DNA of 41,398 nucleotides, from the NCBI RefSeq assembly GCF_000242875.2, contig NZ_AEXL02000168.1:1-41398 (forward strand), given 5' to 3'. Source of the DNA: Candidatus Nitrosopumilus salarius BD31 (GTDB lineage Archaea > Thermoproteota > Nitrososphaeria > Nitrososphaerales > Nitrosopumilaceae). This document shows, one piece after another, positions 1 to 41,398 of the stretch. The translations under genes were made by a program, and so were the position numbers. Position 1 is the first letter of the stretch. The number at the start of each line of letters is the position of its first letter. Under the pieces are notes generated by a model, which saw only the letters and a list, made by a program, of their open reading frames with translations, was not told where the DNA came from and searched no databases.

Positions 1-578
1 TTGGAAAAGAAGTGTTGACATATTTCGGAATTTTAGGTGGTGCCACTATTTTGTTTGTTGCAATCAGCGGACTAGATCCATGGGACAGTGCATTTTATTC
101 AGTATCAGCTAGCACCACAGCAGGGTTACAGCAAGAAAGTCTTGCAGGACTTAATGGAGGCGCCCATGCAATTTTGATAATTCTAATGTTCATTGGTGGG
201 TGTGGATTTTCTACTGCAGGAGGATTGAAAATATTCCGATTACTTCATTTAAAAGATGCCATATCATTTTTCAACAAAGTAAAAAGAGCAGAGCTGTCCG
301 AACATACAAAAAAAGAAGTAATTGCAACAATGATCATTATTGTATCATTTCCAGTAATTTCGGTTGTAACAGGGGCACATCTTGCAGTTACAGAAGAGGT
401 GTCATTTGAAGATGCATTCTTTGAGGCAGTAGGGGTAATTACTACAGGAGGATTATCAGCAGGAGTAATAGATATCGATACTGATTCTGGTACAAAAATG
501 GTTCTTGGATTTTTAATGATATTTGGGAGATTAGAGATAATTGCTATCATCTACATCTTTGTCCCCAAACTTAGTTAG
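1..578 (+). CDS. TrkH/KtrB-family potassium uptake protein, C-terminal part
   Basis: Membrane pore subunit of a Trk/Ktr K+ uptake system. The reading frame is already open at base 1, so the gene starts outside the window; the GTG at 12 is an internal codon and about 190 residues of a roughly 480-residue family are present. Two pore-type repeats are visible: SASTTAGLQ followed by a helix and the GFSTAGGLK-IFRLL stretch, then EAVGVITTGGLSAG followed by a last helix and a KLS end. These Ser/Thr-Gly-rich turns form the selectivity filter in this family. A TrkA/KtrA regulatory partner may lie upstream, outside the window. The next gene starts 35 bp downstream on the same strand. Confidence 0.85.
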   Translation, partial: GKEVLTYFGILGGATILFVAISGLDPWDSAFYSVSASTTAGLQQESLAGLNGGAHAILIILMFIGGCGFSTAGGLKIFRLLHLKDAISFFNKVKRAELSEHTKKEVIATMIIIVSFPVISVVTGAHLAVTEEVSFEDAFFEAVGVITTGGLSAGVIDIDTDSGTKMVLGFLMIFGRLEIIAIIYIFVPKLS

Positions 579-612
579 ATAGAGTTTAATTTTGTAGACT
601 GGAACTCGAAAT

Positions 613-1437
613 ATGGTCAATGCGTTAGAAAAGAAAGCCAGTAGAGGTAAGAAGCTAATTGTATTAGGATTTGTTACAATTGGAATATTATTTTTAATGT
701 TTAACAGATATCAGGATCCAGAGCTTATCACACCAAGTGCAATTGACACCATACAGAGAATAGCATATGGATTTTACATCACATTGGTTGTATCATTTGG
801 CGCTATTGCATTTGGGATATACAGGTACCATAAAGAAAAAGTCCAAAATAATGGAAAAGATTTGACGACGATAATTGCAATAGTTACAAACAGCTCAAAA
901 TCTAAGAAAGTATTTGTTACAACATTTATCATATATGGTATATTTTTTTCACTGATATCTGGCACTTTAGTATACCAACCCGAAGTCAATTTTGTAACTC
1001 ACTACGGTGCAATAATCCCATCAGGCTTTATTGCTCCATGCTGTGACAGTCCAGGCTACATGCCAAAGATAATAATTTACCTGACAGAGCATATCGGATT
1101 ACAAGTAATCCCAATAAATCTCGTATTACAGTTAGTGGTATCATATCTTGTTGCATTGAATACATCAATTGCAGTAAGTGCATATGCAATATCTAAAAAA
1201 GGAAGAGGGATCAGTACCATCGGTGCTGCTGCAGGGTTATTCATAGCATGCCCAACTTGTGCAGGAACATTTCTGTCAGTATTTATTGGGACTGCAAGTG
1301 GAATTGCACTTTCAATTGCACTAGCACAGATGCAAACATTATTTATTGCAATTTCAATTCCAATCTTGCTTGTGACTCCATACGTGATGGCAAAAAAATT
1401 GCGCAATAATGACGGTAGTTGTAAGATAGATCACTAA
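613..1437 (+). CDS. Multi-pass membrane protein with Cys-pair motifs
   Basis: Unrecognised 274-residue integral membrane protein with about six hydrophobic segments. Two Cys motifs stand out: APCCDSPGYMP in a loop before a helix, and ACPTCAGTF at the start of a C-terminal helix pair. Paired cysteines next to membrane helices suggest metal (for example copper) or heme handling, or disulfide chemistry, but this is inference. The C-terminus is basic and hydrophilic. The start is the ATG at 613. The stop overlaps by 4 nt the stop of the convergent gene 1434-1688. It follows the TrkH gene by 35 bp and could be co-transcribed with it. Confidence 0.7.
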   Translation: MVNALEKKASRGKKLIVLGFVTIGILFLMFNRYQDPELITPSAIDTIQRIAYGFYITLVVSFGAIAFGIYRYHKEKVQNNGKDLTTIIAIVTNSSKSKKVFVTTFIIYGIFFSLISGTLVYQPEVNFVTHYGAIIPSGFIAPCCDSPGYMPKIIIYLTEHIGLQVIPINLVLQLVVSYLVALNTSIAVSAYAISKKGRGISTIGAAAGLFIACPTCAGTFLSVFIGTASGIALSIALAQMQTLFIAISIPILLVTPYVMAKKLRNNDGSCKIDH

Positions 1438-1688
1438 AGTGAAAAAGGCTTTACTTCCGGAATCTTATGATTTCCAATATCATAACCATCACGACGTAAG
1501 TACTTGAGCGTTAACTTGTAAAGTAACTCATCATGATCAACTTGTTCCAATATTTCAGTCCATAGAACTTTACCGTTTTCTTGAATTTGTCTTTTAAAAT
1601 CAGGATTCATTGATTCAGCAATTTCTCTGCATTGATCAAAAGTTTTTCCATTTTTATAAGCACGAACACGTCTATCACAACTATCCAC
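1434..1688 (-). CDS. Small conserved-type hypothetical protein (84 aa)
   Basis: I do not recognise a family. The product is soluble and mixed-charge, starts MDSCDRRVRAY and has one early Cys and no membrane segment. It is transcribed towards the membrane protein gene and shares 4 nt at the stop codons, the tight convergent packing seen throughout this window. Codon use is like that of its neighbours, which supports a real gene. Confidence 0.6.
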   Translation of the reverse strand: MDSCDRRVRAYKNGKTFDQCREIAESMNPDFKRQIQENGKVLWTEILEQVDHDELLYKLTLKYLRRDGYDIGNHKIPEVKPFSL

Positions 1689-1734
1689 ATTATCAAATAA
1701 TTAAAAATGTAAATAAACCTAGATTAATTAGCCC

Positions 1735-2001
1735 TTGAAACAAATACTAGAAAAAAAATCTAACTTTATGGGCATAAAATCAGCTACAGAATACATAGAT
1801 TTTTTCATCAATCTGAATATGGGAGAAAATGTCAGTCTCATAAGTTTCATAAATAATGAAAAAATGACACTGAAAAAAAACCTTGAGCTCAAAAATTTAG
1901 AAAAAGAACCAATCAAAAAAGGAATAGTAATTTTAGAACAATTAGCAAGAGAGATTAATGAGATGGGAGATAAAGCAGTACTAGAAAAATACAAAAAATA
2001 A
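1735..2001 (+). CDS. Small hypothetical protein, first gene of a two-gene unit
   Basis: An 88-residue Lys/Glu-rich, mostly helical protein of unknown function. I keep the TTG start at 1735 because an AT-rich TATA-like stretch (attaaaaat) lies about 30 nt upstream, a spacing that fits a leaderless archaeal transcript. An ATG at 1768 (MGIKSATEYI) is an alternative that would give 77 residues. It ends 16 nt before the HTH regulator gene at 2018 on the same strand, so the two are probably one transcript. Confidence 0.55.
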   Translation: MKQILEKKSNFMGIKSATEYIDFFINLNMGENVSLISFINNEKMTLKKNLELKNLEKEPIKKGIVILEQLAREINEMGDKAVLEKYKK

Positions 2002-2017
2002 CCGCTAGAGAAAAATC

Positions 2018-2584
2018 ATGGACAAAAATTCAGAAATAATCAGAACTGAAATCATCAGAATTCTAAATGAGAATGGAAAGATCAGAGGGACAGAACTTGC
2101 CAAAAGAGTAATCAAGAAGGTGGGCAACGAGAAAACGGTTTATAGAGAAATAAGCCTGCTTGTAGAGGCAGGGGAGATTGAAAAAAAAGTTTACAATAGA
2201 TCACATATTGAGTACGAGTTGATTAATCTCTACGAGTCAGTAAACAAACAACTCAAAAATGTACACGGAGAGATAATGATAATTTTTGATGAAATCATAA
2301 ACTTTAAAAAAATAAGTAGGAGTGAAAATTTTTCATTTCATCAAAGACTAAGATCTATCATACATCAAATACAGATTGTGCAAACAATTGATGGGGTGAT
2401 GAAGTTGTTATCATATTATCCATCATTTAAAAAAGATCAAATGTTCTCACAAGTTATTAGAAAAATCAGTGACTGTTGGGAAATAATTATGGACAGTATC
2501 GTGCATCAACCTGAAGAGAGTTTTCTAAATGAGGTACTTGCAAATTTGAACATATCACGAATTGATTCAAACAATATGAATTAA
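2018..2584 (+). CDS. Winged-helix DNA-binding protein with helical C-terminal domain
   Basis: Likely transcription regulator of 188 residues. Residues 1-70 have the pattern of a winged helix-turn-helix (a helix ending IRGTELAKRVIKK, then KTVYREISLLVEAGEIEKKVY as recognition helix and wing). The remaining 110 residues are helical and contain no recognised domain. The gene at 7321-7890 has the same length and two-part plan, so the two look like paralogues of a lineage-specific regulator family. It follows the 88-residue gene by 16 nt. The stop overlaps the convergent PIN-like gene by 4 nt. Confidence 0.65.
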   Translation: MDKNSEIIRTEIIRILNENGKIRGTELAKRVIKKVGNEKTVYREISLLVEAGEIEKKVYNRSHIEYELINLYESVNKQLKNVHGEIMIIFDEIINFKKISRSENFSFHQRLRSIIHQIQIVQTIDGVMKLLSYYPSFKKDQMFSQVIRKISDCWEIIMDSIVHQPEESFLNEVLANLNISRIDSNNMN

Positions 2585-2853
2585 AAATTTTTTAATTTAT
2601 CTACAATGACTTTGAGAATTTCTTCGTCATCAAGTAATATTAGTGGGAAATTATTTTCTTCACTTGCTTTACGAAATTCAGTGTCTTTAGTAACAATGAT
2701 CATATCATTTTCACGGGCATAATTAATTATAGAATAGTCAGAGCCAAGTTTTTTTCCAGCCACCTGTAATTTCCTGACGCTATAAGCTTCATATCCAAGA
2801 CATTGTAATCGCTCATCCATCCCATCTAGATTTTCATCTACCAGTATTTTCAT
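2581..2853 (-). CDS. DUF5615-type PIN-like protein
   Basis: A 90-residue protein that matches the DUF5615/Mut7-C-like PIN fold: MKILVDENL at the N-terminus carries the first acidic metal-binding residues, GYEAYSVRKL is the next strand, and IIVTKDTEFRK is the conserved second acidic motif (TKDxDF-like, here TKDTEF). Such proteins are putative metal-dependent RNases and are often toxins of toxin-antitoxin pairs. No obvious antitoxin is adjacent on this strand. It converges with the winged-helix gene and overlaps its stop by 4 nt. RNase activity is inference from the family. Confidence 0.7.
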   Translation of the reverse strand: MKILVDENLDGMDERLQCLGYEAYSVRKLQVAGKKLGSDYSIINYARENDMIIVTKDTEFRKASEENNFPLILLDDEEILKVIVDKLKNF

Positions 2854-2936
2854 GTAATTTTATAATTTAATTTCAATATTAGTGTAAACAAGTATCTAAT
2901 GATCAAGTACTTATTTTCAATAAAAGAGTAGATTTC

Positions 2937-3170
2937 ATGGATGTTAAAGAAGAAGATAAATCAGAGGAATCTAAGAAAAACCATATAGAATATTACAGAT
3001 CACTTTGCAGAATTATAATGGATATTAAAGAGGAAAAAATCCAAGAGAAGGAGCCTGCAATTAAAAATCATTTAGAGAATAGAATTGAGGCAATGGAAAA
3101 AGACAAAAAAAGAATCAGAGATATGTTTCCAGAGATAAAGGAAGAAGAATGGGATGACCACACCAACTGA
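2937..3170 (+). CDS. Small charged helical hypothetical protein
   Basis: A 77-residue, strongly Lys/Glu-rich protein with no hydrophobic segment, probably all helical. No family recognised. It overlaps the next gene (3154-3360) by 17 nt in another frame, which suggests translational coupling and a joint role. Confidence 0.5.
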   Translation: MDVKEEDKSEESKKNHIEYYRSLCRIIMDIKEEKIQEKEPAIKNHLENRIEAMEKDKKRIRDMFPEIKEEEWDDHTN

Positions 3171-3360
3171 GAAAAACCACAATAAGCATCTGGACTTGCT
3201 TCATGAGTATAAAATCCATCTGATAAAATACATAGAAGAGTTAGAAAAATTGGATAGACAATCAGAATTTGCAAAAAAATGGAATGAGACAACAATTAAA
3301 GAAAGAAAACAAGAGATTCAAGCAATAGATAAGATTCTAAAAAATCTGATACGGTTTTAA
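3154..3360 (+). CDS. Small helical hypothetical protein
   Basis: A 68-residue charged helical protein starting MTTPTEKNHNKH, unknown family. It starts inside the end of 2937-3170 (17 nt overlap), so it is probably translated from the same message. Its length and composition resemble the upstream product, so the two may interact or be diverged relatives; this is inference. Confidence 0.45.
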   Translation: MTTPTEKNHNKHLDLLHEYKIHLIKYIEELEKLDRQSEFAKKWNETTIKERKQEIQAIDKILKNLIRF

Positions 3361-3363
3361 TTA

Positions 3364-3708
3364 TTATTTCCGGATCAAGTCATAAAGAGTATTACAAAAA
3401 TTATCCACATGTTCAGAGGAGATTCCATCAAACCAGGCAAGATCTTTTGTAACACTAAATCCACTAAATTCAAATTTTGAGTTTAATTTTACATATTCAA
3501 TTTCTTTTTGGATTAATTTTTTTATTTCATCTTGTTCTTCTAACGATAACTCATAATCACAAGTCATCAAATCAATTTGTACATAGTAATTTCCATGGGC
3601 AGGATTTGTTTTAGCCTTGATAAATGGCATGTTTTGCTGTTGGCATTCTCGATAGTGTTTATCATACTCAAACATCTTAGAGTCGCCAAGATATTTGTGG
3701 AAAATCAT
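3364..3708 (-). CDS. Hypothetical protein (114 aa)
   Basis: Soluble protein with no recognised domain. It contains the alternating pattern GNYYVQIDLMTCDYEL, likely a beta hairpin, followed by a Glu/Lys-rich helix. The start is the ATG at 3708; an internal ATG twelve codons in (MFEYDKHYRE) is an alternative. The gene 3739-4116 lies 30 bp upstream on the same strand. Confidence 0.5.
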   Translation of the reverse strand: MIFHKYLGDSKMFEYDKHYRECQQQNMPFIKAKTNPAHGNYYVQIDLMTCDYELSLEEQDEIKKLIQKEIEYVKLNSKFEFSGFSVTKDLAWFDGISSEHVDNFCNTLYDLIRK

Positions 3709-3738
3709 GATAGTAAGAGAAATTAATTTAAAATAACA

Positions 3739-4116
3739 CTAAAGATCGATGGTGATTTTCTTTACTTTTGTGATTAATCGAATTTTTATGTCAATTGGCA
3801 TTTCAGGCTCCATTGTGAAATAGATAATGTTTCTTTTTGTGTATATTACTAGTTGAGATACTTTTTCTCTTTCAACGTGAACGTATCTTACTTTACCTAG
3901 AGATTTATCAAATTCCTTTCTCATTGCTCTTCTTTGTGCAATTTGTTTACAGAAATGTTCTTCTTCTTTTTGATTTTTCAGGCTTGTTTTTCCAGTTTTC
4001 ATTATTGCCTCACGAATGTTACCTTTTGGATCAATTATCGCCGCAAATCTCATTTTAGGATCTAGATTTAGTATTTCCTGAACAATTTTTAGAAGGTCTA
4101 CTTTCTTTGCCGCCAT
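3739..4116 (-). CDS. DUF6659-like protein
   Basis: A 125-residue member of a family common in Nitrosopumilus-type genomes. The shared pattern is a helix, then MRFAAIIDPKGNI (two strands with an acidic Gly turn), a helical middle with many basic residues, then two or three hydrophobic strands (QLVIYTKRNIIYFTME). The plan resembles roadblock/profilin-like small sensor folds, but no function is established. Two relatives lie in this window at 19713-20110 and 22235-22630. The family name is from memory of the pattern and was not searched. Confidence 0.6.
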   Translation of the reverse strand: MAAKKVDLLKIVQEILNLDPKMRFAAIIDPKGNIREAIMKTGKTSLKNQKEEEHFCKQIAQRRAMRKEFDKSLGKVRYVHVEREKVSQLVIYTKRNIIYFTMEPEMPIDIKIRLITKVKKITIDL

Positions 4117-4224
4117 ATCTTAATTCAAAAATTCAATTTACCAAATATAATCTATAGAATATTCTAAAAATTCAAATTTTCAACACAGATCTGTCTATTT
4201 AAAAGAACTAAAAGAAATATAGGC

Positions 4225-5310
4225 CTATACAGTTTTCTTTTTGGGAGATTTTTTGGAAGATTTTACAGCAGGGGGTTTTTTAGCAATTGATTTTAATTTC
4301 CTGTTCTTTTCATCTATTTGTTTTTTTAACATTTGTTGTTTTTCTTTTAATTTATGATTTTTAACTTTAATTTGTTGTTCAATTTTTTCACGCTTTTTTC
4401 TAAGAGATTCATAAAGTTTTTCTTCTTTTTTTAGTTGGGCAGCCAGTTCTTTCTGGGATTGAAGTTTTAGTTTTTCTTCTACTGTTTTTTTAGCTATAAT
4501 TTCTTTTTCCTTAGATATTATGTTAATCAAGTCAAGTCGATCTTCTTTTGCTTTAATCAAATCTTGTTCTTGTTTATGAATTAGTTTTTGTAGTTTTTCA
4601 GATTCGTCAAATTTTGCTTTTTCCTCATTTACCTGATTAACTATTAGATCGTAGTCTTTCTTGGATTTTTCTAATTCACGTTGTTTTAATTTTATTTCAT
4701 GTGCTATCTGTGCCTGTTCTGTGAGTCGGGATTTCTGATCTTCAATCATTTTAGTAAGCAGCATCTGTTCATCTTGGACTTGTTTTTCTATTGTTTCTTG
4801 TTCAAGTTGTGCTTGAGCAAGTTGTTTTTTTTGCTGTAAGAGTTCTTTTGTAATTCTGGCTTTTTCAGAATCAATTTTTTTTATAATATTTGCTCTTTCT
4901 TTTTGTACTTTAGCAAGTTCTTCTTTTTGTAAAATTATATCTTTAGAAAGTTTTGTTTGGGTTTCAATTTTGATCCTTTCATCTTGTATTTGTGATTCAA
5001 GTTCTAATTTTTCTTGTGTGATTTTTTCCTCATATTGTTTTCTATGAGAAATTAATTGAGATAAATTTGTACGCTGTAAATGAATTTCATCATCTATTTT
5101 TTGTTGTTGTATAATTTTTGTCTCTTCATGTTTAATATTTTTAGAAATGTCATCTAAATCTTTAGATTTGTCATCATTCCAACCTTTTGGCATGATTCTC
5201 CTATTTTCAATCTTTACTTCATGGGGAATATCCCGTACCAATGTTTCCTGAATTACTGGTTTTGATTCGTTAGTGTCAATTATTTCGATTTTTTTGAGTA
5301 GGAATATCAT
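4225..5310 (-). CDS. Long coiled-coil protein, possibly the C-terminal part of the upstream gene
   Basis: A 361-residue protein whose residues 50-340 are almost entirely Lys/Glu/Gln-rich heptad helix, ending in a Lys/Ser/Pro-rich tail (SKKSPKKKTV). It is likely structural or a scaffold; no enzymatic motif is visible. Its first eight residues (MIFLLKK) read out of frame over codons of the upstream gene 5276-5662, with which it overlaps by 35 nt. An in-frame TAG lies just upstream of its ATG. Removing one T from the T7 run at 5289-5295 would fuse both frames into one protein: two GD-GR modules, a linker, then coiled coil. Either the genes are coupled or one gene is split by an indel. Confidence 0.65.
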   Translation of the reverse strand: MIFLLKKIEIIDTNESKPVIQETLVRDIPHEVKIENRRIMPKGWNDDKSKDLDDISKNIKHEETKIIQQQKIDDEIHLQRTNLSQLISHRKQYEEKITQEKLELESQIQDERIKIETQTKLSKDIILQKEELAKVQKERANIIKKIDSEKARITKELLQQKKQLAQAQLEQETIEKQVQDEQMLLTKMIEDQKSRLTEQAQIAHEIKLKQRELEKSKKDYDLIVNQVNEEKAKFDESEKLQKLIHKQEQDLIKAKEDRLDLINIISKEKEIIAKKTVEEKLKLQSQKELAAQLKKEEKLYESLRKKREKIEQQIKVKNHKLKEKQQMLKKQIDEKNRKLKSIAKKPPAVKSSKKSPKKKTV

Positions 5311-5662
5311 GATTTCCTTCTAGTTTTGTTTCAAGATATAATTTGTCAGATTTGTACAACGGCTTATGATTCAACAACATATCATAGATATGCTGTAATC
5401 TTCCAGGATCACCATGTCCTAAATCAATTAGACGTTGTATCTTAGGAAGAAGAGGGTTGTCTTCAATTTTTTCTACCTCAACTATGAATGAAGAATTTAA
5501 TTTATTTTCTAGATAAACTTGATCTGAATTATATAGTGGTCGATTATTTTTCAATGACTCTAAAATATGGTATAATCTACCTGCATCCCCGTTACCTAAA
5601 TCAATCAGATTTTCTACTTTTTCAATGGTTTGACCTAAAGATAGAATTTCATATTGAGGCAT
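5276..5662 (-). CDS. Protein with two GD-GR helical modules
   Basis: A 128-residue protein with two copies of a roughly 45-residue module: a hydrophobic helix, LIDLGNGDAGRLYHI in copy 1 and LIDLGHGDPGRLQHIY in copy 2, then a P-L-Y-x-S-D-x-x-Y-L motif. A related module is the N-terminus of the KaiC-like ATPase at 9325. Its function is not known to me; it looks like a lineage-specific adaptor. The product ends PTQKNRNN just after a 7-A run on the coding strand and overlaps the coiled-coil gene by 35 nt, so it may be the N-terminal part of a single larger protein. Confidence 0.65.
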   Translation of the reverse strand: MPQYEILSLGQTIEKVENLIDLGNGDAGRLYHILESLKNNRPLYNSDQVYLENKLNSSFIVEVEKIEDNPLLPKIQRLIDLGHGDPGRLQHIYDMLLNHKPLYKSDKLYLETKLEGNHDIPTQKNRNN

Positions 5663-5828
5663 ATTCTTGTAATTGTTGTTGTAGAAATCAAGTAAAAATA
5701 ACTTTTTAAAAAAATTAACTCGTGAATAAATTTTAGATGATTCAGTTACAAGAGATCCCTAAAAAAGATTGAGAATGGGTACAATTATTGTTCTAGTTAT
5801 TTATTAATCGGAAAAAAGGACTCAAAAT

Positions 5829-6053
5829 ATGCGAATGGGGACAATCATTATAACAACAGGAATAAGCATGTTTGTTTTCGGGTTGGTGATGTTTTACTCT
5901 GTAGAGATAGGTCAAAAAGATCAATTACTGAGAGTTATCAAAAATACTGGCACATTTATTGGTCTAAGTGGGATGGGAGTCACTTTAGCTGGAATTCTAT
6001 TACATCTAATTAATAGAAATGAGCCAACCGTGAAAGAAAGTTTTGATGTTTAA
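5829..6053 (+). CDS. Small membrane protein with two helices
   Basis: A 74-residue protein with two clear transmembrane segments: residues about 4-24 (TIIITTGISMFVFGLVMF) and about 42-61 (FIGLSGMGVTLAGILLHL), joined by a short polar loop. Function unknown. The stop overlaps the convergent zinc-ribbon gene by 4 nt. Confidence 0.6.
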   Translation: MRMGTIIITTGISMFVFGLVMFYSVEIGQKDQLLRVIKNTGTFIGLSGMGVTLAGILLHLINRNEPTVKESFDV

Positions 6054-6241
6054 ACTTGAAAAAGGATTTTTTTATAATTATCCACAGATACTACGAATTT
6101 GCAACTCTTACAAAATAAAACTTCTTTATTTGCTAAATTTTTGATGGACGTAGGAATTTTTCCACAGTATAATGTATCAAACTCACAATTAGGACATGCT
6201 GCTAAAAGTTTGTTCATACCAAATTCATTCTTTAGATTCAT
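6050..6241 (-). CDS. Small zinc-ribbon protein
   Basis: A 63-residue protein with two CxxC knuckles, CPNC and CKSC, separated by about 30 residues, the layout of a zinc ribbon. The frame is open further upstream to a possible start at 6277, but I chose the ATG at 6241 (MNLKNEFGMNK) because the extra residues look unlike a protein start; a further ATG eight codons in is also possible. It may bind nucleic acid or serve as a protein-contact module. Partner unknown. Confidence 0.55.
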   Translation of the reverse strand: MNLKNEFGMNKLLAACPNCEFDTLYCGKIPTSIKNLANKEVLFCKSCKFVVSVDNYKKILFQV

Positions 6242-6343
6242 TGTTTGATGTATGAAGTTCTGATATATTAGTATCAAGTAGTAATTATACTAGTGGTAAT
6301 TGCAGGAATTAAATTATAATAACAATCAATCTAAAAACCATAG

Positions 6344-6766
6344 ATGCCTGAAAAAATTTGGTTAGGTGCAATATATCTAAAAGATGAGGGGGGGTACGAA
6401 ATTGTTCTAAAGTCGCTAAATCATTACAAACAAAGATTAAAAACTTTGCATAACAGTCCAGAATTAAAAAATGCTGCAGCAATGTTTGCATCTGTTTTAA
6501 ACCAACAGGCAATTAAAACGATTCCTGAAATTGACAGGATTATTCAGAAAATTCAAAATAGCCTATCTGAAATCAAATCGGTCAATTCATTAATTGAAGA
6601 TATTTCATTTTTAGAAAAAGCGCTTTCATGTTACTATTCAGATATTTGTAAAGCAGAAGATACAGGACACGAGTACTTTGTAAAACTTGTTGGAAATATG
6701 CAAGATGCAAGAAATGACAAAGAAACTATCAGAATGGCATTAAGAAAAATAAAACAGTATTCTTAA
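6344..6766 (+). CDS. Helical hypothetical protein (140 aa)
   Basis: Soluble, predicted all-helical protein starting MPEKIWLGAIYLKDEGGYE. No catalytic motif and no recognised family. Its composition and codon use match neighbouring Nitrosopumilus-type genes, supporting a real gene. It converges with 6772-7002, five bp away. Confidence 0.6.
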   Translation: MPEKIWLGAIYLKDEGGYEIVLKSLNHYKQRLKTLHNSPELKNAAAMFASVLNQQAIKTIPEIDRIIQKIQNSLSEIKSVNSLIEDISFLEKALSCYYSDICKAEDTGHEYFVKLVGNMQDARNDKETIRMALRKIKQYS

Positions 6767-6771
6767 GATAT

Positions 6772-7002
6772 TCACAATCCCTGCAAATACCAGTCTAAAT
6801 AAGGCATTAAAGCCCTACATTGTTGTTGTTTTTCAATCTCATCGGCAGTGTCAATAATTTTTTGGATTTTCCCTTGAAGATATTCAGAAATTAAAGAATT
6901 TTTAAAGAAGGGTTTTATCTGTTCAAGAATTTCCAAAAAATGGTCAGACGAGGTATTATCAAAATTAGTGATGATATGTTTGATTTGATCTTCTAGAGTC
7001 AT
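6772..7002 (-). CDS. Small helical hypothetical protein
   Basis: A 76-residue protein, mainly amphipathic helix, ending PYLDWYLQGL. No family recognised. It lies on the same strand as 7039-7266, 36 bp downstream of it, and could share its transcript. Confidence 0.5.
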   Translation of the reverse strand: MTLEDQIKHIITNFDNTSSDHFLEILEQIKPFFKNSLISEYLQGKIQKIIDTADEIEKQQQCRALMPYLDWYLQGL

Positions 7003-7038
7003 GTCTTTACGTAAAGATCCTTAGATTATTTAATAAAT

Positions 7039-7266
7039 CTAAACAACATCATCGTCATCCCAAGTTAGACGAAACTTTCCAGTAACTCGAAACATGTTCA
7101 GTTTGCCACCTTCCTTAAAATGTAACTTGTAAGATTTGTGAGAAATATCCTCAATTTCCAAGATTACGTCATTTTTTTTAGTTTGAAATACAATAGGATC
7201 GTTTGAGATTTGTTTCCATTGATCACCATTAAAATCAAGATAGAATTTTGTGTAAAGTAGCCCCAT
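7039..7266 (-). CDS. Small beta-rich hypothetical protein
   Basis: A 75-residue protein with an alternating hydrophobic pattern suggesting a beta sheet (KFYLDFNGDQW, VILEIEDISHKSYKLHF, FRLTWDDDDVV). The acidic end DDDDVV is notable. Function unknown. Confidence 0.5.
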   Translation of the reverse strand: MGLLYTKFYLDFNGDQWKQISNDPIVFQTKKNDVILEIEDISHKSYKLHFKEGGKLNMFRVTGKFRLTWDDDDVV

Positions 7267-7320
7267 CAGCGTTTAGTGAAATATACCTGAATAAATAACT
7301 AGATGAGACCAATTTATCAA

Positions 7321-7890
7321 TTAGGCCTTAGACGTAATTAGACCCATATGACTAACAATGGCCGGAAGGATTATGTCAAAATCTCGATCATTTTTAATTA
7401 TATCGAAAATTTGATGAATTAATTGTTGTATTAAGAGATGTTCGTCACGATAGAGGGTTTTTTTCGGATTTTTTATAGCATCTAAAATAGTGAATCCATT
7501 ATCAGTATGCAAAAGATCACTCAACAAAGAAACCGCAAGCGTGATCTTTTCATCAATATCCTTGTGGGGGTATTCAGTATTCAATCTTTTAATATTTAAT
7601 TTTAAATCATGAAACGAATTGTTAGTATTTCGTTCAATATGTTGTTGTGATTTTAACTCATAGTTTTCAGTTAAACAATAAAACTTCATGTTACCTTTGA
7701 TTTTTACATGAATGACTTCTTTATCTAGAAGAGAGTCTCTTGTTTTTTCAAAGGTTGTTTTTGCCATATGTTTTGGGACAATTTGCTTTATCAATGCATT
7801 ATGGTGTAAGTTAGGATTATTTTTGATAGTTTCAAACAGAATTCTCTCACGCTCATTTTTTTTTAAATCAGGCTTAATGTGACTCATCAT
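7321..7890 (-). CDS. HTH DNA-binding protein with helical C-terminal domain
   Basis: A 189-residue likely regulator. The N-terminal 75 residues read as a winged helix (HHNALIKQIVPKHMAKTTFEK as HTH, then ISL-like helix and KIKGNMKFYCL as wing); the C-terminal 100 residues are helical. Size and plan match 2018-2584, suggesting a paralogous pair, although sequence identity by eye is low. An alternative start is the second Met. Targets unknown. Confidence 0.6.
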   Translation of the reverse strand: MMSHIKPDLKKNERERILFETIKNNPNLHHNALIKQIVPKHMAKTTFEKTRDSLLDKEVIHVKIKGNMKFYCLTENYELKSQQHIERNTNNSFHDLKLNIKRLNTEYPHKDIDEKITLAVSLLSDLLHTDNGFTILDAIKNPKKTLYRDEHLLIQQLIHQIFDIIKNDRDFDIILPAIVSHMGLITSKA

Positions 7891-7954
7891 ATCTAGGTCG
7901 ACCTATATTATATGAGTCATTATAATCATTGTTAGGGCAGATTATTTAGATAAT

Positions 7955-9139
7955 CTAATCAAGAAGATTTTCAAGATAATCTAGGTGTAAGAGAAATGGA
8001 TGTATGCCATTAACACTATCTCCGATTAAAAGGACATTTTCATCTGGAAAATACACATATGTTTGATCAGAGAATTCCCCTTCATCTAAAAATAAATTCA
8101 TTTTAACATTGGAAATATCAAGCGAGAGTTCTGACTCATATGTATGAGTAGGTACAACATCCAAACCATAAACATCATTATAATAGTCTACCAAAGATTC
8201 GTTGATCACAATCCCAACACTTCCATCACCTTCTTCTATGTAAGCTCTTGATGCACTAACTTGTTCAGGAGTAATTGTTGTATAAACAATAATGTTGATA
8301 GGTTTATCAGTTTTCAGTCTAACAGTTTCAAGAAATTTTTTTGATTCTTCATATGAACTTAAAGTGTCAATTACTATAAGTCCAGTGTCACCTTCAATTA
8401 ACACGCTATTTTTGCCATCATTTCCAATAGCGACTAAAATTCGGTCATAAAGAGTAAAAATTTTCAGTGGTTTTGGAATATTTGATTCCTGTGAATTTGA
8501 TGATATGTTTAACTCCTCATCTGGAACTTCTTCAAGTGACAACACATCATCTGGAACTTCTTCAAGTGATTCAATGTCTTGGGAATTTGTCTCCATTTTG
8601 TTTAAGGAGTCATTGTCATTATCTTCAGAAGATTTAACGTTAAAGTCATTTTCAATTTGATCAGTTATAATTATTTCAGCCAAACCTAATCTTTCCCAAA
8701 GTTTTGCCGTTGATGAACTAATACAATACAAATCATCATATGATAATCTATGAACTAAAGTGTATCCAGATCTACATTCAGAATCATCGGACATATCAAT
8801 ATGTTTTGCCTGAGGTGCAGGTGGAGGGGCACCATAATAAACAGTGTCTGAATCGTCTCGTTCGTTTTGATTTATTTTAGTGGCATTTTGAATTATTTCA
8901 GCCAAACCTAATTTCTCCCATCTTTCAGCAGTTGGAGGATCAAGACAAACATAATCTTTGTAAGCAAAACGAAAAACTAGAGACTGTTCAGATCTACATC
9001 CTGCCATAATATCTTCTTGAGCTTCAGTGTTAACTGCACCAAATGAAAAAGTGGCAGTTCCAGATATTATGAGGGCAAAAAATAGTGGTAAAACTAGGAA
9101 TTTACTAATAATCATATTACAAAAAGGCATAATTTTCAA
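7955..9139 (-). CDS. Secreted protein with two Cys repeats and a degenerate metallo-beta-lactamase-like domain
   Basis: A 394-residue exported protein. The N-terminus is a signal peptide (a hydrophobic stretch ending SGTATFSFGA). Two repeats of about 40 residues follow, each with a Cys pair, an L-V-x-R-x-x-Y core and a WExLGLAEII end (about 47-82 and 120-156). A Ser/Glu-rich linker contains two copies of SLEEVPD. From about residue 230 the chain resembles the N-terminal half of alkylsulfatase-type metallo-beta-lactamase folds (VLIEGDTGLIVIDTL, then VYTTITPEQVSASRAY, then VLLIGDSVNG). The metal motif HxHxDH expected after IVYT is replaced by TITPEQ, so metal catalysis is unlikely. Probably a cell-surface binding protein. 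Confidence 0.7.
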   Translation of the reverse strand: MKIMPFCNMIISKFLVLPLFFALIISGTATFSFGAVNTEAQEDIMAGCRSEQSLVFRFAYKDYVCLDPPTAERWEKLGLAEIIQNATKINQNERDDSDTVYYGAPPPAPQAKHIDMSDDSECRSGYTLVHRLSYDDLYCISSSTAKLWERLGLAEIIITDQIENDFNVKSSEDNDNDSLNKMETNSQDIESLEEVPDDVLSLEEVPDEELNISSNSQESNIPKPLKIFTLYDRILVAIGNDGKNSVLIEGDTGLIVIDTLSSYEESKKFLETVRLKTDKPINIIVYTTITPEQVSASRAYIEEGDGSVGIVINESLVDYYNDVYGLDVVPTHTYESELSLDISNVKMNLFLDEGEFSDQTYVYFPDENVLLIGDSVNGIHPFLLHLDYLENLLD

Positions 9140-9152
9140 TATATCAAATAAC

Positions 9153-9196
9153 GTGTAATATTTTTACACATACAGATTTTTGTCTCATTTAAGACA
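9153..9196. promoter_or_regulatory. Two inverted repeats upstream of the secreted protein gene
   Basis: GTGTAA (9153-9158) and TTACAC (9164-9169) form a perfect 6-bp inverted repeat with a 5-nt spacer. TGTCT (9181-9185) and AGACA (9192-9196) form a second one with a 6-nt spacer. Both lie in the 185-bp divergent gap between the secreted protein gene (start 9139) and the KaiC-like gene (start 9325), 14-57 nt upstream of the former, where operators would be expected. Confidence 0.35.
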
Positions 9197-9324
9197 TAAC
9201 AAAATTGACTGTAAAAAGGGCAAATTTTTCATACATTTTCAAAATTCCAGTCCAAATATTTGACATCTAAGAGAATTTTGACTACTCACAACCCATTACT
9301 GGAAAATATCACAAATTATGACAA

Positions 9325-10602
9325 TTGGATTCAAACAGTACTATTCTGAAACTTGAAGAAAGTCTTGGAAAAGATTACGGGGATTATGGCAGGACACAGT
9401 ACATTATTGAAAAACTGCAAAAAAACCAAACAATACCAAAATCAGATCATCTATACATCAAAAGAATGATAGATTTATGCGAGCAATCACCTATAGAATC
9501 AAATATTCCGATTATTTTTGAAAACGTTTTATCAGAAGATTTAATCAAATGTAATCAGTGTAGTTTAGAAATAGAATTAGATGAAAGATCAATAAGAAAA
9601 AATAATTTCTGGTTTCATGAAAAATGTTTTAAAAAAATTCCAATAGTGCAGTCAAGCCATTTTCAAAAAACAGAACCTGCTGCCAAAAAAATTAGACAGT
9701 CAATTAAAAATGAAAAATCTCAGTCAATGACCCCACAGATGGTATTCTCAGCAGGGTTGTTAGCCTCGCTGGTTGGCACGACATATTTTTTGACAGACAG
9801 TCAAATATCATCGGCAGTTGGAATTTGTGGTAGCATATTATTTTTAATAATTTTTAGGTCACAAATTCTACAAAAGAAAAGAAAAAAACCATCAGTAGTA
9901 AAAACAGGTATTCCAGGATTTGATTCCATAATATCACCAGGTATTAAAAAAAATAGTTCAATAATAGTTTCAGGTCCACCTGGGAGTGGAAAGACAATAT
10001 TTGGATTACAGTTTATTCATGCAGGCGCTAAAGAATTTAATGAACCAGGAATATACATCTCCCTATCACAAAGTGTTGAAGAAATGAAAAATGATTGTAA
10101 ATCATTTGGATGGGATATTGACGGTTTGATTTCAAAGCAAAAAATACTCATTATAGATTTAAGACCATTTAAAATTAAAGATGAAGTTATTGGAAAAGAT
10201 GATTCTCTTTATCGTGGAGAGCAAATGCCATTTGAACACCTTACAAAATTCATACTTAACAGCATTAAAAAAATTAAAGCTAAAAGAATCGTGATTGATT
10301 CAATTTCAATTCTTGGAATGCAATACTCTGATAAATTTTACATGAGACAGGGAATGCAAGGAATGATTCAATCACTAGAAAATTATGATGTAACATCCAT
10401 TTTAATTTCAGAATTTTCAGAAAATAATGGAATGCCATCAGAATGGTTTGTCACATCAGGAATTATTCAGTTAGATAACCAAATTATCGACAATAGTATG
10501 AAAAGAACGATCAAAATTAGAAAATTACGAGGGATGTCTCATAGTGAGCATGTTCATTCCTTGGAGCTAGGCAATGATGGGTTGTGTGTATATGATATCT
10601 AA
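9325..10602 (+). CDS. Membrane-anchored KaiC-like ATPase with zinc site
   Basis: A 425-residue RecA/KaiC-superfamily ATPase. Order: a GD-GR module (1-50, DYGDYGRTQYI), a treble-clef-like zinc site (C76, C79, H98, C101), two hydrophobic segments (about 140-180), then a KaiC domain from about 193. Walker A GPPGSGKT is at 217-224, and KRIVIDSISIL supplies the Walker B strand. Related single-domain KaiC-like proteins act as regulatory ATPases in archaea; membrane tethering here suggests signalling near the membrane, which is inference. The start is a TTG, since the nearby ATG at 9318 is in another frame. It overlaps the stop of the small convergent gene 10599-10724. Confidence 0.75.
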   Translation: MDSNSTILKLEESLGKDYGDYGRTQYIIEKLQKNQTIPKSDHLYIKRMIDLCEQSPIESNIPIIFENVLSEDLIKCNQCSLEIELDERSIRKNNFWFHEKCFKKIPIVQSSHFQKTEPAAKKIRQSIKNEKSQSMTPQMVFSAGLLASLVGTTYFLTDSQISSAVGICGSILFLIIFRSQILQKKRKKPSVVKTGIPGFDSIISPGIKKNSSIIVSGPPGSGKTIFGLQFIHAGAKEFNEPGIYISLSQSVEEMKNDCKSFGWDIDGLISKQKILIIDLRPFKIKDEVIGKDDSLYRGEQMPFEHLTKFILNSIKKIKAKRIVIDSISILGMQYSDKFYMRQGMQGMIQSLENYDVTSILISEFSENNGMPSEWFVTSGIIQLDNQIIDNSMKRTIKIRKLRGMSHSEHVHSLELGNDGLCVYDI

Positions 10603-10724
10603 GATTCAGAGTCTGCAAGTTCATCAAGCTTCTTTTTTACAGCTTGAGCAATTTCTTGTTTTAACTTGTCTTCCTCTTCAATTAGATCTTTTTTGAATTT
10701 CTTTTCCCAGTAATTTTTACCCAT
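10599..10724 (-). CDS. Microprotein, 41 aa, charged helix
   Basis: Short frame starting ATG at 10724, sequence beginning MGKNYWEKKFKKDLIEEE, all helical and highly charged. The stop overlaps the KaiC-like gene stop by 4 nt, the same packing as other convergent pairs here. Function unknown; the aromatic-basic start and coherent amphipathic pattern favour a real gene. Confidence 0.5.
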   Translation of the reverse strand: MGKNYWEKKFKKDLIEEEDKLKQEIAQAVKKKLDELADSES

Positions 10725-11014
10725 AATATTCTAATGACATATACCAGTAGTATGAAATAAGCCCTTCGAAAACTCAGAGCCTAAAAAATAACATTTTACT
10801 AAGGAATCATCCATCGACGTTAAATACAAATTTTGAAAGACAAAACACCTAACACATCATGGAGGATTGGTGAGGAATCATCAAAACCCCATGAATTATT
10901 TCTAAATTATCTGCACATAGCATATTAGATAATATCCAAATATGCTTCAAATATTGAAAACCATTTTTAATTATTTGTAGATAAAACGCAGTAAATTATT
11001 AAAGGAAATCAGGT
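10725..11014. other. 290-bp gap without a credible gene
   Basis: No frame longer than a few dozen codons looks coding. A TATA-like gttaaata near 10821 is followed about 25 nt later by AACACCTA, and then by a short inverted repeat CATGG (from about 10859) with CCATG (to about 10893) enclosing a G-rich stretch. This could be a small untranslated RNA or the leader of one, but no known RNA family is recognised. The rest is AT-rich. Confidence 0.3.
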
Positions 11015-12586
11015 TTAGTGAGATTGAACAAGACACGTATAGGAATCAATGAACTGCTTTACAGATTTTTTTGTATCAGTGTAATCTATTGTAAACGCAA
11101 ATGATTTGCGCATATTTGGAGGTATACCTATACCAATCAAGTGAATCCTATGTTTTTTTGCATGTAATAATGCTGTTAACAATTCATTATCAGCATCATC
11201 GCTCCCAAGGGATCTTCCATCAGAAACGATTATCAGATATTTATTTTCGGATCGATTATCATGTTGTAAGATTTTTACCCCCATGTTTACAGCATCAGAT
11301 ATAAACGACAGTCCAGAACTTTTCAATCCGCCAATTCGTGCCTTCACTTTTTGATTGTAAGGTTCTTTGTGATCTTTGAGAATCAAAAATTTATTATTGA
11401 AACTATACAATCCCCATCTACCTCCATCGCGATTTATGTGTTCTGCAGTTTCACCTAAACAAATGATAAATTTTTTCATTTCTTCAAATCGTAGTTTCAT
11501 GCTTGAACTATTATCAAAGACAACAACCCAATTCTCACTCTCTTTTTTAGGAATGTCTTGTTCAAATATTTCGATTCCTTCACGCATGCTAGACTCTTTT
11601 TGTATTGCCGAAGGCATATCAATCAGACCAATTTCCTCAAATGCTGGAGAGTCGACATAGAATGAAAGTGTTCTAAGAGTATTTCTCAATCTTCTCAAAT
11701 CAGAAGCATTAGTATTGGTGATTCTCATAAACTCAGCAAAATTTTCAGGACTAATTTCTATTTCATCAAAATTTGAATTTTCACTGAATTTTTTATAACG
11801 CTCCAATTGTTGAGCTTCCAAAAATGCTTCTTTTAACCAGCTCTCATTCAAATCATCAAGTGTGCTCTGAAATTCATCTTTAGCAGGAATGACCATGTTA
11901 AGAATTCCTTTTTGGTATTTTTCATAATTAGGGCGGTCACAAAAAGGATATAATTTTTTTGGCAAAAGATGAGGATTGCTATAGAGAAAATCAAGATAAG
12001 GTGTAATTTGTGCCATATTGTAAGAAGATACATTCAATAATGTTTTTGTGAACTTTTCACGCCATAATTTTTTTGAGTGTTCAACTCCAGAAAACATTGA
12101 AAAACGATCTCTCGAATAGGTTAAATTCTTGTGAATTTTATTTTCATAATGAGTATCATAAAGCATTTTTATCAACTCCATGTTTTGCCACATTTCAGGA
12201 TATGATTTTTTTATATATTCATCTACTTTGGCGTCTTCAACAAAAGTGATTACATTCCAACATTTTTCAAATGTTTTGTCTTTCATCCAAGTGTCATATT
12301 TAGAATAATCAGAAAGACGTACATGTACACCTACATGATAAATAGTGCATAGATACAAATTCCAAATAGAATTTGCATGTGTTTGATAATCAGAAAAAAC
12401 ATTTCCTTCAAGAAAGTATTGTTTGTGAAGAGTTATTGGACTAGGAATCGTAGCTGAAATGCATTCAGCGAATTCAATTTTTGCATACTCAATTTTATTG
12501 GTTATGCTAAAATCTATATCAGCATTTGAAATTCCAACTATTTCATCAAAAATAGATTTGGAAAACTCAAAAAGGGTTTTTTTCAT
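11015..12586 (-). CDS. VWA-domain protein (NorD/CobT-like)
   Basis: A 523-residue protein with a C-terminal von Willebrand factor A domain. The metal-ion-dependent adhesion site is intact: D358-N-S360-S-S362 (DNSSSM), a following SGLSFISDAV stretch supplies the conserved Thr/Ser region, and IIVSDGRSL is the downstream Asp motif. Residues 1-330 are helical. This layout matches NorD/CobT-type proteins, which work with a MoxR AAA+ ATPase to remodel metalloenzymes. No MoxR gene is in the window, so the substrate cannot be named. Confidence 0.75.
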   Translation of the reverse strand: MKKTLFEFSKSIFDEIVGISNADIDFSITNKIEYAKIEFAECISATIPSPITLHKQYFLEGNVFSDYQTHANSIWNLYLCTIYHVGVHVRLSDYSKYDTWMKDKTFEKCWNVITFVEDAKVDEYIKKSYPEMWQNMELIKMLYDTHYENKIHKNLTYSRDRFSMFSGVEHSKKLWREKFTKTLLNVSSYNMAQITPYLDFLYSNPHLLPKKLYPFCDRPNYEKYQKGILNMVIPAKDEFQSTLDDLNESWLKEAFLEAQQLERYKKFSENSNFDEIEISPENFAEFMRITNTNASDLRRLRNTLRTLSFYVDSPAFEEIGLIDMPSAIQKESSMREGIEIFEQDIPKKESENWVVVFDNSSSMKLRFEEMKKFIICLGETAEHINRDGGRWGLYSFNNKFLILKDHKEPYNQKVKARIGGLKSSGLSFISDAVNMGVKILQHDNRSENKYLIIVSDGRSLGSDDADNELLTALLHAKKHRIHLIGIGIPPNMRKSFAFTIDYTDTKKSVKQFIDSYTCLVQSH

Positions 12587-12760
12587 AATTACTCAAAATA
12601 TCCATTAAGACATGCAATGACAGATCTACCCATAGATCGCTTTACCTCTTTGTTAGTACATAAAGGACTGGTTGTAATTTTTGAACAAACACATCATGTT
12701 TAGATTTTAGGCATGAAAACGAGAATAAACAATTTTTTTTATTATTAAAAAAGACCCTTT

Positions 12761-14953
12761 TTACTCTTTGTCGATAAATTCGTTAACACCTGGAGGTTCT
12801 GGTGCCAATCCCTTTCTTTTCCTAATATCTGCCACTGCTGAGGCAAGCATAGATTTTGGGACTTCAGTCCATTCTTTAAAGGATGTATTCCATGTCGCAC
12901 GACCTGCAGTTTGACCTCTCATTTCTTCAGATAAGGTGAATGTTTCAGAAGCTGGGATTTCACCAACAATGATACTTGATGCGCCTTTTTGTTGCATGTC
13001 TAGAACTTTACCACGTTTACCAGAGAGAACTGTAGCTACATTTCCAACCAAATCAGTTGGGACACGAACCTCGATTGCTAGTGTTGGTTCTAAAACGGCA
13101 GTACCTGCAGTTAGCAATGCACCCATACAAGCTCTACGTGAAGCAGGACCTAGTTGAGACAACCCTCTGTGTGCAGTGTCCTCATGAGGAACAAAATGAG
13201 TGAAGATAAATTTACAGTTTCTCATTTGCTCTTTGCAAAGAGGGCCTTCTTTCATCACTTCTTCAAATCCAGAATTAATAGAGTCAGTGGACTCTTGTAC
13301 AAATTGAACACCTTTTGTTCCGTTAATCAAAACATTGCCACGTGAATCAAATTTCATGACTCTCTTAATTGTATCCGTATCCCACCCAGCTTCTTTTAGT
13401 AAATCAGAAACTACTTTTTTATCTTTCATATCACTGATTTCACCAGTTCTAAGCATGTGAGCAATTTTTGGTTCCAATGGTTCTACTTTCATGAAAATCT
13501 TATTGTGCCTATTAGGAGATTTTGCCATAATTGGTTCACAAGTTCCCTTGACAGTTTCCCTATAGTTAATCAAAGGTTCAGAGGTCACAATTTCACATTT
13601 TGCATCTTGAATCCTGTGGGTTGCAACATCAAGATGTAACACGCCCATTCCAGCAACAATAGTTTCTCCACTTTCTTCATCAATTTTTACAATAAGATTA
13701 GGATCCTCAATAGTAAGCTGTTTTAGAATTTCTACAAGTTTTGGTAAATCTTTAGGATGTTTTGGTTCAATTGCAATTTGAACGACAGGTTCTGAAACAT
13801 ATTTGACACCTTCAAACATTGGAATGCCTTTAACTGAAGATAATGTGTTTCCAGCTCTTGCTTCAGTCAATCCCAATAATGCAGGAATATTTCCAGCTCC
13901 AAGTTCTCCGACTTGCTCTCTTTGGTTACCCATAAAGAAATTGACTGATTGTATTCTACCTTCTCTTTTTGAATCAATGATATTGATTGTTTGCCCATCT
14001 TTTACTATTCCAGAGAATAATCTTCCAATGGCAACAGGTCCTGCGGCAGGATCTAATACCATATTTACAATCATCATGATTGTTGGACCATCATCACTGC
14101 ATGCAAGAAGTGCTTTTCCAACATCAGATTCTAAATCACCTTTCCATATTTGTGGAATTCTGTATTGAACTGCTTCATGTGGTGCTGGATGATGTTTTAC
14201 GACCATTCCAAGTACTGCATTAGCTAGTGGTGCTTTTTCAACCAAAACATCTACTTTTTCGTTAACATAAGCATCAATTACATCTTTGAAAGTGATTCCT
14301 TTTTCTTTCATAACATCTAGGTTTATTGCCCATTTGTCTTTTGCAGAACCAAATGTCACACTTGCATTCTGAATAGATACCTTCCATTTTTCTTTGTATT
14401 CAGGTTCAGCATATGTGTCAATTAATTGATTAAAATTAGAAACCACATCGGCTAGTTGCTGTTGCATTTTTTCAGGAGTCAGTCGGAGTTCTTTGATCAA
14501 TCTATCCACTTTGTTGATAAACAAAACAGGTTTCACTCTTTCTTCAAGTGCCATTCGAGTGACAGTTTCAGTTTGAGTCATAATTCCCTCTACAGCATCA
14601 CATACAACTACAGCGCCATCAATTGCCCTAAGACTACGAATTACCCTTCCGCTAAAGTCTACGTGACCAGGAGTATCAATCATGTTAATGACATATTCTT
14701 GGCCTTGTTGAGAAAAGAGTAATGTAACGTTTGCCTGATAAATTGTAATTCCTCTTTGTTGTTCTTCTTTATCAAAGTCCATTGCAAGCGCTTTACCTGC
14801 AGCAGAGGGGGCAATAATTCCAGAGTGTGCCAAAAGGCTGTCACTCATTGTAGTTTTTCCATGGTCAACATGAGCAATAACACCAAAGTTACGAATATTG
14901 GCTTTGTTCTTGATAATTTTCATTACTTCTGATGTTGACTTGAATTTTGCCAT
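12761..14953 (-). CDS. fusA: Translation elongation factor 2 (aEF-2)
   Basis: GTPase that drives ribosomal translocation; 730 residues, full length for archaeal EF-2. Visible motifs: P-loop AHVDHGKT (27-34), effector region QRGITI, G3 DTPGH, G4 NKVD, then the domain II-V order, ending KGLAPEPPGVNEFIDKE. Residue H595 in DTAHRG occupies the diphthamide position known from eukaryotic and archaeal EF-2; the usual HRGGGQ context is HRGLSQ here. The start is the ATG at 14953, with a TATA box 27 nt upstream and almost no leader. It lies 40 bp downstream of the SIS-domain gene on the same strand but appears to have its own promoter. Confidence 0.97.
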   Translation of the reverse strand: MAKFKSTSEVMKIIKNKANIRNFGVIAHVDHGKTTMSDSLLAHSGIIAPSAAGKALAMDFDKEEQQRGITIYQANVTLLFSQQGQEYVINMIDTPGHVDFSGRVIRSLRAIDGAVVVCDAVEGIMTQTETVTRMALEERVKPVLFINKVDRLIKELRLTPEKMQQQLADVVSNFNQLIDTYAEPEYKEKWKVSIQNASVTFGSAKDKWAINLDVMKEKGITFKDVIDAYVNEKVDVLVEKAPLANAVLGMVVKHHPAPHEAVQYRIPQIWKGDLESDVGKALLACSDDGPTIMMIVNMVLDPAAGPVAIGRLFSGIVKDGQTINIIDSKREGRIQSVNFFMGNQREQVGELGAGNIPALLGLTEARAGNTLSSVKGIPMFEGVKYVSEPVVQIAIEPKHPKDLPKLVEILKQLTIEDPNLIVKIDEESGETIVAGMGVLHLDVATHRIQDAKCEIVTSEPLINYRETVKGTCEPIMAKSPNRHNKIFMKVEPLEPKIAHMLRTGEISDMKDKKVVSDLLKEAGWDTDTIKRVMKFDSRGNVLINGTKGVQFVQESTDSINSGFEEVMKEGPLCKEQMRNCKFIFTHFVPHEDTAHRGLSQLGPASRRACMGALLTAGTAVLEPTLAIEVRVPTDLVGNVATVLSGKRGKVLDMQQKGASSIIVGEIPASETFTLSEEMRGQTAGRATWNTSFKEWTEVPKSMLASAVADIRKRKGLAPEPPGVNEFIDKE

Positions 14954-14976
14954 ATTCGCAAACCAAAGTTTTCAGG

Positions 14977-14983
14977 TATTAAA
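14977..14983 (-). promoter_or_regulatory. TATA box of the EF-2 gene
   Basis: On the minus strand this reads TTTAATA inside AAGGTTTAATACC. Its centre is 27 nt before the EF-2 ATG, the spacing expected if the message starts at or next to the start codon (leaderless). Confidence 0.6.
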
Positions 14984-14993
14984 CCTTAGCCTT

Positions 14994-15895
14994 CTAATAG
15001 ATCATTTGATTGGATACATTACGAATATTTTTTGCATCTACAAAATGGCACTCTTTCATTTTTTTCTTTTTTGCCTCATTCAAAACAATCATCTGAGAGA
15101 AAAAAACACTGAAGATGATCTGGTCTAGTTTCTTTGAAGGTATGTCAGGGTGAATCACATTCATGCCGATTTTTTTAAGATGTTTATCTAGTTGTTTATT
15201 GTGAGAGTTTTTTTCTTCAAAGATTATCACAGAGTCTCCTTTTTTGGCCGAGAATAATTCCATGTGTGAGAATTGTTCAATTCTGCAATAGTGTGCATCA
15301 TATCCCAAAACCTCATAAAATTTTGCAGCACAATACATGGCTATGGGATAAGTAAACATATTCCCCAAGATAAATATCCTTTCAGATAATTCAACTTTTT
15401 TTGCATCAGATTTTGCTTTTTGGAAAATTACTTCATTAGGGACGATGATTTTTTTTACCAAGGAAATACATGTAAGAGCACTTGCCAAAAATGAGATGCT
15501 ACCTGCAGTGAATACACCTGCACTTGGAAAATGGAGTTGAATTATTTGATTAGATTCATTTGCAAGCCTACTAGCAGAGTCGGATGTGACGGCAGTTGAT
15601 TTTTTTGCAATCTTTGCTACTTTGACATTTGAGAAGGTATTTCCAGAAACTGAAATAAAATAGATATGTTTTGATTTTACCAGTTTTTTGTTTTTGTAAA
15701 GATCTAAAGGATCCATTGCTTTTACAATCCCACCAGAAAAAGATTCTGCAAGTAATGAAGATACTAGAGAATCACCGCTTCCAGAAAAGTATGTTTTTTT
15801 TGGTGATTTTGCGAAAGTGGTTTTTGAGGTTTAAACAATTTTAAAAACAAGGGCTGTAATTCAATATCTTTTTCATATGATTCAATAGAATTCAC
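14994..15895 (-). CDS. SIS-domain sugar-phosphate isomerase-like protein, frame-shifted
   Basis: Sugar isomerase (SIS) fold, similar to archaeal bifunctional phosphoglucose/phosphomannose isomerases. The motif YFSGSGDSLVSS (phosphosugar-binding Ser-rich loop) is followed by a second SIS half (FISVSGNTFSN, TSDSASRLA) and FSHMELFS. The first ATG in the main frame (15716) would remove the first SGSGDS loop, so the gene must start earlier. A GTG at 15895 (then NSIESYEKDI) has a TATA-like element 25 nt upstream and gives a plausible N-terminus, but it lies in another frame. The frames meet at the run of eight T at 15794-15801 (A8 in the message); one extra A would restore a product of about 301 residues. 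Confidence 0.7.
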
Positions 15896-15977
15896 AATAT
15901 CAAATAATTTTTGACATATATTAGAAAAACGGTTTTACTGGGTTTTGATTTTTATTACGAGAATTCAGGATTCAGAT

Positions 15978-16805
15978 ATGGAAATTTCTGTAGGGCATAC
16001 TCCTGATTCTGATGACGCATTCATGTTTTATGGAATGTTTACCGGAAAAGTTCCATCACCAGAGTTTACAGTGAATCATGTAATAGAAGATATTGAGAAG
16101 CTAAATCGTAAAGCAACTGATCCGCAACTTGATGTAACAGCAGTTTCAGTCCACGCATGTGCATATATTCCAGGATACACGATTTTAAGAAGTGGGGGGA
16201 GTTTTGGAATTGGTTATGGTCCCATAGTTACGGCAACAAAACAAATGTCAATTGATGAGATAAAAAAATGTAAGATTGCAATTCCAGGAAAGATGACATC
16301 AGCATTTTTGTTGCTACAGTTAATGATTGGAAAATTTGATTACATAGAAATGAATTTTAGCGACATTCCAGAGGCTGTTAAATCAGGCAAAGTAGATGCA
16401 GGGTTAGTAATCCATGAAACCCAGCTGTCATATGAGCAAGAAGGAAATGTCAAAATTCTAGATGTGGGAGAATGGTGGGATAAGACAACAAATGGATTGC
16501 CAGTGCCACTAGGGATTAATGTAATGAGAACGGATCTAGGCATGGATACAATTGTAAAATTTGATAGATATCTCCAATCTTCAATTGAATTTGGACTGAA
16601 AAATTTTGACGATGCAATAGAATACGCAATGCAGTATTCAAGAGGAAAGCCACGTGAGTTGATTGAAAAATTTGTAAAAATGTATGTCAATCAAGTAACA
16701 GTAAACATGGGGAATTCTGGCGAAGAATCAATCAGAAAATTCTTTGAGATGGCAAAAGAAAAGAATCTTGTTCCAGATTTTGAGATCAGTATTGCCACCA
16801 AGTAA
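15978..16805 (+). CDS. mqnD: 1,4-dihydroxy-6-naphthoate synthase family (MqnD)
   Basis: Substrate-binding-protein-like enzyme that cleaves cyclic de-hypoxanthine futalosine to 1,4-dihydroxy-6-naphthoate in menaquinone synthesis. Family features are visible: HTPDSDDAFMFYGM at the N-terminus, GYGPIVTA, IPGKMTSAFLLLQLM, the catalytic-type His in VIHETQLSYE, then LDVGEWWDKTTNGLPVPLG. About 275 residues, normal for the family. I chose the ATG at 15978, 24 nt after a TTTATTA box; the frame is open further upstream to 15945. The mqnE-like gene is at 20166-21263, which supports the assignment. Confidence 0.85.
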   Translation: MEISVGHTPDSDDAFMFYGMFTGKVPSPEFTVNHVIEDIEKLNRKATDPQLDVTAVSVHACAYIPGYTILRSGGSFGIGYGPIVTATKQMSIDEIKKCKIAIPGKMTSAFLLLQLMIGKFDYIEMNFSDIPEAVKSGKVDAGLVIHETQLSYEQEGNVKILDVGEWWDKTTNGLPVPLGINVMRTDLGMDTIVKFDRYLQSSIEFGLKNFDDAIEYAMQYSRGKPRELIEKFVKMYVNQVTVNMGNSGEESIRKFFEMAKEKNLVPDFEISIATK

Positions 16806-16832
16806 TTATAGAAGAAAAAAAAATTAGTAAAT

Positions 16833-17123
16833 ATGGGAGATGGTATTGGCGGTCCAGTCATAGGTATTTTGACAAATAACGCTTTTGAATTATTAGTGAG
16901 TCACACTAGAAAAGATAATCAAGAGAGTTATGGAAAAACAGAAAGAATAGTTATTGGAAAGATTGATGATCCAGAACAACCTCAGTATGGAGAAACTACA
17001 AAAGAAGATTTGGAACGTGCATTAAAAGGCAAATTTGTTTCATGTAACGTACAATATAGAGATACAAAAACAGATGCACTTGTTTGTAATGTTTTTGTTC
17101 AAAAGCCACCTGAAGGATTTTAA
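16833..17123 (+). CDS. Hypothetical protein (96 aa)
   Basis: Soluble protein starting MGDGIGGPVIGILTNNAFE; mixed sheet and helix pattern ending in KPPEGF. No recognised domain. It starts 27 nt after mqnD on the same strand and may be co-transcribed, but there is no evidence of a role in quinone synthesis. Confidence 0.6.
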   Translation: MGDGIGGPVIGILTNNAFELLVSHTRKDNQESYGKTERIVIGKIDDPEQPQYGETTKEDLERALKGKFVSCNVQYRDTKTDALVCNVFVQKPPEGF

Positions 17124-17167
17124 ATTCCAAAAAGATTAAGTTCAAAAATATTCTAGTAAGTTTGTTA

Positions 17168-17461
17168 ATGAGAGATACTAAAGATAATAAAATTGAAGAT
17201 GATGAACACAAAGTCATTCAAATTTTAAATGAAACAGATGAAAAAATTGATAAGGTTTCAAAACAGTGGATTTGGCTCAAGCATGAATATCGAAAAAATA
17301 AGGATCCAGAATTAAGACTTGAGATTAAGAAAAAATGGGATAGATTACAAAAGAAAATGGAAATCTTAGAAAAAAAACGTCGAGAACTAATTGAAAAGAA
17401 AAATGAGATAGATTACAAAAGAAAATGGAAAATCTTCAAAAAGACGTGGAAAAATAATTGA
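17168..17461 (+). CDS. Coiled-coil hypothetical protein
   Basis: A 97-residue, very basic and acidic helical protein with a Trp-containing middle (KQWIWLKHEY) and a Lys-rich end. The ATG at 17168 is preferred over a TTG two codons earlier. Probably a coiled coil; function unknown. Confidence 0.55.
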   Translation: MRDTKDNKIEDDEHKVIQILNETDEKIDKVSKQWIWLKHEYRKNKDPELRLEIKKKWDRLQKKMEILEKKRRELIEKKNEIDYKRKWKIFKKTWKNN

Positions 17462-17519
17462 AAAAATCGCAGATAAAGACTAATGAATAGGTTGTAAATG
17501 TTAGAATAGACTTTAAACG

Positions 17520-17621
17520 TCATTTTCTAAACAATATCAATATTCTACTACCAACAAATATTCCAACTGCAAGAATGATCAATATTGGAACGATAATTTG
17601 AGATTCACCAGGAATATCCAT
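17520..17621 (-). CDS. Single-helix membrane microprotein (33 aa)
   Basis: Short frame starting ATG at 17621: MDIPGESQ, then a hydrophobic segment of about 20 residues (IIVPILIILAVGIFVGSRIL), then a basic end. The short polar N-terminus and the Pro-containing helix resemble small archaeal membrane subunits, but no complex can be named. It is transcribed away from the pentapeptide gene. Confidence 0.5.
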   Translation of the reverse strand: MDIPGESQIIVPILIILAVGIFVGSRILILFRK

Positions 17622-17656
17622 CTAAATTCAAATTGACTGTCGTTCATAATTTCTAT

Positions 17657-18154
17657 ATGAATCCTTCAGACGTATTTAGAAAGCGTGATCTTTCCAAAGT
17701 TAATTTTGAATATGAAGATTTGATTGGAAGAAATTTGTCTGATTCCAATATGAGAGGAGTTAACCTCAAGAACAGAGACATCCATAATGCAGATCTTAGT
17801 TGTACGGATTTGAGGGAAGCTGACATGAGCGATGCAATATTGTTTTATGTTAAATTAAGAGGGGCAGATATGCAAGGGATTAACCTTTCAAATGCAAAAT
17901 TGTGGGATGCTGAATTATATGGAGCAAATCTTCAAGAGGCCAACATTAGTGGAGCTGATTTGTTTTATACAGATTTAAGAAATTCAGATTTAACTGGAGC
18001 TGATTTAAGTGGAGTTAATCTAAGGCATGCAAACTTTGAAGGAGCAATTCTTGCATCCACTAAATTCACAGATGCAAACTATGATTTGCACACATTGGAT
18101 ACCCTTTCTGAAGATCTAAAAATCAAATTAAAGAAGCAGGGTAAATCATGGTAA
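17657..18154 (+). CDS. Pentapeptide-repeat protein
   Basis: A 165-residue protein of which residues about 20-135 are tandem A(D/N)LxX pentapeptides (for example ADLSCTDLREADMSDA, GADLSGVNLRHANFEGA), which fold as a right-handed quadrilateral beta helix. The C-terminal 25 residues are helical. It is cytosolic with no enzymatic domain; family members may mimic DNA or act in protein contacts. The ATG at 17657 is preferred over the TTG at 17633. A much larger pentapeptide domain occurs in the NACHT protein at 29792. Confidence 0.85.
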   Translation: MNPSDVFRKRDLSKVNFEYEDLIGRNLSDSNMRGVNLKNRDIHNADLSCTDLREADMSDAILFYVKLRGADMQGINLSNAKLWDAELYGANLQEANISGADLFYTDLRNSDLTGADLSGVNLRHANFEGAILASTKFTDANYDLHTLDTLSEDLKIKLKKQGKSW

Positions 18155-18267
18155 AATTCAGATACATGAATACTACAAAATATTTTTAATTGCATTTTGT
18201 AATTATAGTGTAAAGTATCAATCTCAACATCGAAATGATTTCATATTAGAGAATAATGTTATGTTTA

Positions 18268-18420
18268 ATGATAAAAGTAAGAATTGATGAGAAAAGATAC
18301 CAAGAATTACTAAAACAAAAAAAAGAACTTGAAGATAACAGACCACATGATATTGACGAAATGAGAAGATGGAAGCATTCCATGGGGAAAATTCTTCAAG
18401 AGTTGGAATTGTTCAATTAA
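18268..18420 (+). CDS. Small helical protein (50 aa)
   Basis: Frame from the ATG at 18268: MIKVRIDEKRYQELLKQKK, charged amphipathic helix with RPHDIDEMRRWKH in the middle. No family recognised. The coherent hydrophobic spacing suggests a real microprotein, possibly an oligomeric coiled coil. Confidence 0.5.
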   Translation: MIKVRIDEKRYQELLKQKKELEDNRPHDIDEMRRWKHSMGKILQELELFN

Positions 18421-18453
18421 CAAATATTCTTAAACTCATAAGCATTAAGAAAA

Positions 18454-18666
18454 ATGGTGGATATTTACTCTAGCAAATTTGCAATCATTTTGATAATAGT
18501 ATTGGCTGGAATTTTTGGATTGCAATTGATGTATAATAGTAACAATAATCCACTCATTGATGCTGAAACTTGTGAATTGTACATTAAAGACTCTCAGATT
18601 AATGCCAAACAGTATCTTAACAAATTTGATTCAAAATGCATAGAATTTAAAAATCTAAATCCATAA
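18454..18666 (+). CDS. Small exported or membrane-anchored protein
   Basis: A 70-residue protein with an N-terminal hydrophobic segment (residues 9-27, FAIILIIVLAGIFGLQLMY) followed by a polar outside domain with two Cys (CELYIKDS and SKCIEF), which could form a disulfide. Function unknown. Confidence 0.55.
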   Translation: MVDIYSSKFAIILIIVLAGIFGLQLMYNSNNNPLIDAETCELYIKDSQINAKQYLNKFDSKCIEFKNLNP

Positions 18667-18732
18667 AATCAGAGACCAGAAAACAGATGTTGTTTTCCAA
18701 ATGCTTAAGTGGATAATTTACATCTAAAATGT

Positions 18733-18819
18733 ATGAAGTCGTCAACTAAAGGAGTCATAATTATCGTAATTTCAGTTATTGCGTTTTATGGTATAATGAG
18801 TCTTTTATGGAGACTCTAG
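18733..18819 (+). CDS. Possible single-helix membrane microprotein (28 aa)
   Basis: ATG at 18733 opens MKSSTKG, then a hydrophobic helix (VIIIVISVIAFYGIMSLLW) and a stop. The basic start and clean helix look real, but the nearby TATA-like element (ATGCTTAAGT, 18711-18720) is only about 16 nt upstream, too close for a leaderless start. Low confidence. Confidence 0.3.
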   Translation: MKSSTKGVIIIVISVIAFYGIMSLLWRL

Positions 18820-18897
18820 AAAGGGTTAACTTTTTTTTGCAAATAGTACAAAGTTTGCAATCTCAGCAAATAATGAGCCTGAAAAAACTATTAAAAT

Positions 18898-19005
18898 ATG
18901 GATGAGTCTGACTGTGATCATTATTGGGTAGCAAACGGATCTTATTTTTGCATACATTGTGGAATGGATATCTATAAGAAAAAGAAAATCAAAATTTCAG
19001 TATAA
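18898..19005 (+). CDS. Possible zinc-binding microprotein (35 aa)
   Basis: ATG at 18898: MDESDCDHYWVANGSYFC, then IHCGMDIY and a Lys-rich tail. The arrangement C-x-H ... C-x-x-C is that of a minimal zinc knuckle. No homologue known to me. It belongs to a run of five small frames between 18268 and 19358. Confidence 0.45.
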   Translation: MDESDCDHYWVANGSYFCIHCGMDIYKKKKIKISV

Positions 19006-19061
19006 TTATAGAGATAAGGATACAGAAAAACAGTTACACAAAATACCTAATATAGGATGGA

Positions 19062-19358
19062 GTGAAATTATCATCAGAAATGGTTCTTGTTGATAAAAGA
19101 ATGCTTGTAGCTGGAATTGCAATGATAGTTGTGGGAATAATACTTGTTGTAAACATCAGTGCAACAATGCCAGTTGGCCAATCTGGTATGACCGAGGAGG
19201 AAGCAATGGATTTGTTGATTGCCCAGCAAGAGAGTCAAGATCTTAACACATTGTCAGGAATTTTAATAGGAATTGGATTTTTACTAGTACTCATCAGTTT
19301 TGGTGCCAGAAGAAAAAAAGATAGTGCAAAAAGAGAAGAGAAAAAACCTGCAGAGTAA
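19062..19358 (+). CDS. Small membrane protein with two helices
   Basis: A 98-residue protein with two transmembrane segments (about 14-34 and 63-81) and a charged tail (RRKKDSAKREEKKPAE). The loop between them is acidic. The GTG start at 19062 is kept; an ATG six codons later is an alternative. Function unknown. The thiamine-binding-family gene begins 37 nt after its stop. Confidence 0.55.
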   Translation: MKLSSEMVLVDKRMLVAGIAMIVVGIILVVNISATMPVGQSGMTEEEAMDLLIAQQESQDLNTLSGILIGIGFLLVLISFGARRKKDSAKREEKKPAE

Positions 19359-19395
19359 TTCAAACTTTTTAATCTCAAATCATCATTCAATATTA

Positions 19396-19704
19396 TTGAT
19401 TCAGGCTGAGATCAGCATATATCCAATGGCTACGCGTACCACTAGTGCAAGTTTCTATATCGCAAAGGCAATAGAATCAATTCAGAATATAGAAAATCTC
19501 AGATTTGAGATTAATTCGATGGGGACAATTTTAGAATCAGATAGCATTGATGTCATTAATGCTGCTTCAAAGAAAATGATGGAGACTGTACATAATCTTG
19601 GAATTGTAAGGGTAGAAGTCATTATAAAAATTGATTCACGAAGAGACAAAGATGTCAAGATGGAAGAAAAAATAGCATCAGTTAAAAAATACATTGAATT
19701 GTGA
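19396..19704 (+). CDS. MTH1187-type thiamine-binding family protein
   Basis: A 102-residue member of the Thiamine_BP/UPF0045 family of small ferredoxin-like proteins that form tetramers and bind thiamine-like ligands. Visible family features: AEISIYPMATRTTSASFYIA at the N-terminus, FEINSMGTILE in the middle, and VIIKIDSRRDKDVKMEEKI near the end. The TTG at 19396 is chosen because the AEISIYP strand belongs to the family; starting at the ATG at 19426 would delete it. A CTTTTTAA box lies about 26 nt upstream of the TTG, fitting a leaderless start. The frame is also open further upstream, inside the previous gene. Confidence 0.75.
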   Translation: MIQAEISIYPMATRTTSASFYIAKAIESIQNIENLRFEINSMGTILESDSIDVINAASKKMMETVHNLGIVRVEVIIKIDSRRDKDVKMEEKIASVKKYIEL

Positions 19705-19712
19705 TGAATGTG

Positions 19713-20110
19713 TTAGTTTGCAGAATTAACAAAGTCTACAATGGACATGATTTTCCCCATTTCAAATAAATGCCCATAGCTTTTCTTGTTCGAAGTGTGT
19801 AACGGAGTGTTATCTATGCTGATAAATAAAACATGTTTGTTATTTAACGGAATAGTAATTCGCTTTATTTTTTCATATGCTGCAATTACATAAAGACCTA
19901 GTCCGACTTTATCAGTAATTTTTGAGCGCTCTTCCCAAGCACTTAAAGCTCTTTGAAGGGTTTTTTTGTATCACTTAATGGAACCATGTTTTTTACATTG
20001 TTGCGTTTAGTATTCCAAAGAATCCCCCCATTTTTATCACAAACTGCTGCAAATCTCATATCGGAATTAAAGTCCATCAACATATTCAATAATCGTTCAT
20101 ACTTTTCCAC
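19713..20110 (-). pseudogene. DUF6659-like gene with a single-base frameshift
   Basis: Reading from a GTG at 20110 gives MEKYERLLNML and MRFAAVCDKNGGILW, the hallmark of the DUF6659-like family also seen at 3739 and 22235, then the frame stops at KPFKEL. The next frame continues as LQRALSAWEERSK and ends with the expected hydrophobic strands (KRITIPLNNKHVLFISID) and VDFVNSAN. The frames meet at a run of seven T at 19961-19967 (A7 in the message); one extra A would give an intact 132-residue protein. It is either recently broken, expressed by slippage, or a sequencing artefact. A T-rich TATA-like element lies about 25 nt upstream of the GTG. Confidence 0.65.
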
Positions 20111-20165
20111 AGATTACATACAACATCATAATCTAAAAACCTGTTGAATTTATTCTAAATATTCA

Positions 20166-21263
20166 CTAGAATTTTTTCAATATTTCAAAATGAGTGTTTC
20201 TTTGAGCAGGTGTGCGACCTATCTCTTTAACCATTGTTGCCAATTCCTCAACTGATGATGCAGTAGGTTTACCTGCTGCACGATAAATCTCTTCAGAAAA
20301 TGCAGTTCCCACCAAATCATTGCCACCGTTAGACAAAGCAACCTGTGCAAGTTTTTTACCATATGCAACCCAGTATACTGAAATGTTGTTTAGAACATTT
20401 GCAAGCATCAATCTTGAAAGTGCAATTATTTTTAAATCATAGACAGAAGAGCATTCATTGTTTACCAGATGCTCTTGTTCCAACTCAGTATTATCAAGAC
20501 TAAATTTTAAAGGAATTAAAGTTAAGAAGCCTCTAGTTTTCTTTTGTAATTCACGGATCTTGATCAGATGATCAACTACATGTTCAGGCTTTTCTATATG
20601 ACCGTAGAGCATAGTAACATTACTGTTAATTCCCATGGTATGTGCTTCTTCAATTACATCAAGCCATTGTTGGCCAGTACATTTACCCCTAACAATTTTA
20701 TTTCTAATATCAGGATGAAACAGTTCTGCTCCTCCTCCAGGCATTGAGTCAAGACCTGCATCCTTTAGACGAGATAAAATTTCTTTAGTTGAATTTTTTG
20801 TCAATTTAGACAAATAGAAAATTTCAGCTGCAGTCAATGCTTTAATGTTAAGTTGAGGGTGATTTTTTTTGATCACCTTCATCATATCTTCATAATATTC
20901 CAATGGAAGTTTTGGATGAAAACCTCCAACAATATGAACTTCAGTTGCGCCCATTTGTTTTGCAATTCCAACTCTTTGTTCAATTTCTTGCGGAGTTAAC
21001 GTGTATGCATCATCTGCACCATCTTTTCTGTAAAATGCACACATCTGACAACTAGCCGCACAAACATTAGTGTAATTCATGTAATATGACGCCGCAAATG
21101 TGACAGTATCACCAACTAGTTTCTTCCGGGCATTATCTGCAACAGCTGCAAGTAAATGTAGATTATCATAATTCATCAATTCTAAGCCATCATTGTATGA
21201 GAGTTCTTCTCCTGCAAGAGCGCGATCTAGTGCTGAAGAATCTCCTACTAGTTGTTCTAACAT
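20166..21263 (-). CDS. mqnE: Radical SAM aminodeoxyfutalosine synthase-like protein (MqnE)
   Basis: Radical SAM enzyme of 365 residues. The iron-sulfur motif is C68-x3-C72-x2-C75 in NYTNVCAASCQMCAFYR. It resembles CofH, MqnE and MqnC; I prefer MqnE because of DSMPGGGAELFHPDIR, then NSNVTMLYGHIEKPEHVVDHL and FLTLIPLKF, which match aminodeoxyfutalosine synthase better than the PG(T/S)AAE motif of CofH. MqnE joins 3-(1-carboxyvinyloxy)benzoate and SAM in the futalosine route to menaquinone. MqnD in the same window supports this. An F420 pathway CofH is the main alternative. Confidence 0.75.
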   Translation of the reverse strand: MLEQLVGDSSALDRALAGEELSYNDGLELMNYDNLHLLAAVADNARKKLVGDTVTFAASYYMNYTNVCAASCQMCAFYRKDGADDAYTLTPQEIEQRVGIAKQMGATEVHIVGGFHPKLPLEYYEDMMKVIKKNHPQLNIKALTAAEIFYLSKLTKNSTKEILSRLKDAGLDSMPGGGAELFHPDIRNKIVRGKCTGQQWLDVIEEAHTMGINSNVTMLYGHIEKPEHVVDHLIKIRELQKKTRGFLTLIPLKFSLDNTELEQEHLVNNECSSVYDLKIIALSRLMLANVLNNISVYWVAYGKKLAQVALSNGGNDLVGTAFSEEIYRAAGKPTASSVEELATMVKEIGRTPAQRNTHFEILKKF

Positions 21264-21336
21264 GCTACAAGGTATTGCTCGTTATGATATATTCCTTAGT
21301 CTCAAGAAATAAGTAGTTAGTCATGATAGAAATAGT

Positions 21337-21510
21337 ATGGTACTCCCACTAGTAGATGAACATAAGCCAAAATGCTATTTGTGCCATGACGGATTTGAAA
21401 ACATAGAGAAGTTAAGAGAGCATCAAAAATCAGCACATGCCGATTTTTTGGGAAATAACGAAAAACAAATTGAACGAGGACCAGCACCAGGCGATGTTAC
21501 CGTATTTTAG
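21337..21510 (+). CDS. Small C2H2 zinc-finger protein (57 aa)
   Basis: From the ATG at 21337: a short lead, then CYLCHDGFENIEKLREHQ and KSAH, a classical C-x2-C-x12-H-x4-H zinc finger, then a Gly/Pro-containing tail ending in DVTVF. Small single-finger proteins of this kind occur in archaea; targets unknown. The 3' end overlaps the convergent TPR gene by 14 nt. Confidence 0.7.
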   Translation: MVLPLVDEHKPKCYLCHDGFENIEKLREHQKSAHADFLGNNEKQIERGPAPGDVTVF

Positions 21511-22087
21511 ATTTTTTTTCTTTGAGAGATTTTAGTAAATCTTGAGCAACATCATTTGAAATGTTAGCCAAATCACAGTACTTGTCAATAGACAAGGCTT
21601 TTTTGAAATATTTGATCGCATCTTTCAATTCACCCATTTCGCCTAATGAGAGTCCCTTGTATGCAAGCGCCATAGCACATTGCTTGTCAACTTTCAAAGC
21701 TTTATCATAGCATTCTATAGCTTGAACATATTTTTGATTAGAATGCAATGCCGCTCCTTTATTCAATAACGCATCAAGATTATCAGGAGCAATAACAAGT
21801 GCTTTATCATATGAAGAAATGGCTCGCTTAATTTTTCCCATATTTTGTAAAGTAGCTCCTTTGTCTACTAACGCATTAATATTTTCAGGGTCTTCTTTTA
21901 ATATCAAATCATACAATCTCAAAGCCCTAGAGTAATGTCCATCCTCTACAAACTCAAATGCCTGGGAAAGTATTTCTTTAATTTGATTACTCAACGTATT
22001 AGAAAGCATATTGTTAATAATATAGCCTTCTTTAACAGGACGTTCTTGTATTGGATTACGTTTAGAGATAATCATCAATTCGGACAT
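21497..22087 (-). CDS. TPR-repeat protein
   Basis: A 196-residue protein with four tetratricopeptide repeats from about residue 38 (ALRLYDLILKEDPENINAL, AISSYDKALVIAPDNLDAL, AIECYDKALKVDKQCAMAL, AIKYFKKALSIDK). It is a protein-protein scaffold; partner unknown. The N-terminal 36 residues are not repeat. A second, shorter TPR protein lies at 22671-22898. Confidence 0.8.
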   Translation of the reverse strand: MSELMIISKRNPIQERPVKEGYIINNMLSNTLSNQIKEILSQAFEFVEDGHYSRALRLYDLILKEDPENINALVDKGATLQNMGKIKRAISSYDKALVIAPDNLDALLNKGAALHSNQKYVQAIECYDKALKVDKQCAMALAYKGLSLGEMGELKDAIKYFKKALSIDKYCDLANISNDVAQDLLKSLKEKKSKIR

Positions 22088-22234
22088 GCAACGAAATATA
22101 CAAATTCAGAATTAACCTCTAGGTTATACTATAATCCGTTTGTGAAATTATCAGCAATAAGGTCAAAAACCAACAACAAGAGAGAACTGTAAACTCCAAA
22201 GTAATAATAACATAGAAATGCATTATAATTCCAT

Positions 22235-22630
22235 ATGTCAGAAAAACAGTTTTCAGTGGAAGATGTAAAAAAGAAAATAAAGAGTATTCTGGAAGAGCCA
22301 GAAATTAGATTTTGTGGTCTGATAGATAGTTCAGGAGAATTAGTAGCTGGCGATTTTAAAAAAGGGGTCGTACCTTTGGAAACGGATAAACAAAGAAGAC
22401 AAATGTTTCAAGAATTAGCACACAGGGTTGCAAATAGACAAGGCTTTGACTCAAATTTAGGCAGAGTGAAATATTCCGCTTCCAGAAGAGAGAAAGTCGT
22501 AATGATGAGTTTTCCTATTGGCAGATACATCATATTGATCATTACTGAATTAAGTATCAACATAGACAGATTTGCATGGAAAATCATCTACAAGTTAGAA
22601 AATCAATGGTCTGAGTTTTATGGATTTTAA
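22235..22630 (+). CDS. DUF6659-like protein
   Basis: A 131-residue relative of 3739-4116 and 19713-20110: a helix, IRFCGLIDSSGELVAGDFK, a basic helical middle (RRQMFQELAHRVANRQG), then a run of strands (KVVMMSFPIGRYIILIITEL). Likely a small sensor or adaptor fold; function not established. The start is the ATG at 22235. Confidence 0.65.
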   Translation: MSEKQFSVEDVKKKIKSILEEPEIRFCGLIDSSGELVAGDFKKGVVPLETDKQRRQMFQELAHRVANRQGFDSNLGRVKYSASRREKVVMMSFPIGRYIILIITELSINIDRFAWKIIYKLENQWSEFYGF

Positions 22631-22670
22631 ATTCACAGAATATATGATTTTGAAAGTATTGAATCCATAA

Positions 22671-22898
22671 TCAAGATGCGTGTTTATCTCGGGGTTCAAT
22701 CTCCAATGACTTGTTAAAACATTCCATTGATTCTTCATATCTTCCCAAGCTTCTTAGTGCAACACCTTTGTAATTCCAAAGATCAGGATCATCTTGATTC
22801 AAAAGAAGAGCTTGTTCAAAGAAACCTAACGCATCATCAAATTTTCCATCATCCATCAAAGATTGGCCCTTTTCAACAAGAGATCGTATAGAATCCAT
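22671..22898 (-). CDS. Short TPR protein
   Basis: A 75-residue protein with two tetratricopeptide repeats (KFDDALGFFEQALLLNQDDPDLW and YEESMECFNKSLEIEPRDK split by GVALRSLGR). Too short for a stable solenoid alone, so probably a dimer or an adaptor. It converges with the DUF6659-like gene. Confidence 0.7.
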   Translation of the reverse strand: MDSIRSLVEKGQSLMDDGKFDDALGFFEQALLLNQDDPDLWNYKGVALRSLGRYEESMECFNKSLEIEPRDKHAS

Positions 22899-23021
22899 AA
22901 ATCATAAAATACATCATTTCTATTAAATTTGAAATTATAACACACAAAATCAGTCAAATAAACTAAACAAATTTACAAGAATAGAGTTAAAATTTAAATA
23001 AATTTTTCAACATTACACTGT

Positions 23022-23465
23022 ATGGGATTAGATGAAATAGATGAGAGGATTCTCAAAAATTTGTTAGTAGATGCAAGACAATCCGCTAGACAATTAGCCC
23101 TAAAACTAGGAATCTCAACAGTGACAGTTCTATCAAGGATTAAGAAACTTGAAAAAGAGAAGATCATTAAAGGATACACCACGATAATTGATCACGAAAA
23201 AATAGGTTATTCATTAACTGCAATTATTGAAATCATGGCCAAAAATGACAAAATTGTTGGTATTGAAGAAGCAATATCAAAATTTGAGAATGTGTGTGGA
23301 GTCTACGACATTACAGGTTCTACAGACACAGTAATCATAGCAAAATTCAAGGAGCGTAATGAATTGAGCAAGTTTGTTAAAGCATTGGCAGTAATCCCAA
23401 ACGTGGAAAATACTATCACACATGTAGTACTAAATACAGCTAAGGAAGATTTTAGATTAACATAG
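23022..23465 (+). CDS. Lrp/AsnC-family transcription regulator
   Basis: A 147-residue regulator. The N-terminal winged HTH is LDEIDERILKNLLVDARQSA then LALKLGISTVTVLSRIKKL; the C-terminal RAM ligand-binding and oligomerisation domain is visible as GYSLTAIIEI, VYDITGSTDTVIIAKF and NTITHVVL. The family binds DNA as octamers and usually senses amino acids. The J-domain membrane protein gene starts 9 nt after its stop, so the two are probably one transcript. Confidence 0.88.
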   Translation: MGLDEIDERILKNLLVDARQSARQLALKLGISTVTVLSRIKKLEKEKIIKGYTTIIDHEKIGYSLTAIIEIMAKNDKIVGIEEAISKFENVCGVYDITGSTDTVIIAKFKERNELSKFVKALAVIPNVENTITHVVLNTAKEDFRLT

Positions 23466-23474
23466 GACTAGATC

Positions 23475-24026
23475 ATGAACATATTTTGGATTATTGTAAT
23501 TGCACTATTCATTGGTGGAATTCAAGTAAGCAATGCACAAAATACTGAATTAGATATGGAGTTAGAAGTTACAGATGAAGAAAAAATAATACTCTTTACG
23601 AGTTTTTCGATTGTAGTTTTAGGCATAGTTTTGTTTTTAGCAAGAGACATTATACTTAGAAGAAAAACATCATATGACAAAAACGAGTTAGAATCAAAAA
23701 AAGATAAAACGTTTGAGAAGTATCACTCTGATTGGAATGATGACTATGAGGAATTTGGAAATAGACGTAACACAAAAGAGGACACAGAGTTTCGTAACGC
23801 ATCCATGAATAATGAGTTGCCAGACTATTACAACATTTTAGAGATTACTAAAGATGCAACTCAAGAGGAAATCAAACAGAAATTTAGAGAACTAGCAAAG
23901 AAAACTCATCCAGATAAAACAAAAGAAAATTCTGAAGAGAGCATGGCAAAATTAAACAAAGCGTATGAAGTATTATCAGATAAAGAACGTAGAGAAAAAT
24001 ATGATAGATATTTTAGAGTTGATTAG
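23475..24026 (+). CDS. Membrane-anchored J-domain protein
   Basis: A 183-residue protein. It has an N-terminal hydrophobic signal or anchor (residues 3-17), a second membrane segment (about 39-57), a charged linker, and a C-terminal J domain starting PDYYNILEI with the HPD tripeptide in KKTHPDKTKE and ending YEVLSDKERREKYD. The J domain stimulates Hsp70 (DnaK) ATPase; placing it at the membrane suggests recruitment of DnaK to membrane or export substrates. It lacks the Gly/Phe and zinc domains of true DnaJ. Its stop overlaps the convergent gene by 4 nt. Confidence 0.8.
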   Translation: MNIFWIIVIALFIGGIQVSNAQNTELDMELEVTDEEKIILFTSFSIVVLGIVLFLARDIILRRKTSYDKNELESKKDKTFEKYHSDWNDDYEEFGNRRNTKEDTEFRNASMNNELPDYYNILEITKDATQEEIKQKFRELAKKTHPDKTKENSEESMAKLNKAYEVLSDKERREKYDRYFRVD

Positions 24027-24427
24027 ACAGATTCTAATTTCACAATAATCATGCTTAATTCAATAGAATTTGAAGTCTGAACACTATTCGTAAGATTTGT
24101 GAATATCTCTAGCGAGATAGATTTTCCTGAGGATTCTAGCAAGGTAGTGATTTTGAGTTCTCCAAATTCAGTATTAGGTCCAAGCATTTTCTTGGTCAGT
24201 AAAGGAACGACAGACAAATCATTGATCATTCCTTTCATTTTGAAGGCAAATTTATCTGAAAAATAGACACCACCACGAGTAGTTGGTTCATTAACAGGAA
24301 TGGGGGAATTGGTAATGGATACTGCAGTCATAGGATATGATACATCATTTATGAAAAGTCTGTATGCGAGAGAACCATTCTTGTTAGAATCCATTAAAAG
24401 ATTTAGCAAATCGTGGTTAAATGGCAT
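24023..24427 (-). CDS. Hypothetical protein, beta-rich (134 aa)
   Basis: Soluble protein with repeated short strands (AYRLFINDVSYPMTAVSI, FGELKITTLLES, IELSMIIVKLE). No recognised family. It converges with the J-domain gene (4 nt overlap) and diverges from the HD-domain gene. Confidence 0.55.
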   Translation of the reverse strand: MPFNHDLLNLLMDSNKNGSLAYRLFINDVSYPMTAVSITNSPIPVNEPTTRGGVYFSDKFAFKMKGMINDLSVVPLLTKKMLGPNTEFGELKITTLLESSGKSISLEIFTNLTNSVQTSNSIELSMIIVKLESV

Positions 24428-24491
24428 TAAAAAACAATCAAATCATAATTCTATTGAATCTTTCCAAAAATCAAAAAATAAAGTATTTTAA

Positions 24492-25853
24492 ATGATGAAG
24501 ATCATCTTTAAAACCCACAGTTCATTTTCATTTGTATTGCAGCAGTTTGCAAATACTCATTCAATGAGAAATGAAATTCTCAGTAAGATGGTAGAAATGG
24601 GATTGGAGGATGATTGTTATGTTGAGATGTTAGACTATACAATTGACTTATTTGAAAGTCAGGGTCTTGGAACAGATTATTACGGATATCACAATATCAA
24701 CCATGAATTAGAAGTAACATATGTCTCACTTTTAGCTGCAAAACAAGAAAAAATCAAATTAACAGATAATGATATAAAATATCTGTATGTTTCTGCGTTG
24801 TTTCATGATTTCGATCCTCAAAAAAGTGTAGATAAACCACATGAAGAAAGTGTTCTGAAATTTATCTCAATGGATAGAAAACTAAGTCAATTAATCAATT
24901 CTGCAAACATTGATTTAGAAATTATCAAGGTGTTAATTTTGAGAACTACATATCCATGGAGTGGGGAACTGAGAAAAAACGCCGAAGCACAAATCAAACA
25001 ATGCTTTGAAAATTCAAAATTAACAAGAGATGATAAACCATATCAAGAGCACATCATGGAGATGGGTTGGTATCTATCAGTAATAGACAGGATTAGTGGA
25101 TATGCATTAGGAGATTTTTCAAAGGCAATGGAGATGTCTAAAATGAACGCTCATGCGCTTGCATGGAGACCATCACTAATTGTACGAAGTTCAGTTGCAT
25201 ATTTTGAAGAATTGTTAAATAAAGAAACAGACATGGCGAGGGAAATTCTCAAAGTACTTCCAAAAGAAATGAGAAAGAATTTTTTTGATACAGTGTTATC
25301 GTTTATGAGAATTAGACAACAGGAAATTTCTATTCAAGCAGATGCTTCCTATGAAAATCTCAAACTAATTCCGACAATTGAAAATAGAATTACAAGAGAA
25401 GATCCAAATTTTATCAAATCACTATATGAAATCTTCTTGGAGCTACCAACACCACTTCAATTCGAGAAAGCAAATTTTGAAAAATCAATCAAAGATCCAC
25501 AAGTAATTATTAACACATTAAGACTAAATGACAAAAATGGTGAAATTGTAGGATTCTCTAAAGGAGGTCCACTTGAAAAATACCAGTTACGGGAAGAAAT
25601 TAAAGATGAAAATTATGGTCTTGGAAATACGATATTTTTAGAACCATTAGCACTAAAGATGGGGTATTGGGGCCTAAAAGGTGGAAGTGAGATGCGTCAT
25701 CTGTTTATCATGCAAGCACACTCTATGAAATACAAATTTTTGACAAGTTTTGCATTACGTGATGTCATAAGAGCAAGAATAAGCAAAGAGCAAGCGGAAT
25801 TTGTTACACAGTTTGATCCTGAAAGGTGGGATTATTATCGAATCAAAATTTAA
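24492..25853 (+). CDS. HD-domain protein with a C-terminal GNAT-like region
   Basis: A 453-residue protein. Residues about 60-200 have HD phosphohydrolase features: YHNINHELEVTYVSL (His residues), ALFHDFD (the HD pair at 105-106) and a later conserved Asp in YLSVIDRISGY. The C-terminal 110 residues (GEIVGFSKGGPLEKYQL, GLGNTIFLEPLALKMGYWGLKGGSEMRHLFI) look like a GNAT acyltransferase fold, though the acetyl-CoA loop is not clear. Start ATG at 24492; an internal ATG at 24564 (MRNEILSKM) is possible. It is followed 9 nt later by the GlcD-like gene, probably an operon. Confidence 0.6.
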   Translation: MMKIIFKTHSSFSFVLQQFANTHSMRNEILSKMVEMGLEDDCYVEMLDYTIDLFESQGLGTDYYGYHNINHELEVTYVSLLAAKQEKIKLTDNDIKYLYVSALFHDFDPQKSVDKPHEESVLKFISMDRKLSQLINSANIDLEIIKVLILRTTYPWSGELRKNAEAQIKQCFENSKLTRDDKPYQEHIMEMGWYLSVIDRISGYALGDFSKAMEMSKMNAHALAWRPSLIVRSSVAYFEELLNKETDMAREILKVLPKEMRKNFFDTVLSFMRIRQQEISIQADASYENLKLIPTIENRITREDPNFIKSLYEIFLELPTPLQFEKANFEKSIKDPQVIINTLRLNDKNGEIVGFSKGGPLEKYQLREEIKDENYGLGNTIFLEPLALKMGYWGLKGGSEMRHLFIMQAHSMKYKFLTSFALRDVIRARISKEQAEFVTQFDPERWDYYRIKI

Positions 25854-25862
25854 GTTCAACAT

Positions 25863-27314
25863 ATGAAAAAATTAATTCTTAAATCATTAAAATCTAAAAT
25901 TCAGGGAGACATTTTTTCCAGTAAGGAGTTCAAGGAATTTTACTCAGTGGATGCTAGTTCATATAAAATAATTCCAAGCATAGTAGTAATTCCAAAGCAC
26001 GAAAAAGATGTGATCAACGTCATAAGAATTGCAAAAAAATTCAAAACCCCAGTCACGGCACGTGGTGCAGGAACTGGACTTGTTGGTAGTGCATTAAACC
26101 GAGGGATCATATTAGATATGCAAAAATTTGACCAAATCAGAATCACGAAAAAATATGCCATAATAGGTTCCGGCACAATCAAAGGAAAAATAGATAAAGA
26201 ACTTGAAAGGGCAAAAAAATTCTTCCCGCCGAATCCATCAGTTGGTTCTTATTGTTCAGTAGGAGGCATGTTAGGAAATAATTCAAGTGGAAGTAGAAGT
26301 TTGAAGTACGGAAGTGTCATAGACAATGTTGAAGAAATAACATTTGTTGATGGAAATGCAAGAAAAATAACCCTACCAAAAAATAAAAAAATTTCAAATG
26401 AAATTATAAAATTTTCAAAATTAGTAGAATCTAAAAAATTTCCTAACACATCAAAAAATTCTTCTGGGTATAGAATTGACAAAGTAAAGTCAATTGAAGA
26501 TACACATAAAATAATAATTGGATCTGAAGGAACATTGGGAGTAATATTATCAGCAAAAATAAAAATCAAAGAGATGCCAAAAAAAAGAATCCTATACATA
26601 ATAGGATACAAATCAATTTATGTTGCAGTAAGGGAGTGCATGAAAATAAATCAGACAGCCCCAACAGCAATAGAATTTATGGATGAATTAACTCTTCATC
26701 AGATCAAATTCAAATTTGTTAAAAATACAAAATGTGTACTTTATGTAGAGTATGACGAAGATATTACAAAAAAGGAAAAAGAGTTACAATCAGTCATTAC
26801 GGGGAGAATTATTAAAAAATTAAAAAAAGAACAAGAAATAGAACAATGGTGGAGATATAGAGATTTATCATTATACTATAGTTTAAGAACAATCAAAAAA
26901 GAAAAAAGAGTTCCACACATAATCGAAGATGCCGCAGTTCCTTTGAAGAACCTTCCAAAAGTATTTTCATTACTTAACGAAATAAATAAAAAATACAGGA
27001 CAAAATGTATTGTTTATGGACATGCTGGTAATGGCAATGTACATGTGAGACTAATTGCAGATAGAATAAAGACCAAAATTATCAAAAATATTGCAAAAGA
27101 ATATTTTAATGAGATCATTAAACTTCAGGGAACAATTACTGCAGAACACGGAGATGGCCTTGCACGCTCAGAATTTGTCAAAAAACAATATGGAACACAA
27201 AATTACAGAATATTCAAAGAAATTAAAAAACTGTTTGATCCAACCAATATTCTCAATCCAGGCAAAATCATCTCAAAAAAAAGTACCATCATAAGTAATC
27301 TAGAAAAGTTTTAG
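25863..27314 (+). CDS. FAD-linked oxidase, GlcD/D-lactate dehydrogenase type
   Basis: A 483-residue PCMH-type flavoprotein that oxidises a 2-hydroxy acid such as glycolate or D-lactate. FAD-binding motifs are intact: TARGAGTGLVGSAL, PPNPSVGSYCSVGGMLGNNS and IIGSEGTLGVI. The C-terminal cap carries YGHAGNGNVHVRL and AEHGDGLARS, and FDPTNILNPGK ends the family domain. No iron-sulfur subunit is adjacent, so the electron acceptor is not evident. It lies 9 nt downstream of the HD-domain gene. Confidence 0.82.
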   Translation: MKKLILKSLKSKIQGDIFSSKEFKEFYSVDASSYKIIPSIVVIPKHEKDVINVIRIAKKFKTPVTARGAGTGLVGSALNRGIILDMQKFDQIRITKKYAIIGSGTIKGKIDKELERAKKFFPPNPSVGSYCSVGGMLGNNSSGSRSLKYGSVIDNVEEITFVDGNARKITLPKNKKISNEIIKFSKLVESKKFPNTSKNSSGYRIDKVKSIEDTHKIIIGSEGTLGVILSAKIKIKEMPKKRILYIIGYKSIYVAVRECMKINQTAPTAIEFMDELTLHQIKFKFVKNTKCVLYVEYDEDITKKEKELQSVITGRIIKKLKKEQEIEQWWRYRDLSLYYSLRTIKKEKRVPHIIEDAAVPLKNLPKVFSLLNEINKKYRTKCIVYGHAGNGNVHVRLIADRIKTKIIKNIAKEYFNEIIKLQGTITAEHGDGLARSEFVKKQYGTQNYRIFKEIKKLFDPTNILNPGKIISKKSTIISNLEKF

Positions 27315-27381
27315 AATGTACAGTCAAAAAATCAAAACATATTCAGAAACGCTTTATTAACTAAAAAATATCCAAAAAATC

Positions 27382-27813
27382 GTGTTATACAAGGGCATTG
27401 GGTTATTTACAATTCTAATAATTATTGCGTCTGGGTTTACCCCAGCATTTGCATTGACAGAATTAGAAAGAGCATCGATTGTAGATCCAAGATTAGTGAA
27501 TGCATTTGGATCTCCCATCGGAAATTTGATTAATGTTGATCAACAAGTGCAGATCTCAGCAGATGTAATAAACAATCAAGAAAAATCCCAGATTTTTGCA
27601 TATCTTGTTCAAATAAAAAACGAGAATGACATAGTAGTTTATTTTGGATGGTTTCTTGGAGAATTAAATCCACATCAAAAATTAAATCCGTCATTATCTT
27701 GGAGTCCAAAAGAACCGGGAGAGTTTACTGCAGAGATTTTTCTATGGGAGGGATTTCCAGTTAATCACAAAGCATTAACTGAATATACAACGTTAAAAAT
27801 TAACGTGAGTTAA
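27382..27813 (+). CDS. Secreted beta-sandwich-like protein
   Basis: A 143-residue protein with a signal peptide (GLFTILIIIASGFTPAFA, cleavage near residue 25) and a beta-rich domain resembling an archaeal Ig-like or CARDB-type surface module (VDQQVQISADVINNQ, FAYLVQIKNENDIVVYFGW, GEFTAEIFLWEGF). The GTG start at 27382 has a TTTATTA box centred about 26 nt upstream, supporting a leaderless start. It is probably on the cell surface. Confidence 0.7.
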   Translation: MLYKGIGLFTILIIIASGFTPAFALTELERASIVDPRLVNAFGSPIGNLINVDQQVQISADVINNQEKSQIFAYLVQIKNENDIVVYFGWFLGELNPHQKLNPSLSWSPKEPGEFTAEIFLWEGFPVNHKALTEYTTLKINVS

Positions 27814-27994
27814 TTCTGACAAAAAACTATAGGCATTATATAAGAAATTCGAATAATTCATTCCTAAATTATCAAAAAAAATAACCTGTACGAAAAATAT
27901 TGGATGTGATATGATAATTAAGATCTGAGATTTGTCTGTTAGTGAAAAAAATTCAACAAGTTCTCGCTAATAGAACCTTGAGCCTATTACAAGT

Positions 27995-28138
27995 ATGACA
28001 ATAGGATATTGTGTAAAGTGCCGAGATAAACGTGAAATCGAAGGCTCTAAACCATACACCATGAAAAATGGTAAACCTGCAATCAAAGGTACATGCCCAA
28101 CTTGTAGCACAGCCATTTTCAGAATTGGTAGAGGATAA
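27995..28138 (+). CDS. DUF5679-like small zinc-ribbon protein (47 aa)
   Basis: ATG at 27995 opens MTIGYCVKCRDKREIEG, followed by CPTC and TAIFRIGRG. The two CxxC pairs about 25 residues apart and the -KNGKPAIKGTCP- linker match the DUF5679 family of archaeal zinc ribbons, frequent in Nitrosopumilus. The stop codon lies within the 26-bp palindrome that separates it from the convergent gene. Confidence 0.8.
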   Translation: MTIGYCVKCRDKREIEGSKPYTMKNGKPAIKGTCPTCSTAIFRIGRG

Positions 28139-28161
28139 ATTTCACACTAGTGTGAAATTTA
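28136..28161. terminator. Perfect 26-bp palindrome between convergent genes
   Basis: The sequence is symmetric around CTAG (core TTTCACACTAGTGTGAAA). It includes the TAA stop of the DUF5679 gene on one strand and the TAA stop of 28159-28410 on the other, so one hairpin can serve both messages. It is most likely a bidirectional terminator or 3' stabilising hairpin. Confidence 0.6.
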
Positions 28162-28410
28162 ATACTGCCATTCATCAGTGAGGCCATTCCAGAGCGAACG
28201 CATTGGGGATGGATCTTTTTCTATTTCTTCCATAATTCTATTTCTTAACACAAAAGAAAAATTCTCTAATGCGTCAACACCGCCATCAGAATATAATTCA
28301 CAGCCAATGTCAGCAATTCTTTTGTGTTTTTCAGAAATTTTTTCAGATTCAGGATTTTGAAGACAGAAAGTCATCAAATCAATTAGTTCTTCTTCTAGCA
28401 TGAAATCCAT
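28159..28410 (-). CDS. Small acidic hypothetical protein (83 aa)
   Basis: A helical, acidic protein starting MDFMLEEELIDLMTF and ending LTDEWQY, with two Cys. No recognised domain. It sits between the chromosomal DUF5679 gene and the integrase and may be the last chromosomal gene or the first gene of the element; the sequence alone does not decide. Its start is 43 bp from the divergent integrase start. Confidence 0.55.
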   Translation of the reverse strand: MDFMLEEELIDLMTFCLQNPESEKISEKHKRIADIGCELYSDGGVDALENFSFVLRNRIMEEIEKDPSPMRSLWNGLTDEWQY

Positions 28411-28452
28411 CGATAAGTTCTACTTTATAGGCATACTAAAGTATTTCAAAGC

Positions 28453-29586
28453 ATGACATCATTCTTGGTGGAAAAAAAGAATCAAAAATCTTTTGCAGAA
28501 AAGACAGAAAAATTATCCGTCAAAACAAGACAAAACATAGAGGCTTCTAAAAACTCCTTGGATAGATTCTGTCAGGATTACTATGACGGTAGAACCTTGG
28601 AGGATATTTTCAGAGAATTGCAGACACTCAAAGGGGACGAACAAACTCAAGCAGTAAGGGAAGTCCTACAGTCATGGATTGACTGGCAATACAATGAAGG
28701 ATCCTTGACCAATTCAGTAAAGCAGTATGTCTCTAAAATTAAACGGGTATTTCTCCACAATAACATCAAAATCCACATAGAAGACTTTGATGAGCCTTTG
28801 GAATACAAACCTGTAACCAAAGAAGAACTCCATGAGTTAACCTTGGAGGAGATTCAAAAAATATTCTCAGTGGCATTGCCAAGGAGGACAGGATTCTATT
28901 TGGCTTTAATTTCAACAGGTGCTAGACCTGGAGAGTTACTCCAAGTCAGAAAGAAAGACATTGACACCACTCAGAAGAGAATCAAGATTAGGATAGAAGC
29001 TGAGAACACAAAGACTAGATCAGGACGTTCTGTTTGGCTGACAAAAGAAGCTGGAAGATTACTGATGATTCGGCTAAAGGACTTGAAAGAAAATGATCTA
29101 GTTTGGGCAACTAACGAGAATCCAGCATTTGCAGAAAAGGCAGAAGCTCAGATGTTTAACAAGTACACTGAGGAGGCAGGATTTACTCAAAAGTACAAGT
29201 CTAATGGTTTTAGAATGATTACGCTTTATTCATTCAGATCATACTTCTTTGGACGTGCATCTGACGTTCATAGAGAGGGATATGCACACAGGATGACAGG
29301 TCATGGGGGATATTTACCTCAATATGATAGAATGAGTGATACTAAGAAATTAGAATGGTTTTTGGAAGTAGAACCCGAATTAACCATCAATGATGAAGAA
29401 AGACAAAAGATAACCATCGAAAATCTAGAGAAAGAAAAAACAGAAATTAACAAAATCAATAAGTCAAACAAAAATCTTCAATCACAAGTTGATGAATTAA
29501 AAGAAGCAGTAAACAGATTGATTCAAAAAGACACCATACGAGAAAAAACCATCTCAGTAAATGAAGGACTGGGGGTTCAAACCTAA
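28453..29586 (+). CDS. Tyrosine recombinase / integrase
   Basis: A 377-residue site-specific recombinase. Residues 1-130 form the helical core-binding domain. Catalytic residues visible: R158 (STGARPGELL), R262 (TLYSFRSYFF), H284 (TGHGG) and nucleophile Y291 (PQYDRM). The His usually three residues before the second Arg is Tyr (Y259), a variation seen in some archaeal integrases. The C-terminal 70 residues are a coiled coil. The ATG at 28453 has CTTTATA about 27 nt upstream. It is the first gene of the presumed element and probably drives its integration. Confidence 0.9.
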   Translation: MTSFLVEKKNQKSFAEKTEKLSVKTRQNIEASKNSLDRFCQDYYDGRTLEDIFRELQTLKGDEQTQAVREVLQSWIDWQYNEGSLTNSVKQYVSKIKRVFLHNNIKIHIEDFDEPLEYKPVTKEELHELTLEEIQKIFSVALPRRTGFYLALISTGARPGELLQVRKKDIDTTQKRIKIRIEAENTKTRSGRSVWLTKEAGRLLMIRLKDLKENDLVWATNENPAFAEKAEAQMFNKYTEEAGFTQKYKSNGFRMITLYSFRSYFFGRASDVHREGYAHRMTGHGGYLPQYDRMSDTKKLEWFLEVEPELTINDEERQKITIENLEKEKTEINKINKSNKNLQSQVDELKEAVNRLIQKDTIREKTISVNEGLGVQT

Positions 29587-29589
29587 CTT

Positions 29590-29718
29590 GTGTTTGAGTT
29601 GGATACATCTTTTGAGCAATCTAGATTAGATCAGATGCACAATCAAAGGGTTATGAATGAACTGGAAATATGCAGATATCTAAAATACATCTACTTGGGG
29701 GTTCATGAAGAGGCATGA
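29590..29718 (+). CDS. Possible small protein (42 aa) after the integrase
   Basis: From the GTG at 29590 the frame gives FELDTSFEQSRLDQMHNQ and continues to a TGA at 29716. It is in the same frame as the integrase, one codon after its TAA, so it could be a microprotein translated by re-initiation or a decayed C-terminal extension. No family. In sequence this AT-rich, a frame of this length can arise by chance. Confidence 0.25.
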   Translation: MFELDTSFEQSRLDQMHNQRVMNELEICRYLKYIYLGVHEEA

Positions 29719-29791
29719 ATGTAAAACATATCAAAAGTATGAAAATACAATTTTCTTAATATTTTAATCTAAGTCGATTAACACTATTTCA

Positions 29792-32700
29792 TTGAGAAAA
29801 CTTCGAGTTTTTATAAGTTCAAAAACACAAGAACTTCATGATGCTAGAATGTCAATTAAAGAGTGCCTCAAACCATTTAATTTTGAGGTATTTATTTTTG
29901 AAGACGATGCAGGTGCCAGAACAGAATCTTCTGAAGAAGTTTACAGAACAGAAGTAAGTGAATGCGATATTTACATCGGGCTTTTTCGAGAAGACCATAG
30001 TGAACCTACTGAAGAAGAATACGACATAGCAAATAAAAATAAAAAAGAAATTCTTTGTTATATTTCAGAATATAATATCAACCAACGAGATAAAAAACTT
30101 GATCAATTTATTGGGAAAATAAGAGAAAATAACACCTATGATACTTTTGATAATGTAAAAGAATTGGAGCAAAAAATACAAAGCGATATGGCAAAACTCC
30201 TTGCAAAAAAATTCATAGAAGCTCAAAAAATTCCCAATAAAACTTCTGTTTTTGGCGACAAAGAAACAATTCAGGAATATTTACAAAAAATTTGCACCAC
30301 TAATCCATCTTCATTAGCATCCATCAATCAAATTGCTAGTGAAGTAATGTTAGTTTGGAATGCAATGGGTTATTCTATAACAAATTGTCAAATTGACGGG
30401 TCAACAGTAAATTTTTCTGGGAAATATGATGACTGGTCTGGAAGTAGAAAAGTTTTCATCAGATGTGTTGATGGATCTGCGGATTCAAGTGATGTTGTTG
30501 TTGTGAATCGTTTTTTAAACATGAATCCAAAATTTGATGAAGGATTTATTTTTACTCATCAACGTGTATCAGAATCAGCTCTAGAAAAAGCAAAAGAATT
30601 TGAAAATATTACAATTCAATCCCAATTCAATTTTTATAGAAATATACTAAATCCAGAATCATATTTTCAGTGGTTAAAAAAATATTATGACAGTAGTGAA
30701 ATCTCAAAATTTTATGTTGATCTGAATTGTTTCAAAGAAGTACAATCTAATGGTCCAAACTTTGTCAAAGAAGATTTTGGAAATCTAGAAAAATATGTTG
30801 ATGGATGGTTAAAAGATAAAACAAAAAAACATCTTTCTATTCTGGGGGAATTTGGTTCAGGTAAAACATGGTTTTCTAAAAAATATGCAAAAATTTGTTT
30901 AGACAGATACTTAGAAGATCCAGAATCAAACAGGATTCCAATTTTGATCTCATTACGAGATTATGCTAAATCATACAGCATTAAACAAATGATTACGGAT
31001 TTGTTATTGAATGAATATGGTTTCAAAATAAGAGGGGCATTTGATGTTTTCGAAGAACTAAACAATCAAGGTAAATTTTTACTAATTTTTGATGGGTTTG
31101 ATGAAATGGCTCAAAAAGTAGATTATGATACAGTTGTGGATAATTTTTGGGAATTAGCTAAAGTTGCAACTCCAAATAGCAAGGTGTTGTTAACATGTCG
31201 TACCACTTATTTCAGATATGAAATGGAGTCACAGAAAGTACTTAGTGGTAAGGAACAACTTTCAACATCATTACCACTTAATCAACCGGGTTTTGAAATA
31301 ATTCATCTCAAAGAATTTGATGAGTCTCAAGTTATTGAAGTGATGTCAAAAAGAATTGGAAATAAAGAACAAGCAATAGAATATTGGGAAAAATTGAAAC
31401 CAATTTATGACATTCCAAGTATAGCACACAAACCAGTTTTGATACCAATGTTAATTGAAGTTATGTCAGACATAATAGAAAATAAATCAGTAGATCCATC
31501 GACAATATATTACACATATGTCAACAGATGGTTGAAAAAAGCACATGAAGAAAAACGTACTTTTCTAAAAACTAAATCACAATCTCTATTTTTCGTCACG
31601 AGTTTAGCTTGGTATATGATTAAGTCTCAAAATTTAAGAATTCATTGGAAAAAAATGCCAGAATTTATCGACCAACATTTCAATGTGGATTCTAGTGAAT
31701 TGGACTACTATGCTGCAGATCTCAGAACAAACTCATTTTTAAAAAGAGATGAAGACGGAGTTTTTGAATTCACTCACAAATCCATGACTGAATTTTTTAC
31801 TGCATATAAGTTTGCAATAGAATTAGGTGCAGCAAAAAAACAATTTCTTACAGATATTTCAAATGAAGACAGAGTACAAAAACCTCTACCAGATCTTATA
31901 GAAAGTTTTGGAGCATTTATTCTAACTCCAGAAATTTCATTATTTCTTAGAGATATGGTATCTGGAAGTCATGTATTAAAGGAATTATTTGAAAGAAGTA
32001 GAAAAAAAGGAGACACGGTAGGATTTCTCAACAGTAATCTAATTTCATTATTAGTTCAGATGGGTGAATCTATTGACTCTCAAAATATGTTTGGAATCAA
32101 TTTACCTAATGCAGAATTAGAAAACTGTAAACTTACAAATTGTATTCTAGATGGATCTAATTTGCAACACTGTCTATTAGACGGTTCTAATCTACATAAA
32201 TCAAAACTAAATAACTGTAATTTGGCAGGCGCAAGCTTCCAACATTCAAACTTTGTAGGTGTTGAAGGAGATAATGTTAATATCACAAATTGTAAAGGAC
32301 GACGTTCTAATTTTAAAAATGCAATTCTAACCGGAGCTAATTTTTCCAATTCTCAATTTCAAAAGTCCAAATTTATTTATTCTATTTTAGACCAGATTGC
32401 AGCTAGAAATAGTGATTTTACTGGAACTGATTTTACTGAATCCAATTTTGAAAACTCAACAATAGATAATTGTATTTTTGATGATTGTATTTTAACTGGG
32501 ACAACTTTTAAAAACGCAAATTTAACAAATTGTTCATTTTTTGATGCAGTTTTGACAAAAATTGAACTGACTAATGTAAATTTAAAAAAATCTAAATTTG
32601 AAAACCATGAATTTGTCAGAGTTGGTTTTGGAGCAGCAAAAATGAACAGTACAATAATGATTAATTGTGTATTTGATCATTGTAGATATAATAATGCAAA

Positions 32701-32986
32701 TTTATACAAATCAAATTTCCGTGATTCAAAATTTATCAAATGTAAATTTGAACAAACAGATATGAACTCATCAAACTTTGTTAATGCTACTTTGTCTGAT
32801 GTTATTTTTGAAGGGTGTAATTTAACAAATTCTGATTTTACAGGAATTAAATGTGAAAAAATCAGCGTTGATAAGAAAACAACAACAAAGGGAATCATCA
32901 TGTCTGAAAATACATTTAGAAATTTACCTCAAAACTTTAAAAATGCTGTAATTAGAGATAACCCTATATTTTTCGGAATTAATTAA
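29792..32986 (+). CDS. DUF4062-NACHT-pentapeptide protein, NLR-like
   Basis: A 1064-residue STAND-type NTPase. Order: DUF4062 (1-95, RVFISSKTQELHDAR, SECDIYIGLF), a linker with a possible degenerate nuclease-like fold (about 160-300), NACHT (Walker A GEFGSGKT at 352-359; Walker B LLIFDGFDE ending at 434-438; then LLTCRTTYF), a helical winged-helix part, and about 50 pentapeptide units (767-1035). DUF4062 is a common N-terminal effector or adaptor of bacterial and archaeal NACHT/STAND proteins, and the C-terminal repeat solenoid takes the sensor position held by LRR or TPR in NLRs. Anti-virus defence is inference. The TTG at 29792 has TTTTAAT 27 nt upstream. Confidence 0.85.
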   Translation: MRKLRVFISSKTQELHDARMSIKECLKPFNFEVFIFEDDAGARTESSEEVYRTEVSECDIYIGLFREDHSEPTEEEYDIANKNKKEILCYISEYNINQRDKKLDQFIGKIRENNTYDTFDNVKELEQKIQSDMAKLLAKKFIEAQKIPNKTSVFGDKETIQEYLQKICTTNPSSLASINQIASEVMLVWNAMGYSITNCQIDGSTVNFSGKYDDWSGSRKVFIRCVDGSADSSDVVVVNRFLNMNPKFDEGFIFTHQRVSESALEKAKEFENITIQSQFNFYRNILNPESYFQWLKKYYDSSEISKFYVDLNCFKEVQSNGPNFVKEDFGNLEKYVDGWLKDKTKKHLSILGEFGSGKTWFSKKYAKICLDRYLEDPESNRIPILISLRDYAKSYSIKQMITDLLLNEYGFKIRGAFDVFEELNNQGKFLLIFDGFDEMAQKVDYDTVVDNFWELAKVATPNSKVLLTCRTTYFRYEMESQKVLSGKEQLSTSLPLNQPGFEIIHLKEFDESQVIEVMSKRIGNKEQAIEYWEKLKPIYDIPSIAHKPVLIPMLIEVMSDIIENKSVDPSTIYYTYVNRWLKKAHEEKRTFLKTKSQSLFFVTSLAWYMIKSQNLRIHWKKMPEFIDQHFNVDSSELDYYAADLRTNSFLKRDEDGVFEFTHKSMTEFFTAYKFAIELGAAKKQFLTDISNEDRVQKPLPDLIESFGAFILTPEISLFLRDMVSGSHVLKELFERSRKKGDTVGFLNSNLISLLVQMGESIDSQNMFGINLPNAELENCKLTNCILDGSNLQHCLLDGSNLHKSKLNNCNLAGASFQHSNFVGVEGDNVNITNCKGRRSNFKNAILTGANFSNSQFQKSKFIYSILDQIAARNSDFTGTDFTESNFENSTIDNCIFDDCILTGTTFKNANLTNCSFFDAVLTKIELTNVNLKKSKFENHEFVRVGFGAAKMNSTIMINCVFDHCRYNNANLYKSNFRDSKFIKCKFEQTDMNSSNFVNATLSDVIFEGCNLTNSDFTGIKCEKISVDKKTTTKGIIMSENTFRNLPQNFKNAVIRDNPIFFGIN

Positions 32987-32998
32987 ATTTTCTATAAT

Positions 32999-33235
32999 TT
33001 AGACATAATCAGATTTTTCTTGTTTAAGTTTAAAGATGAAATCAGATGTAGGTGTATTTGAAAACAAGGATTCTATCTTGAATTTCAGCACCTTTCCACC
33101 ATGTTTTTCACGTTTAAAGCAATAGGCAGTGATTTTTCCATCATTGTAATTGGTTTCTGATCTATCTACTTGTAACCTACAGCCACATTTAACACATTTA
33201 GGTTTCTGAAGAATTATGCTGAATTTCTTACCCAT
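32999..33235 (-). CDS. Small zinc-ribbon-like protein
   Basis: A 78-residue protein with CVKCGCRL near the N-terminus and YCFKREKHGG in the middle, so three or four Cys plus a His could bind one metal. Lys-rich. It is on the strand opposite the NACHT gene and 31 bp downstream of the wHTH gene 33267-35069 on the same strand. Function unknown. Confidence 0.55.
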   Translation of the reverse strand: MGKKFSIILQKPKCVKCGCRLQVDRSETNYNDGKITAYCFKREKHGGKVLKFKIESLFSNTPTSDFIFKLKQEKSDYV

Positions 33236-33266
33236 GTTATTGATATTACACTTTTATTGAAATACC

Positions 33267-35069
33267 CTAACTTGGCAAAACATCAAGCATTCCTTGTAGG
33301 TAATCTAGAAATTTTTTTCGTTCGGATTGAATTTTTCGTTTATTTATTTTTAGATTTTTTAATTCGAAAAGATTTTTTTCAAATTCATTATTAACATATG
33401 CTAAAGTGTCCACCCAATCAAAATACCATTTTCTTAAGGGTCTATCTTTAGTTAAAACATACTTCCATGCAACACCAGAAATCTTAGTTTTAATTAAAAG
33501 ATAAAAATGGAATTGAATTATGTTAGAGACACTGTCCAAAATTTCAGGATCATATTTTAGATAATGTGAGGCATTAATTTTATTTGAAATGACATGCTCA
33601 TTTCTTAAATCGCCTATTTCAGATAATTCAAGAAGAGGCACATATAATTTAGAAACGATGGTAAATTCTTGTTCAGAATATTCATTTTTAGAATTTGTTC
33701 TCAGATTAATTTTCTTAAGATCATGTATTTCTTTAGCTTGTGAAAGCATATTATCTGCAACCGCATGTAATTTTGCATTTGGATTAGTTGGAATAAATTT
33801 ACGAGTAGATAGAGAGAATGAATTTTCAATATTTTTCAAAAATTTATTTTCAGAAATCCATTCACGTAAACTCATTTGCCCATCATCAAACATATTCAAA
33901 AATTTTATTTCAAAATAACGGTATAATAAAGACTGAGTTTTAAATGCTACCCAAACAGGTTGATCAAAATATTTGATGTCAAATTGTTCATCAGCAAAAT
34001 AAAAAGTTGCAAGTTGGACGAATATATTTTTCAGATCTATGCCTGTTTTTTCAAATTTTTTCCATCTTTTATTATTAAAAATCATCGGAAATAATTCATG
34101 GTATTGATTTTTAATTTCGTCTAAAGGAAAATCACCCATTTTATTATAAATTAAATAAAACAAACCAGATTGTGTTAGCTGATATTTATGTAAAAAGGTT
34201 GGAACACGAACAAATTTCTCACCATTTTTTACATAAAAATCTTTATTTGAAAAACTTTTGCTCAATAACAAACCTGCGGAAACCATACTTTCTACCAATA
34301 CTTGAAAATTATTAAATACAAATTCTCCTTCCCGTCTTGATTCAGAATTATTTTTAAAAATATCTTTAACTGTAGACATTCTATTTTTTGCCAAATAATC
34401 AAGTATCTCGATTTCAATTATTGAGATTTTATTTTTTTTAAAAAATATAGTAAATGGAATGGATGAATATTGTCTATCATAATGTAATTTTTCTTGTTCA
34501 TAAAAATGAATAATTGTTTTATAGTTTAATCCAAATTTACGACGTTTGTATTTTGTAATGTATTGGTTATCATATCTACCATAGATAACTTGATTTTTTT
34601 TTGGTGTATTTCTTGTTCTAATTACTAGGTTTAACTCATTTAAGGCTAAGGTGAATAGAATTTTCCAAAATTGGATTGCATCGGGATTAAAATTTTCTAA
34701 ATAACGAAGAACACCTTTTGTAGTTATAGCATAAAATTTTGTTGTTTTACCTTGTTCGTTATCAATTATTTGAACAACTTCAGTTTTATCATAACCTTTT
34801 TTGTGTAAAATTCTAGTGATAGGATAGGAACTGGTTGGTTTTATTCCTGTACCACAACATCGTTTACATAATTCAGTAGCAATGTATTTTTCTCCTTTGC
34901 AGATATTACATTTCTTCTTTAGATAAATTTTGGAAGCTATTTCCTTAGGGTTTCTAGGCTTGCCATCAATTAACAGATTAATTATTCTGTCTTCTAGATC
35001 AAGATTATCATTTTTATCTTCATTATTTTTAGGCATTAATACCACATTTTTTTTCCTATATTGTGTCAT
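33267..35069 (-). CDS. Large winged-helix protein with DnaJ-like zinc finger
   Basis: A 600-residue basic protein. Residues 26-120 read as a winged helix (IINLLIDGKPRNPKEIASKIY) into which a zinc finger is inserted: C54-x2-C57-x-G and C68-x2-C71-C-G, the CxxCxGxG spacing of the DnaJ zinc domain. A second winged helix follows (about 215-300, EIEILDYLAKNRMSTVKDI). The rest is helical with many aromatics and no catalytic motif. It is likely a DNA-binding regulator or replication protein of the element. The frame starts at ATG 35069 with an alternative at 35036. It is divergent from the ribbon-helix-helix gene, 33 bp away. Confidence 0.65.
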   Translation of the reverse strand: MTQYRKKNVVLMPKNNEDKNDNLDLEDRIINLLIDGKPRNPKEIASKIYLKKKCNICKGEKYIATELCKRCCGTGIKPTSSYPITRILHKKGYDKTEVVQIIDNEQGKTTKFYAITTKGVLRYLENFNPDAIQFWKILFTLALNELNLVIRTRNTPKKNQVIYGRYDNQYITKYKRRKFGLNYKTIIHFYEQEKLHYDRQYSSIPFTIFFKKNKISIIEIEILDYLAKNRMSTVKDIFKNNSESRREGEFVFNNFQVLVESMVSAGLLLSKSFSNKDFYVKNGEKFVRVPTFLHKYQLTQSGLFYLIYNKMGDFPLDEIKNQYHELFPMIFNNKRWKKFEKTGIDLKNIFVQLATFYFADEQFDIKYFDQPVWVAFKTQSLLYRYFEIKFLNMFDDGQMSLREWISENKFLKNIENSFSLSTRKFIPTNPNAKLHAVADNMLSQAKEIHDLKKINLRTNSKNEYSEQEFTIVSKLYVPLLELSEIGDLRNEHVISNKINASHYLKYDPEILDSVSNIIQFHFYLLIKTKISGVAWKYVLTKDRPLRKWYFDWVDTLAYVNNEFEKNLFELKNLKINKRKIQSERKKFLDYLQGMLDVLPS

Positions 35070-35102
35070 GTTTGTTATATTTTATAAGTTTGTTAACTCT
35101 TC
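35070..35102. promoter_or_regulatory. 33-bp divergent promoter region
   Basis: The gap between two start codons in opposite directions holds TTATATTTTATAAG, a near-symmetric TATA element that could serve both genes. With only 33 bp, initiation in one direction should interfere with the other, giving a simple switch if the ribbon-helix-helix protein binds here. Confidence 0.45.
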
Positions 35103-35231
35103 ATGAAAAAAATAATTGGACTTTCTCTAGACAGGGAGATTTTAGAAATAATAGATAATTCGCGTGGTTTAATTTCTAGATCTGCATATGTACAAAAAAT
35201 TCTTAATGAAAGATTAAGGAGGGGAACCTGA
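35103..35231 (+). CDS. Ribbon-helix-helix (CopG-like) DNA-binding protein, 42 aa
   Basis: From the ATG at 35103: MKKIIGLSLDREILEIIDNS then RGLISRSAYVQKILNERL. This is a typical ribbon-helix-helix repressor: a short beta strand (KIIGLSLD), helix A and a Ser/Arg turn leading to helix B. Such proteins control copy number and early genes of archaeal plasmids and viruses. It is first in a chain of overlapping genes through 37359. A GGAGG lies inside its 3' end and serves the next gene. Confidence 0.8.
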   Translation: MKKIIGLSLDREILEIIDNSRGLISRSAYVQKILNERLRRGT

Positions 35232-35578
35232 TACACAAATCAGGCCCCACTTGCTCCAGTTCAAAGAGTCAAGATAGTATTTCTAGCCAAGACCATATTA
35301 AAAAATGCAATTATTCATGTAAGAAAGACAAAACTCCCATAAGGTTACGATGTGCTGGTTGTGAAATAAACAAAACTAATGGTAAACATTCAAAATCTTT
35401 TAAAAACCTACAAGAGATTTGGTATCATACATGGCAATGCAGGAATTTTGATCATATCAATTACCCAACTAAAGAATTTCAAATCATAATTTTAGAGAAT
35501 ATTTGTTCATCTTTAAAAAACAAACTTGAATTCAAGTACATAGAACAAGCAAAAAATTTAGGAATGATTGTAAAATGA
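35228..35578 (+). CDS. Cys-rich hypothetical protein with probable CTG start
   Basis: A 116-residue frame with no ATG, GTG or TTG near its 5' end. I propose CTG at 35228 because AAGGAGGGG (35216-35224) stands just ahead at Shine-Dalgarno distance and the frame closes upstream at a TGA (35207-35209). The product has CNYSCKKDK, RCAGCEINK and HTWQC, so one or two zinc sites are likely. It overlaps the upstream stop (4 nt) and the next ATG (4 nt), which supports coupled translation. No family recognised. Confidence 0.5.
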   Translation: MIHKSGPTCSSSKSQDSISSQDHIKKCNYSCKKDKTPIRLRCAGCEINKTNGKHSKSFKNLQEIWYHTWQCRNFDHINYPTKEFQIIILENICSSLKNKLEFKYIEQAKNLGMIVK

Positions 35579-35748
35579 TAGAAGAGGAGTTCCTAGTCGG
35601 TAGATGTTGTAAAAGAAAATCAGATCATCTAGTTTACTTTAATGGAAATCCATCAAGAAATTATGCAGTCTATCTTTGCAATAATCATCTAAACACACCA
35701 CCATATGACAAAAACATTTTGAAAGTTATCAAATTGGAGGATATCTAA
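35575..35748 (+). CDS. Small Cys/His protein (57 aa)
   Basis: ATG at 35575 overlaps the previous stop as ATGA. The product, MIEEEFLVGRCCKRKSDHL and then YLCNNH, has a CC...H and a C-x2-H arrangement that could form a zinc knuckle. Its stop overlaps the next ATG (TAATG at 35746-35750). Function unknown; part of the coupled operon. Confidence 0.55.
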   Translation: MIEEEFLVGRCCKRKSDHLVYFNGNPSRNYAVYLCNNHLNTPPYDKNILKVIKLEDI

Positions 35749-36026
35749 TGACAGAATCATTTGATTGCAAATACTGTTTTGAGCCGATTTATGAAAAAGA
35801 TCTTAATGGTAAAAGAGAATTTTTTGACAACCCAGAATGTACTAAAAAACACAAACATAGCAACAGAGCATACCAGTTTCATTCTGACTTAAAACAACTA
35901 AAACAGATTCAAAATTCAAATCTTACACGATTTCATGAACATGATAATGCCATTCTACAGATACACTATGAAATAGAACAACTACAGAGGAAACTGAAAA
36001 AATATGACCAAAAGTTTGGATTATAA
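35748..36026 (+). CDS. Zinc-finger and coiled-coil small protein
   Basis: A 92-residue protein. The N-terminus has FDCKYCFEPI and PECTKKHKH, a treble-clef-like Cys/His cluster; the second half is a helix with heptads (LQRKLKKYDQKFG). GGAGG at 35736-35740 is 7 nt before the ATG, a good Shine-Dalgarno site. It overlaps the ATPase gene by 23 nt, so both are probably made together and the product may be an accessory to the helicase. Confidence 0.6.
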   Translation: MTESFDCKYCFEPIYEKDLNGKREFFDNPECTKKHKHSNRAYQFHSDLKQLKQIQNSNLTRFHEHDNAILQIHYEIEQLQRKLKKYDQKFGL

Positions 36027-37359
36027 AATAACTGACACTGACATACTGTCAAAAATTGTTGCGGGATATCATTCCAAAATAGTTGGGGAAGAAAACAACA
36101 TCAAGCTATTGTGGCTAGCATGTATTTCAAAAGATCTGCCAAAAAGAAACAGACTATCTGCCATAATTACCAGTCAATCAAGTGCAGGAAAATCAAATCT
36201 GGTGAATTCTGTACTAATGCCATTTCATGAGGACGTCATAGATTTTACTGATTACACACCTGCATTTCTAAGCAGGCAGGAGGTAATAATGAATGGAAAA
36301 ATACTCAAAATGGAGCAGATTGAGCGTACAAATGACAAAAAACAAGTAAGCATCTCTAATTTGAAATTTTTACTCACTGAGGGAGTTCTAAAGATAGGTT
36401 TGGTGGATAAGAACGAGAAAGGAAAAAATGTGCCAAAAACACTTCAAGTAAATGGAATACCAGTATTCATATCCACATCAACAAATTACAACATTGATCC
36501 TGAGACCCTTAATCGCACATTATTGATGCAGGTAGACGAATCAGAGTTTCAAACAAAAAAAGTAATTTCACACATCATAAATTCTTATGAGCATTTATCA
36601 GTAAACAACAATTGGAACAATGATCTAAAAGAATTAGAAAAGTTAGCAAGATTATTCAAAGAACATGCAAAACAAATTAGAGATATCGTAGTTCCTTTTG
36701 GCAGAAAATTAGAATCAAAAATTCCTGTTTCAGATGTAACAATAAGGCGAGATTTACCAAAAATTCTAAACTTGACTTGTGTTGTAGCATTTACCCATAT
36801 AGCAAACAGAACGTGCATACGAAACAATAATGGAGAACAGTTCATTGATGATCAATTTGGAAATACAGAAAAATATTATACATACACAATCATTGCAGAA
36901 CCATCTGATTTTCAAGAAGCAATAAAAATTGCAGGTACTACCATTACTCAGACCATTAACAAAATTAACCAATCATCAATTGAAATGTATGAGAAATTTA
37001 TGGATGTTTATAGACAAAAAATATCAGAGAATTCCATTTCAGGTCAAAATACTACCTTAGATAATGATAACATCATTGATGTCGGAATAACAATTAAAGA
37101 ATTGACAAAAATCACATATCTAAGTCAGAATCGTACAAGGGAATTAATGAGTCAATTATTGACAAATGGATTTGTTTCCCGTGAAAAAACAAAATCACGA
37201 GAATTTGAATACTATCCAACAGGTAAGAAATTTGAGAATATCAAATTTGACGAATTGGATTACACAAAAGAAGAATTAGAGAAATGGGTGAAAAAGGAAA
37301 TTAGTGAAAATAAAGAATTAGAAATTGTATATCCTAAAAATAGTGTTTTCGTGTCATGA
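36004..37359 (+). CDS. AAA+ ATPase, replicative helicase-like
   Basis: A 451-residue P-loop ATPase. Walker A SQSSAGKS is at 57-64; the following DFTDYTPAFLSRQEVIMNGKI and NLKFLLTEGVLKIGL blocks and GIPVFISTSTNYNIDPETLNR resemble the MCM-like AAA+ proteins of mobile-element primase-helicase systems, in which a serine-rich P-loop (SSAGKS) is typical. A canonical Walker B is less clear (KILKMEQIER is a candidate). The C-terminal part ends in a winged helix (GITIKELTKITYLSQNRTRELMSQL). It is likely the DNA-unwinding or initiator protein of the element. It lies at the end of the coupled operon starting at 35103. Confidence 0.65.
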   Translation: MTKSLDYKITDTDILSKIVAGYHSKIVGEENNIKLLWLACISKDLPKRNRLSAIITSQSSAGKSNLVNSVLMPFHEDVIDFTDYTPAFLSRQEVIMNGKILKMEQIERTNDKKQVSISNLKFLLTEGVLKIGLVDKNEKGKNVPKTLQVNGIPVFISTSTNYNIDPETLNRTLLMQVDESEFQTKKVISHIINSYEHLSVNNNWNNDLKELEKLARLFKEHAKQIRDIVVPFGRKLESKIPVSDVTIRRDLPKILNLTCVVAFTHIANRTCIRNNNGEQFIDDQFGNTEKYYTYTIIAEPSDFQEAIKIAGTTITQTINKINQSSIEMYEKFMDVYRQKISENSISGQNTTLDNDNIIDVGITIKELTKITYLSQNRTRELMSQLLTNGFVSREKTKSREFEYYPTGKKFENIKFDELDYTKEELEKWVKKEISENKELEIVYPKNSVFVS

Positions 37360-37406
37360 AACAGACTCAAAAACAGCATTTTTCACCTCAAAAAGCCCAT
37401 TTTTGG

Positions 37407-37425
37407 CACGATTTCATTAATCGTG
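37407..37425 (+). terminator. Hairpin after the helicase-like gene
   Basis: CACGATT and AATCGTG form a perfect 7-bp stem around TCATT, followed by TTTAATTC. It lies 48 nt past the stop at 37359 and is a likely 3' end of the coupled operon. Confidence 0.45.
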
Positions 37426-37471
37426 TTTAATTCAAACTTATTTTTGTTAGTGACAGAAAATTCTGGGAAAA

Positions 37472-37494
37472 ATTTCGTCACGATGACACGAAAT
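37472..37494. promoter_or_regulatory. Nested inverted repeats upstream of the membrane protein gene
   Basis: ATTTCGT (37472-37478) pairs with ACGAAAT (37488-37494), and inside them GTCA (37477-37480) pairs with TGAC (37484-37487) around CGA. The nested dyads lie about 75-100 nt ahead of the membrane protein start, a position fitting an operator. Confidence 0.4.
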
Positions 37495-37570
37495 AAAGAT
37501 CAAAAAAAGTATGAAGTACTAAATATACAACACACCTAACCCTCAAATATCTAAAACATGTGTTTTGAAC

Positions 37571-37975
37571 ATGAGTTTTATTGCAACAGGAGCCGCATTA
37601 GCCGGAACCATAATTGGTATTGTTCTAGTTATCATTGTTGCAATCATGATTATTGTAGCGGTTGTTAATTGGTATGTTCAAAATCAAGAATATGTACAAA
37701 GAAATGTGAAAAATGTAAAGGAAGTAGTTCCAGACATAGTAGATAGCATAACAAAACTGTGTGGTTTAGAAGATCATATTATGAGTCAATTAGATCAAGC
37801 ATTTGCAAATACTTTAGTAGATCCTAAAGCACGTGAAATTGCAAACAGAATCATACAAGGTGAAAAATTATCGGATTGTGATTGGTACGAATTCATCAAT
37901 CATCTAAATGAATGGGAAAAAAGAAAATTACGGGTATATGATTTTATTTGTGATTTAAGTTCATGCCTCAAATAA
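37571..37975 (+). CDS. Small single-span membrane protein of the element
   Basis: A 134-residue protein with one long hydrophobic segment (residues about 4-33, ATGAALAGTIIGIVLVIIVA and onward), a helical charged domain and two C-terminal Cys (FICDLSSCLK). It could be a virion membrane protein, an anchor for the HerA-like ATPase or a surface-exclusion factor; none is proved. ATG at 37571; a TTG two codons earlier is possible. Confidence 0.55.
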   Translation: MSFIATGAALAGTIIGIVLVIIVAIMIIVAVVNWYVQNQEYVQRNVKNVKEVVPDIVDSITKLCGLEDHIMSQLDQAFANTLVDPKAREIANRIIQGEKLSDCDWYEFINHLNEWEKRKLRVYDFICDLSSCLK

Positions 37976-38012
37976 TCATTGGCTTTTTCAATTAGAATGT
38001 AACAAATCATTT

Positions 38013-38348
38013 GTGATTCCTTCATTGCCATATTATCCAACAATGCCCGATTTGGCAAATTGTTGTTTACATTACCCTAAAATAAAAAAACAAAGAGATC
38101 CTCCTGAAGACAATGATAGTTTAGAAAACCATCATCTTCAATGTGTGATATTTGGACATAATTGGAAATTCCAAGAAGAAAGATGGCGAATTGATGCAGA
38201 TAGGGAAACGGATGATTTAGAAAATTTCAGGTTAATCGGGATTATTAGACGATGTAAGATGTGTGGAGGAATTGCATGGGAATATTTTCCACATGACAGA
38301 TTCAAGCATGATGACTATTCAGACGAATGGTACGATGAAATTGAGTGA
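38013..38348 (+). CDS. Zinc-ribbon-like protein upstream of the packaging-type ATPase
   Basis: A 111-residue protein. LANCCLHYPK, HHLQCVIFGHNWKF and RRCKMCGGIAWEY supply Cys/His pairs for one or two metal sites; acidic ending. The GTG at 38013 has a CTTTTTCA box 27 nt upstream; an ATG at 38043 is an alternative. It overlaps the ATPase gene by 14 nt, so the two are coupled. Confidence 0.55.
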   Translation: MIPSLPYYPTMPDLANCCLHYPKIKKQRDPPEDNDSLENHHLQCVIFGHNWKFQEERWRIDADRETDDLENFRLIGIIRRCKMCGGIAWEYFPHDRFKHDDYSDEWYDEIE

Positions 38349-40038
38349 TTTCACACCTACCTTCAGGTCAAAAAAGCCTAAAAAATTCATGGATGAAAAA
38401 TGGCTCAGAACAGACGAACCTCAAGTAATTTTGTTTCAGGGGATGAGAGGTGGCGGTAAAGGAGTTGCAGTTGACAAGACTGCAGAAGAACTGTACAAAG
38501 AAGGAATTAACATATGGCACATATGGGGAGCTCGAAGTTTTGAGAATTTGTATTGGGCAGTAAACAAAGATTGCAAGGAAAAATATGACAAAATCAAACT
38601 AATTTTACAAGGATTTGAACAAAAGATCTCTTTGAAAAAATGGGCGTTTCATAACCAAATATTTGAAAAAGAGTTTCAATATTATTTTGAAATAATAAAA
38701 AATAACAAGTTGGTATCAGTTGAGAGAAATTCTATCAGGTTAGAAAAACTTGGATTGGAATTTCTTAAAGGCGAAGTTTTACATTGCAATTGCCACAAAT
38801 CATATCCCATAGTTTGGATTGTTCCTGATTACATTGAAGTCAATCAAGAGTCACTAGATAAATTTAACGACCAATATTGGAAGAATATTTCTGAATATAG
38901 AAACTATCTGCTAGAAATTACATCAAAAGAAAAACAACTACTTTTACAAGGAGTGTTGAAAAAACCAAAGCAGTTTGCCCCAGATGAAAAAATAATCGTA
39001 AAACGAATTACCCCACCAACCAGTTCATCTAGAAAAGAAACTTTTCAAAAACAGTTCACAGACATTGTTGTGCAAGCAAGAAAAGAAAAAAGAATCGTCG
39101 TGATGAATCCTGCAATCTTTGAATATGCAAATGACAAGTTTGACACCCTAGCTGAAATAATCAGAATGATTCCATATCTGATGAACAAGTCTGGCTTGTT
39201 TTCACCATTGTCTGAATTAGATGTTGGAAAAGCAAAAAAGTATTGGACTAAACAACAAAAGTCTTGGCATAAAGTTGCAATTGTAATTAATGAGTTAAGA
39301 TCAGTTGCACCCTCATCAAGATTATCCGGAGAACGTGAATCAAGTAAATCAAAAAAAGCAATCTATGATTTTATTCCCGAAGCCCGACATATGAAAACCT
39401 GGTTTTTAGGCGACTATCAAAATCCCGAGGATCTTTATGCAGGAGTGCGATACCAATCAAATATTGTTGTGATAAAACGTGCCTCAAGAAGTATTTTGGG
39501 TTCTGATTGGGCATGGCTTTTTGAGAAAATTGAACGCGACAGAATGGGATTGTTACGCAAAGCAGGAAAGAGAATTGAAAGACCTGAAGATATGTGGAGA
39601 TATGAGAAATATCCTCAGATTAGAAAATACCTTGATGATAGGCGTCCAAAGATAGATGAGATGCCTGACAACATTGGATATCTTACTTTCATCAACGGCG
39701 AAGTAGCACGATGGCGGTTTGACATGCCATCATTTCACCATAAAACATCTCTAGAAGATTTTCAGAAAGATACTGGAATTACTTGGAAGGTTAATTCCAA
39801 AAAAACCCCAAAAGAAACTTCTACAACTAATTCATCTCAAAAAAAGAATAACAAGGAATTGATCCTAAACAAAATACATCAAATGCACATAACAGATGGA
39901 AAGTCTTTCAAACAAATTAAAGATGACCTTGTCCAAATGCAAAAAGATGGAATTATTCCAAATATGGATTTTGAAGATAAAGAACCAATCTACTTTAACA
40001 ATTTATGGAATAGATGGAAAAAGAAGAATTTATCATGA
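38335..40038 (+). CDS. HerA/FtsK-like ATPase, probable packaging or transfer motor
   Basis: A 567-residue P-loop ATPase. Walker A is GMRGGGKG at 36-43, with Gly where Ser or Thr is usual. KVAIVINELRSVAPSSR near the middle fits a Walker B strand, and MKTWFLGDYQNPEDL followed by YQSNIVVIKRA matches the sensor strands of the HerA/FtsK/VirD4 group. A Cys/His insert (HCNCHKSYP) lies at about 160. The C-terminal 60 residues are a separate basic helical domain (QIKDDLVQMQKDGI). In mobile elements such ATPases pump DNA into virions or recipient cells. The ATG at 38335 is chosen because the longer reading from 38263 overlaps the upstream gene by 86 nt. Confidence 0.65.
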   Translation: MKLSDFTPTFRSKKPKKFMDEKWLRTDEPQVILFQGMRGGGKGVAVDKTAEELYKEGINIWHIWGARSFENLYWAVNKDCKEKYDKIKLILQGFEQKISLKKWAFHNQIFEKEFQYYFEIIKNNKLVSVERNSIRLEKLGLEFLKGEVLHCNCHKSYPIVWIVPDYIEVNQESLDKFNDQYWKNISEYRNYLLEITSKEKQLLLQGVLKKPKQFAPDEKIIVKRITPPTSSSRKETFQKQFTDIVVQARKEKRIVVMNPAIFEYANDKFDTLAEIIRMIPYLMNKSGLFSPLSELDVGKAKKYWTKQQKSWHKVAIVINELRSVAPSSRLSGERESSKSKKAIYDFIPEARHMKTWFLGDYQNPEDLYAGVRYQSNIVVIKRASRSILGSDWAWLFEKIERDRMGLLRKAGKRIERPEDMWRYEKYPQIRKYLDDRRPKIDEMPDNIGYLTFINGEVARWRFDMPSFHHKTSLEDFQKDTGITWKVNSKKTPKETSTTNSSQKKNNKELILNKIHQMHITDGKSFKQIKDDLVQMQKDGIIPNMDFEDKEPIYFNNLWNRWKKKNLS

Positions 40039-40041
40039 TTT

Positions 40042-40179
40042 TTGATTAAAAATGAGTTGTTTTGATTAGTTTTTGATTAAAAAACTACAAAAAAACTTTT
40101 TCATTTACGCACAAAAATTGTAATCAATTAATCATTAATCGAATTCTCTATAGTATATGGTGGTTGATTAATTGATTAG
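40042..40179. repeat. TTGATTA repeat block, candidate origin
   Basis: TTGATTA(A/G) occurs on the plus strand at 40042, 40062, 40073, 40164 and 40172 (the last two in tandem), with the inverted form TAATCAA at 40121 and more ATTAATC-type sequence around it. The block fills the 233-bp AT-rich gap between the ATPase and the metallopeptidase, where no gene is present. Short spaced repeats in an AT-rich gap resemble iterons, but regulator binding sites are equally possible. Confidence 0.45.
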
Positions 40180-40258
40180 TGAATTACCTGTTTAGTTTTT
40201 TGAAATTTGGGACTAAAAGAAACTAAGCCATGATAATAACCAATTACGCGTCATGTCA

Positions 40259-40268
40259 CACACGTGTG
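40259..40268. terminator. CACACGTGTG palindrome after the metallopeptidase gene
   Basis: A 10-bp perfect palindrome that lies 4 bp beyond the stop of the metallopeptidase gene. It resembles in composition the 26-bp palindrome at 28136-28161, and may act as a 3' hairpin or protein site. Confidence 0.3.
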
Positions 40269-40271
40269 CAA

Positions 40272-40838
40272 TTACAAAATAGACTTTTCATTTTCTTCAA
40301 GCCATTTTATTTTAGTTTCATAATCTGGCACAAATTTGTAAAGCAAATTCCAGTATCTTTGAGAATGATTTGGAATTTTCTTGTGACATAACTCGTGTAT
40401 AATTACATAATCCAAAATTTCAGTTGGGGCTTTAATTAAATTCAAATTTACATTGATGGAACCATCATCTGAAAGACTACCCCATCTTTCACGTACATCT
40501 TTCACTCTAATCTTTTTTACGGGGATTTTTGTTATCTTTGAGCCTAATTTTACACGTTTTTCTATTATTGATTGTGCCTTTGTTTTAATCCATTTTTGAT
40601 ACAACTCGTTTATCTTTTTTTGACTGAAAGATTTTGTTTTAATTAAAAACACACCTTTAGAAAAAGATACCGACTCTTCGTCAGATCTAATAATTTTAAA
40701 TGGATATTTTATTCCCTTGTATAACAAATTAGTTTTATCTTGAAGTTTTTTTGTTTGTGTCAATTTGTATTTTTTTTGATAAATCCACTTTGATTTAGAT
40801 TCTACTAGTTTCTGTATGTCTTCATCTGATTGTGACAT
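40272..40838 (-). CDS. YgjP/DUF45-type metallopeptidase
   Basis: A 188-residue zinc metallopeptidase-fold protein. DYVIIHELCHKKIPNHSQRYW carries HExxH and the downstream His of the family, and VRERWGSLSDDGSINVNLNL is the typical block before it. Enzyme role unknown; family members often accompany restriction-modification genes, absent here. The first ATG is at 40838, but convincing family sequence (KFGKSKIPYKIIRSK, TSQIIVDESSVQVFAP) continues in frame to about 40949 with no ATG, GTG or TTG. It therefore uses an unusual start (ATT at 40949 is possible) or begins at TTG 40977 in another frame, with a frameshift at A5 (40950-40954). TATA-like CTAAAAT on the minus strand (centre 41001) fits the latter. 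Confidence 0.75.
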   Translation of the reverse strand: MSQSDEDIQKLVESKSKWIYQKKYKLTQTKKLQDKTNLLYKGIKYPFKIIRSDEESVSFSKGVFLIKTKSFSQKKINELYQKWIKTKAQSIIEKRVKLGSKITKIPVKKIRVKDVRERWGSLSDDGSINVNLNLIKAPTEILDYVIIHELCHKKIPNHSQRYWNLLYKFVPDYETKIKWLEENEKSIL

Positions 40839-40962
40839 TGGAGCGAAAACTTGAACGCTTGATTCATCTACAATTATCTGAGATGTTTTTCTCCTTTGTT
40901 TGCTTCTAATTATTTTGTATGGGATTTTTGATTTCCCAAATTTTAAAATAAAAAGGGCCCTC

Positions 40963-40994
40963 GAGGTGACTTGTCAAGTTAGTTCAAGTCCCTC
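40963..40994. other. Stem-loop at the 5' end of the metallopeptidase gene
   Basis: GAGG-T-GACTTG (40963-40973) pairs with CAAGTC-CCTC (40985-40994), ten base pairs with one bulge and an 11-nt loop. It overlaps the presumed start region of the metallopeptidase and the edge of the element. It may be an attachment-site dyad, an operator or a leader hairpin. Confidence 0.35.
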
Positions 40995-41060
40995 ATTATT
41001 TTAGGCAATCACTAAAAACTGATTCCTAAATGCTTAAGTTCATATAAAATAAGAAATGTT

Positions 41061-41398
41061 GTGGTGTGGAAATCATATTTTTTGATTATAGGTTTTTCTC
41101 TACTCATCTTGTATAGTTCTACATCCACAATATTTGCGGAATTTGATAATGCTAACACATATGTGGAAATTTTTCCACAGACCATAGTTTCTAATGAAAA
41201 AGCAAATGTAAGAATATCGACAACTGTGGATTCAGAAGTTGAAAAGCTATTTGAGATAACTATATTGACTCCTGATGGTAAGTCATACAAATCTAATTTG
41301 GTACTAAATGGAGATTCATCTAAATTAGTAACTGGCATAACTCAGTTTCCTGATGATTTTAATAATTCAGATGAATCACAATCAGACTATAATACTAC
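41061..41398 (+). CDS. Secreted surface protein, 5' part
   Basis: Incomplete at the window edge; 112 residues visible. The GTG at 41061 (or the next codon, also GTG) opens a basic start and a signal peptide (SYFLIIGFSLLILYSSTST, cleavage near IFA-EFD), then a beta-rich domain (ANTYVEIFPQ, KANVRISTTVD, KLFEITILTPDGKSY) typical of archaeal exported Ig-like proteins. AAATGCTTAAGT at 41028-41039 gives a TATA box about 25 nt upstream. This gene marks return to chromosomal sequence. Confidence 0.7.
   Translation, partial: MVWKSYFLIIGFSLLILYSSTSTIFAEFDNANTYVEIFPQTIVSNEKANVRISTTVDSEVEKLFEITILTPDGKSYKSNLVLNGDSSKLVTGITQFPDDFNNSDESQSDYNT

Follow-up and report, generated by a model that had tools for sequence, protein, structure and literature searches.

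A repeat array with inverted arms beside a putative DNA-pump gene in archaeal mobile elements, a candidate site of recognition and loading

Streptomyces TraB reads 8-bp repeats (TRS) with a winged helix, which in this protein is C-terminal. It is described as an FtsK-like hexamer that recognises 8-bp repeats at a locus of the plasmid that encodes it and moves this plasmid as double-stranded DNA (PMC4170104, PMC12857230). The FtsK-gamma translocase subdomain is reported to read the 8-bp KOPS sequences that direct FtsK (PMC2680272). A different arrangement is given for pRN1, where a variable stem-loop origin lies downstream of orf904, a winged-helix replication gene, and has conserved flanks (PMC4234260). 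HerA-like ATPases (arCOG00280) are said to be common in archaeal 'dark matter' islands and are viewed there as possible DNA-pumping ATPases (PMC4158269). The portion of that account drawn on here does not mention a cis site; the ATPase described below has one adjoining it. Thaumarchaeal ICEs are reported to carry VirD4/VirB4 with no relaxase detected, and double-stranded DNA transfer has been proposed for the archaeal machinery; the sections of that paper cited here describe no transfer locus (PMC6563490).

How does a mobile element of a marine ammonia oxidiser compare? The window, i.e. the whole stretch of DNA analysed, comprises 41,398 nucleotides of Candidatus Nitrosopumilus salarius BD31 (contig NZ_AEXL02000168.1). 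Its genome is labelled G000, and other genomes are labelled in the same way (G091, G148, G176, G034, etc.). The element begins near an integrase gene, which is followed by genes for a NACHT-pentapeptide protein, for proteins of 600, 451 and 136 aa and for a 591-aa ATPase. At the fourth base past the ATPase stop codon starts a block of the repeat word TTGATTA. The features are as follows.

28453–29586, forward strand: tyrosine integrase (Pfam PF00589, E 1.5e-9), 96% identical to the G034 integrase
36004–37359, forward strand: 451-aa putative replication ATPase/helicase, a rival reader of the site (PHROG 12057, of unknown function, E 2.7e-5); its helicase nature is a guess
37565–37975, forward strand: 136-aa protein with one strongly hydrophobic segment (maximum 19-residue hydropathy 3.2–3.7)
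38263–40038, forward strand: 591-aa P-loop ATPase with a predicted HerA/TrwB-like fold (P-loop GMRGGGKG; start codon uncertain)
38569–38781, forward strand: inserted winged helix, ATPase residues 103–173, candidate specificity domain (VIA matches; low identity to relatives)
39832–40035, forward strand: C-terminal three-helix domain, ATPase residues 524–591 (AF2 model), second candidate DNA-binding part
40042–40079, forward strand: three direct copies of the repeat word, exact at 40042, 40062 and 40073
40121–40142, reverse strand: left inverted arm with reverse units at 40121, 40129 and 40136, two of them with one mismatch
40148–40157: centre CTATAGTATA; CTATA stands between the arms in all six sites found
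40164–40178, forward strand: right arm TTGATTAATTGATTA, two exact units 8 bp apart (40164 and 40172)
40188–40270: conserved flank, alignable in the window, G091, G034 and G176
40256–40268: second short element TCACACACGTGTG, within the conserved flank

The TTGATTA block is real and far above chance. Exact copies are found on the forward strand at 40042, 40062, 40073, 40164 and 40172 and on the reverse strand at 40121, six in 137 bp, which confirms the five direct copies and at least one inverted copy in 138 bp that the initial annotation had reported. Over the full window the word is at chance level (27 observed vs 25.3 expected), and no 139-bp stretch outside the block has more than two copies. 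A genome-wide count and a comparison with other intergenic regions had been proposed in that annotation. G000 (1.57 Mb, 171 contigs) has 749 copies vs 453 of the pattern read backwards, and the block is far denser than this rate. The Poisson probability of at least six copies in 139 bp, at the genome-wide rate, is about 1e-10. Among 20,000 simulated first-order Markov sequences of local composition none gave six, and the maximum was three. The surrounding DNA is AT-rich and gene-free, as had been claimed: positions 40036–40271 are 73% AT, and the sole listed ORF of at least 50 aa between the ATPase stop at 40038 and the YgjP stop at 40272 is a 53-aa frame of which only the start, at 40230, lies in this interval. 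Repeated short words and an AT-rich stretch, an iteron-type feature, are present. The neighbouring genes had been described as replication-type; the adjoining gene encodes a DNA-pump-like ATPase and is not a recognised replication gene.

The internal order of the block, three direct copies and then inverted arms around CTATAGTATA, is new relative to the initial annotation. Positions 40121–40134 and 40165–40178 form a perfect 14-bp inverted repeat. Units within the arms recur every 8 bp; among lags of 5–10, lag 8 was the best in all four site-bearing loci tested, and it was not the best in G148. Direct copies are also found past the ATPase stop in G091, exact at +5 and +26 and with one mismatch at +37 and +41. 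The arms have stem-loop potential in the four site sequences folded (z -1.8 to -3.8). A sequence-specific reading of the units is favoured because direct copies also lie outside the stem, an arrangement compatible with an origin too. The second element, TCACACACGTGTG, is about 135 bp past the start of the palindrome. Its pattern, TGACACRYGTRTG, occurs with at most two mismatches 129–149 bp past the palindrome start in six of seven loci tested (the exception is G148), a count made on the same sequences from which the pattern was derived; an equally good match is present in 73 of 2000 random 330-bp segments.

Is this layout found elsewhere? A protein search with the ATPase in 250 genomes of the family gave nine carriers, the window genome included (G000, G091, G148, G176, G034, G198, G010, G235 and G135), and a profile search in 400 genomes of the class gave 11 with ATPase relatives, some of them fragments. 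The loci were scanned blind to sequence for 16-base inverted arms with lag-8 repetition in each arm, scored out of 32, with a gap of 20–36 (18–36 for helicase loci and for G135). The layout is observed 3' of the ATPase gene in six of the nine loci, with scores of 28 (window), 26 (G091), 25 (G176), 28 (G034), 28 (G198) and 30 (G135, where the arms are perfect). In each it is the best-scoring position of its locus, at +83, +84, +85, +84, +129 and +128, respectively, from the ATPase stop. In six of nine loci, non-coding DNA that adjoins the motor gene contains repeats with an 8-bp period and a word particular to the element. No background tile of 330 bases reached 25 (0/1232), three of the 1232 reached 24, and an untiled scan of helicase loci gave a single score of 25, in G012. 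With such frequencies, a host intergenic palindrome at 4124–4183, built around CTATAG with lag-8 repetition and scoring 24, is probably a chance match.

Scanning gave no site in G148, G010 and G235, which have the ATPase. G148, which belongs to the same genus as the window genome, scored 19 and has a weak candidate around CATATTATAG that scores 21 at other lags. The site is also absent from G289, a profile-level relative with a readable flank, which makes six of ten loci overall; in two further profile-level relatives, G285 and G169, the contig ends too early for the site to be read. As all six sites were found starting from the ATPase, the company of site and ATPase is partly by construction, and the converse test, a site without the ATPase, was confined to helicase loci. 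No ATPase relative was found in plasmid records, and an earlier description of the site was not found among the matches listed in open PMC papers.

The layout is constant and the word is not. The repeat word is TTGATTA in the window and G091, GAGGAAT-like in G176, GCGAATT-like in G034, TTTGTGG in G198 and TTGTGA in G135; there are five words in six loci, those of G198 and G135 being similar. The sample of loci is small, and the window and G091 are close relatives, so their common word may be plain descent. In G135 the ATPase ends at the contig start, and its 3' flank was read across the contig-end junction. The two ends of this contig have 127 identical bases in common, most simply explained by a circle of ~56 kb, though they may also be the terminal repeat of a linear molecule. 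Other products of this apparently circular contig (C6) are a 1243-aa Fn3 protein, that of a GP88-like gene and numerous small membrane proteins; among the 10 proteins scanned there was no named PHROG match.

The ATPase itself has no match above cut-off in Pfam, PHROG or NCBIfam, with no FtsK family match in Pfam or NCBIfam, no prim-pol/SF3 replication family match and no convincing relative among PDB sequences. Its fold is predicted from an AlphaFold2 (AF2) model with a mean pLDDT of 70.9. Compared by VIA, most of residues ~38–514 resembles chains named HerA (Z 7.3–8.3), the coupling protein TrwB (Z 7.0) and 8wiv, an unnamed 'bacterial protein' (Z 8.8), and residues ~102–174 resemble winged-helix proteins (Sso10a-2, Z 8.8; 1y0u, Z 8.4); by the tool's own warning, Z values of about 7–9 are at a common level. 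FtsK is absent among the fold matches listed. The best Foldseek hit has E 0.079. Since Z values of 7–8 are common and no Foldseek hit is under E 0.001, a HerA/TrwB-like fold with a winged-helix insert is probable, short of certain. In the model of the G034 ATPase (pLDDT 63.3) the motor and winged-helix resemblances are weaker, with Z up to 5.6. The C-terminal domain follows a linker, has AF2 helices at 524–544, 549–561 and 575–590, and is aligned at the C-terminus of seven members.

Does the insert vary as the word does? Insert identity to the window ATPase is 48/71 in G091, 16/71 in G148, 19/71 in G176, 14/67 in G034 and 21/71 in G135, vs 137/167, 95/166, 86/167, 80/166 and 49/162, respectively, over residues 174–340. 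G198, whose sequence begins inside the ATPase, is not part of this comparison. The insert is the most diverged part of the core in four of five comparisons (71-residue windows), G091 included despite its unchanged word; between the window and G135, 170 of 267 core windows are as diverged as the insert. In G091, 14 of 17 residues of the putative recognition helix are kept. G010 and G235 have neither insert nor site, G289 also lacks the insert (by eye, on part of the sequence), and the G235 ATPase frame is short, without the C-terminal part. On the other hand, the G148 ATPase, 51.7% identical to that of the window, has the insert, yet the scan gave no site.

What might the block do? Our preferred reading, held with evenly divided confidence, is that the ATPase whose gene lies immediately upstream recognises the block as its cognate site and loads there, as a pump that would move the double-stranded DNA of the element. 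The 8-bp-spaced units would be read by the winged helix that each pump subunit carries within its motor domain, with possible assistance from the C-terminal domain, and the subunits would gather on the two inverted arms, with the CTATA centre between them. From there the assembled pump would translocate the element as double-stranded DNA, most probably as a step in its transfer between cells, in which the small 136-aa membrane protein perhaps takes part. Homologues of this protein lie close to the ATPase in G091 and G176, and from its sequence it is a possible membrane partner of the pump. The recurrence of the layout, while the word changes with the predicted DNA-reading domain, suggests a matched motor-and-address system. 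A winged helix and units that vary jointly from one element to the next would restrict each pump to the DNA of its own element. The initial annotation had offered a binding array for a winged-helix or RHH protein. A winged-helix reader fits, but the foremost candidate is the domain within the neighbouring ATPase, and not a separate regulator.

Binding and pumping by the ATPase, and transfer, are what we infer, and the likeness to Streptomyces TraB and its clt locus is that a motor whose reader domain varies is encoded next to an array of element-specific 8-bp units. There are differences. The present system is archaeal, HerA/TrwB-like by model and unmatched to FtsK by sequence; its winged helix interrupts the motor domain; and its units are arranged as inverted arms on either side of a CTATA centre. 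By these features the pair of ATPase and site is outside the Streptomyces TraB family. Unlike KOPS, which are spread along chromosome arms, the units are clustered at one site. Neither a relaxase nor VirB4 was recognised among the proteins scanned, the latter unlike the thaumarchaeal ICEs that carry VirB4.

The strongest rival is a replication origin comparable to that of pRN1. The excised element would replicate from an origin of the iteron or stem-loop type, whose AT-rich centre would be opened by an element initiator. We consider this rather unlikely. Inverted iterons do flank an AT-rich centre, the folded sequences have the stem-loop potential noted above, and a variable stem-loop lies 3' of a winged-helix ATPase gene and beside a conserved flank, an arrangement also reported for pRN plasmids (PMC4234260). 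In G176 and G148 the far side of the ATPase 3' region is occupied by a D5-like helicase gene. The gene next to the site, however, looks like a HerA-type pump and not like the primase/SF3-helicase gene of pRN1, and direct units are also outside the stem. Homologues of the helicases without the ATPase were found at 29 places, of which 20 were fetched; these had no ATPase match and no clear site (best scan scores 20–25), and with seven of the 20 contigs under 6 kb a site could lie outside the fetched sequence. The putative helicases of the window (451 aa) and G091 (629 aa) have no similarity although the word is identical, and the elements have helicases of different types (MCM in G034, D5-like in G148 and G176, unassigned in G091), whereas the position of the site past the ATPase stop is constant. 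Helicases are therefore unlikely readers. The origin suggested in the initial annotation is thus possible but less well supported. Other candidates are proteins common to the window and G091, of 78 aa (86% identical), 57 aa (43%), 136 aa (50%) and 111 aa (64%), and any of these might also read the site; the 78-aa protein has no match in G148, G176 or G034.

Could the array be a centromere-like partition site, where the winged-helix ATPase or another element protein binds and segregates the circular form? Two winged-helix centromere-binding proteins are among the fold matches, AspA for the window model and TubR for the G034 model, and the G135 site is on an apparently circular contig. Winged helices are a generic fold, however, the scanned proteins of the window include no recognisable partition NTPase, and the neighbouring ATPase, by its model, resembles a translocase. 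Partition appears improbable. A pac site, at which the block would mark DNA for packaging by the ATPase as the motor of a virus or satellite, is quite improbable. Packaging ATPases of DJR viruses are reported to belong to the FtsK-HerA superfamily (PMC6563490), and the G135 element encodes its Fn3 protein and other large proteins. Nevertheless, a capsid match was not found among the proteins scanned, a subset of those of each element, and no ATPase relative was confirmed in IMG/VR (pattern-based scans) or in phage records (tblastn).

A very improbable role is that of an operator, promoter or terminator, with a repressor on the repeats that controls transcription at the CTATA centre. The centre between the inverted units is TATA-like, and a forward ORF starts ~190–250 bp beyond the site in G176, G198 and G135. 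In the window, G091 and G034, however, the next main ORF is convergent, so there is no shared downstream gene. Arm-type binding sites of an integrase or excisionase are scarcely credible: the block does lie where the recognised genes of the element end on the 3' side, but the word does not follow the tyrosine integrase, as arm sites should, since the 96% identical integrases of the window and G034 go with different words, and the same word in the window and G091 with different integrases.

Other features of the window deserve mention. The gene at 29792–32986 encodes a 1064-aa protein with DUF4062, NACHT and pentapeptide repeats, which from these domains is probably a defence gene; it has no strong PADLOC match. 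Directly past the site, on the reverse strand (40272–40838), is a YgjP-like metallopeptidase gene. As a YgjP-like gene also follows the G235 ATPase (L018:1583–2023), it may be element cargo and not a host gene. A palindrome, TTTCACACTAGTGTGAAA, at 28140–28157 is just past a small gene, presumably DUF5679, and is a possible attachment region; a homologue of this gene also precedes the near-identical G034 integrase. Sought as attachment repeats, direct repeats between 27200–38000 and 40000–41398 do not exceed 13 bp, and in G034 none is longer than 14 bp. A wider comparison gave a single 16-bp direct match, AGTTCATATAAAATAA, at 25956–25971 and 41037–41052. ARAGORN detected no tRNA genes in the window that might be an integration target. 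The element ends may lie beyond the contig end. A dispersed hairpin-forming repeat, GAGGTGACTTG ... CAAGTCCCTC, is at 40941–41007, and short copies of it (81–95% identity) are present in six other genomes of the genus, with three copies in G090.

To return to the recognition and loading site, what would it mean for these archaea? With more doubt than conviction, it can be proposed that AOA elements have a one-motor form of DNA dispersal, in which a fast-changing winged-helix reader and a matching palindromic address evolve as a pair and which, if so, is not recognisably related by sequence to Streptomyces TraB. If true, AOA mobile elements would have a specificity code that can be read and a defined site at which transfer is initiated. 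By what means archaeal mobile elements with no recognisable relaxase select and move their DNA is an open question, and a cis locus together with a candidate reader makes it testable. A reader domain paired with its words could allow the specificity of an element to be predicted from sequence, and may offer a handle on gene exchange among the abundant marine ammonia oxidisers.
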